From NCBI RefSeq assembly GCF_016651435.1, contig NZ_JAEPRJ010000001.1:1240001-1304000 (forward strand): 64,000 nucleotides of DNA, written 5' to 3'. The position numbers and the translations under genes are program-made. The notes under the pieces were generated by a model that made no database searches, had not been told where the DNA came from, and was given only the letters and a program-made list of their open reading frames with translations. This document shows, piece after piece, positions 1 to 64,000 of this stretch. The stretch comes from Catonella massiliensis (GTDB taxonomy: Bacteria > Bacillota > Clostridia > Lachnospirales > Lachnospiraceae). Within the stretch, counting starts at the first letter, position 1. Every line of letters starts with the position of its first letter.

Positions 1-1
1 A

Positions 2-39
2 AAGCTGACTTTAAGTGATACAATATCATCAGTCAGCTT
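2..39 (+). other. Long hairpin upstream of the threonine dehydratase gene
   Basis: AAGCTGACT (2-10) pairs perfectly with AGTCAGCTT (31-39), and an inner TGATA/TATCA pair (16-20 with 24-28) extends it. It lies just before a terminator-like hairpin. It may be the end of the transcript of a gene left of the window or part of a leader of the next gene. No T-box consensus is visible. Confidence 0.45.
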
Positions 40-49
40 AGAGCAGTGA

Positions 50-75
50 AAAAGAGGCAGTAATTTGCCTCTTTT
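50..75 (+). terminator. Rho-independent terminator or attenuator before ilvA
   Basis: AAAAGAGGCA (50-59) and TGCCTCTTTT (66-75) form a perfect 10-bp stem with a 6-base loop, followed by TCTTAT. It ends the unseen upstream transcript or attenuates the dehydratase gene. It also shows that an ATG at 65, which falls inside the stem, is not the start of the next gene. Confidence 0.7.
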
Positions 76-109
76 CTTATCTAAAACAAGAAAGAAAGAG
101 GTAATTATT

Positions 110-1330
110 ATGATGACACTGGAGAAATTTGAGGAAGCTGCTGAGGCAGTGAAGAAAGTTGTTAACCCAACAAAGCTTGTGTACAGTGAGTATTTTTCTG
201 CACAAAGTGGTAATAAGGTGTATCTTAAGCCAGAAAATATGCAGTATACAGGTGCTTACAAGGTTAGGGGAGCATACTATAAGATAAGCACTCTTTCTGA
301 AGAAGACAGGAACAAGGGGCTGATTACAGCTTCTGCAGGTAACCACGCTCAAGGTGTGGCTTACGCTGCCAAACTATTTGGTGTAAAAGCGATAGTTGTT
401 ATGCCTACAACAACGCCTCTTATTAAGGTAAACCGCACCAAGTCCTACGGTGCAGAGGTAATTCTATATGGTGATATCTATGACGAGGCCTGTGCCTATG
501 CTCTTAAGCTTGCAAAAGAAGATGGGATGACCTTTATACATCCCTTTGATGATGAAGTAGTTGCTACAGGACAGGGTACTATAGCAATGGAAATCTTCAA
601 GGAGCTTCCAACTGTGGACTACATCCTTGTTCCAATCGGTGGAGGCGGACTCTGTGCAGGAGTATCTACCCTTGCGAAAATGCTTCATCCGGATGTAAAG
701 ATAATAGGTGTAGAACCTGCAGGAGCAGCCTGTATGAAGGCTTCTCTTGAGGCAGGAAAGGTCACCAGTCTTAAGAAGGTTGAGACCATAGCTGACGGTA
801 CAGCTGTAAGGACACCGGGAACCAATGTATTTCCATATATCCAAAAAAATGTTGATGAAATAATTACAATAGAGGATGAAGAACTTACACTAAACTTCCT
901 TGATATGATAGAGAATCACAAGATGGTGGTTGAGAATTCAGGCCTGCTCACTGTTGCGGCCATAAACAAGCTCGGAGTAACAGGCAAGAAGGTCGTATCC
1001 ATCATTAGTGGAGGTAATATTGATATAATTACAGTGTCTTCAATGGTTCAGCACGGACTGAGGCAGAGAGGAAGGATATTTACCGTTTCTGTACTTCTTC
1101 CTGACCGTCCCGGTGAGCTTGCAAGGGTTGCTGAGGTAATTGCAGAGCTAAAGGGCAATGTAATAAGGCTTGAACATAACCAGTTTGTAAATATCAATAG
1201 AAATGCGGCCGTAGAGCTCATTATCACGATGGAATCCTATGGCATGGAGCATAAGAAGGAAATAATTGACGGCCTGGGTAAGAAGGGCTACAAACCGAAA
1301 GAGGTGCAGTCTAAAGGAAGTCTTAATTAG
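110..1330 (+). CDS. ilvA: Threonine ammonia-lyase with C-terminal ACT domain
   Basis: A PLP-dependent enzyme that deaminates L-threonine to 2-oxobutyrate, for isoleucine synthesis or fermentative threonine breakdown. In the 406-residue form the PLP lysine is K51 in TGAYKVRGA, the glycine-rich phosphate loop is GGGG near 177-180, and an ACT-like domain starts near 321 (VSVLLPDRPGELARV). The start at 110 is chosen because AGAGG precedes it at a good distance; an ATG at 65 lies inside a terminator stem. The single short ACT domain suits the ~400-residue clostridial/TdcB-like class better than the ~510-residue biosynthetic IlvA, so the symbol is less certain than the activity. No other ilv or tdc gene is nearby. 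Confidence 0.9.
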   Translation: MMTLEKFEEAAEAVKKVVNPTKLVYSEYFSAQSGNKVYLKPENMQYTGAYKVRGAYYKISTLSEEDRNKGLITASAGNHAQGVAYAAKLFGVKAIVVMPTTTPLIKVNRTKSYGAEVILYGDIYDEACAYALKLAKEDGMTFIHPFDDEVVATGQGTIAMEIFKELPTVDYILVPIGGGGLCAGVSTLAKMLHPDVKIIGVEPAGAACMKASLEAGKVTSLKKVETIADGTAVRTPGTNVFPYIQKNVDEIITIEDEELTLNFLDMIENHKMVVENSGLLTVAAINKLGVTGKKVVSIISGGNIDIITVSSMVQHGLRQRGRIFTVSVLLPDRPGELARVAEVIAELKGNVIRLEHNQFVNINRNAAVELIITMESYGMEHKKEIIDGLGKKGYKPKEVQSKGSLN

Positions 1331-1382
1331 CAGGACTTTGCACTTGCTTTTACTATGCATCACACATGAAAAAGGAGAATAA

Positions 1383-2456
1383 ATGGGATATTTAAGCACT
1401 ATCACATATGCAATGATACTGTTTCCGATTTTAGCGTTATTTATAACACTGCCTTATATGGTGATTAACTATCGTAAGTATGGTTCTGTAAATAAGCTTC
1501 GTACACTTATTTTATATTCATTTATATTGTATTTACTAACCATATATCTCTTGGTCATTCTGCCTTTGCCGGATAGGGACAGTGTGCGACACAGCTATAC
1601 GGATATGATTAATTTGATGCCTTTTTCATTTGTGATGGATTTTATAAAGGAAAATCCGCTTGTTTTGTCTAAGCCTGCGACCTGGCTTATGGCATTAAAA
1701 CACTCGACTTTCTATGTGCCGGCTTTTAATGTCCTTATGTTAATACCATTTGGAGTGTACTTAAGATATTATTTTAAGTGCAGCTTTAAGAAGACAGCAC
1801 TTTTGACAGCTCTTCTTAGCTTATTCTTTGAGCTTACTCAATTGTCGGGACTATACTTTATATATCCGGGTTCATACCGCCTTTGCGATATAGATGACAT
1901 TATACAAAATACAACAGGAGGCTGTATTGGCTATGCTCTGGGGTGGTTTGCCGTTAAACTTCTTCCATCAAGGGATGCTATAGATGAAAAGTCGCTTGAA
2001 GCAGGTGCAAGGGTTTCCGGAATTCGCATTTGTCTTTCGCTCATTATTGATACCTTTATTATATCTATCCCTTATAGCATATCACATACAACACTTCCTT
2101 TTCCTGTGTTTATAGCAATATATTTTGCCATAATACCTTTATTTAACGGTAAAACACTGGGAAGTGCATTACTTAGATTTGGACTTTATTTTGAGAAAAA
2201 CAAGTGGTTTGGTACGATTTTTAGAGGATTATTATTAACAGCATACTTCTATCTGATTCCCATAGGATTGCAGAACATGATGTATGAGTTTAATAAATAT
2301 GCAGACTCGTTATTGTACATATGCTTATTTTTAATCACGTTTATGATACTCATATTATTTTTAATCTATACAATAGCTGTTGTGTTGTTAAATAAGCGGT
2401 TATTATTTGACCGTATATCTGGTGCAAAATATAAAAGTACCGTTACAAATAAGTAA
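1383..2456 (+). CDS. VanZ-family / RDD-domain integral membrane protein
   Basis: Predicted polytopic membrane protein of 357 residues. The first ~200 residues match the VanZ pattern: several hydrophobic helices, a FNVLMLIPFGVYLR segment, an acidic FELTQL helix and a CDIDDIIQNTTGG loop. The rest begins RICLSLIIDTFIISIPYSI and looks like an RDD domain, a common fusion in clostridia. VanZ proteins are linked to lipoglycopeptide tolerance but most have no proven role. GGAG lies six bases before the ATG. It follows ilvA by about 50 bp with no clear terminator between. Confidence 0.8.
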   Translation: MGYLSTITYAMILFPILALFITLPYMVINYRKYGSVNKLRTLILYSFILYLLTIYLLVILPLPDRDSVRHSYTDMINLMPFSFVMDFIKENPLVLSKPATWLMALKHSTFYVPAFNVLMLIPFGVYLRYYFKCSFKKTALLTALLSLFFELTQLSGLYFIYPGSYRLCDIDDIIQNTTGGCIGYALGWFAVKLLPSRDAIDEKSLEAGARVSGIRICLSLIIDTFIISIPYSISHTTLPFPVFIAIYFAIIPLFNGKTLGSALLRFGLYFEKNKWFGTIFRGLLLTAYFYLIPIGLQNMMYEFNKYADSLLYICLFLITFMILILFLIYTIAVVLLNKRLLFDRISGAKYKSTVTNK

Positions 2457-2546
2457 ATACTGCGGGATAGTTTAAAACTTATACATTCTTGAAATTCTAA
2501 CCTGTGAGGACTAGACTAAAGTTATTAAGCTAAAGGAATTAGGGTA

Positions 2547-3893
2547 ATGGAAGACGAAAATAGGAAGTTGTTAAGGATTATACTGAATATGGCCTGGCCA
2601 GCTATATTAGAATCTGTGTTCTTTTCGCTTACCGCACTCATTGATTCTTACATGGTGAGCGTACTTGGTGAAAATGCAGTAGCAGGTGTTGGAATTACTG
2701 CTCAGCCTAAGTTTTTGGGGCTTGCTATCTGCTTTGCAGCCAATGTGGCCTTGGCGGCTCTTGTAGCAAGAAGGTACGGGCAGAAAAATAGAAAGGACGC
2801 CAATAGGATTGTCCTTACTGGAGTACTTTTTGTTACTTTGGCTACTGTATTTATAAGCCTAATTTCGGTTACTTTTACCGGTACTATAATGGACTTATGT
2901 GGTGCAACTCCTGATACCAAGGAATATGGTGAAACATATTTCAGGATAATAATGGGTGGCATTATTTTTAATGTGCTTCAGATGAGCATAAATGCTGCAC
3001 AAAGAGGCATAGGGAATACCAAGATTACTATGCGCACCAATGTGGTGAGCAATGTAATAAATATAATGTTTAACTATCTTTTAATAGGAGGTAATCTTGG
3101 CTTCCCTAAGCTTGGAATAGCGGGAGCGGCCATATCTACAGTTTTTGGGACAGTGGTTGCCAGTGTGATGAGTATAGCTTCAATTATGAAAAAAGACTGC
3201 TTTATCAATATAGGTTATATGATAGCCGAAAAGATAAGGCCTACATTTGCCTGCCTTAAAAATATTACCTCCGTAGGATACAGCGTGTTCCTCGAGCAGC
3301 TTCTTATGAGAGTAGGCTTTATGTCAACTGCTATAATGGCGGCTCACCAGGGTACTTCTCAAATGGCGGCTCATCAGGTAAGTATGAATCTTTTAAGCCT
3401 ATCATATTCCTTTGGTGACGGAATTCAGTCTACAGTTGTAGCATTAATTGGCAAGAGTCTAGGCGAGGAAAAACCTGAACTGGCTAAAAAATACGGAGTT
3501 ATCTGTAGAAAGTTTGCTATTATGATAGCCGCAGTTCTTGCAGTGGTCTACATTTTGGGCAGTAAAGGCATATATTCAATGTTCTTTGACAATCCTGAAG
3601 TAATAAATATTGGAATTACCATAAGCCACGTGCTGATAGCTGCAATCATCTTCCAAATCCCAAGCGTAGTCTACATAGGTGCCCTAAGAGGAGCAGGAGA
3701 TACCCTTTATACTGCAATAACCTCTACCATAAGTGTAACCATAATAAGGACATTTGTATCTTACTTTTTTGGTTATGTGCTAGGCATGGGGATAGTTGGT
3801 ATATGGTTTGGTATAGTCGGGGATCAGTGCAGCAGGTTCATTTTCTCGGAAATACGCTTCAGACAGGGTAAATGGACAAAAATAAAGATATAG
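2547..3893 (+). CDS. MATE family efflux transporter
   Basis: A 448-residue polytopic transporter with the twelve-helix pattern of the MATE family (DinF/NorM-like), which exports drugs or metabolites in exchange for Na+ or H+. Family marks visible are the N-terminal MAWPAILESVFFSLTALIDS stretch, the repeated half with MAAHQVSMNLLSLSYSFGDG, and GALRGAGDT. The length is normal. The substrate cannot be read from sequence. It stands between the VanZ/RDD gene and trmO without an obvious functional link. Confidence 0.9.
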   Translation: MEDENRKLLRIILNMAWPAILESVFFSLTALIDSYMVSVLGENAVAGVGITAQPKFLGLAICFAANVALAALVARRYGQKNRKDANRIVLTGVLFVTLATVFISLISVTFTGTIMDLCGATPDTKEYGETYFRIIMGGIIFNVLQMSINAAQRGIGNTKITMRTNVVSNVINIMFNYLLIGGNLGFPKLGIAGAAISTVFGTVVASVMSIASIMKKDCFINIGYMIAEKIRPTFACLKNITSVGYSVFLEQLLMRVGFMSTAIMAAHQGTSQMAAHQVSMNLLSLSYSFGDGIQSTVVALIGKSLGEEKPELAKKYGVICRKFAIMIAAVLAVVYILGSKGIYSMFFDNPEVINIGITISHVLIAAIIFQIPSVVYIGALRGAGDTLYTAITSTISVTIIRTFVSYFFGYVLGMGIVGIWFGIVGDQCSRFIFSEIRFRQGKWTKIKI

Positions 3894-3985
3894 CTAGACA
3901 ATATGTGCATACAAAGTAAGTTTGATAACAGATAAGCAGAAGATATAGGTAGGCATGAGGTGTATGTATAATAATATTAAGCATA

Positions 3986-4030
3986 GATAAGAAAGATAAG
4001 AAAGATAAGAAAGATTAGAAAAGATAAGAA
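3986..4030 (+). repeat. Tandem 9-bp repeat GATAAGAAA, about five units
   Basis: GATAAGAAA at 3986, 3995 and 4004, then a variant GATTAGAAAA at 4013 and a last GATAAGAA at 4023. The tract is purine-rich on the plus strand and ends 27 bp before trmO, inside its probable leader. Copy number could vary by slippage. Confidence 0.85.
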
Positions 4031-4057
4031 TATAATTTGGATAATTAAGGGTGTTTA

Positions 4058-4735
4058 ATGAAGATAATAGCTAGGATACAGTCAGACTTTAAGGATAAAT
4101 TCGGGATTCCAAGGCAAAGCGGCCTTGTAAATGAGCTAACAGCTAAGATAGTATTTGAGCCTGAATATAGAAATATAGATGCATTTAAGGGACTAAGCGG
4201 GTTTAACTATATCTGGCTGATTTGGGAGTTTTCTGAAACTATTACAGATACCTTTAAGGCAAGCGTAAGGCCTCCGAGGCTTCCTAGGAATGAACATTTG
4301 GGGGTATTTGCAACGAGGTCTCCATACCGGCCTAACCCAATAGGACTATCAAGTGTAAGGCTGATATCTGTTGAAGAGACAGAGATTGGTCCTGTACTTA
4401 CCGTAGGAGGTGCTGATTTACTGGATGGAACACCGATATATGATATAAAGCCATATCTGCCTTATGCAGACTGTCATACAGATGCACTTTCAGGTTATAC
4501 TGAATTTACAAAAGAACATAGACTTCAGGTTGAGGAAGAGAGCTTAGAACTTAGTAAGGTAAGCGATGATAAGAGAGAAGCACTTATAAAAGTACTGTCT
4601 TTAGATCCAAGACCATCATATCAAAACAGTGATGAATCAAGGGTATATGGCTTAAGGTTTGCTTCTTATGAGGTAAATTTTAAGGTCACAGGAGACAAGC
4701 TTAGAATACTTAAAATAACTACTATTGTAGAATAA
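4058..4735 (+). CDS. trmO: tRNA (N6-threonylcarbamoyladenosine-37-N6)-methyltransferase TrmO/TsaA
   Basis: The YaeB/TsaA family adds a methyl group to t6A at position 37 of ACY-reading tRNA-Thr. The 225-residue protein has the family signature RSPYRPNPIGLSSVRL near 87-102 and the C-terminal DPRPSYQ motif near 187, so both the beta-barrel SAM domain and the small C-terminal lobe are present. No canonical Shine-Dalgarno is obvious before the ATG (GGGTG is the nearest). It is preceded by a purine-rich tandem repeat and followed by a hairpin. Confidence 0.92.
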   Translation: MKIIARIQSDFKDKFGIPRQSGLVNELTAKIVFEPEYRNIDAFKGLSGFNYIWLIWEFSETITDTFKASVRPPRLPRNEHLGVFATRSPYRPNPIGLSSVRLISVEETEIGPVLTVGGADLLDGTPIYDIKPYLPYADCHTDALSGYTEFTKEHRLQVEEESLELSKVSDDKREALIKVLSLDPRPSYQNSDESRVYGLRFASYEVNFKVTGDKLRILKITTIVE

Positions 4736-4747
4736 AATCATTCTACA
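4726..4747 (+). terminator. Hairpin overlapping the trmO stop codon
   Basis: TGTAGAAT (4726-4733) pairs with ATTCTACA (4740-4747) across a 6-base loop. The left arm overlaps the stop codon. There is no clear U-run, so termination is uncertain. Confidence 0.4.
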
Positions 4748-4839
4748 GCTATAAGAAAATTATATTAATTGGTAGTCGTTATTATATTTTAAAAAGGTCT
4801 TTCATTTTCCTGTAGAATATATTATCATAGTAGTCACGG

Positions 4840-4886
4840 ACACAAGATATTGTATTGTACTACTGTTGCTTAACAATAACTTGTAT
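4840..4886 (+). promoter_or_regulatory. Paired NrdR-like boxes upstream of nrdD
   Basis: ACACAAGATATTGTAT (4840-4855) and TAACAATAACTTGTAT (4871-4886) resemble each other and the NrdR box (ACAC-WATAT-WWGTGT type). Their 31-bp offset, three helical turns, is the usual spacing of NrdR box pairs. NrdR represses ribonucleotide reductase genes when dATP is plentiful. The assignment rests on similarity and spacing; no nrdR gene is in the window. Confidence 0.6.
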
Positions 4887-4904
4887 TTAAAACCGCCGAA
4901 ATCT

Positions 4905-4917
4905 GCCCATAGTGGGC
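4905..4917 (+). other. Small hairpin in the nrdD leader
   Basis: GCCCA (4905-4909) pairs with TGGGC (4913-4917); flanking AAAC and GTTT can extend it with an internal loop. It lies 40 bases before the start codon. It does not match a riboswitch that I recognise. Confidence 0.35.
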
Positions 4918-4956
4918 GTTTGGAACGGAAATTATATCTGAGGGAGTGTGGAAGTC

Positions 4957-7158
4957 GTGAAGATTATCAAAAGAAGTGGTCAGGAAAATACCTTTGACGG
5001 CAATAAAATTACCGTTGCTGTAAGAAAGGCGAACAAGGAGGTTAACGATAACCTTAGACTTACAGAGGAAGAAGTTCTCGCAATTACAGAGAATGTTACT
5101 AAGGTGTGCTCCGGTATGAGCAGAGCGCTTAGTGTAGAGGAAATACAGGATTTAGTTGAGAATGAGCTTATGAAAACCGGCAAGAATGAGGTTGCCAGAA
5201 AGTACATTACATACAGATATAAGAGGGCTTTGGTTCGTCAGGCCAATACCACAGATGACCAGATACTAAGCCTTATTGAATGTGATAACGAAGAGGTTAA
5301 GCAGGAGAATTCCAACAAAAACCCTACAGTTAACAGTGTTCAAAGAGACTATATGGCAGGTGAGGTAAGTAAGGATATTACCAGAAGGTTCTTACTTCCT
5401 GAAGATATAGTAAGGGCACATGAAGAAGGTATTATACATTTTCACGACAGCGATTATTTTGCACAGCACATGTATAACTGCTGCCTTGTAAACCTTGAAG
5501 ATATGCTTCTAAACGGTACTGTTATATCTGAGACTATGATTGAGAGACCTAGAAGCTTCTCAACTGCCTGCAATATCGCTACTCAGGCTATTGCTCAGAT
5601 AGCAAGTAATCAGTATGGCGGACAGAGCATAACTCTTAGCCACCTCGTACCTTTTGTAGATGTAAGCAGACAGAAGTACCGTGTAGAGGTTGCAAAAGAG
5701 TTTGCTGCAGCGGGAGTAGAGCTTGATACCGAGAAGATTGAAAAGGTTGCCGAGCTTAGAGTACGTGAAGAAGTTAGACGCGGAGTACAGGTTATACAGT
5801 ATCAGGTTATTACCCTTATGACAACCAACGGTCAGGCACCTTTTATTACTGTATTTATGTATCTGAATGAAGTGCCTGAGGGTCGTATCAGAGACGACCT
5901 CGCCCTTGTGATAGAAGAGATGCTCAATCAGCGTATGCAGGGAGTTAAGAACGAAAAGGGAGTATGGATTACCCCTGCTTTCCCTAAGCTTATATATGTA
6001 CTTGAAGAGGATAACGTAGGCAAGGACAGTAAGTATTATTATCTTACTGAGCTTGCAGCAAAGTGTACTGCTAAACGCCTTGTACCTGACTATATATCTG
6101 AGAAGATTATGCTCAGGGAAAAGGGTGATGTTTACCCTTGCATGGGCTGCCGTTCTTTCCTTACACCTGATAGATTTACTGATGAGGGAGTAGGCAATAT
6201 AGCTAAGGCTAAAAATTATGATGAAAATAAGCATAAATACTACGGAAGATTCAATCAGGGTGTTGTAACCATCAACCTTGTTGATGTTGCCTGCTCATCT
6301 AAGAAAAATGAAGCGGATTTTTGGAGAATCCTTGATGAGCGTCTTGAGCTTTGCCACAGAGCACTTAGAGCAAGACATGACAGGCTTCTTGGGACACTTT
6401 CAGATTCTGCACCTATTCTATGGCAAAATGGTGCCATAGCAAGACTTGCTAAGGGAGAGAAGATAGATGAACTCCTTTACAATGGATATTCAACCATTTC
6501 CTTAGGTTATGCAGGTCTGTATGAGATGACAAGATATATGAAGGATGCAAGCCATACTTCGCCAGAGGGTAAGGAATTTGCTCTTAAGGTTATGGAGAAG
6601 TTAAATGAGGCTTGTAATAAGTGGAAGAAGGAAGAAAATATTGATTATTCAGTATATGGTACCCCTCTTGAGTCAACTACATATAAGTTCTCAAAGTGCT
6701 TACAGAAGAGATTTGGGCTTATTGAGGGTGTAACTGATAGAAATTATATTACCAACAGCTACCATGTACACGTATCAGAGAAGATTGATGCCTTTTCAAA
6801 GCTTAAGTTTGAGTCTGACTTCCAGAAGCTTTCTCCGGGTGGAGCTATAAGCTATGTGGAAGTACCTAATATGAGCAACAATGTAGAGGCTGTAATTTCT
6901 ATTATGCAGTATATTTATGACAATATCATGTATGCTGAGTTGAATACAAAGAGTGATTACTGCCAGTGCTGCGGCTTTGATGGAGAAATCAAGATAGTTA
7001 ATGATGAAGATGGCAAGCTTGTTTGGGAATGCCCAAACTGCGGTAATAGAGACCAGGATAAGATGAATGTTGCAAGACGTACCTGTGGTTATATAGGTAC
7101 TCAGTACTGGAATCAGGGACGTACACAGGAGATAGCGGAGAGAGTTCTTCATTTATGA
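4957..7158 (+). CDS. nrdD: Anaerobic ribonucleoside-triphosphate reductase (glycyl-radical subunit)
   Basis: Class III ribonucleotide reductase, which makes dNTPs from NTPs without oxygen using formate and a glycyl radical. Residues ~1-90 are an ATP-cone allosteric domain (KIIKRSGQENTFDGNKI). The C-terminus has two CxxC zinc-binding pairs (CQCCG, CPNCG) and the radical motif RRTCGYIGTQYW, with the radical glycine near 711. The start is placed at GTG 4957 because GAGGGAG ends at 4946, ten bases away; a GTG at 4948 is too close to that ribosome binding site. It overlaps nrdG by four bases and sits behind NrdR-like boxes. Confidence 0.96.
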   Translation: MKIIKRSGQENTFDGNKITVAVRKANKEVNDNLRLTEEEVLAITENVTKVCSGMSRALSVEEIQDLVENELMKTGKNEVARKYITYRYKRALVRQANTTDDQILSLIECDNEEVKQENSNKNPTVNSVQRDYMAGEVSKDITRRFLLPEDIVRAHEEGIIHFHDSDYFAQHMYNCCLVNLEDMLLNGTVISETMIERPRSFSTACNIATQAIAQIASNQYGGQSITLSHLVPFVDVSRQKYRVEVAKEFAAAGVELDTEKIEKVAELRVREEVRRGVQVIQYQVITLMTTNGQAPFITVFMYLNEVPEGRIRDDLALVIEEMLNQRMQGVKNEKGVWITPAFPKLIYVLEEDNVGKDSKYYYLTELAAKCTAKRLVPDYISEKIMLREKGDVYPCMGCRSFLTPDRFTDEGVGNIAKAKNYDENKHKYYGRFNQGVVTINLVDVACSSKKNEADFWRILDERLELCHRALRARHDRLLGTLSDSAPILWQNGAIARLAKGEKIDELLYNGYSTISLGYAGLYEMTRYMKDASHTSPEGKEFALKVMEKLNEACNKWKKEENIDYSVYGTPLESTTYKFSKCLQKRFGLIEGVTDRNYITNSYHVHVSEKIDAFSKLKFESDFQKLSPGGAISYVEVPNMSNNVEAVISIMQYIYDNIMYAELNTKSDYCQCCGFDGEIKIVNDEDGKLVWECPNCGNRDQDKMNVARRTCGYIGTQYWNQGRTQEIAERVLHL

Positions 7159-7691
7159 TGAATTATTGTGAAATAAAATACTTTGACATAGCCAATGGAC
7201 CGGGAGTGAGGACAAGCCTTTTTGTAAGTGGCTGTACTCACCACTGTAAGGGCTGTTTCAATGAAATGGCTTGGGATTTTAACTCAGGCAAAGAATATAC
7301 TACCGATGTAGAAGGGGAGATTATATCTTCCCTTTCTCCATCATTTATAGCAGGGCTTACAATTCTTGGCGGAGAGCCTATGGAAGTCCGCAATCAGAGA
7401 GGAGTAGCAGGACTTGTTAAGCGGATTAAAGCTGATTTACCTGAGAAGTCCATCTGGCTCTTTTCAGGCTATACCCTTGAAGAGCTGCTTGACGTCTCTA
7501 ATTCCCGCTGTCATGATGAGCACACTATGGATATTCTTAACAATATAGATGTGCTTGTAGACGGTAAGTTCGTACTTGAGCTTAAAGATTTGAGCCTAAA
7601 GTTTAGAGGAAGCTCCAACCAGCGCATCATAGACATGAAGAGGAGCTTGGCTGAGAATAGGGTGGTATTGTCTAAGTATATGGAGAAGTAG
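7155..7691 (+). CDS. nrdG: Anaerobic ribonucleotide reductase activating protein (radical SAM)
   Basis: Installs the glycyl radical on NrdD by cleaving S-adenosylmethionine with a [4Fe-4S] cluster. The CxxxCxxC cluster motif is CTHHCKGC, near residues 28-35; it is preceded by NGPGVRTSLFVSG and followed by LGGEP, all typical of NrdG. It has 178 residues, a normal length. The ATG at 7155 overlaps the nrdD stop in ATGA; a second ATG follows at 7158. The coupling implies translational linkage with nrdD. Confidence 0.95.
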   Translation: MMNYCEIKYFDIANGPGVRTSLFVSGCTHHCKGCFNEMAWDFNSGKEYTTDVEGEIISSLSPSFIAGLTILGGEPMEVRNQRGVAGLVKRIKADLPEKSIWLFSGYTLEELLDVSNSRCHDEHTMDILNNIDVLVDGKFVLELKDLSLKFRGSSNQRIIDMKRSLAENRVVLSKYMEK

Positions 7692-7754
7692 TATTTGAAA
7701 ATCCAGACTAAGTTTAGTTGTATATGTTTATTTATTTTGTTTATGGTAAAAAAG

Positions 7755-7793
7755 AGGGTTTAAATCTTTCTAACAAGATTTAAACCCTTTTTT
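7755..7793 (+). terminator. Rho-independent terminator of nrdD-nrdG
   Basis: AGGGTTTAAATCTT (7755-7768) and AAGATTTAAACCCT (7775-7788) form a 14-bp perfect stem followed by a run of T through 7793. Confidence 0.93.
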
Positions 7794-7829
7794 AATAAAT
7801 TCTCCTGCAAGCAAGTCCCAATCGAATTT

Positions 7830-7852
7830 TTATACTTTTGACACTTGTATCA
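7830..7852 (-). repeat. Dispersed dyad repeat, copy A
   Basis: Read on the minus strand this begins TGATACAAGTGTCAAAAG and is identical for 23 bases to copy B at 27103-27125. Its core (7839-7852) is the dyad TGAYAC-NN-GTRTCA. It lies between the nrdG terminator and the 3' end of the convergent YprB gene, so it is not in front of an annotated gene. A weaker half-match follows at 7881-7894. Confidence 0.75.
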
Positions 7853-7961
7853 TAAATTATAAATACTGAAAATTTTATTTTTATACAAGTGATATAAGTT
7901 TTATCTACACCCTAATTCAACTTAGATTATAATTGTGATTTACTACAATTATGGAAGTGTT

Positions 7962-9080
7962 TCACCTATTATTTGTTAAATATCTAAGAAACGACCTGAA
8001 AATAGCAGATAAGCTCTCCTTAGACTCCAATAGCTTTTCATTTACAATAGTGTACATTGTCTTGTCCGCATATTCAGATTTAAACACTGGAAGTGTAGTG
8101 GCTTTGGGGAGCTTTATAAAGCGGCCTTTATGCTTTGTATAGCAGTTAGAAGAAGTAGCTTTTTCTTTGTTTTCCTTATCCACAAAGGATGCCAGACTCT
8201 TATGTACTACCATGTCCTCTTTAGGGAGATAGTAGTAGTTTTTATAGTCCTTGTAGAACAACTTAAGCTCAGTTTCATACATATCTAAGGTCAAATCTAT
8301 CCTATTTGCAGTGCTTTCATCAATAAAGCAACAAGAGAAGCCATCCCCACGAAGCTCATCTTTCCTTAGAATATCGAAGTCAACCTTTGTTGATAAGATG
8401 ATTTTACCTGTTGTATCATTAACAACACAGTCAATTTCAAGCTCATCACCTGAATTAATAAGAGTTTCAAGTTCTTTTATGAAGTTATAAAGCTTTGTAA
8501 GCCTTGCTAAGCCTGCTAAATCATCACTGTTGTGTAGTATTAAAGTCTTGTATATTTCTTCTTTTTCAGATGAATCACTAAACCTTAGCTTTAAAAACTT
8601 AGCATACCACTCCACGAGCTCACCGCCGGAGTATTTGTCCTCCCTTAAGATACCCAGATAGGCTTCAACCTCCTTTTGTTTCAGTCCGCTTAATCCAAGA
8701 AACTTCCTATAGGAAGAAAACACCCTATAGAAGTCAATAATTTTATACTTATAAGCCTGAAAAGAGAGACTGTATTTTTCGTATTTTTTCGTGAGATATG
8801 GCAGGTCAAAGGTGGTTCCATTGTAGCAAATTAGGTATTTTTTATCTTTTATAAAGTCTGAAAAGGCGGATAGTGCCTCTTTTTCAGACTTATTATCCTC
8901 AGCAAACCACTGAATCAATTGCCATTCACCCTCTTTAAAGTATATGCAGCCAATAAGGTAAAGAGCAGTGACATCAGCAGAAAAGCCTGTTGTTTCTATA
9001 TCAAAATAAACTGTCTCCTCTGAGCTAATGCCAATTGGAGGATTAAAGCAATTATCAAGAGCTTTTCGTTCTATTATCAT
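7962..9080 (-). CDS. YprB-like ribonuclease H-fold (DEDD) exonuclease domain protein
   Basis: Predicted nuclease of the YprB family, 372 residues. An N-terminal DEDD exonuclease fold shows YFDIETTG (D27, E29), YNGTTFDLPYL with the third acid near 112, and LHNSDDLAGL with the fourth. The C-terminal ~170 residues are less conserved and may bind nucleic acid or protein. The exact substrate of this family is not established. It stands alone, convergent with nrdG and divergent from alaS. Confidence 0.8.
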   Translation of the reverse strand: MIIERKALDNCFNPPIGISSEETVYFDIETTGFSADVTALYLIGCIYFKEGEWQLIQWFAEDNKSEKEALSAFSDFIKDKKYLICYNGTTFDLPYLTKKYEKYSLSFQAYKYKIIDFYRVFSSYRKFLGLSGLKQKEVEAYLGILREDKYSGGELVEWYAKFLKLRFSDSSEKEEIYKTLILHNSDDLAGLARLTKLYNFIKELETLINSGDELEIDCVVNDTTGKIILSTKVDFDILRKDELRGDGFSCCFIDESTANRIDLTLDMYETELKLFYKDYKNYYYLPKEDMVVHKSLASFVDKENKEKATSSNCYTKHKGRFIKLPKATTLPVFKSEYADKTMYTIVNEKLLESKESLSAIFRSFLRYLTNNR

Positions 9081-9234
9081 AACTTATTTTCCTTTAAGCG
9101 TTTTAGTTTGCAGATTTATTATAGCAGAAATGATAGTTTTGTAGCAAGGTTTTCAAGGTAAGTGCAATGTCATGTTGCATTTAAGTCCCAAAACTACATG
9201 GGACTATTTGATGAAAACAAGCAAGATAAATGGC

Positions 9235-9263
9235 TTGAAAAAAATATTATTAAATGATAAAAT
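9235..9263 (+). promoter_or_regulatory. Sigma-A type promoter of alaS
   Basis: TTGAAA (9235-9240), a 17-bp spacer, and TAAAAT (9258-9263). Transcription would start near 9270, giving a leader of about 38 bases with GGAGG at 9296-9300. No T-box is present in so short a leader. Confidence 0.7.
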
Positions 9264-9307
9264 ATTAAGATGACTTTAGATGACAATACCCCTATGGAGG
9301 ATTAGAT

Positions 9308-11974
9308 ATGAAAGCTTATGGAGTTAATGAATTAAGAAGGATGTTCCTTGAGTTCTTTGAGAAAAAAGGACATCTCAAGATGAACAGTTTTTCACTAGTA
9401 CCACATAATGATAACAGCTTGCTTATTATAAATTCGGGTATGGCACCTCTTAAGCCTTATTTCACGGGACAAGAGATACCACCATCTACAAGAGTCTGTA
9501 CCTGTCAGAAGTGTATCCGTACAGGAGATATAGACAATGTAGGTAAGACAGCAAGACATGGTACCTTCTTTGAGATGCTTGGAAACTTCTCCTTTGGAGA
9601 TTATTTTAAGGAAGAGGCAATTCCTTGGGCTTGGGAATTCCTTACAGAGACAGTTGGTATCCCTGCTGACAGACTTTATCCATCAGTATATGTGGATGAC
9701 AATGAGGCGTATGAAATCTGGAATAAGAAGATGAATATCTCTCCTGAGAGAATCTTCAAGTTTGGTAAAGATGATAATTTCTGGGAACATGGCTCAGGTC
9801 CTTGTGGTCCTTGTACAGAGATATACTTCGACAGGGGAGAGAAGTATGGCTGTGGAAAGCCTACCTGTACTGTAGGCTGCGACTGCGACAGGTATATGGA
9901 AGTATGGAATGTTGTATTTTCACAGTTTAATAATGATGGTAAGGGACATTATACAGAGCTTGAACAGAAGAATATCGATACTGGTATGGGACTTGAGAGA
10001 CTTGCTGTAGCTGTACAGGACGTAGATTCCATCTTTGATGTGGATACTCTTTTGGCTCTTAGAAATAAGGTTTGTGAAATAGCAGGAAAGAAATATAAGG
10101 AAAACGAGAAGAATGATGTCTCTATCCGTGTAATTACTGACCATATCCGCTCTGCTACCTTTATGATATCTGACGGCATTATGCCTTCTAACGAAGGTAG
10201 AGGCTATGTGCTTAGAAGAATAATCAGAAGGGCAGACAGACATGGTAAGCTACTTGGCATAGATGGAGCGTTTCTTGTAGGTCTTGCTAAGGCTGTGATT
10301 GCAGGAAGTAAGGATGGTTATCCTGAGCTGGCTGAAAAGCAGGATTTTATTCTAAGTGTAATTGAGCAGGAAGAAGAGAAGTTTGAAAAGACCATAAATC
10401 AGGGACTTGAGATACTTGATGGTATTCAGAAGGATATGGAGGCTAAGGGCGTTAATACTATGTCAGGAGAAGATGCCTTTAAGCTTTATGATACATACGG
10501 CTTCCCTATAGACTTAACTAAGGAAATCCTTGAAGAAAAGGGAATGGACATAGACGAAGAAGCCTTCAAGCAGGCTATGAAGGTGCAGAAGGATACTGCA
10601 AGAAATGCCAGAAAAACCACCAGCTATATGGGTGCCGATGCTACTGTATATGAGCAGATTGATCCTGCTATTAACTCCGAGTATATCGGCTATGACAAGA
10701 CAGAGGCTGAGGGAAAGATTGTTGCTCTTGTAAGTGTAAGCTCTGAGGAGGATGGAGAAGAAAGCACTGTATCAGAAGCACTTACAGATGGAATGACTGG
10801 AGCTGTTATAACCGATGTTACTCCTTTCTATGCTACTAAGGGTGGACAGGTAGGAGATGTAGGTGTAATAACTCTTGGAGATTCTGTATTTGAAGTAAAA
10901 GAGACCATACCTGTGGCAGGCTCTAAGATAGCCCATATAGGTAAGGTTGTAAAGGGAATGTTTAAGGTAGGTGATAAGGTTACCCTTAAGGTTGACAGTG
11001 AGAACCGTATGGCTACCTGTAGAAACCATAGTGCTACCCATCTTTTACAGAAGGCTCTTCGTGAGGTACTTGGAACTCATGTTGAGCAGTCAGGTTCTTA
11101 TCAGGATGCAGGCAGAACCAGATTTGATTTTAGCCATTTCAAGGCTATGACACCTGAGGAGATTAAGGCTGTTGAGAAGCTTGTTAATGACAAGATAGCA
11201 GAGTCGCTTCCTGTTGATACCAAGGTGATGTCAGTTGAAGACGCTAAGAAAAGCGGTGCTATGGCTCTCTTTGGTGAGAAATACGGGGATGAAGTCCGCG
11301 TAGTAGGAATGGGCGAGTTCTCAAAGGAATTCTGTGGCGGTACCCACGTTAAGAATACAGGAATGATAGGTCAGTTTAAGATAATTTCTGAAAGTGGTGT
11401 AGCTGCAGGAATCAGAAGAATTGAGGCTATCACAGGTCATAATGTAATAAAGTACTATGAGAATCTTGAAAATACTATCGCTGAGGCAGCAAAGATAATT
11501 AAAGCAAGTCCTGATAAGCTTGTAGAGAAGGCTAAGCACCTTATGGAGGAGATGAAGGCTCTTCAAAGTGAAAATGAATCACTTAAGAATAAGGCTGCCA
11601 AGGAGGCACTTGGCGATGTTATGGACAAGGTTGTTGAAATCGGTGGAGTTAAGGTCCTATCCGTTGAAATACCTGAAACTGATGGAAATGAGCTTAGAAC
11701 TCTTGGAGATGAGCTTAAGAATAAGCTTGGCGAAGGGCTTATCTTCCTTGCATCCGCTAAGGATGGTAAGGTAAATCTTGTTGCTATGGCTACAGATGGC
11801 GCCGTAAAGGCAGGAGTTCACGCAGGCAACCTTATAAAGACAGTTGCACCTATAGTAGGTGGTGGCGGCGGTGGAAGACCTAATATGGCCCAGGCTGGTG
11901 GAAAGCTTCCTGACAAAATAGGTCAGGCTGTTGAAGCTGTCAAAGACGAGGTTAAGACACAGTTAGGAGCTTAA
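9308..11974 (+). CDS. alaS: Alanyl-tRNA synthetase
   Basis: Class II synthetase charging tRNA-Ala, 888 residues, the full family length. The aminoacylation domain begins YGVNELRRMFLEFFEKKGH. The editing domain has HSATHLLQKAL (HxxxH) and CGGTHV, the zinc-binding residues that deacylate mischarged Ser- and Gly-tRNA. The C-Ala domain ends with GGGGGGRPNMAQAGG. GGAGG precedes the ATG by eight bases. It is transcribed alone, between a good promoter and a 13-bp-stem terminator. Confidence 0.97.
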   Translation: MKAYGVNELRRMFLEFFEKKGHLKMNSFSLVPHNDNSLLIINSGMAPLKPYFTGQEIPPSTRVCTCQKCIRTGDIDNVGKTARHGTFFEMLGNFSFGDYFKEEAIPWAWEFLTETVGIPADRLYPSVYVDDNEAYEIWNKKMNISPERIFKFGKDDNFWEHGSGPCGPCTEIYFDRGEKYGCGKPTCTVGCDCDRYMEVWNVVFSQFNNDGKGHYTELEQKNIDTGMGLERLAVAVQDVDSIFDVDTLLALRNKVCEIAGKKYKENEKNDVSIRVITDHIRSATFMISDGIMPSNEGRGYVLRRIIRRADRHGKLLGIDGAFLVGLAKAVIAGSKDGYPELAEKQDFILSVIEQEEEKFEKTINQGLEILDGIQKDMEAKGVNTMSGEDAFKLYDTYGFPIDLTKEILEEKGMDIDEEAFKQAMKVQKDTARNARKTTSYMGADATVYEQIDPAINSEYIGYDKTEAEGKIVALVSVSSEEDGEESTVSEALTDGMTGAVITDVTPFYATKGGQVGDVGVITLGDSVFEVKETIPVAGSKIAHIGKVVKGMFKVGDKVTLKVDSENRMATCRNHSATHLLQKALREVLGTHVEQSGSYQDAGRTRFDFSHFKAMTPEEIKAVEKLVNDKIAESLPVDTKVMSVEDAKKSGAMALFGEKYGDEVRVVGMGEFSKEFCGGTHVKNTGMIGQFKIISESGVAAGIRRIEAITGHNVIKYYENLENTIAEAAKIIKASPDKLVEKAKHLMEEMKALQSENESLKNKAAKEALGDVMDKVVEIGGVKVLSVEIPETDGNELRTLGDELKNKLGEGLIFLASAKDGKVNLVAMATDGAVKAGVHAGNLIKTVAPIVGGGGGGRPNMAQAGGKLPDKIGQAVEAVKDEVKTQLGA

Positions 11975-12005
11975 TTAAAATAGTTAATGTTTTAGAATAA
12001 ATGGA

Positions 12006-12045
12006 AAGTCACTATAATTGGGATTTAACTATATTATAGTGACTT
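12006..12045 (+). terminator. Probable terminator of alaS
   Basis: AAGTCACTATAAT (12006-12018) and ATTATAGTGACTT (12033-12045) form a perfect 13-bp stem with a 14-base loop. The following sequence (CTTTGTG) is only weakly U-rich. Confidence 0.65.
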
Positions 12046-12070
12046 CTTTGTGATATGCAAAGGAGCTTAT

Positions 12071-13501
12071 ATGTCGCTTTCGAGCCTGTTTTTTGTACTG
12101 TGTTTCTTGCCTATAATGGCAATGATATACTTTACTACAACTGTAGTTGGATATAAAAATAGAATTATATTGATTTTTTCTTTGCTTTTCTATTCTTTTG
12201 GAGGAGTAAGCTATCTTGTACTTCTTATGGTTATGACTGCCATAGGTTGGATTTCAGGTGTAAAAATAGAAACTGCACCAGATAAAAATACTAAGAAGAA
12301 GTGGCTTATATTTTCAATTGTTGTCTTTGTTTTGGTGCTTGGTATATTTAAGTATACTAATTTTTTTGTGGGAACAGTTACTTCTATTGCAGGAATTAAC
12401 TGGAAGCCACTAGCAATTGCACTTCCTATGGGAATATCATTTTATACATTTAAGCTTATTTCATATGTGACTGATGTTTATACGGGAAAATGCAGCGCGG
12501 AAGAGCATTACAGTGTTTTGCTTTTATACACATCTATATTCCCTCAGGCTTTGCAGGGACCGATTGAGAGATATAAGGATATTAAAGATGAGATTTATAA
12601 TAGGGATACTAGAGCTTATGATATATCTGAGGGTATTTACAGGTTTGCAGTAGGTCTGGCCAAAAAGACCATTCTTGCTGACCATATAGGAGAACTTGCC
12701 AACACACTTTCACCTGTCACTGAGTCTATATCAGGAGCTACAATGCTTGCTGTCTGGGTGGGCTCTCTTTGCTATGCAATGCAGCTATATCTTGATTTTT
12801 CTGCTTATACCGATATGGCAATTGGTGTAGGCCGAATCCTCGGCTTTCATTTTACCGAGAACTTCAATTATCCCTATGTTGCTACTTCAGTAAAGGATTT
12901 TTGGAGAAGATGGCATATAACACTAAGCAGTTTTTTTAGAGACTACGTGTATATCCCTCTGGGAGGTAACAGAGCAGGGCTTCTTAGAACCGGCTTTAAT
13001 CTTTTTGTAGTATGGATGCTTACAGGTCTTTGGCATGGTGCAAGTTGGAACTTCGTGCTTTGGGGGTTATTCTATATGCCTTTTATAATGATTGAAAACT
13101 GGTGGAAAAAGATGAATTTCCCTCTATTTCCTAGAATCATAAGACAGGTAATTACAATCTTTATTATTAACTTTGCGTGGCTATTATTTAGATACAGCGA
13201 TATCAATCAGCTAAAGGAAGTTATTTCAATCTTCCTTGGAATTAAAAGTAATGGATTTAGCATATCTACTGTAAATATTAGTATACAGAATAATATATTT
13301 ATAATCATAGCCTGTGTTTTATCCTGTACGCCTGTATTTAGTTTATTAGGTAAAATGATATCTGCCAAGGCTTGTAACAGTAGAAGTGCAGCTTGCCTTT
13401 ATCAGGGAATGCGCACTTTATTCTGTCTTATTTTGCTTTTACTATCATTAGCAGCCATGGCAGGAAATAGCTTTACTCCATTCCTTTATAATCAGTTTTA
13501 A
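12071..13501 (+). CDS. MBOAT family O-acyltransferase (AlgI/DltB-like)
   Basis: Multi-pass membrane acyltransferase, 476 residues, that moves acyl (usually acetyl) groups across the membrane onto an extracellular polymer. Family marks are PMGISFYTFKLISYVTDVY, GPIERY, YLDFSAYTDMAIGVGRILG, DFWRRWHITLSSFFRDYVY, and the catalytic histidine in LTGLWHGASWNF. The ATG at 12071 follows AGGAG; an upstream in-frame GTG at 12050 has no ribosome binding site. It is followed 19 bp later by a DHHW protein, the usual partner, so the pair probably O-acetylates a cell-surface polysaccharide. Confidence 0.93.
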   Translation: MSLSSLFFVLCFLPIMAMIYFTTTVVGYKNRIILIFSLLFYSFGGVSYLVLLMVMTAIGWISGVKIETAPDKNTKKKWLIFSIVVFVLVLGIFKYTNFFVGTVTSIAGINWKPLAIALPMGISFYTFKLISYVTDVYTGKCSAEEHYSVLLLYTSIFPQALQGPIERYKDIKDEIYNRDTRAYDISEGIYRFAVGLAKKTILADHIGELANTLSPVTESISGATMLAVWVGSLCYAMQLYLDFSAYTDMAIGVGRILGFHFTENFNYPYVATSVKDFWRRWHITLSSFFRDYVYIPLGGNRAGLLRTGFNLFVVWMLTGLWHGASWNFVLWGLFYMPFIMIENWWKKMNFPLFPRIIRQVITIFIINFAWLLFRYSDINQLKEVISIFLGIKSNGFSISTVNISIQNNIFIIIACVLSCTPVFSLLGKMISAKACNSRSAACLYQGMRTLFCLILLLLSLAAMAGNSFTPFLYNQF

Positions 13502-13520
13502 TCCAAGTTAAGGAGTTTAT

Positions 13521-15008
13521 ATGAACGAAAAAAACATTTGGCATAAGATAAGGGTTGCACTTATGTCTATAACTGTTATGGTTTTTATGATAATAGGATT
13601 CTTAATATTTATAAGGCCAACTGAATCTGAGCTTGAAAAGAGAAAACTTGCGGTATTTCCTAGCCCTACAACCCGTACTGTACTTGATGGAAGTTTTTTT
13701 AAGGATATTGTGACCTGGTATGCGGACACCTATCCTCTAAGAGAGAAGATGATTGCATTTCAGTCGAATGCCGAAGAGATATATGGAATCAGAGATACAG
13801 TGATTTATGGTGACACAGGGCAGACAGCAGATGCAATTCCAAGTGGAAATGAGGAAACTGCTCCCATTATATCCAATATAGATGAGGAAACTTCCGATAA
13901 TACCGTGGACGAGAGCACATCAGACGAGGATAACAGTACACGGCAAGAACAAAACATAGATAACGCCTCAACATCAGCAGTTAAGGAAATTGCTGAAAAC
14001 GCTACAGTATCAGGAAGCGCCGATACTGTAACAAAGTCCAATGAGAATATTAATGTGCAGAATAAGAAGGAGAACAGTAAGGATAAGCCCCTTAAGGATG
14101 GAACATTAAAGGTTCAGCCTGAGGTGGCGGGAACAGTCTATATAGCCGAAAACAGAGGCTTCACTCTTTATTATTTTTATAAAAAGGGAGCTGATTTGTA
14201 TGCATCCATGCTCAATACTGTAGCTAAAAAAGTTGAAAATACAGCTTCCTTGTATGATATAGTAGTTCCTAACAGCTTTGGAGTAAATCTTGATGAGGAT
14301 ATTCAAAAGAGCATGAATACATCCAACCAAGGGGAGGCAATTGACTATATCTACAAGAGGCTTAATCCGTCTATTAAGACTGTTGAGACCTACAAGCAGC
14401 TTAGAAATCACAACTCAGAATATCTGTATTTTAAGACAGACCACCACTGGACAGCTCTTGGTGCATACTATGTGTATAGGAGTTTTTGTGAAGTTAAAGG
14501 TATTACTCCACACGAGTTAAAGGATTATAAGAAGAAGGAATTTCCTGATTTCTTAGGCTCATTTTATGCATACAGCAATCAGTCAAAAGCGCTTGCCAAA
14601 AACCCTGATACTGTAGAAGCCTATATTCCTATCGCTACAAACAAAGAGACTATTACTCCACGTGAAGGAAAGCCTTATACTTATGAGATAATAAGTGATG
14701 CAAATAAATTCTCTGCTGCCAATAAATACCTGGCATTTATTGGAGGAGACCAGCCTTTAATTGAAATAAAGAATCCAAAATTAAGTGATGACAGTTCATG
14801 TATTATAATCAAAGAGTCATATGGTAATGCATTTGTACCTTTCCTTGTGGATCATTATCAGCACGTGTATGTGGTTGATTATAGGTATTATACCGGTAAC
14901 GTTGTTAATCTAGCTAAGAAACACAGTAATACAGACATTGTTTTCTTAAATAATACTGCTGCAACAAGTGTGGAGAAGTCAAAGCTAATGCTTGGGATAT
15001 TTAAGTAG
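13521..15008 (+). CDS. DHHW-family (AlgX/AlgJ-like) secreted acetylation protein
   Basis: A 495-residue protein with one N-terminal membrane helix (~15-33), so anchored outside the cell. An acidic and Ser/Thr-rich linker spans roughly 95-200. The SGNH-like domain carries TDHHWTALGAY near 313-323, the motif that names the family, and a late IIIKESYGNAF block. Such proteins receive acetyl groups from an MBOAT partner, here the preceding gene. AAGGAG precedes the ATG. The target polymer is not identified by the neighbours. Confidence 0.85.
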   Translation: MNEKNIWHKIRVALMSITVMVFMIIGFLIFIRPTESELEKRKLAVFPSPTTRTVLDGSFFKDIVTWYADTYPLREKMIAFQSNAEEIYGIRDTVIYGDTGQTADAIPSGNEETAPIISNIDEETSDNTVDESTSDEDNSTRQEQNIDNASTSAVKEIAENATVSGSADTVTKSNENINVQNKKENSKDKPLKDGTLKVQPEVAGTVYIAENRGFTLYYFYKKGADLYASMLNTVAKKVENTASLYDIVVPNSFGVNLDEDIQKSMNTSNQGEAIDYIYKRLNPSIKTVETYKQLRNHNSEYLYFKTDHHWTALGAYYVYRSFCEVKGITPHELKDYKKKEFPDFLGSFYAYSNQSKALAKNPDTVEAYIPIATNKETITPREGKPYTYEIISDANKFSAANKYLAFIGGDQPLIEIKNPKLSDDSSCIIIKESYGNAFVPFLVDHYQHVYVVDYRYYTGNVVNLAKKHSNTDIVFLNNTAATSVEKSKLMLGIFK

Positions 15009-15019
15009 AAGGAGATGTG

Positions 15020-15604
15020 ATGGCTAAATTATATTTTAGGTACGGTGCTATGAACTGTGGTAAGACAACGGCTCTTTTACAGACGGCACATAATTACTCA
15101 GAAAGTGGACAGAAGGCCATAATAATAAAGCCTGCTGTAGACACAAAGATGAAGTCCTGTGTTACCAGCCGCCTCGGTATAAGTAGAGAAGTAGACCTAC
15201 TGGTTGGGGAAAATGATAATCTTTTTGAGCATTTTGAAGAGAATGGACAAGGACTTGACTGTATACTGGTTGATGAGGTACAGTTTCTTACGGTAGCTCA
15301 GATAGAAGAGCTTTATAGGGTAGCGGTAGTGCTTAATATCCCTGTAATATGCTATGGACTTAGAGCAGACTTTAGGATGGATGGCTTCCCTGCCAGTTCA
15401 AGGTTGTTAGAGCTCGCACATTCTATAACCGAGATGAAAAACGTCTGCGCTTGTGGTAAAAAGGCTACCTGTAACCTTAGGCTAGTTAATAATGTGCCTG
15501 TATTTAAGGGAAATCAGATAGAAATTGATGATTCTGACTTTATATCTTATAAGGCTGTATGCTCAGAATGCTATGAAAGGCTTAAATCTTCTACAAATGC
15601 TTGA
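15020..15604 (+). CDS. tdk: Thymidine kinase
   Basis: Phosphorylates thymidine to dTMP (salvage), type II enzyme of 194 residues. It shows the P-loop YGAMNCGKTTAL, the Walker-B-like DEVQF, and the structural zinc pairs CACGKKATC and CSECY. The ATG at 15020 is preferred over GTG 15017 because GGAG ends at 15014. It follows the DHHW gene by 11 bases, so it may be co-transcribed. It feeds the same nucleotide pool as the nucleoside operon at 50.7-60.4 kb. Confidence 0.95.
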   Translation: MAKLYFRYGAMNCGKTTALLQTAHNYSESGQKAIIIKPAVDTKMKSCVTSRLGISREVDLLVGENDNLFEHFEENGQGLDCILVDEVQFLTVAQIEELYRVAVVLNIPVICYGLRADFRMDGFPASSRLLELAHSITEMKNVCACGKKATCNLRLVNNVPVFKGNQIEIDDSDFISYKAVCSECYERLKSSTNA

Positions 15605-15625
15605 CTTTAGGGCTAAATAATTATA

Positions 15626-15641
15626 TACTACTGTTATAGTA
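15626..15641 (+). promoter_or_regulatory. BlaI/MecI-type operator
   Basis: TACTACTGTTATAGTA is a TACTA-N6-TAGTA dyad very close to the MecI/BlaI operator (TACTAC-ATAT-GTAGTA). A second, partial half-site cluster (ACAGTAGTAGTATA, 15655-15668) lies between it and the gene. The position 49 bp before the repressor start suggests autoregulation. Confidence 0.7.
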
Positions 15642-15689
15642 AAAAAGTCGTAAGACAGTAGTAGTATATTATTGAGTGGGGAGACAGTT

Positions 15690-16061
15690 ATGAGCGAACT
15701 GAGATTACACGAAGGCGAACTGAACATTATGGAACTTCTTTGGTCTAATAAGGAGCTTGCGGCCAAAGATATATCTAAGATTATTAAGGAATATATAGGC
15801 TGGGAGAAAAACACCACATATACTGTAATTAAAAGATTAATAGATAAGGGTGCTGTACAAAGAACAGATCCCGGTTTTATCTGTAGTGCACTTGTGTCGC
15901 AGCGCTCTGTTCGTGAAATTGAGACAAAGAGACTGATAGATCAGTTCTATAATGGCTCATTACAGACGTTTATCAGCGAATACTTAAAGAATCAAAGCCT
16001 TTCAGCAGGCGATATTGCAGAGTTACAGAAGCTTGCTAAGAACTCCAGCAGGAAGTTCTAA
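15690..16061 (+). CDS. BlaI/MecI/CopY family transcriptional repressor
   Basis: A 123-residue winged-helix repressor: LHEGELNIMELLWSNKELAAKDISK, then the recognition segment NTTYTVIKRLIDKGAVQR, and a helical C-terminal dimerisation arm. Members control beta-lactamase, copper export or BlaR-linked genes. No BlaR1 sensor protease, beta-lactamase or copper gene is next to it, so its targets are elsewhere or it controls the flanking genes. ATG 15690 follows GGGGAG; a TTG at 15672 is also in frame but less likely. Confidence 0.88.
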   Translation: MSELRLHEGELNIMELLWSNKELAAKDISKIIKEYIGWEKNTTYTVIKRLIDKGAVQRTDPGFICSALVSQRSVREIETKRLIDQFYNGSLQTFISEYLKNQSLSAGDIAELQKLAKNSSRKF

Positions 16062-16161
16062 AAGAAACTTATAAGTAAACATAGGTGCTTATAGTTTATT
16101 TATTTAACTTACAATATAAATATGCGTAATAAGCAGTAAGAGAACATGATATTATAATAAG

Positions 16162-16197
16162 AGAGTGCACGAAGGCTTTTCCTATCGGCACTCTTTT
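16162..16197 (+). terminator. Terminator after the BlaI-family gene
   Basis: AGAGTGC (16162-16168) pairs with GCACTCT (16188-16194), with inner CGA/TCG and AGG/CCT pairs, followed by T residues through 16197. It separates two convergent genes. Confidence 0.75.
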
Positions 16198-16243
16198 ATG
16201 TTTAACTAAATTATACACTTTTATACATTGTTGCTAAGAAACA

Positions 16244-16786
16244 CTAGAGCAGTTCCTCTACGACGTAGAATAAGCCTGTTTTTTCATCAAACAAAGAGTA
16301 TAGGCGTCTACTATCCTCAGGACTTCCGTCCCAAGCCTTTCTTTGAGCAGTTAGTATCTTGTATTTAGCGTTTGCATCGGAGAGGGCAGTCTTGACGTTT
16401 GTATCTGTTATCTGACTAATTAAGTTAGTCAGATAAAGTTTATATTCATCATCTATATCAGTATAATAATTTTTCAAATCAAAGAAGGTATCAGTTGTTT
16501 CCTGTTTATCAACCTTAATCACATATACCTTAGTACCTTCACCGAACCAGTTAGTATTTTTATACTGAGTTAAAACTTCAGTACCTTTAGGAAGATTGAT
16601 ATGCCAGTTATTATACAACACGTAAGAAGGACTATTAGTAATTACATAGTTTCTTCCATACGAAAATATACTATAGATTAAGAATAAGGACAATAAAGTC
16701 AAAACTATTTCTTTAAGATAATATTTTATGGAAGAATCATCAATAATCTTATATCCTGTATATACTTTATTTCTCAAATATATCAC
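16244..16786 (-). CDS. Hypothetical protein with one membrane segment
   Basis: I do not recognise this 180-residue protein. Residues ~26-46 form one hydrophobic helix (EIVLTLLSLFLIYSIFSYG). The preceding stretch has basic and tyrosine residues, and the following ~130 residues look soluble, so a type II orientation with an extracellular domain is plausible. The first codon is GTG at 16786; a TTG at 16777 has a better-placed AGGTG ribosome binding site. A fair promoter (TTGCAT-17-TAAATT) lies upstream. It is monocistronic and convergent with the BlaI-family gene. Confidence 0.6.
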   Translation of the reverse strand: MIYLRNKVYTGYKIIDDSSIKYYLKEIVLTLLSLFLIYSIFSYGRNYVITNSPSYVLYNNWHINLPKGTEVLTQYKNTNWFGEGTKVYVIKVDKQETTDTFFDLKNYYTDIDDEYKLYLTNLISQITDTNVKTALSDANAKYKILTAQRKAWDGSPEDSRRLYSLFDEKTGLFYVVEELL

Positions 16787-17099
16787 CTGCCTTTTAATAT
16801 AGTGATAGAAACCTTGTTATATTTTTAATTTAGCACTTAACTAACGAATATGCAATAGATTTTATTTAATATTAAGAAATGTAAGATGCCTTAAGAAAGC
16901 CTCTTTACTACAGGTATTTATGAATATGAGAGATAGGTTTCTTATAATAACTATTCGCGAAACCCAAGTTTAACGAATAGATACCGCAGGAATCATACTT
17001 CTTGCCTGGACTTAGTATTTATAACATAAATGGGACTGTCTCACAAGAAATAAATCATCCTAAATTTATCCTATGTACAGTCCCATTTCAAAGTTATAT
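16787..17099. other. 313-bp intergenic region
   Basis: This AT-rich stretch contains the promoter of the hypothetical gene at its left end, a 7-bp inverted repeat CTATTCG/CGAATAG at 16951-16957 and 16974-16980 with an unrelated TAACGAATA copy near 16842, and the terminator of the GHL10 gene at its right end. I see no coding frame with a ribosome binding site. Confidence 0.5.
17028..17088 (-). terminator. Terminator-like hairpin after the GHL10 gene
   Basis: AAATGGGACTGT (17028-17039) and ACAGTCCCATTT (17077-17088) form a perfect 12-bp stem with a long 37-base loop just after the stop codon on the minus strand, followed by a T-rich tract. Confidence 0.65.
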
Positions 17100-18767
17100 T
17101 TATTTAGATTTTATCACCTTAACCAAATAATTGTATTCATCTATAGCCCCGGTCTTTCTAAGGAAGGCCGGCGTCATATAGTCATATCTGTATACAGAAA
17201 ATCCGGTCAAAGATTTATTCCTGAGACTCGTAACCATACGTCCTAATATATCATGGTTATTCTTCCACTCAGAAGTCTCCTGTGCCTGTGCAAGATGCAT
17301 AGGAAGTGCAATGTATAGTTTGACATTAGGATTGATAACCGTGGCAATCCAGTTATTTATAGTTTGCTCATACGGACATATATTGTGTTCAAATCCCCAG
17401 TATAGCTGAGGAGCTATATAGTCAACATAACCTGATTCCCTACCCCATCTGTCAATGTCCACATAGTACTTGTCATTTGCCCTTAAGTTATTTAGATTTC
17501 CGGCAGGACTTATGCCAAAAGTACGGTTCTTACCTGATTTTTTAACTGTTGCATACACCATCTTAACCATCTTATTGATGTTATTTCTGCGCCAGTCAGC
17601 TATTGACAATGGATTTGACGTATCTGACTTATAGTCATTATATTCATCAGAATCAAACTTTGATGAGTAATTACTGCCAAGTGTAGGATAAAAATAATCA
17701 TCAAAGATTACACCGTCTACATCATAGTTTTTAACTATTTCTGCAACACCGTTATTGATAAGCTTAATTACGTCATCTGATGAAGGATTGTAGTAATACA
17801 TGTTACCAAATTTGAGTACATTTCTGTCATTGTCTTCATCGTCATCATTTAGCCATTTATATGCAGGGCTGCTGGTAGCCAGTTTACCAAAATCAGCCTC
17901 TGTACACACTCGATATGGATTTATATACGCGTGAATCTTAAGGTTCCTTGAGTGTGCAGCATTAACCATTATTGCAAGTGGATCAAAGCCAGGATCTACT
18001 CCCTGTGTACCGGAGGCATACTTAGACCAAGGGAAATATGCAGAACGGTACATAGCATCACTAAATGGCCTTACATGTACGTAGATTTCATTGAGGCCAC
18101 TCGCTGCTATCCTATCAAACATCTCTGTTATTCTGTTGTTAAAGCTATTTAATGTATATCCCTTGCTATTAAACTCTAGGAAGGTAATCCAAGCAGCTCT
18201 CACTTCATTTGTGCTCACAGTAACATTTTTATTTACATTTTGATTACTGTCTGCATTAGCGTTATTACCACCGTTATTATTACTTGCATTATTACCGTTT
18301 GCGGTATTCTTGCTGGCATTTTTACTGTTATCTGTGTTATCTTTAGTATTTGGATTAGTCTGATTGTTATTCGTGTTCATCTTAATCCTCACCTTTTTAA
18401 TTGAGCTGTTGCCTGACTTATCCACTGCATATACAGTGTATATATCATTTTGCGTAACTGTTATTGCTGTACTTATATTCTTGGTTGAGTCAACAGATAC
18501 GTTTTTTACTTTTTTTGAGTAATACGCACTGCCAAAAAATGATTTTCTATGATTTCCAACAGCGTATTTTATAGCTTTAACTGCACTGTTATCTGTGACA
18601 GTTATTTTTAACTTCAATTTCCCGTTATTAACATCTGTATACACGTGACATTTTATATTTGGTGCCATTTTATCCTTTGCATACGCATCGTAGCTGCCAA
18701 AGGTGCTTAAAAGCAACTGAAATACGATAAAGAATGCAAAGAATCTCTTAATAAACTGATTATTCAA
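17100..18767 (-). CDS. Secreted family 10-like (GHL10) glycosyl hydrolase
   Basis: Exported 555-residue protein: signal peptide ~1-30, an Ig-like bacterial domain ~32-130 (DNSAVKAIKYAVGNHRK), an Asn/Thr-rich linker ~130-185, then a GHL10 (DUF187) TIM-barrel domain starting EVRAAWITFLEFNSKGY, with YVHVRPFSDAMY, KIHAYINPYR and DGVIFDDYFYP. Relatives act on peptidoglycan or other cell-wall glycans but few are characterised. The start is TTG at 18767 with GGAGAGGAAGG in front. It lies 12 bp after a large amidase gene in the same direction, which supports a wall-remodelling role. Confidence 0.85.
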   Translation of the reverse strand: MNNQFIKRFFAFFIVFQLLLSTFGSYDAYAKDKMAPNIKCHVYTDVNNGKLKLKITVTDNSAVKAIKYAVGNHRKSFFGSAYYSKKVKNVSVDSTKNISTAITVTQNDIYTVYAVDKSGNSSIKKVRIKMNTNNNQTNPNTKDNTDNSKNASKNTANGNNASNNNGGNNANADSNQNVNKNVTVSTNEVRAAWITFLEFNSKGYTLNSFNNRITEMFDRIAASGLNEIYVHVRPFSDAMYRSAYFPWSKYASGTQGVDPGFDPLAIMVNAAHSRNLKIHAYINPYRVCTEADFGKLATSSPAYKWLNDDDEDNDRNVLKFGNMYYYNPSSDDVIKLINNGVAEIVKNYDVDGVIFDDYFYPTLGSNYSSKFDSDEYNDYKSDTSNPLSIADWRRNNINKMVKMVYATVKKSGKNRTFGISPAGNLNNLRANDKYYVDIDRWGRESGYVDYIAPQLYWGFEHNICPYEQTINNWIATVINPNVKLYIALPMHLAQAQETSEWKNNHDILGRMVTSLRNKSLTGFSVYRYDYMTPAFLRKTGAIDEYNYLVKVIKSK

Positions 18768-18779
18768 CCTTCCTCTCCT

Positions 18780-21545
18780 TTATCTCCCTGTTGGGTAATT
18801 ATCAAATATCTCTTCTATTGTATCGTAAAGAATTTCCGCAGCTTTATCCTGCACATCAAGTCTGCTAAACTTTGCTAAATCACTTGAATTGCTCAAAAAT
18901 CCATATTCAATTAGGACTGCAGGCACCGTATTCATATTTGTTACTACAAATACATTACTCTTCACACCCCTGTTAGCCATACTCAAGTTGGAGGTGATAT
19001 TCTTTAAGAACATACTAGCCATTGTATAGCTTGATAAACCGTTTGACTGAATTGAGTTGTTCCTTGTGGAGTAATATACCTCAGTTCCTTTAGCGGATGT
19101 ATTACCTGCGGAATTCATATGAACACTCACAAACAAATCAGCATCAACCTTATTTGCAAAGGCGGCTCTATTATTTAAGGTCATAAATGTATCATCTTTC
19201 CTTGTCCAGTATACTTTTAAGTCTTCATCGTCAATATAATTTCTAAAATATGAATATGCAATTGACAACACTACATTTTTTTCCTTATATATTTTGTTTA
19301 AGCTCACTGTGCCTGTATCATGGGCACCATGTCCTGGATCTACCACAATTACCTTTGAATAGAGGTTTTTAGCACGATCTATAGCCACCTTAATCTGTGA
19401 TTTAGACACAGTTAATCTGTATGCATAGAGCTTTGTGGTATAGAAAGTAAGTACTGTATCGCCAGAATCATCAAGTGAAATATTGACATTACTTACCTTA
19501 TTTGCATCATACTTAATTGGCTTAGAATTAAAATGATTTCTTAAGTCTCCAGGCAGGGTAATTGTAAAGTTCCCAGAAAAATAATTATCCTCATCTTCTA
19601 TCTCAGAGGTATCTAAGCCGCTTGGTAATGCTATTGTAGCACCGGCAACATTTGCAGGTGTTGAAGCCTGCGAAAATGTTATAGTTAAAGTATTGCCGGA
19701 CTGACTTGTGTAATAAGTAAGTCTTGAAGTTTTGTTGACGGATAAAGAAGCTCCTGCTATGCCATTACTAAAATAGCTAAACATACTAAGAGCTGAACCG
19801 GTATTGTCAACATATGAACCTGAGCCTATAGTATCTATAATGTTAGGTATAGCCAGATTCTGGTTGCTATCAGAACTTCCGTTATCATTTACACTTAAAG
19901 GTGCAAGACCTGTAAAAGTAAAGGTATATACACCTTTATTATAGCTTCCTTTAATCTCTGTAATTGTGTTTTTATATATTTTCACATTCAGAGATTTACC
20001 GTCTTTTGACAGTGACATATCATATCCTACTACACCATCTGCAAGGCCAAAGCTGATATTACTCGAATTTGACGCAGCGTTATATGTTGTATTTATGTAA
20101 TTAACGGTACGAATATTACTTGTATAACTCTGGCCGCCGTTTGAAGATACATTATCAAGGCTTACTGTCAGCTGATTATTGGCCATGTTACCCTTTATGC
20201 CACTAAACCCTTCTGTAGATTTGATGGTATATGTGTCAAAGTTATCCGCCTGATTTCCCGATAAATTAACTATATCAGTAATTGATGAGCCTGCAGAAGT
20301 ATTCTTGCCGTTTAGGCTTTGTACTGCATTAAAGGCTGTCGCAGGGTTTACTTTTGACTTCCAGCTAAATGGAAGTTTGTTAGCTACAAAAGGCTGAAGA
20401 GGATTATCTGCTTCATTACTAGGTTCTGGTGTTGGCTCAGGTGTTGGTTTAGGATTTTCATCATCACCAACATCCTCAACAGCTTCATCATCATCAGGTA
20501 AGCTTAAAGTACTGACATTGCCACTAGTTTCAATATCAATATCAAAGAGTTCACATATACTTTCCATAGGTATGTAAACTTCGTCTTTATTTGAAAAATT
20601 AAGTTTAATAAAATCTGGAGCTTTTTCAAGTTTTACCTGTGCACCGTTTAATTCTGCATTTTTGCTGCCAAGGGTAAGGATTAAGTCATTGTCACCGAAG
20701 CTTATAGTTGCTGTTTTCTTTGATTTACTTAAGGAAAAACTTCCCTCCATACTATCTGATAGGAATAAGCTTTTTGCAGGTCCCATTAAAGTTTTACCTA
20801 CGTAGACACCTGGAAGCTTTGCAGTATTAAGCTCAATATCTTCTATACTAAAAATGACCTTTTTATTCTTAACATCATAAGATTTGCCACTATATATAAA
20901 GGTTTCTTTGACACTTTTTGTAGTAGTCTTTTTAGTTGCCTTCTTATTAGTCTTGTTAGTCGTGGTTTTTTTATCTTTTTTAGTGTTATTTTTGTCCTTC
21001 TTAGTCTTTGCTTTGCTGTCAGATTTAACAGCCTTCTTTTTCTTAACAGTCTTTCCGGTCATCGATGCAACGCCTGATGAAGCATCCCAGGTGTATGTAA
21101 GTCCAAATGTTTTTGCTACATATCTGGTAGGAACATATATATCTTTAGTCTTATCGCTAAATTCAACCATTCTAGGTTCTACAGGCAACACTTCACTCTT
21201 GCCGTTTACCTTTGAATTAATTGAATTTAATGTTAATACCAAGGTGGTCTTGTCTCTCTTTAACTCTAAGGTATTTTTTTTCTTGTTGTACTTATAAGAA
21301 AGTCCAATCTTGGAATCAGAAAAGACCTCTTTTGCACTTGCAAGAGATATTCCATCAATTATAATACCCGGATGTTTAGATTTGATATTACTGCCATTTA
21401 TTGTATATTTAACCTGTGCATCCGAATAATTAATCTTTTGTTTTCCATACTTAATATTAATGTTTTCAGCATAAGATACACTCGGTACAGTGCAGCAAAG
21501 CATACCCAAAACAGATACAAATGTTACAAACTTTTTAAATTTCAT
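18780..21545 (-). CDS. Multidomain N-acetylmuramoyl-L-alanine amidase
   Basis: Exported 921-residue cell-wall amidase. After a signal peptide (~1-26) come a copper-amine-oxidase-N-like domain (~30-160), a Lys/Thr-rich linker (~165-215), a second such domain (~220-350), an acidic PTPEPTPEP linker, two AMIN-like beta regions (~385-720) and an Amidase_3 catalytic domain from ~735. Zinc ligands are visible in DPGHGAHDTGT, EKNVVL and SVHMNSAG; the catalytic glutamate is in LIEYGFLSN. It should cut the bond between MurNAc and the stem peptide. The next gene, a GHL10 glycosidase, is probably co-transcribed. Confidence 0.9.
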   Translation of the reverse strand: MKFKKFVTFVSVLGMLCCTVPSVSYAENINIKYGKQKINYSDAQVKYTINGSNIKSKHPGIIIDGISLASAKEVFSDSKIGLSYKYNKKKNTLELKRDKTTLVLTLNSINSKVNGKSEVLPVEPRMVEFSDKTKDIYVPTRYVAKTFGLTYTWDASSGVASMTGKTVKKKKAVKSDSKAKTKKDKNNTKKDKKTTTNKTNKKATKKTTTKSVKETFIYSGKSYDVKNKKVIFSIEDIELNTAKLPGVYVGKTLMGPAKSLFLSDSMEGSFSLSKSKKTATISFGDNDLILTLGSKNAELNGAQVKLEKAPDFIKLNFSNKDEVYIPMESICELFDIDIETSGNVSTLSLPDDDEAVEDVGDDENPKPTPEPTPEPSNEADNPLQPFVANKLPFSWKSKVNPATAFNAVQSLNGKNTSAGSSITDIVNLSGNQADNFDTYTIKSTEGFSGIKGNMANNQLTVSLDNVSSNGGQSYTSNIRTVNYINTTYNAASNSSNISFGLADGVVGYDMSLSKDGKSLNVKIYKNTITEIKGSYNKGVYTFTFTGLAPLSVNDNGSSDSNQNLAIPNIIDTIGSGSYVDNTGSALSMFSYFSNGIAGASLSVNKTSRLTYYTSQSGNTLTITFSQASTPANVAGATIALPSGLDTSEIEDEDNYFSGNFTITLPGDLRNHFNSKPIKYDANKVSNVNISLDDSGDTVLTFYTTKLYAYRLTVSKSQIKVAIDRAKNLYSKVIVVDPGHGAHDTGTVSLNKIYKEKNVVLSIAYSYFRNYIDDEDLKVYWTRKDDTFMTLNNRAAFANKVDADLFVSVHMNSAGNTSAKGTEVYYSTRNNSIQSNGLSSYTMASMFLKNITSNLSMANRGVKSNVFVVTNMNTVPAVLIEYGFLSNSSDLAKFSRLDVQDKAAEILYDTIEEIFDNYPTGR

Positions 21546-21838
21546 TTAAATCACTCCAATCAAAAAATAATATACAAAAGCACCAATATAAATAAGCGTT
21601 AATAGTGTCTACGGCATATTTATCGGAATTTTTATGCTTTAACTTAATTAGTTTACTGTTTTATAGTAAGATTATCAAGTGGTAAAAATATGTCATTTTG
21701 ATTGAATTTGTGTTAAATATTAGTCATTTTACATAAACCTACTCCTTTACTATGGTTGAATTCACGGTATAACCATTACAAAATAGCTATTTTATGCGAT
21801 TTGTAACAATTAGATGCTTGTAGAAAATATTAATTCTT

Positions 21839-21867
21839 TTGACTATATTTGTAGTATATGATATGCT
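21839..21867 (+). promoter_or_regulatory. Probable promoter of the xerS-like gene
   Basis: TTGACT (21839-21844), 17-bp spacer, TATGCT (21862-21867). A start near 21874 would put both hairpins of repeat copy D in the 5' untranslated region. Confidence 0.5.
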
Positions 21868-21960
21868 ATTGATGTAGAAAAATTACAATTAGCTATGATA
21901 ACAATATGCGATGTAGTATGATTATGACTTCGCTTTTTGGAATTTTCACATAGTTTTTGC

Positions 21961-22031
21961 AAGGATTGCGGTAAGCGTAGCTGTAGCAATCCTGTATTAA
22001 TGGGTGTCAAATACTTTTGATACCCACATCA
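21961..22031 (-). repeat. 71-bp structured repeat, copy D
   Basis: Read on the minus strand, this aligns without gaps to copy E at 25076-25146 with 57 of 71 bases identical. Two stems are possible: TGGGTGTCAA (22001-22010) with TTGATACCCA (22017-22026), one G-T pair; and AGGATTGC (21962-21969) with GCAATCCT (21986-21993). Its first part is a diverged form of the dyad repeat seen in copies A, B and C. Confidence 0.85.
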
Positions 22032-22064
22032 TAATATAGGTTTACGTTAATATCAGGAGGTAAT

Positions 22065-23114
22065 ATGGCTGAGCAAACTTATAGTCAGCAGGTTGATATA
22101 GATAATGAATTAAAGCTTAGAGGGCTTCTACTTAAGCTTCCCCAATTTGCATCTGAATTCTTCAGAGGTATAGAGTCAACAACTGCATCAAGAACAAGGA
22201 TAGCCTACGCCTATGACCTTATCGTCTTTTTTAACTGGCTTAAGGAGTCTAATCCTGCTCTATCAAACATTGATGTGAGAAATATTGATATCAGTATTTT
22301 AGATAGCTTAAAAGCAATAGATATAGAGGAATACATATCTTATATCAGGTACTATGTAAAAGACGGTGAAGGGCATGGCAACAAAGAAAAAGGTATTAAG
22401 CGTAAGCTTGTGGCGCTTAGAACCTTTTATAAGTATTATTACAAAAAAGAAAGAATCAAAAATAATCCAAGTGTTCTCGTAGATACTCCTAAGCTCCACG
22501 ATAAGGCAATAGTGAGACTCGAACCTGAAGAGGTTGCTGACTTGCTTGATAATATCGAGTCAGGCGAAGGACTGACTGCTGCTCAAAACAGGTATCATGA
22601 AAAGACGTCTGTGAGAGATTTGGCGATAGTTACTCTCCTGCTTGGTACAGGTATTCGTGTCTCTGAGTGTGTAGGAATTGATATCAAAGATGTTGACTTT
22701 AAGACTAATGGAGTGAAGGTACACAGAAAGGGCGGTTATGAAACTGTTGTGTACTTTGGTGATGAAACACAAGCAGCTCTTAAAAAGTACTTGGATGAAA
22801 GAATCAAAATAGAAGCTGCAGAAGGTCATACAAATGCCCTCTTTTTATCTATGCAAAAAAAGAGAATAAGTGTACGTGCAGTTGAATTATTGGTCAAAAA
22901 ATATTCCAGTCTGGTAACTACAATGAAAAAAATAACTCCTCATAAACTTAGAAGTACCTATGGAACCAGTTTATATAGAGAAACAGGTGATATTTATCTT
23001 GTAGCCGATGTGCTTGGTCACAAGGACGTAAATACTACAAAGAAGCACTATGCTGCCATTGAAGAAGATAGGCGAAGAAAGGCAGCAAATATTGTGAAAC
23101 TGCGTAAAGAATAG
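22065..23114 (+). CDS. XerS-like tyrosine recombinase
   Basis: Site-specific recombinase of 349 residues with an N-terminal SAM-like core-binding domain (~25-135) and a catalytic domain. All active residues are visible: R198 in GTGIRVSE, K222 in VHRKGG, H293 and R296 in TPHKLRSTYG, H319 in LGHKD, and the nucleophile Y329 in KKHYAA. The extended N-terminus and the central insert around 165-182 resemble XerS, the single Xer enzyme of streptococci that resolves chromosome dimers. AGGAGG precedes the ATG. A role in chromosome resolution is inferred; a lone integrase is the alternative. Confidence 0.85.
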   Translation: MAEQTYSQQVDIDNELKLRGLLLKLPQFASEFFRGIESTTASRTRIAYAYDLIVFFNWLKESNPALSNIDVRNIDISILDSLKAIDIEEYISYIRYYVKDGEGHGNKEKGIKRKLVALRTFYKYYYKKERIKNNPSVLVDTPKLHDKAIVRLEPEEVADLLDNIESGEGLTAAQNRYHEKTSVRDLAIVTLLLGTGIRVSECVGIDIKDVDFKTNGVKVHRKGGYETVVYFGDETQAALKKYLDERIKIEAAEGHTNALFLSMQKKRISVRAVELLVKKYSSLVTTMKKITPHKLRSTYGTSLYRETGDIYLVADVLGHKDVNTTKKHYAAIEEDRRRKAANIVKLRKE

Positions 23115-23125
23115 AAGGAGCCGCA

Positions 23126-23689
23126 ATGAGCCATAGTAATGAAGAATTTATGGAAGCGTTTAAACACTTGGATAAAATCTGTAAAGAAATATTTAACAGT
23201 GAAAAAGGCGTAACTTCATATATCGATGCAATGGAAAAAATAACAAATGGAGATAGATATGTTTCAAACTGGGACTATGTTCTTAAGAGGTTAAAAAAAC
23301 TACGACACATAAGAAACCAATATGCCCATGAAATAGGATCATCCTATGATAATATATGTGCGCCAGAGGATATTGAATGGCTTAAAAGCTTCTACAACGA
23401 AATAATGAACACTACAGATCCTTTGGCGCAATATAGAAAAGCTACTATAAAGAAACAGGAAAAAGACAAAACAACTGAATCTAAATCTATGGCATCAGTG
23501 CCTAATCCATCAAAACTTACACAAGAAATATCAACACCAAAATCTGCTAGTTACAATCAACTACACACACTTCAATCTCAATGCAATGATGAAAATGAAG
23601 GAGACGCAAGTAGATTAGGCATAGTTCTAATTTTTGTCATTGCAACACTGATTACTTGTGGAATATTATATGTTGCCTTTTATATTTAG
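23126..23689 (+). CDS. Hypothetical protein with RNxxAH motif and C-terminal membrane anchor
   Basis: I cannot name this 187-residue protein. Residues ~1-100 are helical and contain RHIRNQYAHEIG, with R63 and H68 in an R-x4-H pattern like that of HEPN ribonuclease and DUF4145-like domains. Residues ~105-155 are a polar, lysine- and serine-rich linker. Residues ~163-186 form one hydrophobic helix, so the domain should face the cytoplasm on a tail anchor. AAGGAG precedes the ATG 11 bp after the recombinase stop, so the two are probably co-transcribed. HEPN membership is an inference from the motif. Confidence 0.65.
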   Translation: MSHSNEEFMEAFKHLDKICKEIFNSEKGVTSYIDAMEKITNGDRYVSNWDYVLKRLKKLRHIRNQYAHEIGSSYDNICAPEDIEWLKSFYNEIMNTTDPLAQYRKATIKKQEKDKTTESKSMASVPNPSKLTQEISTPKSASYNQLHTLQSQCNDENEGDASRLGIVLIFVIATLITCGILYVAFYI

Positions 23690-23696
23690 TCTCAAA

Positions 23697-24041
23697 TCAT
23701 TTTGTATATGGAATAATAAGGCTTACTCCGGCAGAAATTTCATCACCGGTGAGATTGTTACACTCTTTTATAGCCTCTACATAATCTTTGGTACTGCTAT
23801 AGTAAACAGAGTCATAGCTCTGTGCAATGCTCCACAAGGTCTCACCCTGCTTCACTACCCTACTGTCTATGTATACAGGCTTCATTTCTGAATCGGCCTT
23901 TACAAAGTTGTTAGAGAAGCCAAGAAAATATGAAAAAACCATTGTAATAACATAAAAAGTTAAAATAAAGCTGATTTTACTTCTCTTGTTTCTCTGACGA
24001 TTCCCTGCTTTATAATGTACTCTCTTATTATTCTTAGTCAT
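23697..24041 (-). CDS. yneA: YneA-like SOS cell-division inhibitor with LysM domain
   Basis: A 114-residue protein: basic N-terminus, one membrane helix (~26-44), then a LysM domain (~60-112: VKQGETLWSIAQSY...VSLIIPYT). This layout, and its position divergent from lexA, match YneA of Bacillus, which delays septation while the SOS response is on. A consensus promoter with a LexA box between -35 and -10 lies upstream. The gene ends seven bases from the convergent HEPN-like gene. LysM proteins are common, so the family name depends mainly on the synteny and operator. Confidence 0.8.
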   Translation of the reverse strand: MTKNNKRVHYKAGNRQRNKRSKISFILTFYVITMVFSYFLGFSNNFVKADSEMKPVYIDSRVVKQGETLWSIAQSYDSVYYSSTKDYVEAIKECNNLTGDEISAGVSLIIPYTK

Positions 24042-24076
24042 AATCTAAATCCCCCTAAATAATAAACAAATGTTTG

Positions 24077-24164
24077 CGAACAACCGTTCTGATATAGTTA
24101 TTATATCGAACAAATATTCTTTTGTCAACAGGGAAATCGAACAAATTTTTGGAACATCCGTTTG
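24077..24164. promoter_or_regulatory. Cluster of LexA (SOS) boxes
   Basis: Matches to CGAAC-N4-GTTCK occur at 24077-24090 (CGAACAACCGTTCT), 24107-24120 (CGAACAAATATTCT) and, weaker, 24138-24151 and 24151-24164 (GGAACATCCGTTTG). The first three starts are 30-31 bp apart. The second box sits inside the yneA promoter and the fourth overlaps the lexA -35, so both genes should be repressed by LexA. Confidence 0.88.
24100..24128 (-). promoter_or_regulatory. Consensus promoter of yneA
   Basis: On the minus strand: TTGACA (24128-24123), exactly 17 bp, TATAAT (24105-24100). Both hexamers match the consensus perfectly, as expected for a strong promoter held off by a repressor. Confidence 0.88.
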
Positions 24165-24190
24165 ACATTTAGAAATAAATGATATATACT
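24162..24190 (+). promoter_or_regulatory. Promoter of lexA
   Basis: TTGACA (24162-24167), 17-bp spacer, TATACT (24185-24190). The -35 overlaps the fourth LexA box. Confidence 0.85.
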
Positions 24191-24226
24191 TGAGTCATGT
24201 ATTATTAGGAATTTGGAGGAATAGTT

Positions 24227-24841
24227 ATGGGCTATGGTAAGATAACTGCTAAGCAGCAGGAAATATTAGATTATTTGAAAACACAGGTTTTGTCTAAAGG
24301 TTATCCACCTTCAGTTAGGGAAATATGCGAAGCAGTACACTTAAAGTCAACTTCATCTGTTCACTCTCACCTTGAGACCTTAGAGAAGAATGGTTATATC
24401 AGGCGTGACCCTACTAAGCCTCGTGCAATAGAGATTGTTGATGATGAGTTCAATATCACAAGAAGAGAGCTCGTAAGTATTCCTGTTGTGGGTACTGTTG
24501 CGGCGGGTGAGCCTATTTTTGCTGTGGAGAATATATCCGAGTACTTCCCTATTCCTGCGGAGTATATGCCTAATGAAGAGACTTTCATGCTTGTAGTAAA
24601 GGGCGACAGTATGATTAATGTCGGCGTTTACAGCGGAGATAAGATTATTGTCAAAAAATGTTCAACTGCTTCAAACGGTGATATGGTAGTGGCTATGGTA
24701 GACGATTCTGCCACTGTCAAGACTTTTTATAAAGAGAAAAACCACTTTAGATTACAGCCTGAAAATGACTCCATGGAGCCTATTATAGTTGATCAGGTAG
24801 AAATCCTTGGTAAAGTTATAGGACTTATAAGAATGTATTAG
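24227..24841 (+). CDS. lexA: SOS repressor LexA
   Basis: Self-cleaving repressor of the DNA damage response, 204 residues. The N-terminal winged helix (1-70) reads [16 protein letters not shown]...[21 protein letters not shown]. The C-terminal S24 peptidase domain has the Ala-Gly cleavage site A93-G94 (GTVAAGEP), the nucleophile S128 (KGDSMI) and K165 (TVKTFY). RecA filaments trigger its autocleavage. GGAGG precedes the ATG. Multiple LexA boxes upstream show autoregulation together with the divergent yneA. Confidence 0.97.
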
Positions 24842-24880
24842 AATATTATACAGTATTTACCAACAGCTTAAACTTAAAAT

Positions 24881-24933
24881 ATAAGGTTACAGAGCTATAT
24901 TATAGCTAATAAGGTTACAGCGATATATTATAG
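24881..24933 (+). repeat. Imperfect 25-bp tandem direct repeat
   Basis: 24881-24905 (ATAAGGTTACAGAGCTATAT...) and 24909-24933 (ATAAGGTTACAGCGATATAT...) differ at three positions and repeat with a 28-bp period, just after the lexA stop. Confidence 0.8.
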
Positions 24934-24960
24934 AGGATTGCTACATTGCTTCTTATAATT

Positions 24961-25064
24961 GCAGGAATTATAGGAATTAAAATAATGATACCACAGCTGA
25001 TTACGACTAATCCGCCTTAAACTAGGCATAATAATTAGTTAAATCAGCTGTGGTATTTTCCTGC
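24961..25064 (+). terminator. Nested hairpin, probable (bidirectional) terminator of lexA
   Basis: The main stem is 15 bp: ATACCACAGCTGATT (24988-25002) with AATCAGCTGTGGTAT (25042-25056), followed by TTTT. Inner CTAAT/ATTAG and GCCT/AGGC stems and an outer GCAGGAA (24961-24967) / TTCCTGC (25058-25064) pair make it more elaborate than an ordinary terminator. T-rich sequence on both sides suggests it can act in both directions. A small RNA is an alternative. Confidence 0.7.
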
Positions 25065-25075
25065 TGCTTATTATA

Positions 25076-25146
25076 TGATGTGTGTGTCAACAGTACTTGA
25101 CACAAATTGATACAGGATTGCTACAGCTGAACTTTTAGCAGTCCTT
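25076..25146 (+). repeat. 71-bp structured repeat, copy E
   Basis: 80% identical to copy D over 71 ungapped bases but in the opposite orientation. Stem 1: TGTGTCAA (25083-25090) with TTGACACA (25097-25104). Stem 2: AGGATTGC (25113-25120) with GCAGTCCT (25138-25145), with one G-T pair. The differences between D and E mostly fall in loops or keep pairing. Confidence 0.85.
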
Positions 25147-25203
25147 ACCTTTAGCTTGCAAAATAATTGCGATATTTCTATGGATGCCTCATAAAAATTA
25201 GGG

Positions 25204-25560
25204 TTAATTAATAAGCATATCTGTATCAAGCATCTTGCCGTCAGACCATACTCTCTCAATATTATAGAACTCTCTGTCTTCTCTCGAGAAAATATGCACT
25301 ACAAATTCGCCATAATCAAGTAATATCCAGGTTTCTGAACGGCTGCCTTCGATTCTTTCAGGATGTATTCCTGCCTTTGCAAGGCTTTCCTCTACCGCAT
25401 CCTGTAAAGCTTTCATCTGGTTTTCGTTTTTAGCATCAGCTATTACAAAATACTCTGAAATAGTTGTAAGATGAGCTATATCAATTACTTTTATATCATG
25501 AGCCAGGTGCTCATCAAGTGCCTTACAGGTAATTCTTACTGCATCTAAAATATTTTCCAT
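25204..25560 (-). CDS. rsfS: Ribosome silencing factor RsfS (Iojap/YbeB)
   Basis: Binds L14 on the large ribosomal subunit and blocks subunit joining in starvation. The 118-residue protein shows the family pattern: DIKVIDIAHLTTISEYFVIADA, NQMKALQDAVEESL, RIEGSRSETWILLDYGEFVVHIFS and REFYNIERVW. Its start overlaps the stop of yqeK by one base, so translation is coupled. The nadD-yqeK-rsfS order is classic for Bacillota. Confidence 0.96.
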   Translation of the reverse strand: MENILDAVRITCKALDEHLAHDIKVIDIAHLTTISEYFVIADAKNENQMKALQDAVEESLAKAGIHPERIEGSRSETWILLDYGEFVVHIFSREDREFYNIERVWSDGKMLDTDMLIN

Positions 25561-26144
25561 TATCCCTCCACTAATTTTTTGTAATATTCATATGTCTCTT
25601 CAGTTCTTTTATCCATAACCCCATTATCTTCTTTTATTTTAGTGATAACTGATTTGAGCTCATATAGAGCTGCCTTATGTAGATTAGTAAAGGCACAGGC
25701 TCTCATTTCATCTATATAAGGCAGAGCAGGACGACTTGGTTCAATATAATCAGCCACATATATAATCTCCTCCAATAGGCTCATATCAGGTCTGCCTGTT
25801 GTATGGTAAGTAATGGCTGAAAGCACATCCACGTCTTCTACACCGTATACATTTTCAGCATAGAAGGCACCCAGCTTTGTATGTAACAATCCCGGTGAAA
25901 GCCTTTCTATATCGGAAATTTCAATCCCGTTTTTCTCACATTCAGTTATCATTTCAGAGCTTTTAAGATATTTTGCACAGTCATGCAAAAGTCCTGCAAG
26001 CTGAGCCTTATATACATCTCCTCCATGGCTCATTGCCAGTGAAGCAGCTGTATATGAAACACCTAAGGTATGATAAAATCTATACTCAGGAAGAAGCACT
26101 CTTAGCTTGTTTTGTATATCAAAAAGCCTTACAGAATCACCCAT
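25560..26144 (-). CDS. yqeK: HD-domain bis(5'-nucleosyl)-tetraphosphatase YqeK
   Basis: Predicted symmetrical Ap4A hydrolase of 194 residues. Metal-binding motifs of the HD superfamily are visible: RFYHTLGVSYTAA, the HD pair in GLLHDCAKY, HTKLGAFYA, and VADYIEPSRP. The start codon overlaps the end of nadD by eight bases with GAGGAAG as ribosome binding site. It belongs to the nadD-yqeK-rsfS operon. Confidence 0.93.
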   Translation of the reverse strand: MGDSVRLFDIQNKLRVLLPEYRFYHTLGVSYTAASLAMSHGGDVYKAQLAGLLHDCAKYLKSSEMITECEKNGIEISDIERLSPGLLHTKLGAFYAENVYGVEDVDVLSAITYHTTGRPDMSLLEEIIYVADYIEPSRPALPYIDEMRACAFTNLHKAALYELKSVITKIKEDNGVMDKRTEETYEYYKKLVEG

Positions 26145-26766
26145 GAACTTCCTCCTTATATAAGTTATTAGTTAAGATATATTGCATCACCTTATCACTT
26201 ATACCAAGTAAGCTTGCATCCTTTATCCCCTCAGAAATCAATTTTCTGATTTCAGTTGATGAAACTGACGTTGCCCTAAACCTCACTTCCTTCATTCTGA
26301 CATTAGTGAATCTTTTCTTTAAAACATTATCAATGTGAGACAAGCATTTGTCGGACTCACTTCCTATTCTTGAAATATAGAGAATATCGGCATTATCAAA
26401 GATAATCTGTGGCTCGTGCCAGTCTTCAAGGTATAGAACCGAATCTCCTCCAATGATAAGTGTAAATTCATCGCCTGGAAAGTCTTTCTTAAGTGATATT
26501 AAAGTATCTGAGGTATAGCTAACCCTATCTCTTACAAGCTCATAATCAGATGGGAAGATGTTCTTTTCGCCAATGAGTGCAAGCTTTACCATTTCAAACC
26601 TATGGATGTCAGCCACAATTTTCATTCCAAGCTTATGAGGCGGGACCTTTGCCGGCATCACCCACACTTCATCAAGCCCTCCTTCTTTAAGAGCGGCGTT
26701 TGCCATATCTATATGGGTGTTGTGAATCGGATTAAAGGTGCCGCCAAAAATACCTATTTTTTTCAT
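26137..26766 (-). CDS. nadD: Nicotinate-nucleotide adenylyltransferase
   Basis: Joins nicotinate mononucleotide and ATP to give deamido-NAD in NAD synthesis. The 209-residue protein begins IGIFGGTFNPIHNTHIDMA, with the nucleotidyltransferase GGTFNPIHxxH motif, and has SSTEIRKLI near 175, the ISSTxxR signature. Length is normal. It lies 11 bp after yhbY. Confidence 0.96.
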   Translation of the reverse strand: MKKIGIFGGTFNPIHNTHIDMANAALKEGGLDEVWVMPAKVPPHKLGMKIVADIHRFEMVKLALIGEKNIFPSDYELVRDRVSYTSDTLISLKKDFPGDEFTLIIGGDSVLYLEDWHEPQIIFDNADILYISRIGSESDKCLSHIDNVLKKRFTNVRMKEVRFRATSVSSTEIRKLISEGIKDASLLGISDKVMQYILTNNLYKEEVHG

Positions 26767-26777
26767 ATTGTCACTCG

Positions 26778-27071
26778 TTATTTCTTAGGTAGTTCAATCT
26801 TTTTATTATCTTTTGATTCTTTGTAAAGAACTATCTTCTTTCCAATCACCTGTACAACCTGTGAATGCGTGCGCTCAGCGAGAACTTCAGCTATTTCACG
26901 AGGCTCATCCAGACAGTTCTTAAGTACGGATATTTTAATAAGCTCCCTTGTTTCAAGAACTTCTGCAATTGCAGAGGTAAATTCAGGGGTGATGCTGGAT
27001 TTCCCAACATTAAATACAGGATCTAACTTCATTGCAAGACCTTTAAGGTATGCTCTTTGTTTACTGGTCAT
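26778..27071 (-). CDS. yhbY: YhbY/CRM-domain RNA-binding protein
   Basis: Small 97-residue CRM-domain protein that binds pre-50S ribosomal particles. It reads MTSKQRAYLKGLAMKLDPVFNVGKSS, then GxxG-like and KISVLKNC segments. ATG 27071 is chosen because GGGAG lies just upstream; an in-frame TTG at 27095 is less likely. Dyad repeat copy B is centred about 40 bp upstream, between this gene and obg. Confidence 0.92.
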   Translation of the reverse strand: MTSKQRAYLKGLAMKLDPVFNVGKSSITPEFTSAIAEVLETRELIKISVLKNCLDEPREIAEVLAERTHSQVVQVIGKKIVLYKESKDNKKIELPKK

Positions 27072-27102
27072 ATAATCTCCCGCTATGTCAATCAATATTT
27101 AT

Positions 27103-27125
27103 TGATACAAGTGTCAAAAGTATAA
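27103..27125 (+). repeat. Dispersed dyad repeat, copy B
   Basis: Starts TGATACAAGTGTCAAAAG and is identical to copy A (minus strand, 7830-7852) for 23 bases. It lies in the 83 bp between obg and the yhbY start codon. On the minus strand the dyad contains TTGACA, so it could overlap a yhbY promoter. Confidence 0.75.
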
Positions 27126-27154
27126 TTATAAAATACTTTTTATAAACACATAAT

Positions 27155-28441
27155 TTACTTATAATAATCAAAACTCAGGTCACCAAGATTTACAAGGTCA
27201 CCCTCCTCTATTCCAAGCTCCTCTAATCTATCAATAACTCCCTGGTCACGCAGGAATTTTTGGAAGAAAGCAAAGCCCTTTTCATCATCAAGGTTAGTGT
27301 ATCCAAGCATTTTATCAATCTTGGAGCCCTTAACAAGGTATTCACCTTCCTTCACCTTTGTAATCTCAAGTGGACTCTCATCGATTACAAGGTCGGAGGC
27401 ATCAAATTCCTTATGGAAAATAACCGGAGTTCTGTCAAGTGTCTTAAGTATATCATTTACTGCATACAAAAGCTCTTTAATTCCCTTACCTGAAACTGCG
27501 GAAATAGGATAGATAGGAATATTTTCGCCATCAAAGGCTTCGTGGAATTCTTTAAGCTTTTCATCAGCCTCATCTCCATAGAATAAATCCATTTTATTGG
27601 CCGCAATTATCTGAGGAGTCTTAAGTAACTCAGGATTATAGTTTCCGAGCTCTTTATTGATATTTTTTATGTCTTCAATAGGGTCTCTTCCTTCTGAACC
27701 TGAAATATCAACTACATGGACAATGATTCTGGTTCTTTCAATATGCCTTAAGAACTGATGACCAAGGCCAACTCCCTCAGAAGCTCCCTCTATAAGTCCA
27801 GGTATATCAGCTATTACAAAGCCTGCACCGCCTCCAAGGTCTACCACTCCCAGATTAGGATGTAATGTGGTAAAGTGATAATTCGCTATCTTAGGCTTAG
27901 CATTGGTACATCTTGAAAGGATTGTTGACTTACCAACGTTTGGATAACCTACGAGGCCAACATCTGCAATAAGCTTTAATTCAAGAATCAGAGTAAGTTC
28001 AATGCCCGGTTTTCCCGGCTGTGCATAGGTAGGAACCTGCATTGTAGGGGTAGCGTAATTCATGTTGCCCTTACCGCCTTTGCCTCCCTTAAGTATGACT
28101 TCTCTCTGGTTATCTCCTGACATGTCCACTATAACCTTGCCGGATTCTGCCTCTTTTACCACAGTTCCCTCAGGAACCTTTATTATTATATCCTCGCCGT
28201 CTTTTCCATGACAACGTCTTCTTCCACCTTCATCGCCATCCTTGGCATAATACTTTCTAACATATCTGAATTCATTAAGTGTGTTTATATTTTTATCAAC
28301 TTCAAAAATAACATCGCCGCCATCACCGCCATCACCGCCATCCGGTCCACCGGCAGCTACAAACAATTCGCGCCTGAAGCTTACATGGCCATTCCCGCCA
28401 TTACCTGATTTAACATATATTTTTGCACTATCTGCAAACAT
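27155..28441 (-). CDS. obg: Obg family GTPase
   Basis: Essential GTPase for 50S assembly and stress signalling, 428 residues. The glycine-rich Obg fold (1-158: SGNGGNGHVSFRRE, GGDGGDGGDV), the G domain (159-330: GYPNVGKST, DIPGLIEGASEG, NKMD) and a C-terminal OCT domain (~350-428) are all present. AAGGAAG precedes the ATG. It follows rpmA but a terminator lies between them, so it is at least partly uncoupled from the ribosomal-protein genes. Confidence 0.97.
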   Translation of the reverse strand: MFADSAKIYVKSGNGGNGHVSFRRELFVAAGGPDGGDGGDGGDVIFEVDKNINTLNEFRYVRKYYAKDGDEGGRRRCHGKDGEDIIIKVPEGTVVKEAESGKVIVDMSGDNQREVILKGGKGGKGNMNYATPTMQVPTYAQPGKPGIELTLILELKLIADVGLVGYPNVGKSTILSRCTNAKPKIANYHFTTLHPNLGVVDLGGGAGFVIADIPGLIEGASEGVGLGHQFLRHIERTRIIVHVVDISGSEGRDPIEDIKNINKELGNYNPELLKTPQIIAANKMDLFYGDEADEKLKEFHEAFDGENIPIYPISAVSGKGIKELLYAVNDILKTLDRTPVIFHKEFDASDLVIDESPLEITKVKEGEYLVKGSKIDKMLGYTNLDDEKGFAFFQKFLRDQGVIDRLEELGIEEGDLVNLGDLSFDYYK

Positions 28442-28469
28442 TTTTATCTTCCTTTATCCCTGTTTCATT

Positions 28470-28509
28470 AAAAAATGCCCCAAATCTATGTATTACAAAG
28501 ATTTGGGGC
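28470..28509 (-). terminator. Terminator between rpmA and obg
   Basis: On the minus strand GCCCCAAATCT pairs perfectly with AGATTTGGGGC (28509-28499 and 28487-28477), 11-base loop, followed by ATTTTTT. It should end or attenuate the rplU-prp-rpmA transcript before obg. Confidence 0.92.
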
Positions 28510-28522
28510 CAATTATCAGTTA

Positions 28523-28813
28523 TTATTCAGCAACAGCTACAGGATATACAGAAACCTGCTTTTTGTCTCTGCCTAATCTCTCAAATTTAACTTTTCCATC
28601 AACTGTAGCAAATAATGTGTCATCCTTACCGATTCCAACATTTGTACCTGGATGGATATGAGTTCCGCGCTGTCTATAAAGAATATTTCCAGCTAATACG
28701 AACTGACCATCTGCTCTCTTAGCACCAAGTCTTTTTGACTCAGAATCTCTGCCGTTCTTAGTAGAACCAACACCCTTCTTATGAGCAAAAAACTGAAGGT
28801 TCAATCTTATCAT
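28523..28813 (-). CDS. rpmA: 50S ribosomal protein L27 with cleavable N-terminus
   Basis: Core ribosomal protein near the peptidyl transferase centre, 96 residues. The N-terminal extension [13 protein letters not shown] contains the LNLQFF-A site that the protease Prp cuts in Bacillota; the mature protein would start AHKKGVGST. The rest ([20 protein letters not shown]) is highly conserved. The protease gene lies immediately upstream, 4 bp away. Confidence 0.97.
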
Positions 28814-28817
28814 CGCA

Positions 28818-29147
28818 TTACACCTCCTGCCTTAATATAGTAATGAACTTTTTACCGTATTCTTGTGATATTCCATCGAGTCCAAGCATAAGAGACTTCA
28901 TAAGTAAATCAGCCTTGTCGCTTAATTTACTCTTAAACTCTGCTTTTAGATAGCCCTTTTTAGGCTCATCATAAGCATCGAATTCATCTTTACAAAAGAC
29001 CTCAATAGAGTTTAGCGTATTAATAGCCAATATAGAAACTGCGGCACATACAATATCTTTACCGGAATCGGCAAATAATGCATGACCTGAAAATTCTATA
29101 CCCTTATAACCGCCATCTTTGTCTACCGACACAACAACCTTAATCAT
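28818..29147 (-). CDS. prp: Ribosomal-processing cysteine protease Prp
   Basis: Cleaves the N-terminal extension of L27. The 109-residue protein carries the catalytic pair in [18 protein letters not shown], histidine and cysteine near residues 22 and 34. Its place between rplU and rpmA is the standard order in Bacillota whose L27 has the extension. It begins two bases after the rplU stop. Confidence 0.95.
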
Positions 29148-29149
29148 GA

Positions 29150-29458
29150 TTAAGCGTTAATCTTTTCAATCTTAAGCTTTGTGTACAACTGTCTGTGTCC
29201 GTTTTTCTTGTGGTATCCACTTTTACGTTTATACTTGTAAACAATAACCTTAGGTCCCTTGCCTTCTTTTTCAACTGTAGCTGTTACAGTAGCACCAGCT
29301 ACTACAGGGTTTCCAAGAACGAACTTGTCACCACCGATTGCAAGAACCTGATCAAAGGTATAAGTCTCTCCGGCTGCTACACCAAGCTTTTCAACCTGGA
29401 TAACATCACCTTCAGCTACCTTATACTGCTTACCACCTGTTGCAATAATTGCGTACAT
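29150..29458 (-). CDS. rplU: 50S ribosomal protein L21
   Basis: Binds 23S rRNA; 102 residues beginning [19 protein letters not shown] and ending with the conserved [21 protein letters not shown] tail region. GGAGGAG precedes the ATG. It is the first gene of the rplU-prp-rpmA operon and sits behind an L21 leader RNA and a good promoter. Confidence 0.97.
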
Positions 29459-29536
29459 ATGGCTCCTCCTATTATAATTCTCGCCTGCTTAGGTGTTGTC
29501 ATTTGGACAAACTTCTACCCACACAGTGCGGCACAA
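29459..29536 (-). ncRNA. L21 leader (ribosomal protein autoregulatory leader)
   Basis: The minus strand from the predicted start near 29536 has GTGCCGCACTGTGTGGGT, a GTTTGTCC segment and ACACCTAAGCAGGCG before the ribosome binding site. This arrangement matches the L21 leader found before rplU in Bacillota, where L21 is thought to bind and regulate its own mRNA. Recognition is from conserved sequence blocks, not from a covariance search. Confidence 0.75.
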
Positions 29537-29542
29537 AATATA

Positions 29543-29571
29543 GTTTAGCATACAGAGAGAGGGATGTCAAC
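29543..29571 (-). promoter_or_regulatory. Promoter of the rplU operon
   Basis: On the minus strand TTGACA (29571-29566), 17-bp spacer, TAAACT (29548-29543). The -35 overlaps the last codon positions and stop of the upstream fucosidase gene, which has no terminator of its own. Confidence 0.8.
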
Positions 29572-31855
29572 AAATTTTTATTTCTTTTGACAAGGAATCC
29601 TTATCAAATATCAGGTTTTCCATATTTCCATTGTAGCAAAGCTTCACACTCCCATACTTTTTGGCTCTTATAACTATATGAGTTACCTTGCCATTTTCCC
29701 AGTCCACATCAAGACTATAGCCTCCCTTTGCTCGTATGCCTTTTACAAACCCTGTATTAAATGCTTTTGGCAGGGCAGGCAAGAGTTCAATCCTCTCTTC
29801 ATCACTTTGGAGTATCATTTCAATCACAGCAGCAGCAAAGCCAAAATTACCATCAATCTGGAAAGGCGGATGAGCGCAGAATAAATTAGGATAAGTTCCT
29901 CCTCCTGTCACCATAATATTCTCTTCAACCGTGTAACGGAGTTGATTCTTTAAGAGGTTTAATGCACTTTCTGCTTCTTTAAGCCTTGCATAGAGGCAGG
30001 CTTTCCAAGCTATACACCAGCCTGTTCCATCATCCCCTCTCCTGTTAAGGGAAGTTTCGCAGGCTTTTTTAAGCTCTTTATCCTTGATTAGATTGCCCGG
30101 ATACAAGCCATAAAGGTGGGATACATGCCTATGATGCACATCATTTTCGGCGTAGTCAACGAACCATTCACATAAAGCGCCGGTTTTCCCTATCTTAAAA
30201 GGCGGGAGCTTCTTAAGTGTATTTAAGACCTCCTTATCTTTCTCCAGACCTAAGATATCCTGTATAGTAAGATAGTTAGCAAATAGCTCCTTAATTATGG
30301 TTATATCCATTGTAGATGCATAGGTTAGAGCATGAACTCCTCCTTTATCATCTACGAAGTAGTTTTCCGGGGAGGTTGATGGTATGGTAACTAAATATCC
30401 ATCTACCTCTCTCAAATAGTCAAGGTAAAATTTCACTGCTCCATCAATAATAGGATAAGCAGTATCCCTTAAGAAATCTTCATCTTGTTCATAGAGATAA
30501 TGCTCAAAAAGGTGTCTGCAAAGCCAGCCGCCACTCATCTGCCAAAGACCATACACAGATGGGTTGTCATCACCTGCATTTAAGCCCACTGGGGTAGAGT
30601 GTCCCCATAAATCCACATTGTGATGGCTTACCCAGCCTCTTGCTCCATACATCTTCTTAGCTGTCTCCTCCCCCCTCTTGCTTACCTTTTCTAAAAGCTC
30701 AAAGAGAGGTCTATGGAAGTCAGAAAGACCTGTGGACTCAGCTATCCAGTAGTTCATTTCAGTATTGATATTAACAGTGTAGTTAGAGCTCCAAGGCGCT
30801 CTTAAAATATCTGACCATATTCCCTGTAGATTGGCACATTCGGTTCCGGGCTTTGATGATGTAATTAGCAAATACCTTGCATATTGAGTCATTAGCTCAT
30901 ATATGTAGCCGTCATCTATATCTTTGGCATCTTTAATAGCCTTAACTGTATCCTTATTTTCTGAATCTGAAAGAGAAATTTCAAATGTTTTAAAATGAGG
31001 AGTAAAAGCCTCTTTGTGTTCTGTTAAAGATTTGTCAAAGCCCTGTTCCCTTACCTTTTTAAGCCTGTTTTTACAGAATTCTTCTAAGTTTTCTTTATTC
31101 TTGTAATCAGTATCACCTGTTAAATAAAGCTCAACCTTGTCAGCATTATTAATAATGAGCTTATCATCTTTTATCCGCATTTCACCTGAATGTATTAAAA
31201 CTTCAAGCATGAGTACAAAGTTAAGACCTTTGCCATCTTCATATCTTATAGGTTCAGGTACGTTAAAATAATTTGGAGCCGCATAGATTGGCGCCCTGCC
31301 CTTAAGAGTAAGCCTGTTTTCACTGCTATTTAGGCAATAATGCAGTTTACTATCAAGAGATACTTGAAGAGATAGTCCTCTGTTTTCACCCTCCAAACGG
31401 GCTACTAAAGTGCTGTCGCAAAAGCTTACAAAAGCAGACAGATGTCTCTTAGAGGAATTATTCCCAGCCTCCATTTTGTAAACAGCAGTATCAAGAGATA
31501 GTTCCCTGTAAAATGAAGTTTTAGCCTCATCTTCATCCAAGTACTTTATTATTAGATTACCTGCAGGAAGATAGCACTCAGTCCAGTCGCCAAGCACATA
31601 TCTCTTGCTAATCTCCTCTGCTTCTTTGTATTCTTCTTTTAAGATATGCTCCCTTATCTCTTCCAGTTTGTCTGGGCTAAACAGTGGATTCATCTTATTT
31701 TTTTCTTCACCCGACCAAAGAGTATCAAGATTGAGGCTTATGTCCTCATAAGCCTCATATGAATTTACTCTTGCGCCAAAATCTCCGCTGCCAAGCGGAA
31801 GTCCGTCATAACGAAACTTTGCAGCTTCTCCGTATTTTAGATTGTATTTTTTCAT
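29567..31855 (-). CDS. Glycoside hydrolase family 95 alpha-L-fucosidase
   Basis: GH95 enzymes release terminal alpha-1,2-linked L-fucose (some act on galactose) by inversion. The protein of 762 residues has the N-terminal beta domain (LPLGSGDFGARV, SLNLDTLWSGEE) and the (alpha/alpha)6 catalytic barrel with GTECANLQGIWSD, NINTEMNYWIAESTGL, GWVSHHNVDLWGH and HRHVSHLYGLYPG. There is no signal peptide, so it acts on imported sugars in the cytoplasm. ATG 31855 is eight bases after the preceding stop; an in-frame TTG at 31882 would overlap. It ends an operon with a sugar ABC transporter. Confidence 0.9.
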   Translation of the reverse strand: MKKYNLKYGEAAKFRYDGLPLGSGDFGARVNSYEAYEDISLNLDTLWSGEEKNKMNPLFSPDKLEEIREHILKEEYKEAEEISKRYVLGDWTECYLPAGNLIIKYLDEDEAKTSFYRELSLDTAVYKMEAGNNSSKRHLSAFVSFCDSTLVARLEGENRGLSLQVSLDSKLHYCLNSSENRLTLKGRAPIYAAPNYFNVPEPIRYEDGKGLNFVLMLEVLIHSGEMRIKDDKLIINNADKVELYLTGDTDYKNKENLEEFCKNRLKKVREQGFDKSLTEHKEAFTPHFKTFEISLSDSENKDTVKAIKDAKDIDDGYIYELMTQYARYLLITSSKPGTECANLQGIWSDILRAPWSSNYTVNINTEMNYWIAESTGLSDFHRPLFELLEKVSKRGEETAKKMYGARGWVSHHNVDLWGHSTPVGLNAGDDNPSVYGLWQMSGGWLCRHLFEHYLYEQDEDFLRDTAYPIIDGAVKFYLDYLREVDGYLVTIPSTSPENYFVDDKGGVHALTYASTMDITIIKELFANYLTIQDILGLEKDKEVLNTLKKLPPFKIGKTGALCEWFVDYAENDVHHRHVSHLYGLYPGNLIKDKELKKACETSLNRRGDDGTGWCIAWKACLYARLKEAESALNLLKNQLRYTVEENIMVTGGGTYPNLFCAHPPFQIDGNFGFAAAVIEMILQSDEERIELLPALPKAFNTGFVKGIRAKGGYSLDVDWENGKVTHIVIRAKKYGSVKLCYNGNMENLIFDKDSLSKEIKIC

Positions 31856-31863
31856 ATTTCGCC

Positions 31864-33063
31864 CTATCTTCTGTTTATCCAAGCTCCATTTGTAAAATCA
31901 GGAATTGCAACAGGTGCTCCTCCCATATTTATTGACTGTTCTGCAAGCACTGAAATACTCATCCAGGCAGCCATATCGTATACATCTATATTAGGCTCTT
32001 TTTTATTTAATACACAGTCAATAAAATCTGAAAATACCAGATAATCCATGCCATCATGACCTTTTTTGACACCATTTTCAAGGTATTCTTTCCAGAGCGG
32101 ATGTTCATATTTTTTGTGATACTCCTCAACATTGTTCCAATGCTTGCTCCACTCAAAATGCTCCTTCTCACTATATTCGTTATCCAAAAAAATGGAATGA
32201 TTATCTTCGGTATACATACCCTTTGTGCCGTGAATGGTATAGCCTCTTGAATAGTACCGAGGCAGTGTAGTATCAAGGCTTAGAAGTATGGTCTCTCCAT
32301 TTGCACATTTAATTATTGTATTTACAATATCAGCCTGATTAAAGGTTGTATTTATCAGTTCTTCATCATCACTCTTTTTTTCTTTGATATACTCACTGAG
32401 TCCAAAGGAGCCCGAAGCAACTGATGTAAGGCTAAGCATACGGTTTCCCTTATTAATGTTAAGCAGCTTTGCTATCGGACCTAATTCATGAGTCGGATAG
32501 TTCTCTGTATTTCTATGTATGTAGTTATTTAGCCTGTAATGACGGTTTTCCTTGCCAAAAGCTATTTCGCCTCTAAGGTCGTGCTTGTAGCCTCCCTCAC
32601 AATGAACTATCCTTCCAAGAAGCCCTAGTTCTTTCATATGGCTTACAAGCATTTCATCTCTACCATATACACAGTTTTCAAGGAGCATTACAGGAACCTT
32701 TGTCTCCTCATAGGCTTCAACTATTTTCCAACATTCTCTAAGAGAATAAGCTCCACCAACCTCACAGCCTACAGCCTTGCCTTTATGCATTGCCTCTATA
32801 CATATATCAATATGTTTATCCCATGAAGTACAAAGAATAACAGCATCTACATCTTCCATTTCAAGGATTTCTTTATAATTTGTTGTAGTCTTAGGTCGTG
32901 GAAATCCCGCCTGCTCCACAATATCAGCACATTCCTTGCATCTGTCTTCATACTTGTCACAAATGGCTGTAAACTGAGCTAAAGGATGCTCAAGATACGC
33001 TGTTTTAAGAAGTCCTCTTCCTCTGCTTCCAAGACCAATCATAGCCAATCTTAATTTTTCCAT
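31864..33063 (-). CDS. Gfo/Idh/MocA family protein resembling GH109
   Basis: A 399-residue NAD-binding protein: Rossmann motif IGLGSRGRG at 10-18, then the Gfo/Idh C-terminal fold. The segments CEGGYKHDLRGE and YPTHELGPIAKLLNINKGNRM resemble GH109, the subgroup that uses tightly bound NAD to hydrolyse alpha-N-acetylgalactosamine. A plain sugar dehydrogenase is the alternative. It has no signal peptide. Its position eight bases before the GH95 gene and after sugar permeases points to cytoplasmic glycan breakdown. Confidence 0.8.
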   Translation of the reverse strand: MEKLRLAMIGLGSRGRGLLKTAYLEHPLAQFTAICDKYEDRCKECADIVEQAGFPRPKTTTNYKEILEMEDVDAVILCTSWDKHIDICIEAMHKGKAVGCEVGGAYSLRECWKIVEAYEETKVPVMLLENCVYGRDEMLVSHMKELGLLGRIVHCEGGYKHDLRGEIAFGKENRHYRLNNYIHRNTENYPTHELGPIAKLLNINKGNRMLSLTSVASGSFGLSEYIKEKKSDDEELINTTFNQADIVNTIIKCANGETILLSLDTTLPRYYSRGYTIHGTKGMYTEDNHSIFLDNEYSEKEHFEWSKHWNNVEEYHKKYEHPLWKEYLENGVKKGHDGMDYLVFSDFIDCVLNKKEPNIDVYDMAAWMSISVLAEQSINMGGAPVAIPDFTNGAWINRR

Positions 33064-33112
33064 TTTAATATTCTCCTATTTTAATCTAATGTTCTTCTGT
33101 TTAAATTATATT

Positions 33113-33940
33113 TTACCCCTTAACTCCCGATAAAGCAATTCCTTCAATAAACTGTTCCTGAAAAATTGCAAATAGAATTAAAAGTGGTGCAACTGACATA
33201 ACTGCTCCAGCCATCATAAGAGGATAATCAGTTACATATTGCCCCTGTAAGCTGGAAAGACCTGCAGCAAGTGTCATTTTTTGCTCAGATGTATTAACTA
33301 TGAGTGGCCACATCAGATCATTCCAAGCAAATCTTAAAGTTAATATACCAAGTGCTACAAGACCTGACTTAACAAGAGGAAGCATTATTTTATAGTATAT
33401 CATAAACCTGTTACACCCATCAATTCTTGCTGCATCCTCGAGCGAATCTGGTAATGATTTAAAGAACTGTCTTAACAAAAATGTACCAAATATACTGAAG
33501 AGGTTTGGTAAAAATAGAGCAGGTAAGCTATTTAACAAACCTAAGCCCTGAATAATTTGATACTGTGGTAGTATAAAAAATGACGAAGGTATCATAAGTA
33601 CAGAGAGTAATATTGTAAAAATAACATTCTTTCCGGGAAATTTCAGTCTTGCAAATGCATAAGCTGCCATTGAGCAGAATAGAAGCTGTACAGATACAAT
33701 TACAACAGCATTAATTATAGTATTTAAGTACATTCTACCAAAGGGAATTGCTTTAAAAACAGCAAAGTAATTCTTTATCAACCATTCCTTTGGGAAAATA
33801 GTAATTGGTATTTTAATTGATTCAATTTGGCTCTTAAATGATGTTAATATCATCCATATAAAAGGAAAAACTGTAATGCCAACTCCACCAATTAATATTA
33901 TGTATACAAAAAACTTCCCAATATTATATTTTTTATTCAT
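33113..33940 (-). CDS. Carbohydrate ABC transporter permease (MalG/AraQ type)
   Basis: One of two membrane subunits of a CUT1 sugar importer, 275 residues with six predicted helices. The cytoplasmic EAA loop reads DAARIDGCNRFMIYYKIMLPLVKSGL, where the ATPase docks. It starts eight bases after the stop of the partner permease. No ATPase gene is in the operon, so a shared MsmX-like ATPase encoded elsewhere is likely. Confidence 0.93.
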   Translation of the reverse strand: MNKKYNIGKFFVYIILIGGVGITVFPFIWMILTSFKSQIESIKIPITIFPKEWLIKNYFAVFKAIPFGRMYLNTIINAVVIVSVQLLFCSMAAYAFARLKFPGKNVIFTILLSVLMIPSSFFILPQYQIIQGLGLLNSLPALFLPNLFSIFGTFLLRQFFKSLPDSLEDAARIDGCNRFMIYYKIMLPLVKSGLVALGILTLRFAWNDLMWPLIVNTSEQKMTLAAGLSSLQGQYVTDYPLMMAGAVMSVAPLLILFAIFQEQFIEGIALSGVKG

Positions 33941-33948
33941 ATACCCTC

Positions 33949-34842
33949 CTATTCATAATTTACCCATTTTTTCTGAAGCTTCATCTGTATAAGGGTAACA
34001 AGCATTATTATTAGAAAAAGGAAGACCGCAAGAGCAGAGGCATAGCCCTTTTTAGAATATGAAAATGCATTTCTGAAAAAGTACATAACCATACTCTGAG
34101 TCGCCTCCATAGCTATACCACTTTCTTTTATCATCATATATATAGTATCAAATGTTTGAAAAGTTCCTATCAAATTGGTTATGAGTACAAAAAAGAGTGT
34201 AGGTGTGACCAATGGTAAAGTTATTCCAAAAAACTGTTTTACCGGGCTTGCTCCATCAATGGATGCTGCTTCATAATATGTTTTTGAAATTCCTTGTATG
34301 CCTGCAAGAAGTATAATCATATTATATCCGACATTTATCCAAATACTAACCAAACATATCGAAAGAAGAGCTGTGTTAGGATTAGTAAGGAAATTTACTG
34401 AATCAAAACCAAGTGCATTTAAGATTGCATTTATAATTCCGTGATCACTGTTATACATCCATTTCCATATCATTGCAACTGCCGCACCCATTGTTATAGC
34501 TGGAATGAAATATACAACCCTAAAGAATCCTCTTCCTTTAATTTTGGTATTGAGTAAAGCTGCAAGTATAAGTGAAATTATTATGGTTCCTGGAACTATT
34601 ACTATTACATAGCTAAAGGTATTAAATAATGATGACCACATTTTAGGATCATTAAACATAGTTAAGTAATTATCAAGTCCCACAAATGAACGTTTATTAA
34701 ACGAGCCAACCTCATAAAAACTATCAATAATTACTTTAAATATAGGATATATATAAAATACTAATAGTCCTGCAACAACAGGAAAAATCATTAAATATCC
34801 TGTGAGCCACTCTTTATTCAGCTTAATAGAAGTTTTTTTCAT
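33949..34842 (-). CDS. Sugar ABC transporter permease (MalF/LacF type)
   Basis: Partner permease of 297 residues with six predicted helices and the EAA loop YEAASIDGASPVKQFFGITLPLVTP. AGGAGG-like sequence precedes the start. It follows the binding-protein gene after a 117-bp gap holding a strong hairpin, a layout that often makes the binding protein more abundant than the permeases. Confidence 0.93.
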   Translation of the reverse strand: MKKTSIKLNKEWLTGYLMIFPVVAGLLVFYIYPIFKVIIDSFYEVGSFNKRSFVGLDNYLTMFNDPKMWSSLFNTFSYVIVIVPGTIIISLILAALLNTKIKGRGFFRVVYFIPAITMGAAVAMIWKWMYNSDHGIINAILNALGFDSVNFLTNPNTALLSICLVSIWINVGYNMIILLAGIQGISKTYYEAASIDGASPVKQFFGITLPLVTPTLFFVLITNLIGTFQTFDTIYMMIKESGIAMEATQSMVMYFFRNAFSYSKKGYASALAVFLFLIIMLVTLIQMKLQKKWVNYE

Positions 34843-34867
34843 TGTGCCTCCTAACTTTATAGAAACA

Positions 34868-34891
34868 GGGCGTACTCGAAACAGTACGCCC
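34868..34891 (-). other. Hairpin between binding protein and permease genes
   Basis: GGGCGTACT (34868-34876) and AGTACGCCC (34883-34891) make a perfect 9-bp GC-rich stem with a 6-base loop. No U-run follows, so it more likely stabilises the upstream message or attenuates than terminates. A smaller TTGGA/TCCAA hairpin follows at 34905-34918. Confidence 0.7.
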
Positions 34892-34959
34892 CACCTTTAT
34901 CGACTTGGACTAATCCAAATATTTTGCAAAAAGCTTACCTTTCTGAACATTGTTTGCCT

Positions 34960-36243
34960 TTATTTTTCATTTTTTAATACTTCGTTCATTTCTTTCGCAA
35001 GTTTATCGCAAGCTTCTTTTACACTAACTTCTAAACTAAATGCCTTCTTTAAGTTATCTGCCTGATATTGTGTCCACTCTCCAGTATTAAGTGACACAGG
35101 ATAAGGATATGAGTATTCCTCTGCTGCCTTAATAAACATCGACAAATTATATTTAGGATTTTTCTCTACCCAATCTTTAGAGGTTCCTTTATATGCAGGT
35201 ATTGCAGCACCTGTTTCTGCAGATAGCTTATTAGCCTGTTCACTAGCAAGAAATTCTACCCATTTCCAAGCTGCTTCAGGATTCTTAGTGCTCTTAGCAA
35301 TACAATTTCCAAGTCCATGAATAACTGTTGCCTTTTTACCATTTATTGAAGGTAATGCTACTACATCAATATCATCCTGAACTTCTGAGCCAATAATCTG
35401 ATTTAAGAACCAAGAACCATTCATAAGCATAGCTATCTTTCCGGATAAAAACTGAACATAATCTTCAGTCTCTTCAAGAGAAGCCTGTGAAGGTGTCACT
35501 CCTTCCTTCTGGAGATCTATTAAAAGTTGTACACCGGCTTGTGTCTCTGCCTTGTTATAACCTGAGCTTTTCTTGTCATCAGAAATAACATATCCTCCTG
35601 ATGCGAAAATAGTATTATAAATTCCTGTTTGGTCTCTATATTGTACAGCAGTGCCGTATACACTTTTATCTTCCTTTGTGAGCTGCTTCGCAGTAGCTAC
35701 ATAATCATCCCAAGTCCAATCATCTTTTGGATATGGAACTCCTGCAGCATCAAAAAGTTTTTTATTGTACCAGATTCCAATAGTATCAAAATCCTTTGGT
35801 ATTGCATACTGTACACCATCTACATTATAAAGCTTTAACAGAGCTTCCGGATAATTTGAAAGATCTATTCCTGCTTCTTTAATTTTGTCGTCAATAGGTA
35901 GAAGCACATCTCCCTTTGCGTATTTTGTTATATTTGGTCCATTCAACCAAAATACATCAGCACTGCTGCCACCTGTTGCCCCCGCTTCTAACTTTTTCCA
36001 ATATTCTTCCCATCCACTATTTTCAAGTGTTACTTTTACATTTGGATAAAGCTTATTGAACTCCGCGACACATTTTTCGAAATATGGTGCCTGTCCTTTA
36101 TCCCAGAAAGCATACCTTATCTCTCCTGAAATATCACCTTCCTTAGTGTCCTTTGAACCACTAGCTCCACCAGAACATGCTGTAAGTGCTGAAACAGCTG
36201 TTACCAAACCAAGTCCCAATGCGACAAATTTCTTAAACTTCAT
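34960..36243 (-). CDS. Sugar ABC transporter extracellular solute-binding lipoprotein
   Basis: Family 1 solute-binding protein of 427 residues. The signal peptide ends in the lipobox LTAC (cysteine near 23), so it is lipid-anchored outside. The mature part has EIRYAFWDKGQAPYF, the W-rich ADVFWLNGPN segment, and AWKWVEFLASEQ near the end, typical of CUT1 oligosaccharide binders. It captures sugar for the two following permeases. GAAGGGAG precedes the ATG and a separate promoter lies upstream. Confidence 0.93.
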   Translation of the reverse strand: MKFKKFVALGLGLVTAVSALTACSGGASGSKDTKEGDISGEIRYAFWDKGQAPYFEKCVAEFNKLYPNVKVTLENSGWEEYWKKLEAGATGGSSADVFWLNGPNITKYAKGDVLLPIDDKIKEAGIDLSNYPEALLKLYNVDGVQYAIPKDFDTIGIWYNKKLFDAAGVPYPKDDWTWDDYVATAKQLTKEDKSVYGTAVQYRDQTGIYNTIFASGGYVISDDKKSSGYNKAETQAGVQLLIDLQKEGVTPSQASLEETEDYVQFLSGKIAMLMNGSWFLNQIIGSEVQDDIDVVALPSINGKKATVIHGLGNCIAKSTKNPEAAWKWVEFLASEQANKLSAETGAAIPAYKGTSKDWVEKNPKYNLSMFIKAAEEYSYPYPVSLNTGEWTQYQADNLKKAFSLEVSVKEACDKLAKEMNEVLKNEK

Positions 36244-36296
36244 ATGTTTCTCCCTTCTCTATAAAACATTTTAGGCTTCTGCCTAAGTCTGATTCT

Positions 36297-36416
36297 ATTA
36301 TAGATTGGTTTGAATAATTTTACGATTGACTTGGTTTACATGATTTTGGACTATTTATACTTGTTTTTAGTACAAAATATGTATTATTTTTACTTTAATT
36401 TGGATTATTTTTACTT
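36297..36416 (-). promoter_or_regulatory. Promoter and candidate activator sites of the sugar transport operon
   Basis: A perfect TATAAT (-10, minus strand 36302-36297) has no good -35 at 17 bp (TCGTAA), as in activator-dependent promoters. Upstream lie two identical 13-bp copies of ATTATTTTTACTT (36383-36395 and 36404-36416), exactly 21 bp apart, and a variant ACTATTTATACTT (36350-36362). Direct repeats two helical turns apart suit an AraC-type regulator such as the one encoded two genes upstream. The left copies overlap the 3' end of the previous gene. A TTAGGC/GCCTAA hairpin lies in the leader at 36271-36286. Confidence 0.6.
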
Positions 36417-37486
36417 AAAATCTCTTTATATGCATTGTATACTTCAATATCCTTATCTTTGACAAGTTCTATATCTATATTAGGATTGGATGGCAATTTG
36501 TAAAGCTCTGTTAATAGTTTTTCTTGTACTTCTTTACTTAGCATATATTTTATAAACCTAATACTCGCTTCCTCTTGAACCTTACTTCCCCAATTACTGA
36601 TGATATATCCTGAACTTGGAAATAGAGAAAATTTATTCAAGCCTTTGCCAATTGGAAAACTCTCAAATCCAGCCTTCATATTATTAGTGATATTCCTTTT
36701 TTCATGTATCTCTCCAAAGTAAACAGCACTATGACCAACATTAAAACTTCTTAATTCATCTTTATACAGGGAATCAACTTTTTTAATGTTATTTTGCTTA
36801 AGAAAATCACCAATCTCAATTGAAATAGCTTTATTATTTTTACCATTGAGAGATTCCGTTAAGCTATTTACAAGATTGTCAGTCAATTGGACTGCAACAG
36901 TTGAGTTAGAATGTTCTTTAGACCAATAATTAATTTTCTTAACCATAGTTACAAAGCTATTATAATCCCCAGGAATTTTTTCTATTCCTGCAAGCTTAAA
37001 TATTTCTTTGTTGTACCAATATCCTTTTGTTTCAAGTATATCAGTGACAGTGTAAAGAGCATTGGGAGCTTCCTTCCATGTATTTAGAACTATTTTAGAT
37101 ATATTCTCTTTTAATTCACTATCATTTTCTATATAAGGCATTAGATTCAAGGCATAACCTTTCTCTACCATAAATTTATAAACAGTGCTCGAATCAGAAT
37201 TACCATTGTATATTATATTTGGAGCCTTTCCAATTACAAGAAGATCTTTTGCTTTTTCAAGAACTTGATTAAACGAAGGAACTGATACCAGTGTTAAGCT
37301 GATATCAGTATTCTTCTCTTCAAATTCTTTATATATCTTTCTCATAATGATATCTTCTTTACTAGCTCCTCCAAATCCATGTAATAGAGTTATATTAACT
37401 TTATTTTCTTGACTTATTGGTTTATTGCAACTACACATAGAAAACACAATTAACACTGTTAAAAATAACAACTTTACTTTCATCAT
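36395..37486 (-). CDS. Second extracellular solute-binding lipoprotein (sensor-linked)
   Basis: A 363-residue family 1 binding protein with a signal peptide and candidate lipid-attachment cysteine in SMCSCNK. The body has ITLLHGFGG, NIIYNGNSD, KGYWYNKEIFKLAGI and FPSSGYIISNWGSK. It starts two bases after the response regulator stop and is separated from the transporter by a new promoter, so it is transcribed with the two-component genes. It may present sugar to the histidine kinase rather than feed the permeases; this is inferred from gene order. Confidence 0.85.
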   Translation of the reverse strand: MMKVKLLFLTVLIVFSMCSCNKPISQENKVNITLLHGFGGASKEDIIMRKIYKEFEEKNTDISLTLVSVPSFNQVLEKAKDLLVIGKAPNIIYNGNSDSSTVYKFMVEKGYALNLMPYIENDSELKENISKIVLNTWKEAPNALYTVTDILETKGYWYNKEIFKLAGIEKIPGDYNSFVTMVKKINYWSKEHSNSTVAVQLTDNLVNSLTESLNGKNNKAISIEIGDFLKQNNIKKVDSLYKDELRSFNVGHSAVYFGEIHEKRNITNNMKAGFESFPIGKGLNKFSLFPSSGYIISNWGSKVQEEASIRFIKYMLSKEVQEKLLTELYKLPSNPNIDIELVKDKDIEVYNAYKEILSKNNPN

Positions 37487-37487
37487 A

Positions 37488-38234
37488 CTATCCTCTTAGC
37501 TCTTTTTGATATTCACTTGGCGAAATTCCCTCATACTTTTTAAAAACTCGTGAAAAATATGCTGTATCCTCCATGCCTACGTTTAATGCTATTTCATACA
37601 TTCTTAATTCATTATTTTTTATCAGTTGCTTAGCCTTTTCTATTTTTCTCTTATTTATATAATCAAATAAATTTTCTCCTGCTTTTTCTTTGAACATTCT
37701 GCTAATATAGCTTTTATTCATATGTATAGATTCAGCTATATCAGTAAGGGATAGCTTTTTATCTAAATTTTCTTCGATATACTTTTCTATATTTTGTATA
37801 ACATACGCACAGTTTTCAATGTTTGCATCATCATTGTTCAAATCACTTTGATTCTCAGATTCTGCGTTTTCAGAAACAATCTTTGCTAGTATTAAAGGGA
37901 GTTCATCTAGTAAGTCATTTTTTACAACATAATGTTTTACTCCGTACTCTATGGCTTCTTTTGCATACTGAAACTTTGAATATGCGGTAAGCAGTATAAC
38001 TATAACATTTTTATAATTTTCACTTATATATTTTGCAATCTGCAATCCGCTTACAGACGGCATTTGGATATCCGTAATAACTATGTCGGGCAATAACACA
38101 GGCAAGTTATCTATTAAATCCTTCCCATTTTCAAAATCTCCTACTAACCTAACACCGATTTTTTCCCAATCTATTAAGCTTTTTAAGCCTTCTCGTACAA
38201 AAGGTTCATCATCAGCAATGACTACTTTAAGCAT
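37488..38234 (-). CDS. Response regulator with AraC-type DNA-binding domain (YesN-like)
   Basis: A 248-residue regulator: receiver domain 1-120 with acidic pocket ADDE, phosphoacceptor D55 in ITDIQMP and the LLTAYSKFQYAKEAIEYG signature, then a two-helix-turn-helix AraC domain ~140-246 ending EDTAYFSRVFKKYEGISPSEYQK. It is cognate to the preceding histidine kinase and should activate the sugar uptake genes downstream. Confidence 0.95.
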   Translation of the reverse strand: MLKVVIADDEPFVREGLKSLIDWEKIGVRLVGDFENGKDLIDNLPVLLPDIVITDIQMPSVSGLQIAKYISENYKNVIVILLTAYSKFQYAKEAIEYGVKHYVVKNDLLDELPLILAKIVSENAESENQSDLNNDDANIENCAYVIQNIEKYIEENLDKKLSLTDIAESIHMNKSYISRMFKEKAGENLFDYINKRKIEKAKQLIKNNELRMYEIALNVGMEDTAYFSRVFKKYEGISPSEYQKELRG

Positions 38235-38261
38235 TGAATTTCCTCCAATCTAATATCTTTG

Positions 38262-40001
38262 TTAAAATATTTCAGAGTTCTTAAAATTATGACAAGATTC
38301 CTCTAAATATGGCAATTTGATAATAACTTTTGTCCCTTTACCTATTTTACTTTCAACCTCGATTCCATACTCTGAACCATATAAATTGTTTATCAATCTG
38401 TTAATATTCATCAAGCCAACTTTAGGACTTCCTTCCTTTTCACCGCTAATTACTTTGTCTTTATCAAACCCAACTCCATTATCGGCAACAGTAATTAATA
38501 AAACCTCATTATTTTGTTGCTCAATTTTTACATTGATATAACCTCTATCATCTTTGGGCTCAATACCATGAATCATTGCATTTTCCACTACAGGTTCAAT
38601 ACAGAGTTTAGGTATAAAAAGAGTTTTTAGCTTTTCATCTTCCCAATTAATTTCATACGACACCTTATTCTTAAATCGTTCTTTGGAAAGATATAAATAA
38701 AACTCCGCTATTTCTATTTCTTCATTTATCCTTATCTCAATTTCATCTTTTCTAAACAATTTCCCTCTCATAAGTCCTGCAAACGCTTGAACCATTTTAT
38801 ATAGTTCCTCATCCTTATTTAATTTCAACCTAATAGCTATCATAGAAAGCACATTAAACATAAAGTGAGGATTAATCTGTGCCTGTAAATATTTAATTCT
38901 TGCTTCCTTTATCAATAATCCGGCTTCATACACCTCCTTGATTAGATGTGATATTTTGTCAGTCATCTCATTGAAAGACACACTTATTTCATCCAATTCT
39001 AATATTTCATAGGTGTCAAGTTTTGTTCTAAAATCTCCCTTACCTACCTGTTTCATTTTTAGAACAATAGTAGATAATGGCGATACCAGTTTGTCAGAAA
39101 TATATAGGATTACAAGAATTATACCTATTATCAATGAAATAAAAATAAATATTATGGTTCCAAAGTCTTCCACTGCCATTATAAATAACCTTCTATATGG
39201 TACAACCATACAAGAAGACAATCCAAAGCTATTTTTAGACATATTATAAATATAAGTATGATTTTCATATTCTACATCTCCATTGTTTCCTTTAATATCC
39301 AAACTAGATATCAAAGGTATACTCCTTCCCATTAAAATCTTATCAGTTTCATCCTTAAACATATAAGCAAAACTTGTATACTTTTCTTCCAAAATATTAA
39401 CTATATAATTTATAGCTGTTTTTGATAGGACAGCTATACCATAGCCTTCCTTTTCCAACTCCTCATCATATATAGTAAAATATAATTCTAAGTCATCTCC
39501 GGTAGTATAATACGAAAATCTTCTGTTTTCAGAGATATATTCTTCAAGGATATTTTTAATTCTATATTGTTTGTCTTTTTCATTCAAATATGAAGTATAA
39601 TAGAAATGCGTTCCCACCATTTTTTTATTATTGCTAACAATATATAAGTCTTTAACAAACGGATAAATATCTCCTACCAAATTACTGGATGAAAAAAGGT
39701 TTACACTCTTGTCAAGCACACGAGAGATATTGTCTTTATCAGTTGTTCCTTCTTTCAAAAATCTTTCTATTTCCTCACTTCTTCTTAGCGAAAGTACACT
39801 ATCTTCAAGAAATCCCATATATCCATCAATCTGACCTTTTATGCTATTCAGATAGAAGTTGAGATCATCAATTCTATATTTAAGAGACTGCTTTAACATA
39901 AAGAAAGAGAGTACCCCGCCAACCAGAAAAAAAATAACAATAGCTGTACCTAAAAGAGTTCTCATCAACTCTTTTTTTAAGGTTCTTTTTCTGAGTTTCA
40001 T
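38262..40001 (-). CDS. Sensor histidine kinase (YesM-like)
   Basis: A 579-residue membrane kinase: helix ~15-37, an extracellular sensor region to ~275, second helix ~278-300, HAMP ~302-352, the His_kinase motif EARIKYLQAQINPHFMFNVL with the phosphorylated histidine, and a HATPase domain with VENAMIHGIEP and VADNGVGFD. Kinases of this type sense extracellular sugars, often through a binding protein. It is the first gene of the kinase-regulator-binding protein transcript. Confidence 0.94.
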   Translation of the reverse strand: MKLRKRTLKKELMRTLLGTAIVIFFLVGGVLSFFMLKQSLKYRIDDLNFYLNSIKGQIDGYMGFLEDSVLSLRRSEEIERFLKEGTTDKDNISRVLDKSVNLFSSSNLVGDIYPFVKDLYIVSNNKKMVGTHFYYTSYLNEKDKQYRIKNILEEYISENRRFSYYTTGDDLELYFTIYDEELEKEGYGIAVLSKTAINYIVNILEEKYTSFAYMFKDETDKILMGRSIPLISSLDIKGNNGDVEYENHTYIYNMSKNSFGLSSCMVVPYRRLFIMAVEDFGTIIFIFISLIIGIILVILYISDKLVSPLSTIVLKMKQVGKGDFRTKLDTYEILELDEISVSFNEMTDKISHLIKEVYEAGLLIKEARIKYLQAQINPHFMFNVLSMIAIRLKLNKDEELYKMVQAFAGLMRGKLFRKDEIEIRINEEIEIAEFYLYLSKERFKNKVSYEINWEDEKLKTLFIPKLCIEPVVENAMIHGIEPKDDRGYINVKIEQQNNEVLLITVADNGVGFDKDKVISGEKEGSPKVGLMNINRLINNLYGSEYGIEVESKIGKGTKVIIKLPYLEESCHNFKNSEIF

Positions 40002-40114
40002 ACAATTCTCTACCTTTCAACACAAAAACTAAGCTAATTGTATCATAAAATGTCATATATTTCATCAATATTTTGCTATAATCTGATTAAAAACTATTTT
40101 AGTTGCTGTTATAA

Positions 40115-40153
40115 TATAAAAAGACCATCTGAGAAAAACATTCCCAGACAGCC
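40115..40153 (-). terminator. Terminator of ldh
   Basis: On the minus strand, bases 40153-40141 pair with 40135-40123 in a 13-bp stem that uses several G-U pairs, with a 5-base loop, followed by TTTTTATA. Confidence 0.8.
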
Positions 40154-40179
40154 TTTATATTGGTATCACTCTTAAATAA

Positions 40180-41124
40180 TTAAATATCAAGCTCTGCCAT
40201 TATACCCTTAAGAATATCTGCAGATTCTCTAAGTCTCTTAACTTCATCTTCATCAAGCTTAATAGGCACCTGAGTTTCGATACCATCGCCGCCTACTACA
40301 CAAGGCATACTAAGAACTACTCCCTCTATCCCCTGCTCTCCATGCATCATGGTTGATACTGGCAAAATGGATTTTTCATCTCTTACTATACACTCACAGA
40401 TTCTCTTTACAGCCATAGCTACACCAAAATATGTAGCTCTTTTTCTCTGAATGATTTCATAGGCAGCATTTTTAACATCCTCAGCTATAAACTTCTCTGA
40501 TTCATCATGATTGAAGTGTCCCTTCATCTCACAGAAATTATTGAGAGGGATACCCGATACATTGGCAGAACTAAAGGCTGCAATCTCGCTGTCGCCATGC
40601 TCTCCGATTATAAAGGCATGTATACTTCTTGAATCCACACCCAAATGCTCACTTAGCCTTGTCTTAAGACGGCCTGTATCAAGTACTGTACCTGAACCGA
40701 TAACCCTGTTTTCAGGAAGTCCTGATAGCTTCTGTGCTACTGCTGTAAGTATATCAACAGGGTTTGCAACAACTAAAAGTATTCCCTTAAAATCCCTGCT
40801 TGCTATCTCAGGAATGATGCTCTTAAAGATGCCAACATTCTTATGAACGAGGTCAAGTCTTGTCTCATCAGGTTTCTGATTTGCACCAGCGGTTACAATA
40901 ACTATTCCTGCATCTCTTACATCATCATAATCTCCTGCATATACGCGCATGTGCTTTGCAAAAGGGATACCATGGCTAATATCCATAGCCTCTCCCTCTG
41001 CCTTATCCATGTCTGCATCTATCATTGCTATTTCTGAAAAAAGTCCGCTCTGCATAAGTGCAAATACGGAAGCTGAACCAACAAAACCACAACCAACCAT
41101 AACTGCTTTTCTAAAGTTAATCAT
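40180..41124 (-). CDS. ldh: L-lactate dehydrogenase
   Basis: Reduces pyruvate to L-lactate with NADH, regenerating NAD in fermentation. The 314-residue protein has the Rossmann motif VGCGFVGSA, GANQKPDETRLDL with the glutamine that marks lactate rather than malate specificity, and the catalytic histidine in IGEHGDSE. ATG 41124 is used because AAAGGAG precedes it; an in-frame ATG further upstream at 41157 lacks one. It is monocistronic with its own terminator. Confidence 0.95.
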   Translation of the reverse strand: MINFRKAVMVGCGFVGSASVFALMQSGLFSEIAMIDADMDKAEGEAMDISHGIPFAKHMRVYAGDYDDVRDAGIVIVTAGANQKPDETRLDLVHKNVGIFKSIIPEIASRDFKGILLVVANPVDILTAVAQKLSGLPENRVIGSGTVLDTGRLKTRLSEHLGVDSRSIHAFIIGEHGDSEIAAFSSANVSGIPLNNFCEMKGHFNHDESEKFIAEDVKNAAYEIIQRKRATYFGVAMAVKRICECIVRDEKSILPVSTMMHGEQGIEGVVLSMPCVVGGDGIETQVPIKLDEDEVKRLRESADILKGIMAELDI

Positions 41125-41271
41125 AAAATCTCCTTTCTCTTTGAAATCTGTTCTCATTATATCATTTAACTTAAATTAATGATAGACATGTTTTAAAATA
41201 AAGATATAAAACTTAATTGCGACAAATTTAATTGCGAATGAATTCTATTATGTAATGTTTTAGTTGAATAT

Positions 41272-41308
41272 ATAAAAAACAGATATCAAACTATATTTTG
41301 ATACCTGT
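41272..41308 (-). terminator. Terminator of the secreted amidase gene
   Basis: TTTGATACCTGT (41297-41308) and ACAGATATCAAA (41279-41290) form a 12-bp stem with one G-U pair on the minus-strand RNA, followed by TTTTTATA. Confidence 0.85.
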
Positions 41309-41323
41309 CTTTTATCATCTGTA

Positions 41324-42052
41324 TTACTTTGTTAAATCCTTAAAATAAGCATCTATCCCATCAGCCATTCCTTCAGCCATTTTCTTCTGATAGGAGGCTG
41401 TATTAAGCGCCCTATCTTCCTTTTCGTTAGTCATATATCCCATTTCAACTATGGTTACAGGGACCTTAGACCAGTTGATGCCGCTCATAGTATCAGTTTC
41501 CCATACGTAGAGCTTCTTACAGCCTGATTTTGCCACTACTCCGTCTAATACCTTATCTGATAAAAGCTTACTGCTTGAGTAAACATCAGAATTATAAGGG
41601 TTCTTTTTAGTCTGGCAGATTGTCATTGCGCCGTTTACAGACTTGTTTGCAGCTCCGTTTGCATGGATTCTGATAAATGCATCAGCCTTGGCTTCATTGG
41701 CAATGGCTGCTCTTTCTGAATTGCTAATATTTACATCATTTTTGGTTCTGCACATAATAACCTTGTAGCCACGTTTCTTAAGAATCTTCTGCAACTTTTT
41801 AGCTACCTTAAGCGCAAGGGCGTACTCGGTCTGCTTTGTCCAAAGTCCGCTAGTTCCACCTGTGACCTTGAATTTTGTAGTCTTTGCTCCCGGACCGATA
41901 GGCTCCTTTTCAAGGTTTGCCCTTGTCTGATGACCTGCATCTATACAGATTACTTTTTTCTTGTTAGTAGCAGCATTAGCTATGTAAATATTGTCAGAAC
42001 ATATAGTAAAAAGCATAGCCAATACCAAAAACATACTTAATAATTTTTTCAT
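41324..42052 (-). CDS. Secreted N-acetylmuramoyl-L-alanine amidase (Amidase_3)
   Basis: Exported 242-residue wall hydrolase: signal peptide ~1-28, then an Amidase_3 domain with zinc ligands in CIDAGHQT, the glutamate in TEYALALKVA and the histidine in RIHANGAA, plus the catalytic glutamate in VEMGYMTN. Unlike the large amidase at 18.8-21.5 kb it has no binding domains. A 31-codon membrane peptide gene lies 99 bp upstream on the same strand and may share its transcript. Confidence 0.92.
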   Translation of the reverse strand: MKKLLSMFLVLAMLFTICSDNIYIANAATNKKKVICIDAGHQTRANLEKEPIGPGAKTTKFKVTGGTSGLWTKQTEYALALKVAKKLQKILKKRGYKVIMCRTKNDVNISNSERAAIANEAKADAFIRIHANGAANKSVNGAMTICQTKKNPYNSDVYSSSKLLSDKVLDGVVAKSGCKKLYVWETDTMSGINWSKVPVTIVEMGYMTNEKEDRALNTASYQKKMAEGMADGIDAYFKDLTK

Positions 42053-42151
42053 ATTCTCCCCTAAATATTTATACAGTATACAAACACAATTACATGTGTA
42101 TATTAATTTTTTACCTATAACTACGGATAGTAATGAATCATATTCCGTCTT

Positions 42152-42247
42152 TTATAGCCTTGTTTTCATATATTTGTATATTCTGTATACAATAAATATC
42201 AACAACCCATCTAATATCAGATTCAAAATCAAAAATAATGCATTCAT
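42152..42247 (-). CDS. 31-residue small membrane protein
   Basis: Too short for usual gene finding but well supported: near-perfect AGGAGG ribosome binding site seven bases before ATG 42247, promoter TTGACA-17-TATTAT ending 57 bases upstream, and a TAA stop. The peptide begins MNALFLILNLILDG, continues hydrophobic to about residue 20, and ends in the basic, aromatic tail YRIYKYMKTRL. That is one membrane helix with a positively charged C-terminus. It may be a small regulatory membrane protein, a leader peptide of the amidase gene, or a type I toxin-like peptide; I do not recognise a family. Confidence 0.6.
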   Translation of the reverse strand: MNALFLILNLILDGLLIFIVYRIYKYMKTRL

Positions 42248-42303
42248 TACTAACCTCCTCACATAATAAGGTTATAAGCAATAATTAAAGTTCATTTGTC
42301 TGC

Positions 42304-42332
42304 ATAATATATCAAAAAAAAATAAATGTCAA
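42304..42332 (-). promoter_or_regulatory. Strong promoter before the 31-codon gene
   Basis: Minus strand TTGACA (42332-42327), exactly 17 bp of T-rich spacer, TATTAT (42309-42304). Transcription would start near 42297, 50 bases before the small start codon. Confidence 0.78.
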
Positions 42333-42468
42333 GCTATTATTTTGTATAATAATACAATCCATTCCATATATCGCATTGTAATGTACACTATCCTTCTGCT
42401 ATACACAAATCAAGCAAACTCAAAGACTTAACTCATTACAAACATATGCTGTTTAGCAGGTTTACACT

Positions 42469-42501
42469 AAAAGGCGATTAAGATATTCCTAACCGCCTTT
42501 T
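42469..42501 (-). terminator. Terminator-like hairpin after oadA
   Basis: TAACCGCCTTTT (42490-42501) and AAAAGGCGATTA (42469-42480) form a 12-bp stem with one G-U pair and a 9-base loop. The U-tract is within the stem, so it may work in both directions. Confidence 0.7.
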
Positions 42502-42526
42502 TAAAAAATTTAATATATTTTGATAG

Positions 42527-43939
42527 TTAAACCGGATATGCTCCGTTGGCAGTATCTGCAACTGTACTATCCACCTTAGTCTGCTGAGCTTTTCTGTATT
42601 TGAAGAACTCAGTTGCAACCTGTGGGAAGAGTGCGTACGAAAGAACGTCCTCATCCTGTTGCTTCCACTCTTTAACCTCTTCCTCAAACTTAGGAAGCTG
42701 TGGCTCGATAAGGTCTGCAGGTCTGCAGGTAATTGGCTCCTGATCGCCTATAGCCTTCTTCACAACCTCCGGATTAAATGGCTTAACTGTCTCACCAAAT
42801 TCTCCTGCAAGTATCTTCTTTGATTCCTTGGTTATCATCTTATAGCGCTCGCCCTGAAGTACATTTAATACAGCCTGTGTACCAACTATCTGAGATGAAG
42901 GTGTAACAAGAGGAGGCTCACCAAAATCAGCTCTTACTCTTGGAATCTCCTCAAGTACTGCTTTGTACTTATCTTCAGCATGAGCTTCTTTAAGCTGTGA
43001 TACAAGGTTTGAAAGCATGCCGCCAGGTACCTGATAAAGAAGTGTCTTGATATCAACACCGAGAACCTTTGTATTCATAAGACCGGATGCAAGATACTTC
43101 TCACGAAGCGGACGGAAATAATCTGCAATTTCAGCAAGCTTGTTCTGGTCAAGACCAGTATCGTACTCAGTCCCCTTAAATACCTCAACCATAACCTCTG
43201 TAGCCGGCTGGCTGGTTCCCATAGCCAGTGGGCTGATGGCGGTATCTATGATATTTGCTCCTGCTTCAACAGACTTCATATAAGTCATGGCTGCAACACC
43301 TGATGTATAGTGAGTGTGCATATCTATAGGAAGCTTAGTTCCTTCACGAAGAGCAGAAACAAGCTTGGTTGCTTCTGTAGGCACAAGAAGACCAGCCATA
43401 TCCTTTACACAAAGAGAATCAGCACCCATCTCCTCAATAGCCTTAGCCTTTTCTTTCCAGTAATCAAGAGTATATGATTCTCCTAAGGTATAGCAAAGGG
43501 CAATCTGCGCATGACCGCCTTCCTTCTTTGCTGCCTTTACCGCAGTCTGAAGGTTACGAAGGTCATTGAAACAGTCAAATATCCTGATTATATCAATACC
43601 ATTTGCAAGTGATTTCTGTACAAAGTACTCTACCACATCATCTGCATAATGGTTGTAGCCAAGGATGTTCTGGCCCCTGAAAAGCATCTGAAGCTTGGTA
43701 TTCTTGAAGCCCGCTTTGAGCTTACGAAGTCTCTCCCATGGATCTTCCTTCAAGAAACGAAGGCAGGCATCAAATGTAGCTCCTCCCCAGCACTCAACAG
43801 CGTGGTAACCAATCTTATCCATCTTGTCTATGATAGGAAGCATTTCTTCTGTTGTCATTCTTGTAGCTATCAGGGACTGATGTGCGTCACGAAGGACAGT
43901 TTCGACAATCTTAACTCCCTTATTACCCTGTTCTGACAT
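42527..43939 (-). CDS. oadA: Oxaloacetate decarboxylase carboxyltransferase (alpha) subunit
   Basis: A 470-residue carboxyltransferase of the pyruvate carboxylase/OadA family: VLRDAHQSLIATRM with the metal-binding aspartate, GGATFDACLRFL, LCVKDMAGLL and MHTHYTSGVA. It transfers CO2 from oxaloacetate to biotin. It ends without the C-terminal biotin domain of full-length OadA (~590 residues), which fits the separate biotin carrier encoded four genes' space upstream. It is last in a Na+-pumping decarboxylase cluster, 150 bp after the membrane subunit. Confidence 0.92.
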   Translation of the reverse strand: MSEQGNKGVKIVETVLRDAHQSLIATRMTTEEMLPIIDKMDKIGYHAVECWGGATFDACLRFLKEDPWERLRKLKAGFKNTKLQMLFRGQNILGYNHYADDVVEYFVQKSLANGIDIIRIFDCFNDLRNLQTAVKAAKKEGGHAQIALCYTLGESYTLDYWKEKAKAIEEMGADSLCVKDMAGLLVPTEATKLVSALREGTKLPIDMHTHYTSGVAAMTYMKSVEAGANIIDTAISPLAMGTSQPATEVMVEVFKGTEYDTGLDQNKLAEIADYFRPLREKYLASGLMNTKVLGVDIKTLLYQVPGGMLSNLVSQLKEAHAEDKYKAVLEEIPRVRADFGEPPLVTPSSQIVGTQAVLNVLQGERYKMITKESKKILAGEFGETVKPFNPEVVKKAIGDQEPITCRPADLIEPQLPKFEEEVKEWKQQDEDVLSYALFPQVATEFFKYRKAQQTKVDSTVADTANGAYPV

Positions 43940-44091
43940 ATGTTATTCTCCTTTTAATATTCAATATTACAATGATTAATGATATCGGATTAGCATAGTT
44001 TATTACTTCTGTAATCGTAGATATTATTCATAGCCTGCTCATCATTCAACAAATAATGGCTGCTTAGCAATATTATCTTAATACCATCATA

Positions 44092-45219
44092 TTATTTAAC
44101 TCCGAAAATTGCCATAAATACACCTGCCGCAACCGCAGTTCCTATAACACCTGCTACGTTAGGTCCCATAGCGTGCATAAGAAGGAAGTTAGAAGGGTCT
44201 GCCTCTCTACCGACCTTCTGTGATACTCTGGCTGCCATTGGTACGGCAGAAACTCCTGCAGAACCAATAAGAGGATTAATCTTACCTCCTGTAAGGTGGC
44301 AAAGGAGCTTACCAAAGAGTACGCCTGCAGCTGTTGCAACTGCAAAAGCAATAAGGCCGAGACCTACGATCTTTAGTGTATCAAGCTTAAGGAATGCCTC
44401 TGCTGAAGTTGTAGCACCTACTGAAGTACCAAGAAGGATAACAACTATGTACATAAGGGCATTACTTGCTGTTTCCTGGAGCTGTTTAACAACACCACTC
44501 TCCCTAAAGAGGTTACCAAGCATAAGCATCCCTACAAGAGGAGCTGTAGTTGGAAGAATGAGTGAAACAACTATTGTAACAACTATTGGGAAGAATATTT
44601 TCTCAAGCTTACTTACAGGTCTAAGCTGCTCCATCTTGATTTTTCTTTCCTTTTCAGTTGTAAAAAGCTTCATAATAGGTGGCTGAATGATAGGAACGAG
44701 TGACATATAAGAGTATGCCGCAACGGCTATAGGTCCCATATACTCAGCCTGCCCAAGCTTTCCTGCAAGGAAGATTGATGTAGGACCGTCAGCACCACCT
44801 ATAATAGCTATGGCTGCTGCTGCCTTATCGTTGAATCCAAGTAATATAGCAAAGAAGTAGGCACCAAAGATACCAAACTGTGCTGCTGCACCCATGATGA
44901 AGCTAATAGGATTAGCAATCAGAGGTCCGAAGTCTGTCATAGCACCTACACCTAAGAATATAAGACAAGGAAGAATACTCCACTCATCCAGTAAGAAAAA
45001 GAAATGGAGAAGTCCGCCTTCTTTCATAATATCCGGATAGATATTAACAAGTAGCATACCAAATGAAATAGGAACCAAAAGCAGCGGCTCATATCCCTTT
45101 GCTATAGCCAGATACAAGAACACCAGAGCAATGAATATCATGAGAATATTTCCCCATGACATGTTGACAAATGCTGTCTGTGCTGCCAGGTTCTCGAGCA
45201 TATTTGTAACATAGCTCAT
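44092..45219 (-). CDS. Sodium ion-translocating decarboxylase beta subunit
   Basis: Membrane subunit of 375 residues that decarboxylates carboxybiotin and pumps Na+ out (OadB/GcdB/MmdB family). Many hydrophobic helices are visible and the key segment [17 protein letters not shown] carries the conserved aspartate for sodium. The C-terminal half has [16 protein letters not shown]. It can serve both carboxyltransferase subunits of this cluster. It starts 36 bp after the biotin carrier gene. Confidence 0.95.
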
Positions 45220-45255
45220 AGATAATTACCTCCGTTTTAATGTACAGTTATCAGA

Positions 45256-45624
45256 TTAGTTAAGGGATGCAAGTAAAGCACCTGCTTCAACTGAATCACC
45301 AACTGCACAGGAAACAGAAGCGATTGTTCCGTCCTGAGGTGCAACTATATCATTTTCCATCTTCATAGCTTCAAGAACGATGATTACATCACCCTTCTTA
45401 ACAGCCTGTCCGGCATTTGCCTTTACAGCTAAAATCTTACCAGGCATAGGAGCATTAACCTTAACTGCACCTACGGCACCACTTGATGCAGGAGCTGCTA
45501 CTACAGGCTTTGGAGCAGCCACAGGAGCTGCACTCTTAACTACAGGAGCCGCACCGCTTCCCGCACCCTCTTCAACAGTAACTTCATAAGCTGTTCCATT
45601 AACAGTAATTGTATATGTTTTCAT
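45256..45624 (-). CDS. Biotin carboxyl carrier protein of the decarboxylase
   Basis: A 122-residue carrier with an N-terminal ~25-residue segment, a Pro/Ala-rich flexible linker (~25-55) and a biotinyl domain ending the protein, with the biotinylated lysine in VLEAMKMEND. It swings carboxybiotin between the carboxyltransferase and the membrane beta subunit (MmdC/GcdC type). It lies between the OadG-like gene and the beta subunit. Confidence 0.94.
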   Translation of the reverse strand: MKTYTITVNGTAYEVTVEEGAGSGAAPVVKSAAPVAAPKPVVAAPASSGAVGAVKVNAPMPGKILAVKANAGQAVKKGDVIIVLEAMKMENDIVAPQDGTIASVSCAVGDSVEAGALLASLN

Positions 45625-45675
45625 AATGTGATTATCCTTTCAAAATATTAAAATAAAATTATGCTTTATAAGCTA

Positions 45676-46437
45676 TTACCAGGTACTATTACCTTTTCTC
45701 TTTACTGAGCGGACCACAAGACCGTCAGCAGACACAGAAGAATTATCAGCTGTGTAAGCCATTATGGCTGCTGTGATAACAGCAGTAAGCTCTGCCTGAC
45801 TTAATTCTTCACTTTGTACTGTAGGCTCTGCTACAATCTGCGTATCTGGTTCTGCATCCGTGTGCTCCTTCTTAGCAAGGAACTTAGGAACAAGGCTTAA
45901 TGCCTTTATTACAAAACTAATGAAAATAAGAACAAGGAAGATGAAAGCCATACCAAAAACTGTATTAAGGGCTGCCTTTTCCATCTTTTCGGCAACAGTT
46001 ATCTGTTGTTCTGCCGCTAGACTTGTAGGAATATAACCGCTGTCCATGCTGTCTTCATCAAAGGTGGCGGTAAACTTAACCTTACCTCCTTCAAAATCAA
46101 TCATTTCCTCGTACTTAACGTAATCTTTTCCTTCTACGATATTAGCGCTTGACTCATCAACTGACTTGAAAGCTCCAACCTCTTCCTTAACGGAATTAAG
46201 GTTGTCAATCATAGAAATGATGCTCTTTTTAGCCTTATTGCCTAACTGAGCACTGCTAATTGTATTTTCAAGCTCTCCTGATGCCCACTGTTCGGCAAAG
46301 AAGCTACCTGCCTGCATAACAGTCTCTTTGTTATAAGATAAAGTATCGCTGTCAGTCTTAGAGCTGCCCGCACAGCCGCTAAGTAGCATAAAGCAGGAGA
46401 AAACGCTAAGCACTAATAATATTAGTCTTTTCTGCAT
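45676..46437 (-). CDS. Lipoprotein fused to an OadG-like decarboxylase small subunit
   Basis: A 253-residue protein with a signal peptide and lipobox LLSGC, an extracellular DUF3887-like domain (~45-135: MQAGSFFAEQWASGELENTI), one membrane helix (~158-180: VFGMAFIFLVLIFISFVIKAL) and a C-terminal cytoplasmic tail containing LTAVITAAIMAYTADN, as in OadG/MmdD subunits that hold the complex together. Ordinary OadG proteins are ~80 residues with no extracellular domain. The extra domain could monitor or stabilise the complex; its role is unknown. Confidence 0.82.
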   Translation of the reverse strand: MQKRLILLVLSVFSCFMLLSGCAGSSKTDSDTLSYNKETVMQAGSFFAEQWASGELENTISSAQLGNKAKKSIISMIDNLNSVKEEVGAFKSVDESSANIVEGKDYVKYEEMIDFEGGKVKFTATFDEDSMDSGYIPTSLAAEQQITVAEKMEKAALNTVFGMAFIFLVLIFISFVIKALSLVPKFLAKKEHTDAEPDTQIVAEPTVQSEELSQAELTAVITAAIMAYTADNSSVSADGLVVRSVKRKGNSTW

Positions 46438-46455
46438 ATTTACTTCCTCTCTATA

Positions 46456-47892
46456 TTAAATTGTGCTGTGTTTTTTATTTGGACGAAATTCCCTCTTTGT
46501 ATATAACATCTCAAAAGCATATACAAGCTGCTTTCTTGTTGCGGCAGGCTCGATGATGCTATCTACGAAGCCTCTCTTTGCTGCAGATACAGGATTGTTC
46601 TGAAGAGCTGCATACTCTCCCGCTTTTTCACTGATTGTGGCAGCATCCTTGCCGTCATATATAATCTCCGCAGCAAGCTTAGCATCCATCATACCAATTT
46701 CAGCATCACTGTAAGCAAATACAAGGTCTGCACCAATATGCTTTGAATTCATAGTAATGTAAGCACTTCCGTATGCCTTACCTACAATAAGGTTTACCTT
46801 AGGTACAGTCGCATTGGCAAATGCTGCTGTAAGCTGTGATAAAGCTCTTGCTATAGAACGCTCTTCTCCTACTGATGAGGCAAAGCCTGTTACAGATGTA
46901 AGTGTAAGCACAGGGATTGAAAATGAATCACAGAATTCTACAAAATGAGCTGCCTTATATGCACCTGCCATCGTAAGAACACTGTCAAACTTTTTAGCAG
47001 CTTTACCATCCTCACCAAGGATTTCACTACGGTTTGCCACAGCTCCTACAATTGCTCCGTTCAGGCGGATGAAACCAATAACCATTTCTTTTGCGCAATC
47101 AGCCTTTAACTCTAAGAACCAGTTGTTATCAGATATTTCACGAAGTGCTGCCGCAGTATCTTTAACATGTGTACCTAAACCAGCTGTTACCCTATTGAGG
47201 TCATCATCACACTCGCAAATAACTCCGGTATTCTCGTTGTTTGATGGAAGTACAGAAATAAGCTCTCTTGCCTTTGCAAGAGCTTCTACATCATCCTCTG
47301 CCACGATGTCTACATTGCCTGATTCAGCCTGAAAAGCTGCTCCTGCTGTATTGCACTTAGCTGTATAGTTATTATCAACTGCGTTAGGTGAATTTACAAA
47401 TAACTTTGCATTATCACGTGTCATGATAACAAAGTCACTAATTGCGGCCGAAATAGCAGAGCCACCGCCACAGGTTCCAAGAATTACGGTAACTGTAGGA
47501 ATAACACCGCTTGCAAGCACCTGTCTTGCATATACCTTACCGAATGCATCAAGTGCATCTGTAGACTCTTCAAGCCTCATGCCTGCACAATCTGTGATTG
47601 CAACCACAGGAACACCAACCTTGGTAGCGAGATCATACACATTGACTATCTGTCTGGCGTGCATTTCACCCATTGTTCCGCCAAGAGCATCCTTGTCCTG
47701 GCTATAAACATAAACAAGACTACCGTCTATAAGACCATAGCCTGCAATTACGCCGTCACCGGGAACTTCTTTTTCACTAAGGTTAAAATCTGTGCTTCTT
47801 TTTGTTACTAAAGCACCAATTTCAACAAAACTGTTTTCGTCAAGCAAAGAGAGTATTCTATCTCTCGCCGACAGCACTACTGCATTACCCAT
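46456..47892 (-). CDS. Acyl-CoA carboxyltransferase subunit (MmdA/PccB type)
   Basis: A 478-residue carboxyltransferase of the crotonase fold: VYSQDKDALGGTMGEMHARQ, TDCAGMRLEES, GTCGGGSAISAAISDFVIM and a C-terminal GKAYGSAYITMNSKH, typical of methylmalonyl-CoA decarboxylase alpha or propionyl-CoA carboxylase beta. In this cluster it most likely removes CO2 from methylmalonyl-CoA (or glutaconyl/malonyl-CoA) onto biotin. It is somewhat shorter than the usual ~510 residues. GGAGGG precedes the ATG and the cluster promoter lies upstream. Confidence 0.88.
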   Translation of the reverse strand: MGNAVVLSARDRILSLLDENSFVEIGALVTKRSTDFNLSEKEVPGDGVIAGYGLIDGSLVYVYSQDKDALGGTMGEMHARQIVNVYDLATKVGVPVVAITDCAGMRLEESTDALDAFGKVYARQVLASGVIPTVTVILGTCGGGSAISAAISDFVIMTRDNAKLFVNSPNAVDNNYTAKCNTAGAAFQAESGNVDIVAEDDVEALAKARELISVLPSNNENTGVICECDDDLNRVTAGLGTHVKDTAAALREISDNNWFLELKADCAKEMVIGFIRLNGAIVGAVANRSEILGEDGKAAKKFDSVLTMAGAYKAAHFVEFCDSFSIPVLTLTSVTGFASSVGEERSIARALSQLTAAFANATVPKVNLIVGKAYGSAYITMNSKHIGADLVFAYSDAEIGMMDAKLAAEIIYDGKDAATISEKAGEYAALQNNPVSAAKRGFVDSIIEPAATRKQLVYAFEMLYTKREFRPNKKHSTI

Positions 47893-47973
47893 TCTTAGCC
47901 CTCCATTAACTTAAGTTTGGTTTTTATCAGGAATAAACTGAATATCAAAACATCCAATTTACCGCCGATTATA

Positions 47974-48002
47974 ATTATAAACTTATAACTGGAAAAGTAC
48001 AA
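47974..48002 (-). promoter_or_regulatory. Promoter of the decarboxylase cluster
   Basis: Minus strand TTGTAC (48002-47997), 17-bp spacer, TATAAT (47979-47974), in the 145 bp between scpB and the first cluster gene. Confidence 0.75.
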
Positions 48003-48037
48003 GTGTATTTTAAGTTTTTTATAAAAAAATAGGTATT

Positions 48038-48622
48038 TTAGTCAATTTTTTCTAAATCCTCAAATGAAAGCTGAGCTTCTTTTTCAGCCTCAAGCTTAAA
48101 CTCATCTTCTGCTTCCTGTCCAATAACAGGCAAATCCTCAAGTGACTTTATGCCAAAAGAGCGCAGGAAATCCTCTGTGGTACCAAAAACTAAAGGCTTA
48201 CCCGGTGCCTGGAGCCTGCCTGCTTCCTCAATAAGTCCGTATTCAATAAGCTTGTTAACTGCATGGTCTGACTTAACTCCTCTTATAGCTTCAATATCAG
48301 CCCTGGTTACAGGCTGTTTGTAAGCAACTATTGAAAGGGTTTCAAGCAAAGCATCTGTAAGGTTGTGCTTTTTAGGCACATTAGTCACCTTTATTAGAGT
48401 TTCATACATCTCTGCCTTGGTACACATTTGAAATGAATCTTCAAGCTCTATTATACTGATTCCATGCCCCTCATCTTCATATTCATCCATCATAGTATGG
48501 ATGACCTTCTTAACTGTATCTTCATCCAGCTCGACCGCTTCGGCAATAGCTGTAAGCCTTACTGATTTGCCTATTGCAAAAAGTATGGCCTCTATCTTAG
48601 CCTTAAGTATCTTCAATTCCAC
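48038..48622 (-). CDS. scpB: Segregation and condensation protein B
   Basis: Winged-helix kleisin partner of the SMC complex, 194 residues. It shows IEAILFAIGKSVRLTAIAEAV, LLETLSIVAYKQPVTRADIEAIRGV and GRLQAPGKPLVFGTTEDFL, all diagnostic. It starts seven bases after scpA and acts with it in chromosome compaction and segregation. Confidence 0.96.
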   Translation of the reverse strand: MELKILKAKIEAILFAIGKSVRLTAIAEAVELDEDTVKKVIHTMMDEYEDEGHGISIIELEDSFQMCTKAEMYETLIKVTNVPKKHNLTDALLETLSIVAYKQPVTRADIEAIRGVKSDHAVNKLIEYGLIEEAGRLQAPGKPLVFGTTEDFLRSFGIKSLEDLPVIGQEAEDEFKLEAEKEAQLSFEDLEKID

Positions 48623-48628
48623 GACTTA

Positions 48629-49414
48629 TTACTCTCCCATGTTCTTATAATCTTCTTTGGTAAACATCTTCTCTTCAACAAATTCTATCAAAATGTCCGA
48701 AACATTATCATCCTGAACTGCCTTTATGGCTCCAACCTTCATAAGCTCAAGCACAGCAAGAAAGCTCACAACTACGTGCAGTCTTGAAGGCTGGTTTATA
48801 AGAAATTCCTTAAAGCTAAAGGATTTATGCTCTTTTGCGAAGCTTTGAAGCTCACCAATAGACTCAGACAGGCTTATAGGCTCTTTTTTAATCTTTCCGA
48901 ACGAGCTTCTGATAGGATCGGTTTTATCTGTCTGTTTTTTGATAACAAAATTATAAATGTTATGTAGCTTCGCAAGAGTCAAGTCACCTATAATTTCCTG
49001 AATTTCAGGCTTTGGCGCATATTCAGCAACCTCTTTAGGGATGGTAGGCTCCTTAAAGAGGTAGGAGGAAGCAAAATCTCCTTTTCCTTTAAGAAGCTCA
49101 GCAGAGTATTTATACATCTTGTATTCAATAAGCCTCTTTACAAGGTCCTCTCTTGGATCAATCTCCTCGCCGTTTTCCTTCTCTTCCTTTGGCAACAACA
49201 TCCGTGACTTAATGTTTATAAGCTGTGCTGCAACCAAAAGAAAGTCACTCATCGTATCAAGGTCAGCCGTTTTCATCTGATTGACATATTCCATGTACTG
49301 GTCTGTAATCTCAGCTATAGGTATATCATAAATGTCTATTTTATTTTTCTCAATGAGATGAAGCAAGAGGTCAAGAGGACCTTCAAATACTTCAAGCTTA
49401 ACTTCAATTCCCAT
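48629..49414 (-). CDS. scpA: Segregation and condensation protein A
   Basis: Kleisin subunit that bridges SMC heads, 261 residues from MGIEVKLEVFEGPLDLLLHLIEKNKIDIYDIPIAEI. The C-terminal winged helix has SFLAVLELMKVGAIKAVQ. ATG 49414 is chosen over an in-frame TTG at 49429 because GGAGAG sits at the right distance. The start lies inside the end of the metallophosphoesterase gene (11-bp overlap), so translation is coupled. Confidence 0.96.
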   Translation of the reverse strand: MGIEVKLEVFEGPLDLLLHLIEKNKIDIYDIPIAEITDQYMEYVNQMKTADLDTMSDFLLVAAQLINIKSRMLLPKEEKENGEEIDPREDLVKRLIEYKMYKYSAELLKGKGDFASSYLFKEPTIPKEVAEYAPKPEIQEIIGDLTLAKLHNIYNFVIKKQTDKTDPIRSSFGKIKKEPISLSESIGELQSFAKEHKSFSFKEFLINQPSRLHVVVSFLAVLELMKVGAIKAVQDDNVSDILIEFVEEKMFTKEDYKNMGE

Positions 49415-50249
49415 GTAATTTCTCTCCAAATTTCAATTCTACAAGAGTAATCTCGGGTGGGTTAAACACCCTTAAGTTGATGGTATGGGTGCCTGCACCA
49501 CAGGAAACTATCATATTGCTGCCATTTTCTGTATAAAAGCCTCCTGAGTATTTAGGAAATATAAAAAAGTCAGGCCCTATCACTCCCCCAACAAGTGGCA
49601 GACGCATAATCCCGCCATGTAAATGCCCTGAAAGGGTTAGGTCAGCCTTCCACCTGCTGTAAGTCTCAAAATAAAGCGGTGAATGTGCCATAAGTATAGT
49701 GTAGTTGCCACCCTTTGCTCCGAGTTTTTCTTCCACACTATCTAACGATAATTTATTTCTTCTAAATTTTGGATAATTCTCTTTACCCAAACTTAGTCCG
49801 TAAATGTCTATACAGTCATCATTTTCTCTATGAAAGCTGAATTTTTCATTATCCAGTAGTTTTACATTTAGCTCTTTAAGCTTTGATTTATATTCATCCC
49901 AAAGTGCAGGATGAAGCTTCTCCTCGTGATTGCCAAGCGCATGAATAACAGTGTACTTAGGTGTAAGTTCAGCTATCAAATCTATAGAAGTATTAACTGT
50001 TTCTTTTGAAAGAGGTCTATAACCCTCCTTACATCTCCTGCTTATTCCACCAACAACCATATCACCGCCTATTAGTATACAGTCAGGCTTTGCTTTATAT
50101 ATCATCTCAAGCAGCTTTGTATTGTTTTTCCCATATTTTTTTCCATGTAAATCCGAAATAAATATAAATCTAAATCCATCAAAGGATAAAGGTAACTTCG
50201 GTGAGTATACCTGATATTTTTTTATATATAATCCTTTACCTAAGACCAA
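49404..50249 (-). CDS. Metallophosphoesterase (YkuE/YaeI-like)
   Basis: A 281-residue calcineurin-like phosphoesterase. Metal motifs in order: FISDLHG, GGDMVVGG, ALGNHE, MAHSPLYFE and LSGHLHGG. YkuE/YaeI relatives act on lipids or cell-wall compounds but the substrate is not known. The TTG start at 50249 fits with AAGGGG seven bases upstream. No membrane helix or signal is obvious, so it may be cytoplasmic. It leads a transcript with scpA and scpB. Confidence 0.85.
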   Translation of the reverse strand: MVLGKGLYIKKYQVYSPKLPLSFDGFRFIFISDLHGKKYGKNNTKLLEMIYKAKPDCILIGGDMVVGGISRRCKEGYRPLSKETVNTSIDLIAELTPKYTVIHALGNHEEKLHPALWDEYKSKLKELNVKLLDNEKFSFHRENDDCIDIYGLSLGKENYPKFRRNKLSLDSVEEKLGAKGGNYTILMAHSPLYFETYSRWKADLTLSGHLHGGIMRLPLVGGVIGPDFFIFPKYSGGFYTENGSNMIVSCGAGTHTINLRVFNPPEITLVELKFGEKLHGN

Positions 50250-50300
50250 ACATTATCCCCTTTCCATTAATCCTATGCCGCCAGATAACCATTGTAACAT

Positions 50301-50350
50301 AAAAGCACCGACTATGATATATTAAATTTAAAATTATCATAATCGGTGCT
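50301..50350 (-). terminator. Terminator of the short Fur-like gene
   Basis: AGCACCGA(C)TATGATA at the left pairs with TATCATAATCGGTGCT ending at 50350, with one mismatch, followed on the minus strand by TTTTATG. It begins four bases after the stop codon, which indicates that the short reading frame is the full gene. Confidence 0.85.
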
Positions 50351-50353
50351 AAA

Positions 50354-50593
50354 TTATAAATTAACTACTTCGATTGTATCTATCCTGTGTACTATTCCCA
50401 TATCCTCAAGCTGCCTTATCATCCTGTATACAGTTGCCATACCGACTGTCTTATCCTTTTCAGCAACTTGATAATAAATATCTTTACAGGAATTAAAGTC
50501 ATTGTTCATGATAACATCAATGATAAGCCTGCGCTGTTTAGTAATCCGGCATCCGTCTAACTTCAGTCTCTCAATAACCTGTTCACTCGTCAT
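50354..50593 (-). CDS. Short Fur-family DNA-binding protein (winged helix only)
   Basis: Only 79 residues, but they cover the Fur/PerR winged helix: LKLDGCRITKQRRLIIDVI, SCKDIYYQV, VGMATVYRMIRQLEDMGIV and a final wing HRIDTIEVV. The metal-binding dimerisation half (another ~60 residues) is absent. A terminator follows directly and no remnant is seen, so this looks like a genuine short form rather than a frameshifted gene. Three copies of a 14-bp dyad lie just upstream. It may bind DNA without metal sensing or act with a partner. Confidence 0.85.
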   Translation of the reverse strand: MTSEQVIERLKLDGCRITKQRRLIIDVIMNNDFNSCKDIYYQVAEKDKTVGMATVYRMIRQLEDMGIVHRIDTIEVVNL

Positions 50594-50614
50594 ATCAACA
50601 ACCCCTTAATATAA

Positions 50615-50674
50615 TGATACAAGTGTCAAAGCACATAATGATACAAGTGTCAAAAATATCTGACACCCGTATCA
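50615..50674. promoter_or_regulatory. Three 14-bp dyads in front of the Fur-like gene (repeat copy C)
   Basis: TGATACAAGTGTCA at 50615-50628 and 50639-50652, and TGACACCCGTATCA at 50661-50674, fit TGAYAC-NN-GTRTCA and repeat with 24- and 22-bp spacing, about two helical turns. The first ends 22 bp before the start codon. They resemble a shortened Fur box (TGATAAT-N-ATTATCA) and may be autoregulatory operators. The second and third together align with the first part of repeats D and E. Confidence 0.7.
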
Positions 50675-50772
50675 CATAGTCCATAGCAATTATATTTGCA
50701 ATAGAATATAATATTCACTTAGAACACATATATACTATATTAAAACATTTGAAAATGATTGTCAATATCGAA

Positions 50773-51963
50773 CTATACTAATTCTTCAAGCATTGAAGTT
50801 CCAATGGTTCCCTCAGGCATCTTAACTCCAAAATTCTCAGCAATGGTAGCTCCCATATCTGCAAATGTCTCTCTTTCAGGTATGCTGCCTGATCCATTTA
50901 AGCTCTTTGAATATGCAAGGAAAGGCACCTTTTCTCTGGTATGGTCGGTTCCTGTATAGGTAGGATCATTGCCATGGTCGGCAGTGATTATAAGTAAGTC
51001 ATCTTCACGCATCACATCTAAGAGTTCTCCAAGCTTTACGTCAAACTTCTCTATCTCATCACCATAGCCTATAGGATCCCTTCTATGTCCCCAAAGTGCA
51101 TCAAAATCAACAAGGTTTACAAAACAAAGCCCCTTAAAGTCTTTCTTTGCTTCTTCTATAGTCTGCTCCATACCATGAACCGAGCTGTTAGACTTATATG
51201 CCTCTGTGATACCCTCTGTGACAAAGATATCGTTTATCTTACCTATGGAAATCACATCAAGGCCGGCATCTTTAAGCGCATTAAGAGCAGTATCAATAGG
51301 AGGTTTAACTGCGTAATCATGGCGGTTCGCAGTTCTTTTAAACTCACCCTTCTTCTTGCCTACATAAGGTCTTGCAATAACTCTTCCAACCTTCCATTCA
51401 TCCTTCATACACAGCTCTCTGGCTATTTCACAGCATCTATAAAGATTGGCAAGGTCAAAGGTCTCCTCATTTCCACATATCTGAAGCACAGAGTCAGCAG
51501 ATGTATACACTATCATCTTGCCTTCATTTATCTCTGTTTCTGCAAGCTCTTCAAGAATCTCAGTTCCCGAAGCACTCTTGTTTCCTATGATTTCTTTCCC
51601 ACAGCGCTTTGATAATTCATCTAAAAGCTCCTTTGGAAAGCCTGTATCAGTAAAGGTTACAAAAGGAGTTGTAGTGTGGATTCCCATCATCTCCCAGTGT
51701 CCTGTCATAGTATCCTTGCCGTTACTCTTTTCTTTAAGTGCACAATAATAAGCAAGAGGCTTATCAACAGGCTCTACCTTGCTAAGTGGCTTTAGATTGG
51801 CAAGTCCTAATTTTCTAAGATTAGGTATGTTAAAATGTTCAACTGTATCAGATATATGTCCCAAGGTATCTACACCAACATCGCCAAACTTCTCTGCATC
51901 CGGCATTGCTCCAATGCCCATAGAGTCAATAACTATCAAAAATACACGCTTAAATCTAATCAT
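50773..51963 (-). CDS. deoB: Phosphopentomutase
   Basis: Converts (deoxy)ribose 1-phosphate to the 5-phosphate in nucleoside catabolism. The 396-residue alkaline-phosphatase-fold enzyme has [24 protein letters not shown] with the catalytic threonine, [13 protein letters not shown] and [19 protein letters not shown], the manganese-binding sites. Its ATG overlaps the deoC stop by one base. It is the last gene of the nucleoside operon. Confidence 0.97.
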
Positions 51964-52628
51964 TAATATCCTGTCGCCTCCTGTCCTTTAACTAATTTTA
52001 CTATCCTGCTTGTACCCAGTCTGTCTGCACCAAGCTCAAGAAACTTATACGCATCCTCAAGACTTGATATACCACCGGCAGCCTTAATCCTTACATTTTT
52101 ACCGACATGCTCACTAAAGAGTTTAATGTCATCAAAGGTAGCACCTGCTTTGCTAAAACCTGTAGAGGTTTTAATGTAATCAGCGCCAGCCTTGGTTACA
52201 ATCTCACACATCTTTATTTTCTCTTCATCGGTGAGCAGGCAGGTCTCAATTATTACTTTAAGAATCTTATTTCCTACAGCTTCTTTTATCGCTCTAATCT
52301 CTGCTTCAAGTTCATCGTATCTTTTATCCTTCAGCCAGCCAATGTTGATGACCATGTCTACTTCCATGGCACCATTATTTATGGCATCCTTAGCCATAAA
52401 CACTTTGGATGCAGTGGTGTCATAACCATTTGGAAAGCCTATTACTGTACAGATTGCAAGCTTTCCGTCAACATAATCGGAAGCTTCTTTTACATAACTT
52501 GCCGGTATACAGGCAGATGCAACCTTATACTTCATAGCATCATCTAAAATCTGTTTAATCTCTTCCCATGAAGCTGTCTGTGTAAGTAAAGTGTGGTCAA
52601 CATGGGTTAGCATTTCCTTTTGTGTCAT
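51963..52628 (-). CDS. deoC: Deoxyribose-phosphate aldolase
   Basis: Splits deoxyribose 5-phosphate into glyceraldehyde 3-phosphate and acetaldehyde. The 221-residue TIM barrel shows [38 protein letters not shown] with the lysine/aspartate pair, and the Schiff-base lysine in [10 protein letters not shown], followed by RIKAAGGI. It closes the pathway from deoxynucleosides to central carbon. Confidence 0.97.
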
Positions 52629-52652
52629 TTAAAACCATCCTTTCAATATAGT

Positions 52653-52689
52653 TTCGACTATTGTAGAAAACTATTCTACAATAGTCGAA
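52653..52689. repeat. Perfect 16-bp inverted repeat between deoD and deoC
   Basis: TTCGACTATTGTAGAA (52653-52668) and TTCTACAATAGTCGAA (52674-52689) with a 5-base loop. There is no U-run on either strand. It may be a message-stabilising or processing hairpin inside the operon, or a protein-binding palindrome. The TTGTAGAAT part resembles the hairpin at the end of trmO. Confidence 0.8.
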
Positions 52690-52698
52690 TATTAAAAC

Positions 52699-53406
52699 TT
52701 AAGCTAATTCAAGTGCAAGCTCCATCATCTTTCCAAAGCCTGTTTGTCTTTCGTCAGAGCTTAGTTCTTCACCTGTGATAATATTGTCTGATATTGTAAG
52801 TATAGCAAGGGCATTCTTCTTACTCCTTGCAGCTTCCATATAAAGGGCGGCTGCTTCCATCTCAACACAAAGAACGCCCATCTTTATCCAAGCACTATGA
52901 GGATCCTTAAGGTCGCAATAGAAAGGATCGGAAGAAAGTACATTTCCAACAACTGTAGGTGTTCCCTGTTTTTTAGCTATCTCTACAGCTGATGAAAGTA
53001 GTCCGTAGTTAGCAATAGGAGCATAAGTTCCCGGTATCTCGTACTGCTTGGCCCAAGAGGAATTGGTGCAGGCAGCCTGTGCTATTACGACGCTTCTAAC
53101 AGGACAGCTTTCGCTTATAGAGCCTGCGGAACCAATTCTTATTATATTTTCTACTCCATAAAAGTTAAAAAGCTCGTGAGAGTAAATTCCGATTGAAGGC
53201 ATACCCATACCTCCGCCCATTACAGATACTCTCTTACCCTTATAAGTACCTGTGAAACCAAGCATATTTCTAACATCTGTAACAAGAACCGGATTCTCAA
53301 GGTAGGTCTCGGCTATATACTTTGCCCTAAGTGGATCTCCCGGCATAAGCACAGTCTTTGCAAAATCTCCCTCTTTGGCTCTGATATGTGGTGTTGGTAT
53401 TGGCAT
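52699..53406 (-). CDS. deoD: Purine-nucleoside phosphorylase (DeoD type)
   Basis: Hexameric phosphorylase splitting purine (deoxy)nucleosides to base and sugar 1-phosphate. The 235-residue protein begins PTPHIRAKEGDFAKTVLMPGDPLRAKYIAE and contains RIGSAGSI, GVLCVEMEAAALY and LAILTISDNI, all characteristic. AGGAGG precedes the ATG. Its product goes to DeoB and DeoC. Confidence 0.97.
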   Translation of the reverse strand: MPIPTPHIRAKEGDFAKTVLMPGDPLRAKYIAETYLENPVLVTDVRNMLGFTGTYKGKRVSVMGGGMGMPSIGIYSHELFNFYGVENIIRIGSAGSISESCPVRSVVIAQAACTNSSWAKQYEIPGTYAPIANYGLLSSAVEIAKKQGTPTVVGNVLSSDPFYCDLKDPHSAWIKMGVLCVEMEAAALYMEAARSKKNALAILTISDNIITGEELSSDERQTGFGKMMELALELA

Positions 53407-53444
53407 AGTAACATCCTCCTTTGATTTGTTTGATTTGTAATAAA

Positions 53445-54158
53445 TCAGGCTATTTCAATCTTATCAGCAAGCCTGTTTTTGATTTCTTTATACTTCTCAA
53501 ATGGCAGCACCAGTTTTCTGCCTTTTTTCATTAACAATCCTTCTTCTATGAAGTCTTTCACAGTACGGTTAACAGTCCTCACTGAAAGTGCGGTTCCTCT
53601 TGCCAAATCATTTCTGCTCATGTTGATAATTACTTTATCTCCCAGATGATTTTTCTCATAGAAGTCGTGTAAAAACAGCAGAACTCTATCTTCACCCTGA
53701 AGGAAAAGAAACAATCTTTCCTTTCTACATTGCTCTAAGAGATATTTTGTCATAGCTTCAGTAAACATCTTCATTGCATTTATATCATTTGATACCCATT
53801 TGGCGAAATGCTCTCTTGATAGCTTAAGAAAGCGGCAGTTTGTAACTGTTACAAGAGTAGTTCTGTAGGTTTCTTCTTCCAGTACAAATTCCATGCCACC
53901 AAAGACCTCTATCGGGTAGAATCTCATAAAGTCATATGCTATAGGAAATACCCTTAAGTCACTTCCCTTTACGATCCCTGTGAGCAATATATATACAGTT
54001 CCTGCATTATCATTTTCAGTGACAAATTCTGTATCCTTTGGCAGTGAAACCTCTCTGAATTCTTCAAGCAGCCACCTAGGTGCATTTTTTAAGAACTGTT
54101 CTAAGTATTCGTGACTGTCCTTACTTAGATATTTCCATACATTATCCAAATCACTCAT
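53445..54158 (-). CDS. Crp/Fnr family transcriptional regulator
   Basis: A 237-residue regulator: cyclic-nucleotide-binding-like beta barrel (~30-130, with NDNAGTVYILLTGIVKG) and a C-terminal winged helix (~165-230) with MSRNDLARGTALSVRTVNRTVKDFIEEGLL. The four-cysteine cluster of Fnr is not apparent. Lying between cdd and deoD in a single-direction operon, it probably controls nucleoside use, though its ligand is unknown. Confidence 0.9.
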   Translation of the reverse strand: MSDLDNVWKYLSKDSHEYLEQFLKNAPRWLLEEFREVSLPKDTEFVTENDNAGTVYILLTGIVKGSDLRVFPIAYDFMRFYPIEVFGGMEFVLEEETYRTTLVTVTNCRFLKLSREHFAKWVSNDINAMKMFTEAMTKYLLEQCRKERLFLFLQGEDRVLLFLHDFYEKNHLGDKVIINMSRNDLARGTALSVRTVNRTVKDFIEEGLLMKKGRKLVLPFEKYKEIKNRLADKIEIA

Positions 54159-54175
54159 AGTGAACTCCCATAATT

Positions 54176-54595
54176 TTATTTGGCAAGGTCTCCCGGCCCA
54201 AATCCAAGTGGCAGAAGTTCCTTAAGCTTAAATACCCTCATATCCTCAGGCTTATTTGTTCCCAGTACAATGTCAAACTCTTCACAGTCTACAAACTCAT
54301 TGATGACCTGTCTGCAAACCCCACAAGGCGGACAGATGGTTAGTTCGTTGTTATCGGCGGGACCACCTACTATTGCAATGGCCGCAAAGTCTTTCTCCCC
54401 CTCGCTGACAGCCTTAAATATAGCTGTTCTTTCTGCACAGTTTCCAGGTGAATAAGCTGCATTTTCAATATTACAGCCCTTATATACCTTGCCATTCTTA
54501 GTGAGGAGGGCAGCTCCTACCTTAAAGTTAGAATATGGAGAATAAGACATTTCTCTGGCTTCAAGTGCCATTTTTACCAATTCTTTGTAGTCCAT
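54176..54595 (-). CDS. cdd: Cytidine deaminase
   Basis: Zinc enzyme turning (deoxy)cytidine into (deoxy)uridine, 139 residues, the homotetrameric size. The zinc motif is GNCAERTAIF (with the catalytic glutamate) and CPPCGVCRQV; YSPYSNFKVGAAL is near the N-terminus. The product feeds the uridine phosphorylase of the same operon. Confidence 0.96.
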   Translation of the reverse strand: MDYKELVKMALEAREMSYSPYSNFKVGAALLTKNGKVYKGCNIENAAYSPGNCAERTAIFKAVSEGEKDFAAIAIVGGPADNNELTICPPCGVCRQVINEFVDCEEFDIVLGTNKPEDMRVFKLKELLPLGFGPGDLAK

Positions 54596-54604
54596 ACACC
54601 CTCC

Positions 54605-55537
54605 TTACTTTGATCTTATATAAGGTTTACCGTTGGCAGCAGGAGCATCTGCTCTTCCTACAAAGAAGATAAGGGCTAAGATTGTAACTACATAAGGTAT
54701 CATTGAAATAAGGTTAGGCGATACCATATTGCCTTGACTTGCAAGTGCTTTGATACCATTACATATACCAAAGATAAGACAGCCTTTAAGTGCTCCCATA
54801 GGAGAAAACTTGCCAAAGATAACGGCTGCTATGGCTATAAAGCCCTGTCCCACAATAACTGTAGGCTTGAACTGGCTAACTGTTGCAAGTGTACAAAAGG
54901 CTCCCCCAAGTCCTGCTAAAAATCCTGAAAGGATTACACAGATATATCTTACAAGGTAAACATTGATACCAAGTGATTCACAGGCTACAGGATGTTCTCC
55001 ACAGGCACGCAGATGTGCTCCAAGTTTTGTCTTATAGAATACAAAGTTAGCAATTATAGCGAATACAAATACTAAGTAAGCCATAGAATATACATTGAGT
55101 ACATTTGCCCCAAAGCTTCCTGCTTCAAATACATCATTGAACATTTTAGGAAGCCTGTCCTCCAAAGGAATTGCAGGGCTGTCAGTGGAATTGTAAAGTA
55201 CCATACAGGTAAAGGCAGCAAGTCCGGGTCCTATAAAGTTGATGGCTGTTCCTGCAATGGTCTGGTCCGCATGAAAATGAATGCAAACTACCGCATGAAT
55301 GAGACCAAATACAGCACCGGCCAGGCCTCCAATGATGAATGCCAAGATTCCGTTCTTGGTGGTAAGGGCTGCTATTGCTCCGGTAACAGCACCTATTGTC
55401 ATCATGCCTTCAATTCCGATGTTAACTACTCCGCTTCTTTCCGAGAAACAAGAGCCAAGAGCTGCTAAAAGAAGTGGAGGTGTAGCTATTAAAGCTGCAT
55501 TAATCAAAAGACCAAGGTTTTGGATTAGAAAATTCAT
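54605..55537 (-). CDS. Nucleoside ABC transporter permease (NupQ type)
   Basis: Membrane subunit of about 310 residues of a BMP-type nucleoside importer, with some eight to ten hydrophobic helices and the segment ERSGVVNIGIEGMM typical of this family. ATG 55537 is preferred because AAGGAGG is seven bases away; the ATG two codons upstream is too close. It overlaps the partner permease's end by a few bases. Cluster order matches nupN-O-P-Q. Confidence 0.93.
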   Translation of the reverse strand: MNFLIQNLGLLINAALIATPPLLLAALGSCFSERSGVVNIGIEGMMTIGAVTGAIAALTTKNGILAFIIGGLAGAVFGLIHAVVCIHFHADQTIAGTAINFIGPGLAAFTCMVLYNSTDSPAIPLEDRLPKMFNDVFEAGSFGANVLNVYSMAYLVFVFAIIANFVFYKTKLGAHLRACGEHPVACESLGINVYLVRYICVILSGFLAGLGGAFCTLATVSQFKPTVIVGQGFIAIAAVIFGKFSPMGALKGCLIFGICNGIKALASQGNMVSPNLISMIPYVVTILALIFFVGRADAPAANGKPYIRSK

Positions 55538-55539
55538 TA

Positions 55540-56604
55540 TCATGCCTCCTTCTTTTTGGTAACTTTAAGAAACAAGTACTTGAATACGTGTGAAATAGCT
55601 ATGAAAATAATTACACAGCCCATGATTATACTAATAATCTGTGAAGGAACCTGAACCATATTTAGCTTAGATCCTCCAAACTTCATGGCTCCATAGAATA
55701 ACCCAGCAAATATACATCCTATAGGGTTAGAGCTACCAATAAGGGCTACAGAAATACCCTCAAAGCCATAGCCTTCCTGACCTGCAAACTGTACAAGTCT
55801 ACCACTCTGTCCCATAATCTGAACCGCACCACCAAGTCCAGAAAGTGCTCCTGATATACAAAGTGCGGTAAGAATTGACTTATTCGCATCTATTCCCGCA
55901 TAATCAGCAGCATGCTTATTAAATCCCACTGCTTTCAGCCTATAACCAAGAGTGGTCTTCTCTATAATAACCCAAATAGCTACAGCAGTAACTACAGCTA
56001 TAACTATACCCCAGTTGGCATCAGGGCATTTAATGCTGTCAATCCAGGTTGCAGGAAAAAGTATCCTTGCACTGTCTTCAAGGTTCTTTGAGGCCTCGCC
56101 TCCCTCGACCTTTATATCTTTAAGGTTAACTACGAAATTAGATAGATAAAATGCTATCCAGTTAAACATAATAAATGATATAACCTCGTGAATACCACGC
56201 TTTACCTTCATAAGGCCGCATAAGAATGACCAGAAGGCTCCGGCTGCCATGGCCGCTATTATACATAGAGGAACATGGATAACTGCGGGCAGTTTCACAA
56301 GAATTCCAACGAGAGTAGCTGCTATGCTTCCAACAACAAACTGTCCTTCAGCACCTATATTGAATACACCGGTTCTAAAGGAAAATGCTACCGAAAGACC
56401 TGTTAGTATGATAGGTGCTGAATAAACCAAGGTATACATCAAGAACTTTGGCTTACTAAATACACTTGAAATCAGCTTACTATAGGCCACAGCAGGGCTT
56501 ATGCCTGCGATAACCAAGAAGATGGCACCAATAAGGAAACCGATTATAATGGCTATAACGGTATATAGGAAATTGCTTTGTAAAATGCTCTTTTTCTTAT
56601 TCAC
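55540..56604 (-). CDS. Nucleoside ABC transporter permease (NupP type)
   Basis: Partner permease of 354 residues; FRTGVFNIGAEGQFVVGS is the family motif, and GRLVQFAGQEGYGFEGISVALIG lies near 275. GTG 56604 follows AGGAGG by eight bases; an in-frame GTG at 56613 overlaps that ribosome binding site. Start and preceding stop overlap, so translation is coupled to the ATPase. Confidence 0.93.
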   Translation of the reverse strand: MNKKKSILQSNFLYTVIAIIIGFLIGAIFLVIAGISPAVAYSKLISSVFSKPKFLMYTLVYSAPIILTGLSVAFSFRTGVFNIGAEGQFVVGSIAATLVGILVKLPAVIHVPLCIIAAMAAGAFWSFLCGLMKVKRGIHEVISFIMFNWIAFYLSNFVVNLKDIKVEGGEASKNLEDSARILFPATWIDSIKCPDANWGIVIAVVTAVAIWVIIEKTTLGYRLKAVGFNKHAADYAGIDANKSILTALCISGALSGLGGAVQIMGQSGRLVQFAGQEGYGFEGISVALIGSSNPIGCIFAGLFYGAMKFGGSKLNMVQVPSQIISIIMGCVIIFIAISHVFKYLFLKVTKKKEA

Positions 56605-58141
56605 TCTGCTCACCTCCTGCCATCATATATCCAAGTTCACCTTCTTTTGCCTCTTTTGCCAGCATACTTCCTGCTACTTTACCGCCGCTTATAACAACTA
56701 TTCTGTCTGAGAGGTTCATAATCTCATCAAGCTCAAAGGAAACAAGCAGTACCGCTTTTCCCTTATTTCTCTGCTCAACAATATACTTATGCACAAACTC
56801 AATAGCTCCGACATCAAGACCTCGGGTTGGGTTAACTGCTATAAGTAAATCCTTATCGTTGGTAACCTCCCTAGCTATTATAACCTTTTGCTGGTTGCCT
56901 CCTGAAAGGCTTCCAGCAGGATTAGCCTCAGCACCTCTTGGCCTGATGTCAAACTTATCCATCATCTTGGTTGCGTGCTCTCGTATAACTTTACGGTCAA
57001 GTATAAAGCCTTTTGAATATGGTGCCTCATTGTAATGCTGTAAAATGAGATTATCTTCGATTGAAAACTCAAGGACAAGTCCATGTTTTTGCCTGTCTGC
57101 AGGGATACTTGAAAGACCATCCTTAAATATTTCGTTAGGTGTCTTGTTGAAGATATCCTTGCCATTCATAGTAATTTCACCGGAATCAGCCTTTTTAAGA
57201 CCGCTTAATATCTCAACCAGCTCTGTCTGTCCATTTCCATCAACACCTGCAAGACCAACAATTTCACCTGCTCTAACTGATATATCAAAGCCTTTAAGTA
57301 TCTCTACTCCTCTATAGTCTCTTGCCCTCACATTCTTTACCGAGAGGACCTCTGCACCAGGTTCCTGCTCCTTCTTTTCTACCTTAAAATTGACATCACG
57401 GCCTACCATAAGGGCTGCCAGCTCAGACTCGCTTACTTCGTCCACTTTGACAGTATTGATATATTTTCCCTGGCGGATGATTGTACAGTTATCTGAACAG
57501 GCTTTTATTTCTTTAAGCTTATGCGTAATGATTATTATACTCTTGCCGTCTTTGGTAAGATTTTTAATAATTACCATAAGTTCGTCTATTTCCTGCGGTG
57601 TAAGTGAAGCTGTAGGCTCATCAAGAATAAGTATGTCAGCACCTCTGTAGAGCACCTTAAGTATCTCAACTCTTTGCTGCATTCCCACCGAAATATCTTC
57701 AATCTTGGCATCAGGATCTACCTGCATACCGTATTTTTCAGATATCTCAAGCACCTTTTTCTTTGCAAGCTTGTAGTCAATCTTAACACCTTTAACCGGC
57801 TCAATACCTAAGACTATGTTTTCTGTAACGGTAAATGGCTGTATAAGCATAAAATGCTGATGTACCATACCTATACCAAGCTCTATGGCGTGTTTAGGGC
57901 TTGATATATCTACTTTTTCACCCTTAATATAAATCTGTCCGCTAGTAGGTCTGTACATACCGTAGAGTACATTCATGAGAGTACTTTTTCCTGCACCGTT
58001 TTCACCAAGTATGGAATGAACCTCACCCTTATGCACAGTTAGATTAATTCCGTCATTAGCAGTAAAACTTCCGAATTTTTTTACTATGTTCTCCATTTTA
58101 ACAGCAATGACATTTTCATCAATATGACTTTCACTGCCCAC
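56597..58141 (-). CDS. Nucleoside ABC transporter ATP-binding protein (NupO type)
   Basis: Tandem ABC ATPase of 514 residues. The first domain has GENGAGKSTLMNVLYG and ILILDEPTASLT; the second has GVDGNGQTELVEIL, SGGNQQKVIIAREV and the degenerate Walker B LIAVNPTRGLDVGA, the usual pattern in sugar/nucleoside importers of this class. GTG 58141 follows GGGAGG by seven bases; ATG 58156 has no ribosome binding site. It energises uptake through the two permeases. Confidence 0.93.
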   Translation of the reverse strand: MGSESHIDENVIAVKMENIVKKFGSFTANDGINLTVHKGEVHSILGENGAGKSTLMNVLYGMYRPTSGQIYIKGEKVDISSPKHAIELGIGMVHQHFMLIQPFTVTENIVLGIEPVKGVKIDYKLAKKKVLEISEKYGMQVDPDAKIEDISVGMQQRVEILKVLYRGADILILDEPTASLTPQEIDELMVIIKNLTKDGKSIIIITHKLKEIKACSDNCTIIRQGKYINTVKVDEVSESELAALMVGRDVNFKVEKKEQEPGAEVLSVKNVRARDYRGVEILKGFDISVRAGEIVGLAGVDGNGQTELVEILSGLKKADSGEITMNGKDIFNKTPNEIFKDGLSSIPADRQKHGLVLEFSIEDNLILQHYNEAPYSKGFILDRKVIREHATKMMDKFDIRPRGAEANPAGSLSGGNQQKVIIAREVTNDKDLLIAVNPTRGLDVGAIEFVHKYIVEQRNKGKAVLLVSFELDEIMNLSDRIVVISGGKVAGSMLAKEAKEGELGYMMAGGEQSE

Positions 58142-58238
58142 AGCCTTACCTCCCATTTTCTGATATTTTGACTATCATATTCTCAAAATAATGTGTTAGA
58201 TATAAAACACTGTTTTCAAAACATGATATTATCAATTA

Positions 58239-58275
58239 TCTGCAACTACCGCAGAATGCAAGCGGTAGCTGCAGA
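58239..58275 (-). other. Strong hairpin between binding protein and ABC genes
   Basis: TCTGCAACTACCGC (58239-58252) pairs with GCGGTAGCTGCAGA (58262-58275), a 14-bp stem with one G-U pair and a 9-base loop, with no U-run after it on the minus strand. It resembles the hairpin after the sugar-binding gene at 34.87 kb and may raise binding-protein levels over the permeases. Confidence 0.75.
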
Positions 58276-58360
58276 AATTACCTTTCTTTAACAGCTCTGT
58301 AGCTATTAAATAACTATAACTACAAATAAAAGGTAAAGAAACCATCAGGTGACAGTTGGA

Positions 58361-59512
58361 TTAGTCTAATTCGTACTTATCGCCATATTCTTTTTCAAAT
58401 TCAGCCTTTGTACCAGGAACAACGATTTCTCCACTTAATATCTTAGCCTTAACTTCTTCTACCTTCTTAAGTACGTCCTCAGAAAGAAGCTTGGTAGTAG
58501 GTGCTATGTCTACACCACCCTTTGAAAGGTCATATACAACTTCTCCGCCTTTAAGAGTACCCTCTACAAGCTGTTTAACTGAATCATATACAGCGTTGTC
58601 TACCCTCTTCATGGCTGATGTGATAACTGTATCAGGAGCTAATGAGCTCTGGTCTGTATCTACACCGATGGCTGATATCTTATTCTCCTGGCAGGCCTGG
58701 ATAACACCAACACCTGTACCGCCTGCTGCGTGGAAGATAACATCTGCTCCATTGGTAATCATTGTTGTTGCACTTGTCTTACCAATAGCAGGGTCTGCAA
58801 AGTTATTTGCATCTATCTGCTGAACTGTTGCCTTTGGATTGGCTGCATATACACCCGCAAGGTAGCCATAGCCGAACTTGTTCATCATTTCACTTGCCAT
58901 ACCAAGTACAAAACCTACATTATTCTTCTTTGTAACAAGACCTGCTACATAGCCAACAAGGTAAGAAGCCTGCTCCTGCTTGAAGGTAAGGCAGGTAACG
59001 TTTGGAAGTGATGCATTGGAAGCATCATCAATGATGGCAAACTTTTTATCAGGATGAGACTCTGCAGCCTTCTTTGTAGCCTCAGCAAGCTTGAAGCCAA
59101 CGCATACAATAAGGTCATAGTCTTCATCAACAAAGCTTTCGATGTTACTTGAGTAGTCAGCATCAGTCTTTGACTCAAGGTAGTTAATCTCTACACCAAA
59201 ATCTGTCTTAGCCTTCTCGAGTCCCTTCCAGGAGGTCTCGTTAAATGAATGGTCATGGATACCGCCCACATCAGTAATAAGGCCAACCTTTAAGTCAGAC
59301 TTAGCAGTCGTGGTGCTGCCTGACTTAGCTGATGAAGCACTTCCGGCTGCACTTGTAGTACTAGCTACACTTGTAGTACTAGCTGTACTTGTAGTAGAGG
59401 TGGTCTTTGAAGCACTCTTTGTGCTTGCGGAATCCTTTGCCTGTCCGCCACAAGCTGCTAATGAAAGCACCATAACTGCAGACAGAGCCATTGATAAAAG
59501 TCTTTTTTTCAT
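58361..59512 (-). CDS. BMP-family nucleoside-binding lipoprotein
   Basis: A 383-residue lipoprotein: signal peptide with lipobox LAACGG, a Ser/Thr/Ala-rich linker (~25-70), then a BMP/PnrA-type periplasmic-binding fold beginning KVGLITDVGGIHDHSFNETSWKGL, with YLVGYVAGLVTKKNNVGFVLG and DVIFHAAGGTGVGV. It captures nucleosides (NupN/BmpA). The linker is encoded by near-identical DNA repeats. It heads the transporter genes after udp. Confidence 0.94.
   Translation of the reverse strand: MKKRLLSMALSAVMVLSLAACGGQAKDSASTKSASKTTSTTSTASTTSVASTTSAAGSASSAKSGSTTTAKSDLKVGLITDVGGIHDHSFNETSWKGLEKAKTDFGVEINYLESKTDADYSSNIESFVDEDYDLIVCVGFKLAEATKKAAESHPDKKFAIIDDASNASLPNVTCLTFKQEQASYLVGYVAGLVTKKNNVGFVLGMASEMMNKFGYGYLAGVYAANPKATVQQIDANNFADPAIGKTSATTMITNGADVIFHAAGGTGVGVIQACQENKISAIGVDTDQSSLAPDTVITSAMKRVDNAVYDSVKQLVEGTLKGGEVVYDLSKGGVDIAPTTKLLSEDVLKKVEEVKAKILSGEIVVPGTKAEFEKEYGDKYELD
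59350..59398 (-). repeat. 18-bp tandem DNA repeat within the lipoprotein linker
   Basis: CACTTGTAGTACTAGCTA recurs about 2.6 times, encoding the repeated STTS(V/A) residues of the linker. Such repeats can expand or contract, changing linker length. Confidence 0.75.
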
Positions 59513-59633
59513 TTCTTTTCTCCTTTTTTAAGAAAGTTTTATGTTATACTGCCTTTTGGCAGCAGTAACCAAATATTAAAAAGTCTTGATTTAACAGTCA
59601 AAAATTGTACTTATCTTTTCACTGTATGGCAGA

Positions 59634-60416
59634 TTAATTGTTGTCCTTATCTTGACTAATCAATAGTCTTATGGCACCTACGGCAGTAGCGATGGCTGCC
59701 TCTGTATCGTGTACCTGCTCATTTGGAAGATTTTTCTTAGCCCTTTCCTGATTGGCTACAACAAGGAAACAAGAGCCTACCCTTACCCTAAGAAAGCTTC
59801 CGGCAATAAATAAGGCAGCAGATTCCATTTCAGAAGCAAGACAGCCCATTCTAAGCCAAGCCTGCCATTTGTTTTGAAGCTCATAGCTAACAGGCATAAT
59901 CTCAGGTTCATGCTGTCCAAAGAATGAATCCTTACACTGAACTACTCCAACATGGTATCTTTCATTAAGCGCCTTTGCAGAATTTATCATGGCATTCATT
60001 ACATCAATGTTGGCAACTGCAGGGTACTCTATAGGAGCAAATTCGCGGCTCGTACCCTCCATACGGATGGCACCGCTTGCAATGACAATATCTCCTCCCA
60101 TAACCTCATCCTGCATACCTCCACAGGTTCCAACTCTTAAGAAGGTGTCTGCTCCGCACTTTGAAAGCTCATCAATTGCAATGGCTGCGGATGGACCACC
60201 TATTCCTGTCGAGGTAACGCTTACCTTGACACCGTCCAAGGTTCCTGTATATGTCACATATTCTCTAACATCAGACACAAGTACGGGGTTATCAAAGTGG
60301 GCTGCTATCTTTGCGCATCTTTTAGGATCTCCGGGAAGAATAACATATCTTCCTACATCGCCTTTAGCTAAGCCTGTATGATACTGTTTGCCTGAACCCT
60401 CAGCATAATCAATCAT
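59634..60416 (-). CDS. udp: Uridine phosphorylase
   Basis: Cleaves uridine (and deoxyuridine) to uracil and sugar 1-phosphate. The 260-residue protein has [36 protein letters not shown] and the long [15 protein letters not shown] loop seen in uridine phosphorylases. ATG 60416 follows GGAGGAAACC; an in-frame TTG at 60428 overlaps that site. It is the first gene of the nucleoside operon. Confidence 0.94.
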
Positions 60417-60510
60417 GGTTTCCTCCAAACAACTTTCTTTTCTTTGTGAAGTTTGTATAATATTGTTTAATTATTAATTAGATTTTATATTTTTTTCATC
60501 AATTAATAAA

Positions 60511-60522
60511 GGACATTTGTCC
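60511..60522. promoter_or_regulatory. Palindrome GGACATTTGTCC upstream of udp
   Basis: Dyad GGACA-TT-TGTCC lies just upstream of a TTGATG that could be a -35 for udp on the minus strand, in the 173-bp gap between polC and udp. It may be an operator; Crp-like or other control is speculative. Confidence 0.35.
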
Positions 60523-60589
60523 ACTTTTAACAAGTATTTGAAATTATTGTACCAAAATCAATTAATGATTTACGCCAAATGGCTAAAAA

Positions 60590-63500
60590 TTAACCCATAA
60601 AGTCAAATAAAGATATCTGACTGGAGTTCGGCAGTTCATTTATAATACCAAGTTCCGTCATCTTGTCTATTGCTGTCTGAGTAGTGCCTTTTGCTCTTTG
60701 TTTAAGGTCGTCTTTTGAGAGAAATTTGCCCTTTTTAGCAGCCTCATAGAGGGCATAGGCTGCTTTATCTCCAAGTCCTTCTATGCTTACAAGAGCAGGC
60801 ATTATCTTGTTATCTATAATCTGAAAATACTTCGGTTTTGCCCTATATATGTCAATTGGCATAAATTCGAAGCCTCTTGCATACATCTCAAGTACTATGT
60901 AGGCATCTCCCAGCACATCTTCATCTTTTTTATTTCTATGTCTTTTTTCTACCTTTTTTATTTCTTTTATAACGCTTAAAAGCTTTTCTTTACCAAAGCA
61001 GAATAAACCATAGTCAAATGCCTTTGCCCTTATACTAAAAAATGCAGAGTAATAGGCAAGTGGATGATATACCTTGAAATAGGCTATTCTAAAGCCCATC
61101 ATTACATAGGCTGCAGCATGTGCCTTAGGAAACATGTACTTAATCTTCTTACAAGACCAGATATACCAGTCAGGAACGTTGTGCTCTGTCATTTCCTGCT
61201 CCCATTCTGGGGTGAGCCCCTTGCCCTTACGCACGCTTTCCATTATCTTAAAGGCATGTCCCGGTTCAAGCCCCATATCTATGAGATATATCATAATGTC
61301 ATCTCTTGTACAGATTGCAGTCTTTAACTCGCATTTCCCTTCTGCTATAAGAGTCTGTGCATTACCTGTCCATACATCAGTTCCGTGAGAAAGACCTGAT
61401 ATACGAACCAGGTCTGAAAATGTCTGAGGCTTGGTTTCTCTAAGCATCTGCATAACGAAATCCGTACCAAACTCAGGTACACCAAGGCTTCCAAGGTCAT
61501 AACCATCCAGGTCCTCCGCTTCTATTTCTAATGCCGTAAGCCCATGAAAGAGTGAAAGCACTTTTTCATCATCAAGCCTTATCCCCTGTGCATTCACTCC
61601 TGTAAGGTCTTCAAGCATCCTTATCATGGTAGGATCGTCGTGTCCCAGTATATCTAACTTCAAAAGATTGTGGTCAATTGAGTGATAATCAAAGTGTGTT
61701 GTAATTATAGGTGTACTCATGTCGTTGGCAGGATGCTGAACAGGTGTGAAGGTATTGATATTTTCTCCAAGAGGAAGAACTACTATTCCTCCGGGATGCT
61801 GTCCTGTACTCCTCCTTACTCCTATACAGCCAAGAGAAACTCTTTCTATCTCCGACCTCCGCATAACTATGTTGTCATGCTCCTCATTGTACTTAAGTAC
61901 ATAGCCATAGGCTGTCTTATCCGCCACACCTGTGATTGTGCCTGCTCTAAAAGTCTGCCCTTCACCAAAGATAACCTCAGTATAAGCATGTGCCTTTGCC
62001 TGGTATTCACCAGAAAAGTTAAGGTCGATATCAGGCTCCTTGTCTCCATTAAAGCCTAGGAAGGTCTCAAAAGGTATGTCGTGTCCATCCTTTACAAGCG
62101 GCTCTCCACATACAGGACACAGCTTATCAGGCATATCACAGCCGCTTCTTCCTGAGTAGCTCCTTACTTCCTCAGAGTCAAAGTCAACGAAATGACAATG
62201 ATTGCAGTAATAATGTGCAGATAGTGAATTAACCTCTGTAATACCAGATAAAAAGGCAACAAATGAGGAGCCTACTGAGCCTCTGGAGCCAACGAGGTAT
62301 CCATCTTCATTTGACTTCCACACTAGCTTTTGAGCAATTATGTACATAACCGCAAAGCCATTAGATATGATTGATGTAAGCTCATGCTCTAGCCTGTCTA
62401 CTACCTTTTTAGGAAGGTCCTCTCCATATATTTCGTAGGCCTTATCATAGCAGATTCTTCTAAGCTCCTCGTCAGAATTCTCAATGACAGGAGCACATTT
62501 GTCAGGTCTTACAGGCGAGATTATTTCAATCATATCTGCTATAAGATTGGTATTGGTAATTACCACCTCTTCTGCCTTATCCTTACCCAAGTAGGAGAAT
62601 TCTTCAAGCATTTCTTCCGTAGTTCTAAGATAGAGAGGTAAAGGCCTGTCTGCATCCTTCATTCCCTTCGACCATAAGAGATATTTTCTGTATATCTCGT
62701 CTTCAGGATTTAGAAAATGTGCATCACAAGTAGCAACAACAGGTTTGTTATATTTTTCACCAAGACTTACTATTTTTCTATTTATTTCTCTTAAATCTTC
62801 TTTATCTGTAATATCAGGGACTCTATCATTCTCAATCATAAAGCTGTTGTTGGCAAGCGGTTGAATCTCAAAATAATCATAGAACTTAGCCAAAGCTTCA
62901 ATCTCATCCTCACCATGCCTTCTAAGAACTGCCTGATAAAGCTCTCCTGCCTCACAGGCTGAACCAAGTATCAGTCCCTCTCTATGCTTCATCAAAAGAC
63001 TTTTTGGAATTCTTGGACGTCTCTGAAAATAGGTAAGATGAGAAAGTGAAACCAGTTTATAGAGGTTTATCCTGCCTATGTCATTTTTTGCCAGGATAAT
63101 GATGTGGGAGGTACCCATTTTCTTGATTGTTTCAGTATCAAATCCCTCTTTAGTATTAAAATTGCTAAGGAGTGAGTTACCAAACCTCTCATTTGCAAGC
63201 TCACAGAGTTTGATATAGATTTCAGCAGTGCAGCCAGCATCGTCAACTGCCCTATGGTGGTGCTCTAGTACAATTCCCAGTCTCTCAGCCACTGTATCAA
63301 GCTTATAGTTCTTAAGTCCCGGAAGAAGTACCCTTGACATGGTTACTGTATCCGCTATGGTAAACTCCCCCTTAAGTCCAAGCCTCTCCATATTTTCAAA
63401 TATAAAGCTCGTGTCAAAGGATGCATTGTGTGCAACTAAAAAACAGCCTTTACAAAATTCTAAAAACTTTGGAAGAACAATGTCAATCTCAGGCTCATTT

Positions 63501-64000
63501 ATAACCATTTCCTGAGTAATGCTTGTGAGCTTGGTTATTTCCTCAGGTATGCTTTGCTTGGGATTAACAAAGGCAGAAAATTTTGAAACAATTTTTCCAT
63601 CCTCTACTTTTACAGCTCCAATTTCTATTATCCTACAGTTTTTAGGACCAAAGCCTGTTGTTTCTATATCAAAAACAACAGCAGGATCTGTGAACTTCTG
63701 TCCTTTGTCCATCCTTACAGCAGGAGAAACATCATCTACTACATAGCCTTCCACACCATAAATAAGCTTAAAATCATTCATTTTAAGCTTGTCTTTTGCA
63801 TGAAGAGCATTGGTAAAGCCCTGAACTACTCCATGGTCAGTAATTGCAACAGCCTTATGTCCCCAAGCAGATAGGGTTTTAAGAAGTGTGCCTGGATCAA
63901 TTACAGCGTCCATCTCACTCATGTTTGTATGAAGATGAAGCTCAACCCTCTTCTTTTCGCTCTTGTCTATACGCTTTACTGTAAAATCTTCTGTTTCCTT
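60590..64000 (-). CDS. polC: DNA polymerase III alpha subunit, PolC type (partial, N-terminus beyond the window)
   Basis: The main replicative polymerase of low-GC Gram-positives. The frame is open to the last base, giving 1136 residues of an expected ~1450. Visible in order: first part of the PHP domain (VELHLHTNMSEMDAVIDP, ITDHGVVQG), the inserted DEDD proofreading exonuclease (VFDIETTGFGPKNCRIIEIGAV, HNASFDTSF, HHRAVDDAG), the rest of PHP, a zinc-like CNHC...CPVC pair, the polymerase core (DKEPDIDLNFSGEYQ, TGQHPGGIVVLP, KLDILGHDDPTM) and a C-terminal helix-hairpin-helix region. The ATG at 63922 is internal, not the start. Confidence 0.97.
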   Translation of the reverse strand, partial: KETEDFTVKRIDKSEKKRVELHLHTNMSEMDAVIDPGTLLKTLSAWGHKAVAITDHGVVQGFTNALHAKDKLKMNDFKLIYGVEGYVVDDVSPAVRMDKGQKFTDPAVVFDIETTGFGPKNCRIIEIGAVKVEDGKIVSKFSAFVNPKQSIPEEITKLTSITQEMVINEPEIDIVLPKFLEFCKGCFLVAHNASFDTSFIFENMERLGLKGEFTIADTVTMSRVLLPGLKNYKLDTVAERLGIVLEHHHRAVDDAGCTAEIYIKLCELANERFGNSLLSNFNTKEGFDTETIKKMGTSHIIILAKNDIGRINLYKLVSLSHLTYFQRRPRIPKSLLMKHREGLILGSACEAGELYQAVLRRHGEDEIEALAKFYDYFEIQPLANNSFMIENDRVPDITDKEDLREINRKIVSLGEKYNKPVVATCDAHFLNPEDEIYRKYLLWSKGMKDADRPLPLYLRTTEEMLEEFSYLGKDKAEEVVITNTNLIADMIEIISPVRPDKCAPVIENSDEELRRICYDKAYEIYGEDLPKKVVDRLEHELTSIISNGFAVMYIIAQKLVWKSNEDGYLVGSRGSVGSSFVAFLSGITEVNSLSAHYYCNHCHFVDFDSEEVRSYSGRSGCDMPDKLCPVCGEPLVKDGHDIPFETFLGFNGDKEPDIDLNFSGEYQAKAHAYTEVIFGEGQTFRAGTITGVADKTAYGYVLKYNEEHDNIVMRRSEIERVSLGCIGVRRSTGQHPGGIVVLPLGENINTFTPVQHPANDMSTPIITTHFDYHSIDHNLLKLDILGHDDPTMIRMLEDLTGVNAQGIRLDDEKVLSLFHGLTALEIEAEDLDGYDLGSLGVPEFGTDFVMQMLRETKPQTFSDLVRISGLSHGTDVWTGNAQTLIAEGKCELKTAICTRDDIMIYLIDMGLEPGHAFKIMESVRKGKGLTPEWEQEMTEHNVPDWYIWSCKKIKYMFPKAHAAAYVMMGFRIAYFKVYHPLAYYSAFFSIRAKAFDYGLFCFGKEKLLSVIKEIKKVEKRHRNKKDEDVLGDAYIVLEMYARGFEFMPIDIYRAKPKYFQIIDNKIMPALVSIEGLGDKAAYALYEAAKKGKFLSKDDLKQRAKGTTQTAIDKMTELGIINELPNSSQISLFDFMG

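Follow-up and report, generated by a model that had tools for sequence, protein, structure and literature searches.

Inverted repeats around a recombinase gene and lexA

The window, a stretch of 64,000 nucleotides from the Catonella massiliensis genome, carries a tyrosine recombinase gene at 22065..23114 of the plus strand (PF00589, PF02899), named XerS-like in the first-pass annotation, and lexA at 24227..24841 of the same strand (PF01726, PF00717). Both are enclosed by two inverted repeats, copy D (21961..22031, minus strand) and copy E (25076..25146, plus strand), together with a DUF6548/HEPN-like gene and a short minus-strand ORF for which yneA is a putative label of the earlier annotation. 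Copy D stops 33 bp upstream of the xerS start codon, and copy E lies between lexA and a convergent rsfS-like gene. The domain matches bear out the described arrangement of repeats around a recombinase and lexA, and the claimed match between the repeats is equally sound: D and E are identical at 57 of 71 bases without a gap (E-value 1.3e-13, BLASTN within the window), and they form the longest of the seven inverted pairs listed by a repeat finder (78 nt, 79% complementary). Two hairpins are predicted in each copy, as had been claimed, and their folding beats nearly all of 200 shuffles, with z = -4.4 and -6.3 for the two strands of D (0/200 as good on either strand) and z = -3.4 and -3.0 for those of E (1/200 and 2/200). 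The left stem of D contains an A-C mismatch when read on one strand and, at the same place, a G-U pair when read on the opposite one.

The 71 bp do not form a self-contained repeat but correspond approximately to positions 1-71 of an element of ~203 bp. Copy D is a left-end piece matching element positions 1-76, with its terminal inverted repeat (TIR) at 22011-22030 on the minus strand, and copy E is a decayed left-end piece matching positions 1-67, whose TIR at 25077-25096 on the plus strand has 3 mismatches. Elsewhere in the window, a right-end piece with an intact right TIR was found by sequence match at 7792..7851 on the plus strand (element positions 142-201), and end-pattern matches mark a solo right-type TIR at 27104..27123 on the minus strand and a 34-bp palindromic mini-copy at 50640..50673, in which two TIRs stand back to back. 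A further TIR piece, starting at 50616, lies ahead of this mini-copy. Using D as a query, the C. massiliensis genome yielded 44 places at E<=10, of which 23 reach E<1e-4 (D and E included), on both strands, and the end pattern with up to 3 mismatches matched 90 times compared with 10 for a reversed control. Three copies in this genome are full-length, two with a target duplication and one without. Dispersal on both strands is what the first-pass annotation had itself set against a special tie of the repeats to the xerS-lexA segment, and such a tie is not upheld.

The full-length element and its probable insertion-sequence partners

The full-length element has a TIR at each end and holds no transposase gene, and besides ~203 bp its copies also cluster at lengths of 34 and ~76 bp. 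The inverted ends read GATGTGGGTGTCAAAAG / GATACAAGTGTCAAAAG in Catonella and GATGTTGGGGTCAAAAG / GATACCAGGGTCAAAAG in other genera. With a 201-bp element as query, two of five Catonella genomes gave a match, as did 25 of 299 Lachnospiraceae genomes sampled, C. massiliensis included, and the element is present in several genera of the family. No match was obtained from plasmids, and viral contigs held 0 exact matches to the 20-base right-end pattern; among phage records, 9 of 50,697 are listed with a match, all of them unannotated contigs from human faecal samples and one of them full-length. The copies are intergenic: ORFs of at least 150 aa contain the midpoint of none of 30 hand-picked copies, and 76% of the sequence in fetched segments longer than 2.5 kb lies within such ORFs. 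No consistent -10 of an outward promoter was seen by eye in the TIR.

Exact flanking repeats of 7-9 bp were found at 28 of 42 two-ended copies examined, against 16/1722 in a mismatched-pairing control; the remaining 14 lack an exact duplication, and repeats of 4-6 bp occur at none of the 42. The 28 copies come from 9 genomes and 8 genera, 11 of them from Catonella morbi, and the target is AT-rich, with the consensus ATNWWAT for the 7-bp cases. An IS630-like duplication of TA only was rejected, the bases adjoining the ends being variable by eye. Together with the TIRs and the missing transposase gene, these duplications agree with the earlier suggestion of a small non-autonomous element. Since D and E are single-ended, no duplication can be demonstrated for them. 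In C. morbi an insertion lies beside a polC-like gene, and the window is without it; comparison of C. morbi with the window gave no base-precise empty site for D or for this polC-side insertion, because the intergenic DNA of the two species is too diverged.

The ends of the element match those of IS1182-like insertion sequences of 1.84-2.02 kb in other Lachnospiraceae, which differ from it in carrying a transposase gene. Matching TIRs occur at both ends in 6 of 11 loci with a related transposase from other genera, differing at 0-3 of 17 bases (locus L384 is in addition one base short at one end), and four of these six show exact AT-rich duplications of 7-8 bp (ATCAATAT, ATGACAT, ATATCAT and ATATAAT). 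An exact duplication is missing at the other two, and likewise at a 559-bp deletion form and at a decayed 1.55-kb transposase element of C. morbi that carries GATGTGGGTGTCAAAAGT at both ends. Only one such end was found at L377 and L378, which have identical coding sequence, and none at the related locus L380, whose 541-aa ORF is intact. The partners with matching ends carry the DDE domain PF13751, and all four full-length partner ORFs scanned match PF05598 and PF13751 above cut-off. The NCBIfam family IS1182 (NF033551) is the best family for the same four (121-149 bits), short of its cut-off of 270, and we therefore regard them as a divergent branch of IS1182-like transposases.

A two-ended partner or relic is found in only a few of the genomes that carry the short element. 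The C. massiliensis genome gave no PF05598 match and no match to the partner transposase at 1e-40, thus the family may have ceased moving there. Several other candidate partners were discarded: an IS256-type element, represented in the C. massiliensis genome only by a broken transposase (at 1.998 Mb) that has no end-pattern match within 4 kb; a PF05598 protein of C. morbi, intact at 495 aa, at whose ends no such TIRs were seen; and a pair of TIRs 2 kb apart in C. morbi (C3:130612-132619), where the enclosed ORF resembles ilvD by eye rather than a transposase.

Rfam RF01699 and alternative readings

The full-length sequence, contrary to the first impression that no such element had been described, is in Rfam as an RNA, namely RF01699 or “Clostridiales-1 RNA”, to which Rfam assigns the type sRNA. 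All 9 full-length copies scanned exceed the gathering cut-off of 48 (78-143 bits; in full, 78.5-142.6): the three C. massiliensis copies with 78.5, 98.7 and 103.1 bits, and six from other genera drawn from 20 fetched loci. The suggestion of a structured RNA family was apt to this extent, that full-length copies match the covariance model of a described one. Copy D reaches 19.4 bits in a match at 21870-21999 that extends into its flank, and no match up to E = 10 was obtained for E; both are fragments and miss the cut-off. Relative to the orientation of D and E, the Rfam model matches the other strand; left unmatched are the left ~31 bases, which include the left TIR, and the left hairpin. A table published in 2010 gives Clostridiales-1 as probably an RNA (PMC2864571). 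Among the papers found on Clostridiales-1/RF01699 and on Lachnospiraceae or IS1182 MITEs, none presents the element as mobile in its title or the opening of its abstract, with the proviso that the additional files of PMC2864571 may hold a remark.

A gene for a structured non-coding RNA as the element's primary nature, its many copies being a by-product of hitch-hiking or duplication, would fit this classification and part of the covariation. Among 30 full-length copies, both-side changes occur in 21 of 75 pairs (12.4 in shuffles, 2-5 with partners slid) and in 98 cells (40.3 and 2-32, respectively), and four of five covariation measures lie above all 500 shuffles, with many changes tracing to one lineage split. 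However, further pair types number 33 against a shuffle mean of 34.6 (at least as many in 427/500 shuffles), and several of the double changes coincide with the one divergence between Catonella and the other genera. Against an RNA gene there are also the inverted ends, the duplications of 7-9 bp, the count of at least 90 copies in one genome and an Rfam match that excludes the left TIR, and we consider this reading improbable. The counts of G-U and A-C, 90 vs 66, do not decide on a strand preference, because the structure was derived from the strand scored.

Movement as single strands, in the manner of IS200/IS605-type or REP-type palindromic elements, is suggested by copies that are small, palindromic and intergenic and have hairpin-forming ends. 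Yet those systems are not known to leave a target duplication, which is present at 28 of the two-ended copies here, and the partners with these ends encode a DDE domain, so that such a class is highly unlikely. Equally hard to credit are D and E as Xer-type recombination targets for inversion or movement of the xerS-lexA segment. They are inverted, with 3.1 kb and a tyrosine recombinase gene between them, and the 23 copies include two neighbouring pairs within 3115 bp, a number reached in 8% of simulations. However, random placement of 23 copies gives 0.50 such pairs on average and at least one in 40% of simulations, and the copies are spread genome-wide on both strands. In a comparison of two species, the segment is collinear with that of C. 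morbi in gene order and orientation, and C. morbi lacks D; and lexA lies within 3.5 kb of the recombinase gene on the same strand in 38 of 67 testable relatives, while a TIR within one mismatch is found at 2 of 80 loci. On dispersal, chance expectation and collinearity we reject a special bracket, and the same observations speak against the linked recombination targets once proposed; the placement of D and E around SOS genes is most likely a coincidence.

A probable transposon identity for Clostridiales-1

What the sequences show is that the element's ends are inverted, that duplications flank copies of it, that these copies are scattered between genes and differ in presence between two species, and that IS1182-like elements end in matching sequence. 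Given the inverted ends, the duplications and the matching ends, the Clostridiales-1 “RNA” belongs in all likelihood to IS1182-like elements as their MITE, a non-autonomous transposon, and D and E are decayed relics of it. We are confident that D and E arose as separately inserted, since truncated copies of this ~203-bp MITE, with ends matching those of Lachnospiraceae IS1182-like insertion sequences. Judging from the sequences, an IS1182-like DDE transposase would act in trans on the MITE ends, insertion at AT-rich targets would leave the duplication of 7-9 bp, and the right ends of D and E were probably lost after insertion. BOX, RUP, ERIC and NEMIS are structured bacterial MITEs that resemble the element in being short, hairpin-rich, intergenic and multi-copy, and differ from it in their sequences and hosts and also in the transposase partner, where one is known.

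The internal stems show some compensatory change and may have an RNA role. More speculatively, Clostridiales-1 could be a transposon under selection to fold, as RNA or as single-stranded DNA, and a need for the folded molecule would explain why compensatory change across genera preserves its internal stems outside the TIRs; we hold this to be rather unlikely. If true, the folded molecule might serve to recruit the IS1182-like transposase or to regulate it, or it might act on host transcripts reading through the element. Clostridiales-1 would in that case be an RNA gene that a DDE transposase has made mobile and spread.

For the window itself, the supposed link between repeats and the SOS region is removed. 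For the family, a candidate RNA of 2010 without known function gains a concrete identity as the probable MITE of IS1182-like elements in Lachnospiraceae, and a testable pair of transposase and target is now named. As Rfam-model searches give 2 to at least 90 copies per carrier genome, the counts and conservation of RF01699 need to be read again as transposon biology.

Repeats D and E around xerS and lexA

The two 71-bp repeats at 21961-22031 (D, minus strand) and 25076-25146 (E, plus strand) are relics of a ~203-bp MITE with terminal inverted repeats (TIRs), which is catalogued by Rfam as an RNA. The positions in the first-pass annotation were correct, and alignment and BLASTN reproduced the ungapped match of 57 of 71 bases. 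The hairpins it described also held up, as the fold of D beats 200 of 200 shuffles on both strands and that of E is equalled by 1 and 2 of 200. Alignment of both copies with the full element breaks down after about position 71-76, a region in which several other copies also stop. BLASTN found no further full-length (71-base) match in the window, where three additional family pieces lie at 7792-7851, 27104-27123, and 50616-50673, and an Rfam scan of the window returned zero families at their own cut-off. Just past lexA, a 16-base stretch (24930-24945, 15 bases identical) resembles the second hairpin of the element and could be a fragment of another copy or chance. Also 3′ of lexA, arms at 24988-25002 and 25042-25056 form a 15-bp inverted repeat without mismatches, possibly a terminator or a different small element.

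A special link of D and E to the enclosed xerS-lexA segment, as had been proposed, is not supported, because copies are dispersed on both strands of the genome and a pair this close can arise by chance. Searching the three contigs (3.12 Mb) of the C. massiliensis genome with D gave 44 places on both strands at E ≤ 10; 23 of these, D and E themselves included, pass E < 1e-4. A 20-base end pattern occurs 90 times versus 10 for the reversed control. Placing 23 copies at random gives 0.50 expected neighbouring pairs within 3115 bp, with at least one pair in 40% and at least two in 8% of 20,000 simulations; the real set holds two, D-E plus one other. That D and E flank xerS and lexA is most likely coincidental.

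The nearest named relative at the locus is Catonella morbi ATCC 51271 (recombinase 88% identical), in whose presumed genome (G001) the blocks inside and on both sides of D-E are collinear and run in the same direction. D is missing from C. morbi, and its lexA-rsfS gap carries a copy of its own in the orientation opposite to E, without the left ~33 bases. Within the genus, the 201-bp element was matched in two of five genomes. The DUF6548/HEPN-like gene after xerS (23126-23689) may be a lineage-specific gain: tblastn at 1e-5, covering the 1.5 kb downstream of xerS, found no match to it in any of the 67 testable relatives, and just ~190 bp separate the aligned blocks neighbouring its position in C. 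morbi. At 33180-40022, ~6.8 kb lie between blocks that in C. morbi flank one MITE copy (G001:C1:264473), so a larger insertion or deletion separates the two species there.

The full-length element and its identity with RF01699

Longer copies measure 200-205 bp and carry inverted repeats at start and end. Among 42 sampled entries with two ends 185-235 bp apart, mostly best-scoring hits rather than every copy, 28 are flanked by exact direct repeats of 7 bp (n = 19), 8 bp (n = 7), or 9 bp (n = 2), and none by repeats of 4-6 bp; a control that paired left flanks with right flanks of other copies reached 7 bp in 16 of 1722 combinations. One element without a repeat (L366) was entered twice among the 42, and a C. 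massiliensis copy with a 7-bp repeat (L011) was not caught by the pattern and thus lies outside them. The 7-bp repeats have the consensus ATNWWAT. Smaller two-ended forms cluster at sizes of 34 and ~76 bp. The 60-89 bp class shows exact 7-bp repeats in 3/19 (control 1.4%) and at least 6 of 7 matching bases in 10/19 (control 7.8%), and the 28-44 bp class, which also takes in left hairpins belonging to longer copies, shows exact repeats in only 2/24. None of 30 chosen copies has its midpoint inside an ORF of at least 150 aa, although fetched segments longer than 2.5 kb are 76% covered by such ORFs.

Matches at 1e-5 were found in 25 of 299 genomes drawn from Lachnospiraceae, C. massiliensis counted and two candidates scored per genome, and near-whole-query copies are present in nine other genera at 71-80% identity. 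Rfam scans assigned RF01699 (Clostridiales-1 RNA) to all six other-genus copies scanned (110.5-142.6 bits), to two copies from C. morbi (108-114.5 bits), and to the three full-length ones of C. massiliensis (78.5-103.1 bits). Relative to the D/E orientation, the match is on the other strand, with the left hairpin outside it. RF01699 occurs from 2 to at least 90 times per genome in 14 of 14 genomes preselected as already matching, and in none of 14 control genomes. In its motif table, the 2010 study lists the motif as probably RNA and not cis-regulatory, from Clostridiales and human gut (PMC2864571).

A structured RNA or a mobile element

In an alignment of 30 full-length copies, 87.3% of the cells are paired versus 82.9 in shuffles, on a structure predicted from one of the aligned rows and hence biased in its favour. 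Pairs changed on both sides number 21 of 75 (12.4 in shuffles, 2-5 with partners slid), and cells changed on both sides 98 (40.3 and 2-32). Covariation scores 0.129 versus 0.065 in shuffles. Several pair types occur at column pairs 52/60 and 85/125, both distant from the TIRs, and changes at 40/205, 80/130, 103/109, and 141/202 mostly track one split of Catonella from the rest. Evidence of a selected fold is suggestive rather than firm. Further pair types number 33 against a shuffle mean of 34.6, with 427 of 500 shuffles as high, which lowers the odds of both readings that invoke an RNA: that the element is primarily a structured non-coding RNA gene appears very improbable, and a transposon under selection for a folded RNA or single-stranded DNA form, the less remote of the two, is still unlikely.

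Most likely, the MITE has been moved by IS1182-like transposition. A 1.55-kb stretch in C. morbi is bounded by the same 18-base ends and contains transposase pieces matching PF05598 and PF13751; it lacks a flanking repeat. With a fragment of a related transposase, taken from genome G236, as query, matches at 1e-40 were found in 11 of 397 family genomes, C. massiliensis not among them, and the latter gave no PF05598 match. Six of the 11 transposase loci are bounded left and right by matching ends (1843, 1848, 1860, 1863, 1945, and 2017 bp), with exact 7-8 bp duplications at four and none at two, and an internal stop in the transposase frame of two. The 1945-bp element combines Catonella-type ends with a transposase start resembling that of C. 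morbi. One end was found in three of the remaining loci, two of which share coding sequence, and neither end in two, one of them with an intact ORF. Four full-length ORFs (546-559 aa) have IS1182 as best match, under the curated cut-off, and contain both PF05598 and PF13751. At locus L342 (G236:C1, ~2584.7 kb), an ORF resembling by eye an IS110-type transposase comes after a relative of the partner transposase, and this coding stretch was found again in the genome G285. Recognising Clostridiales-1 as mobile, and naming a candidate partner for it, is new within the literature searched.
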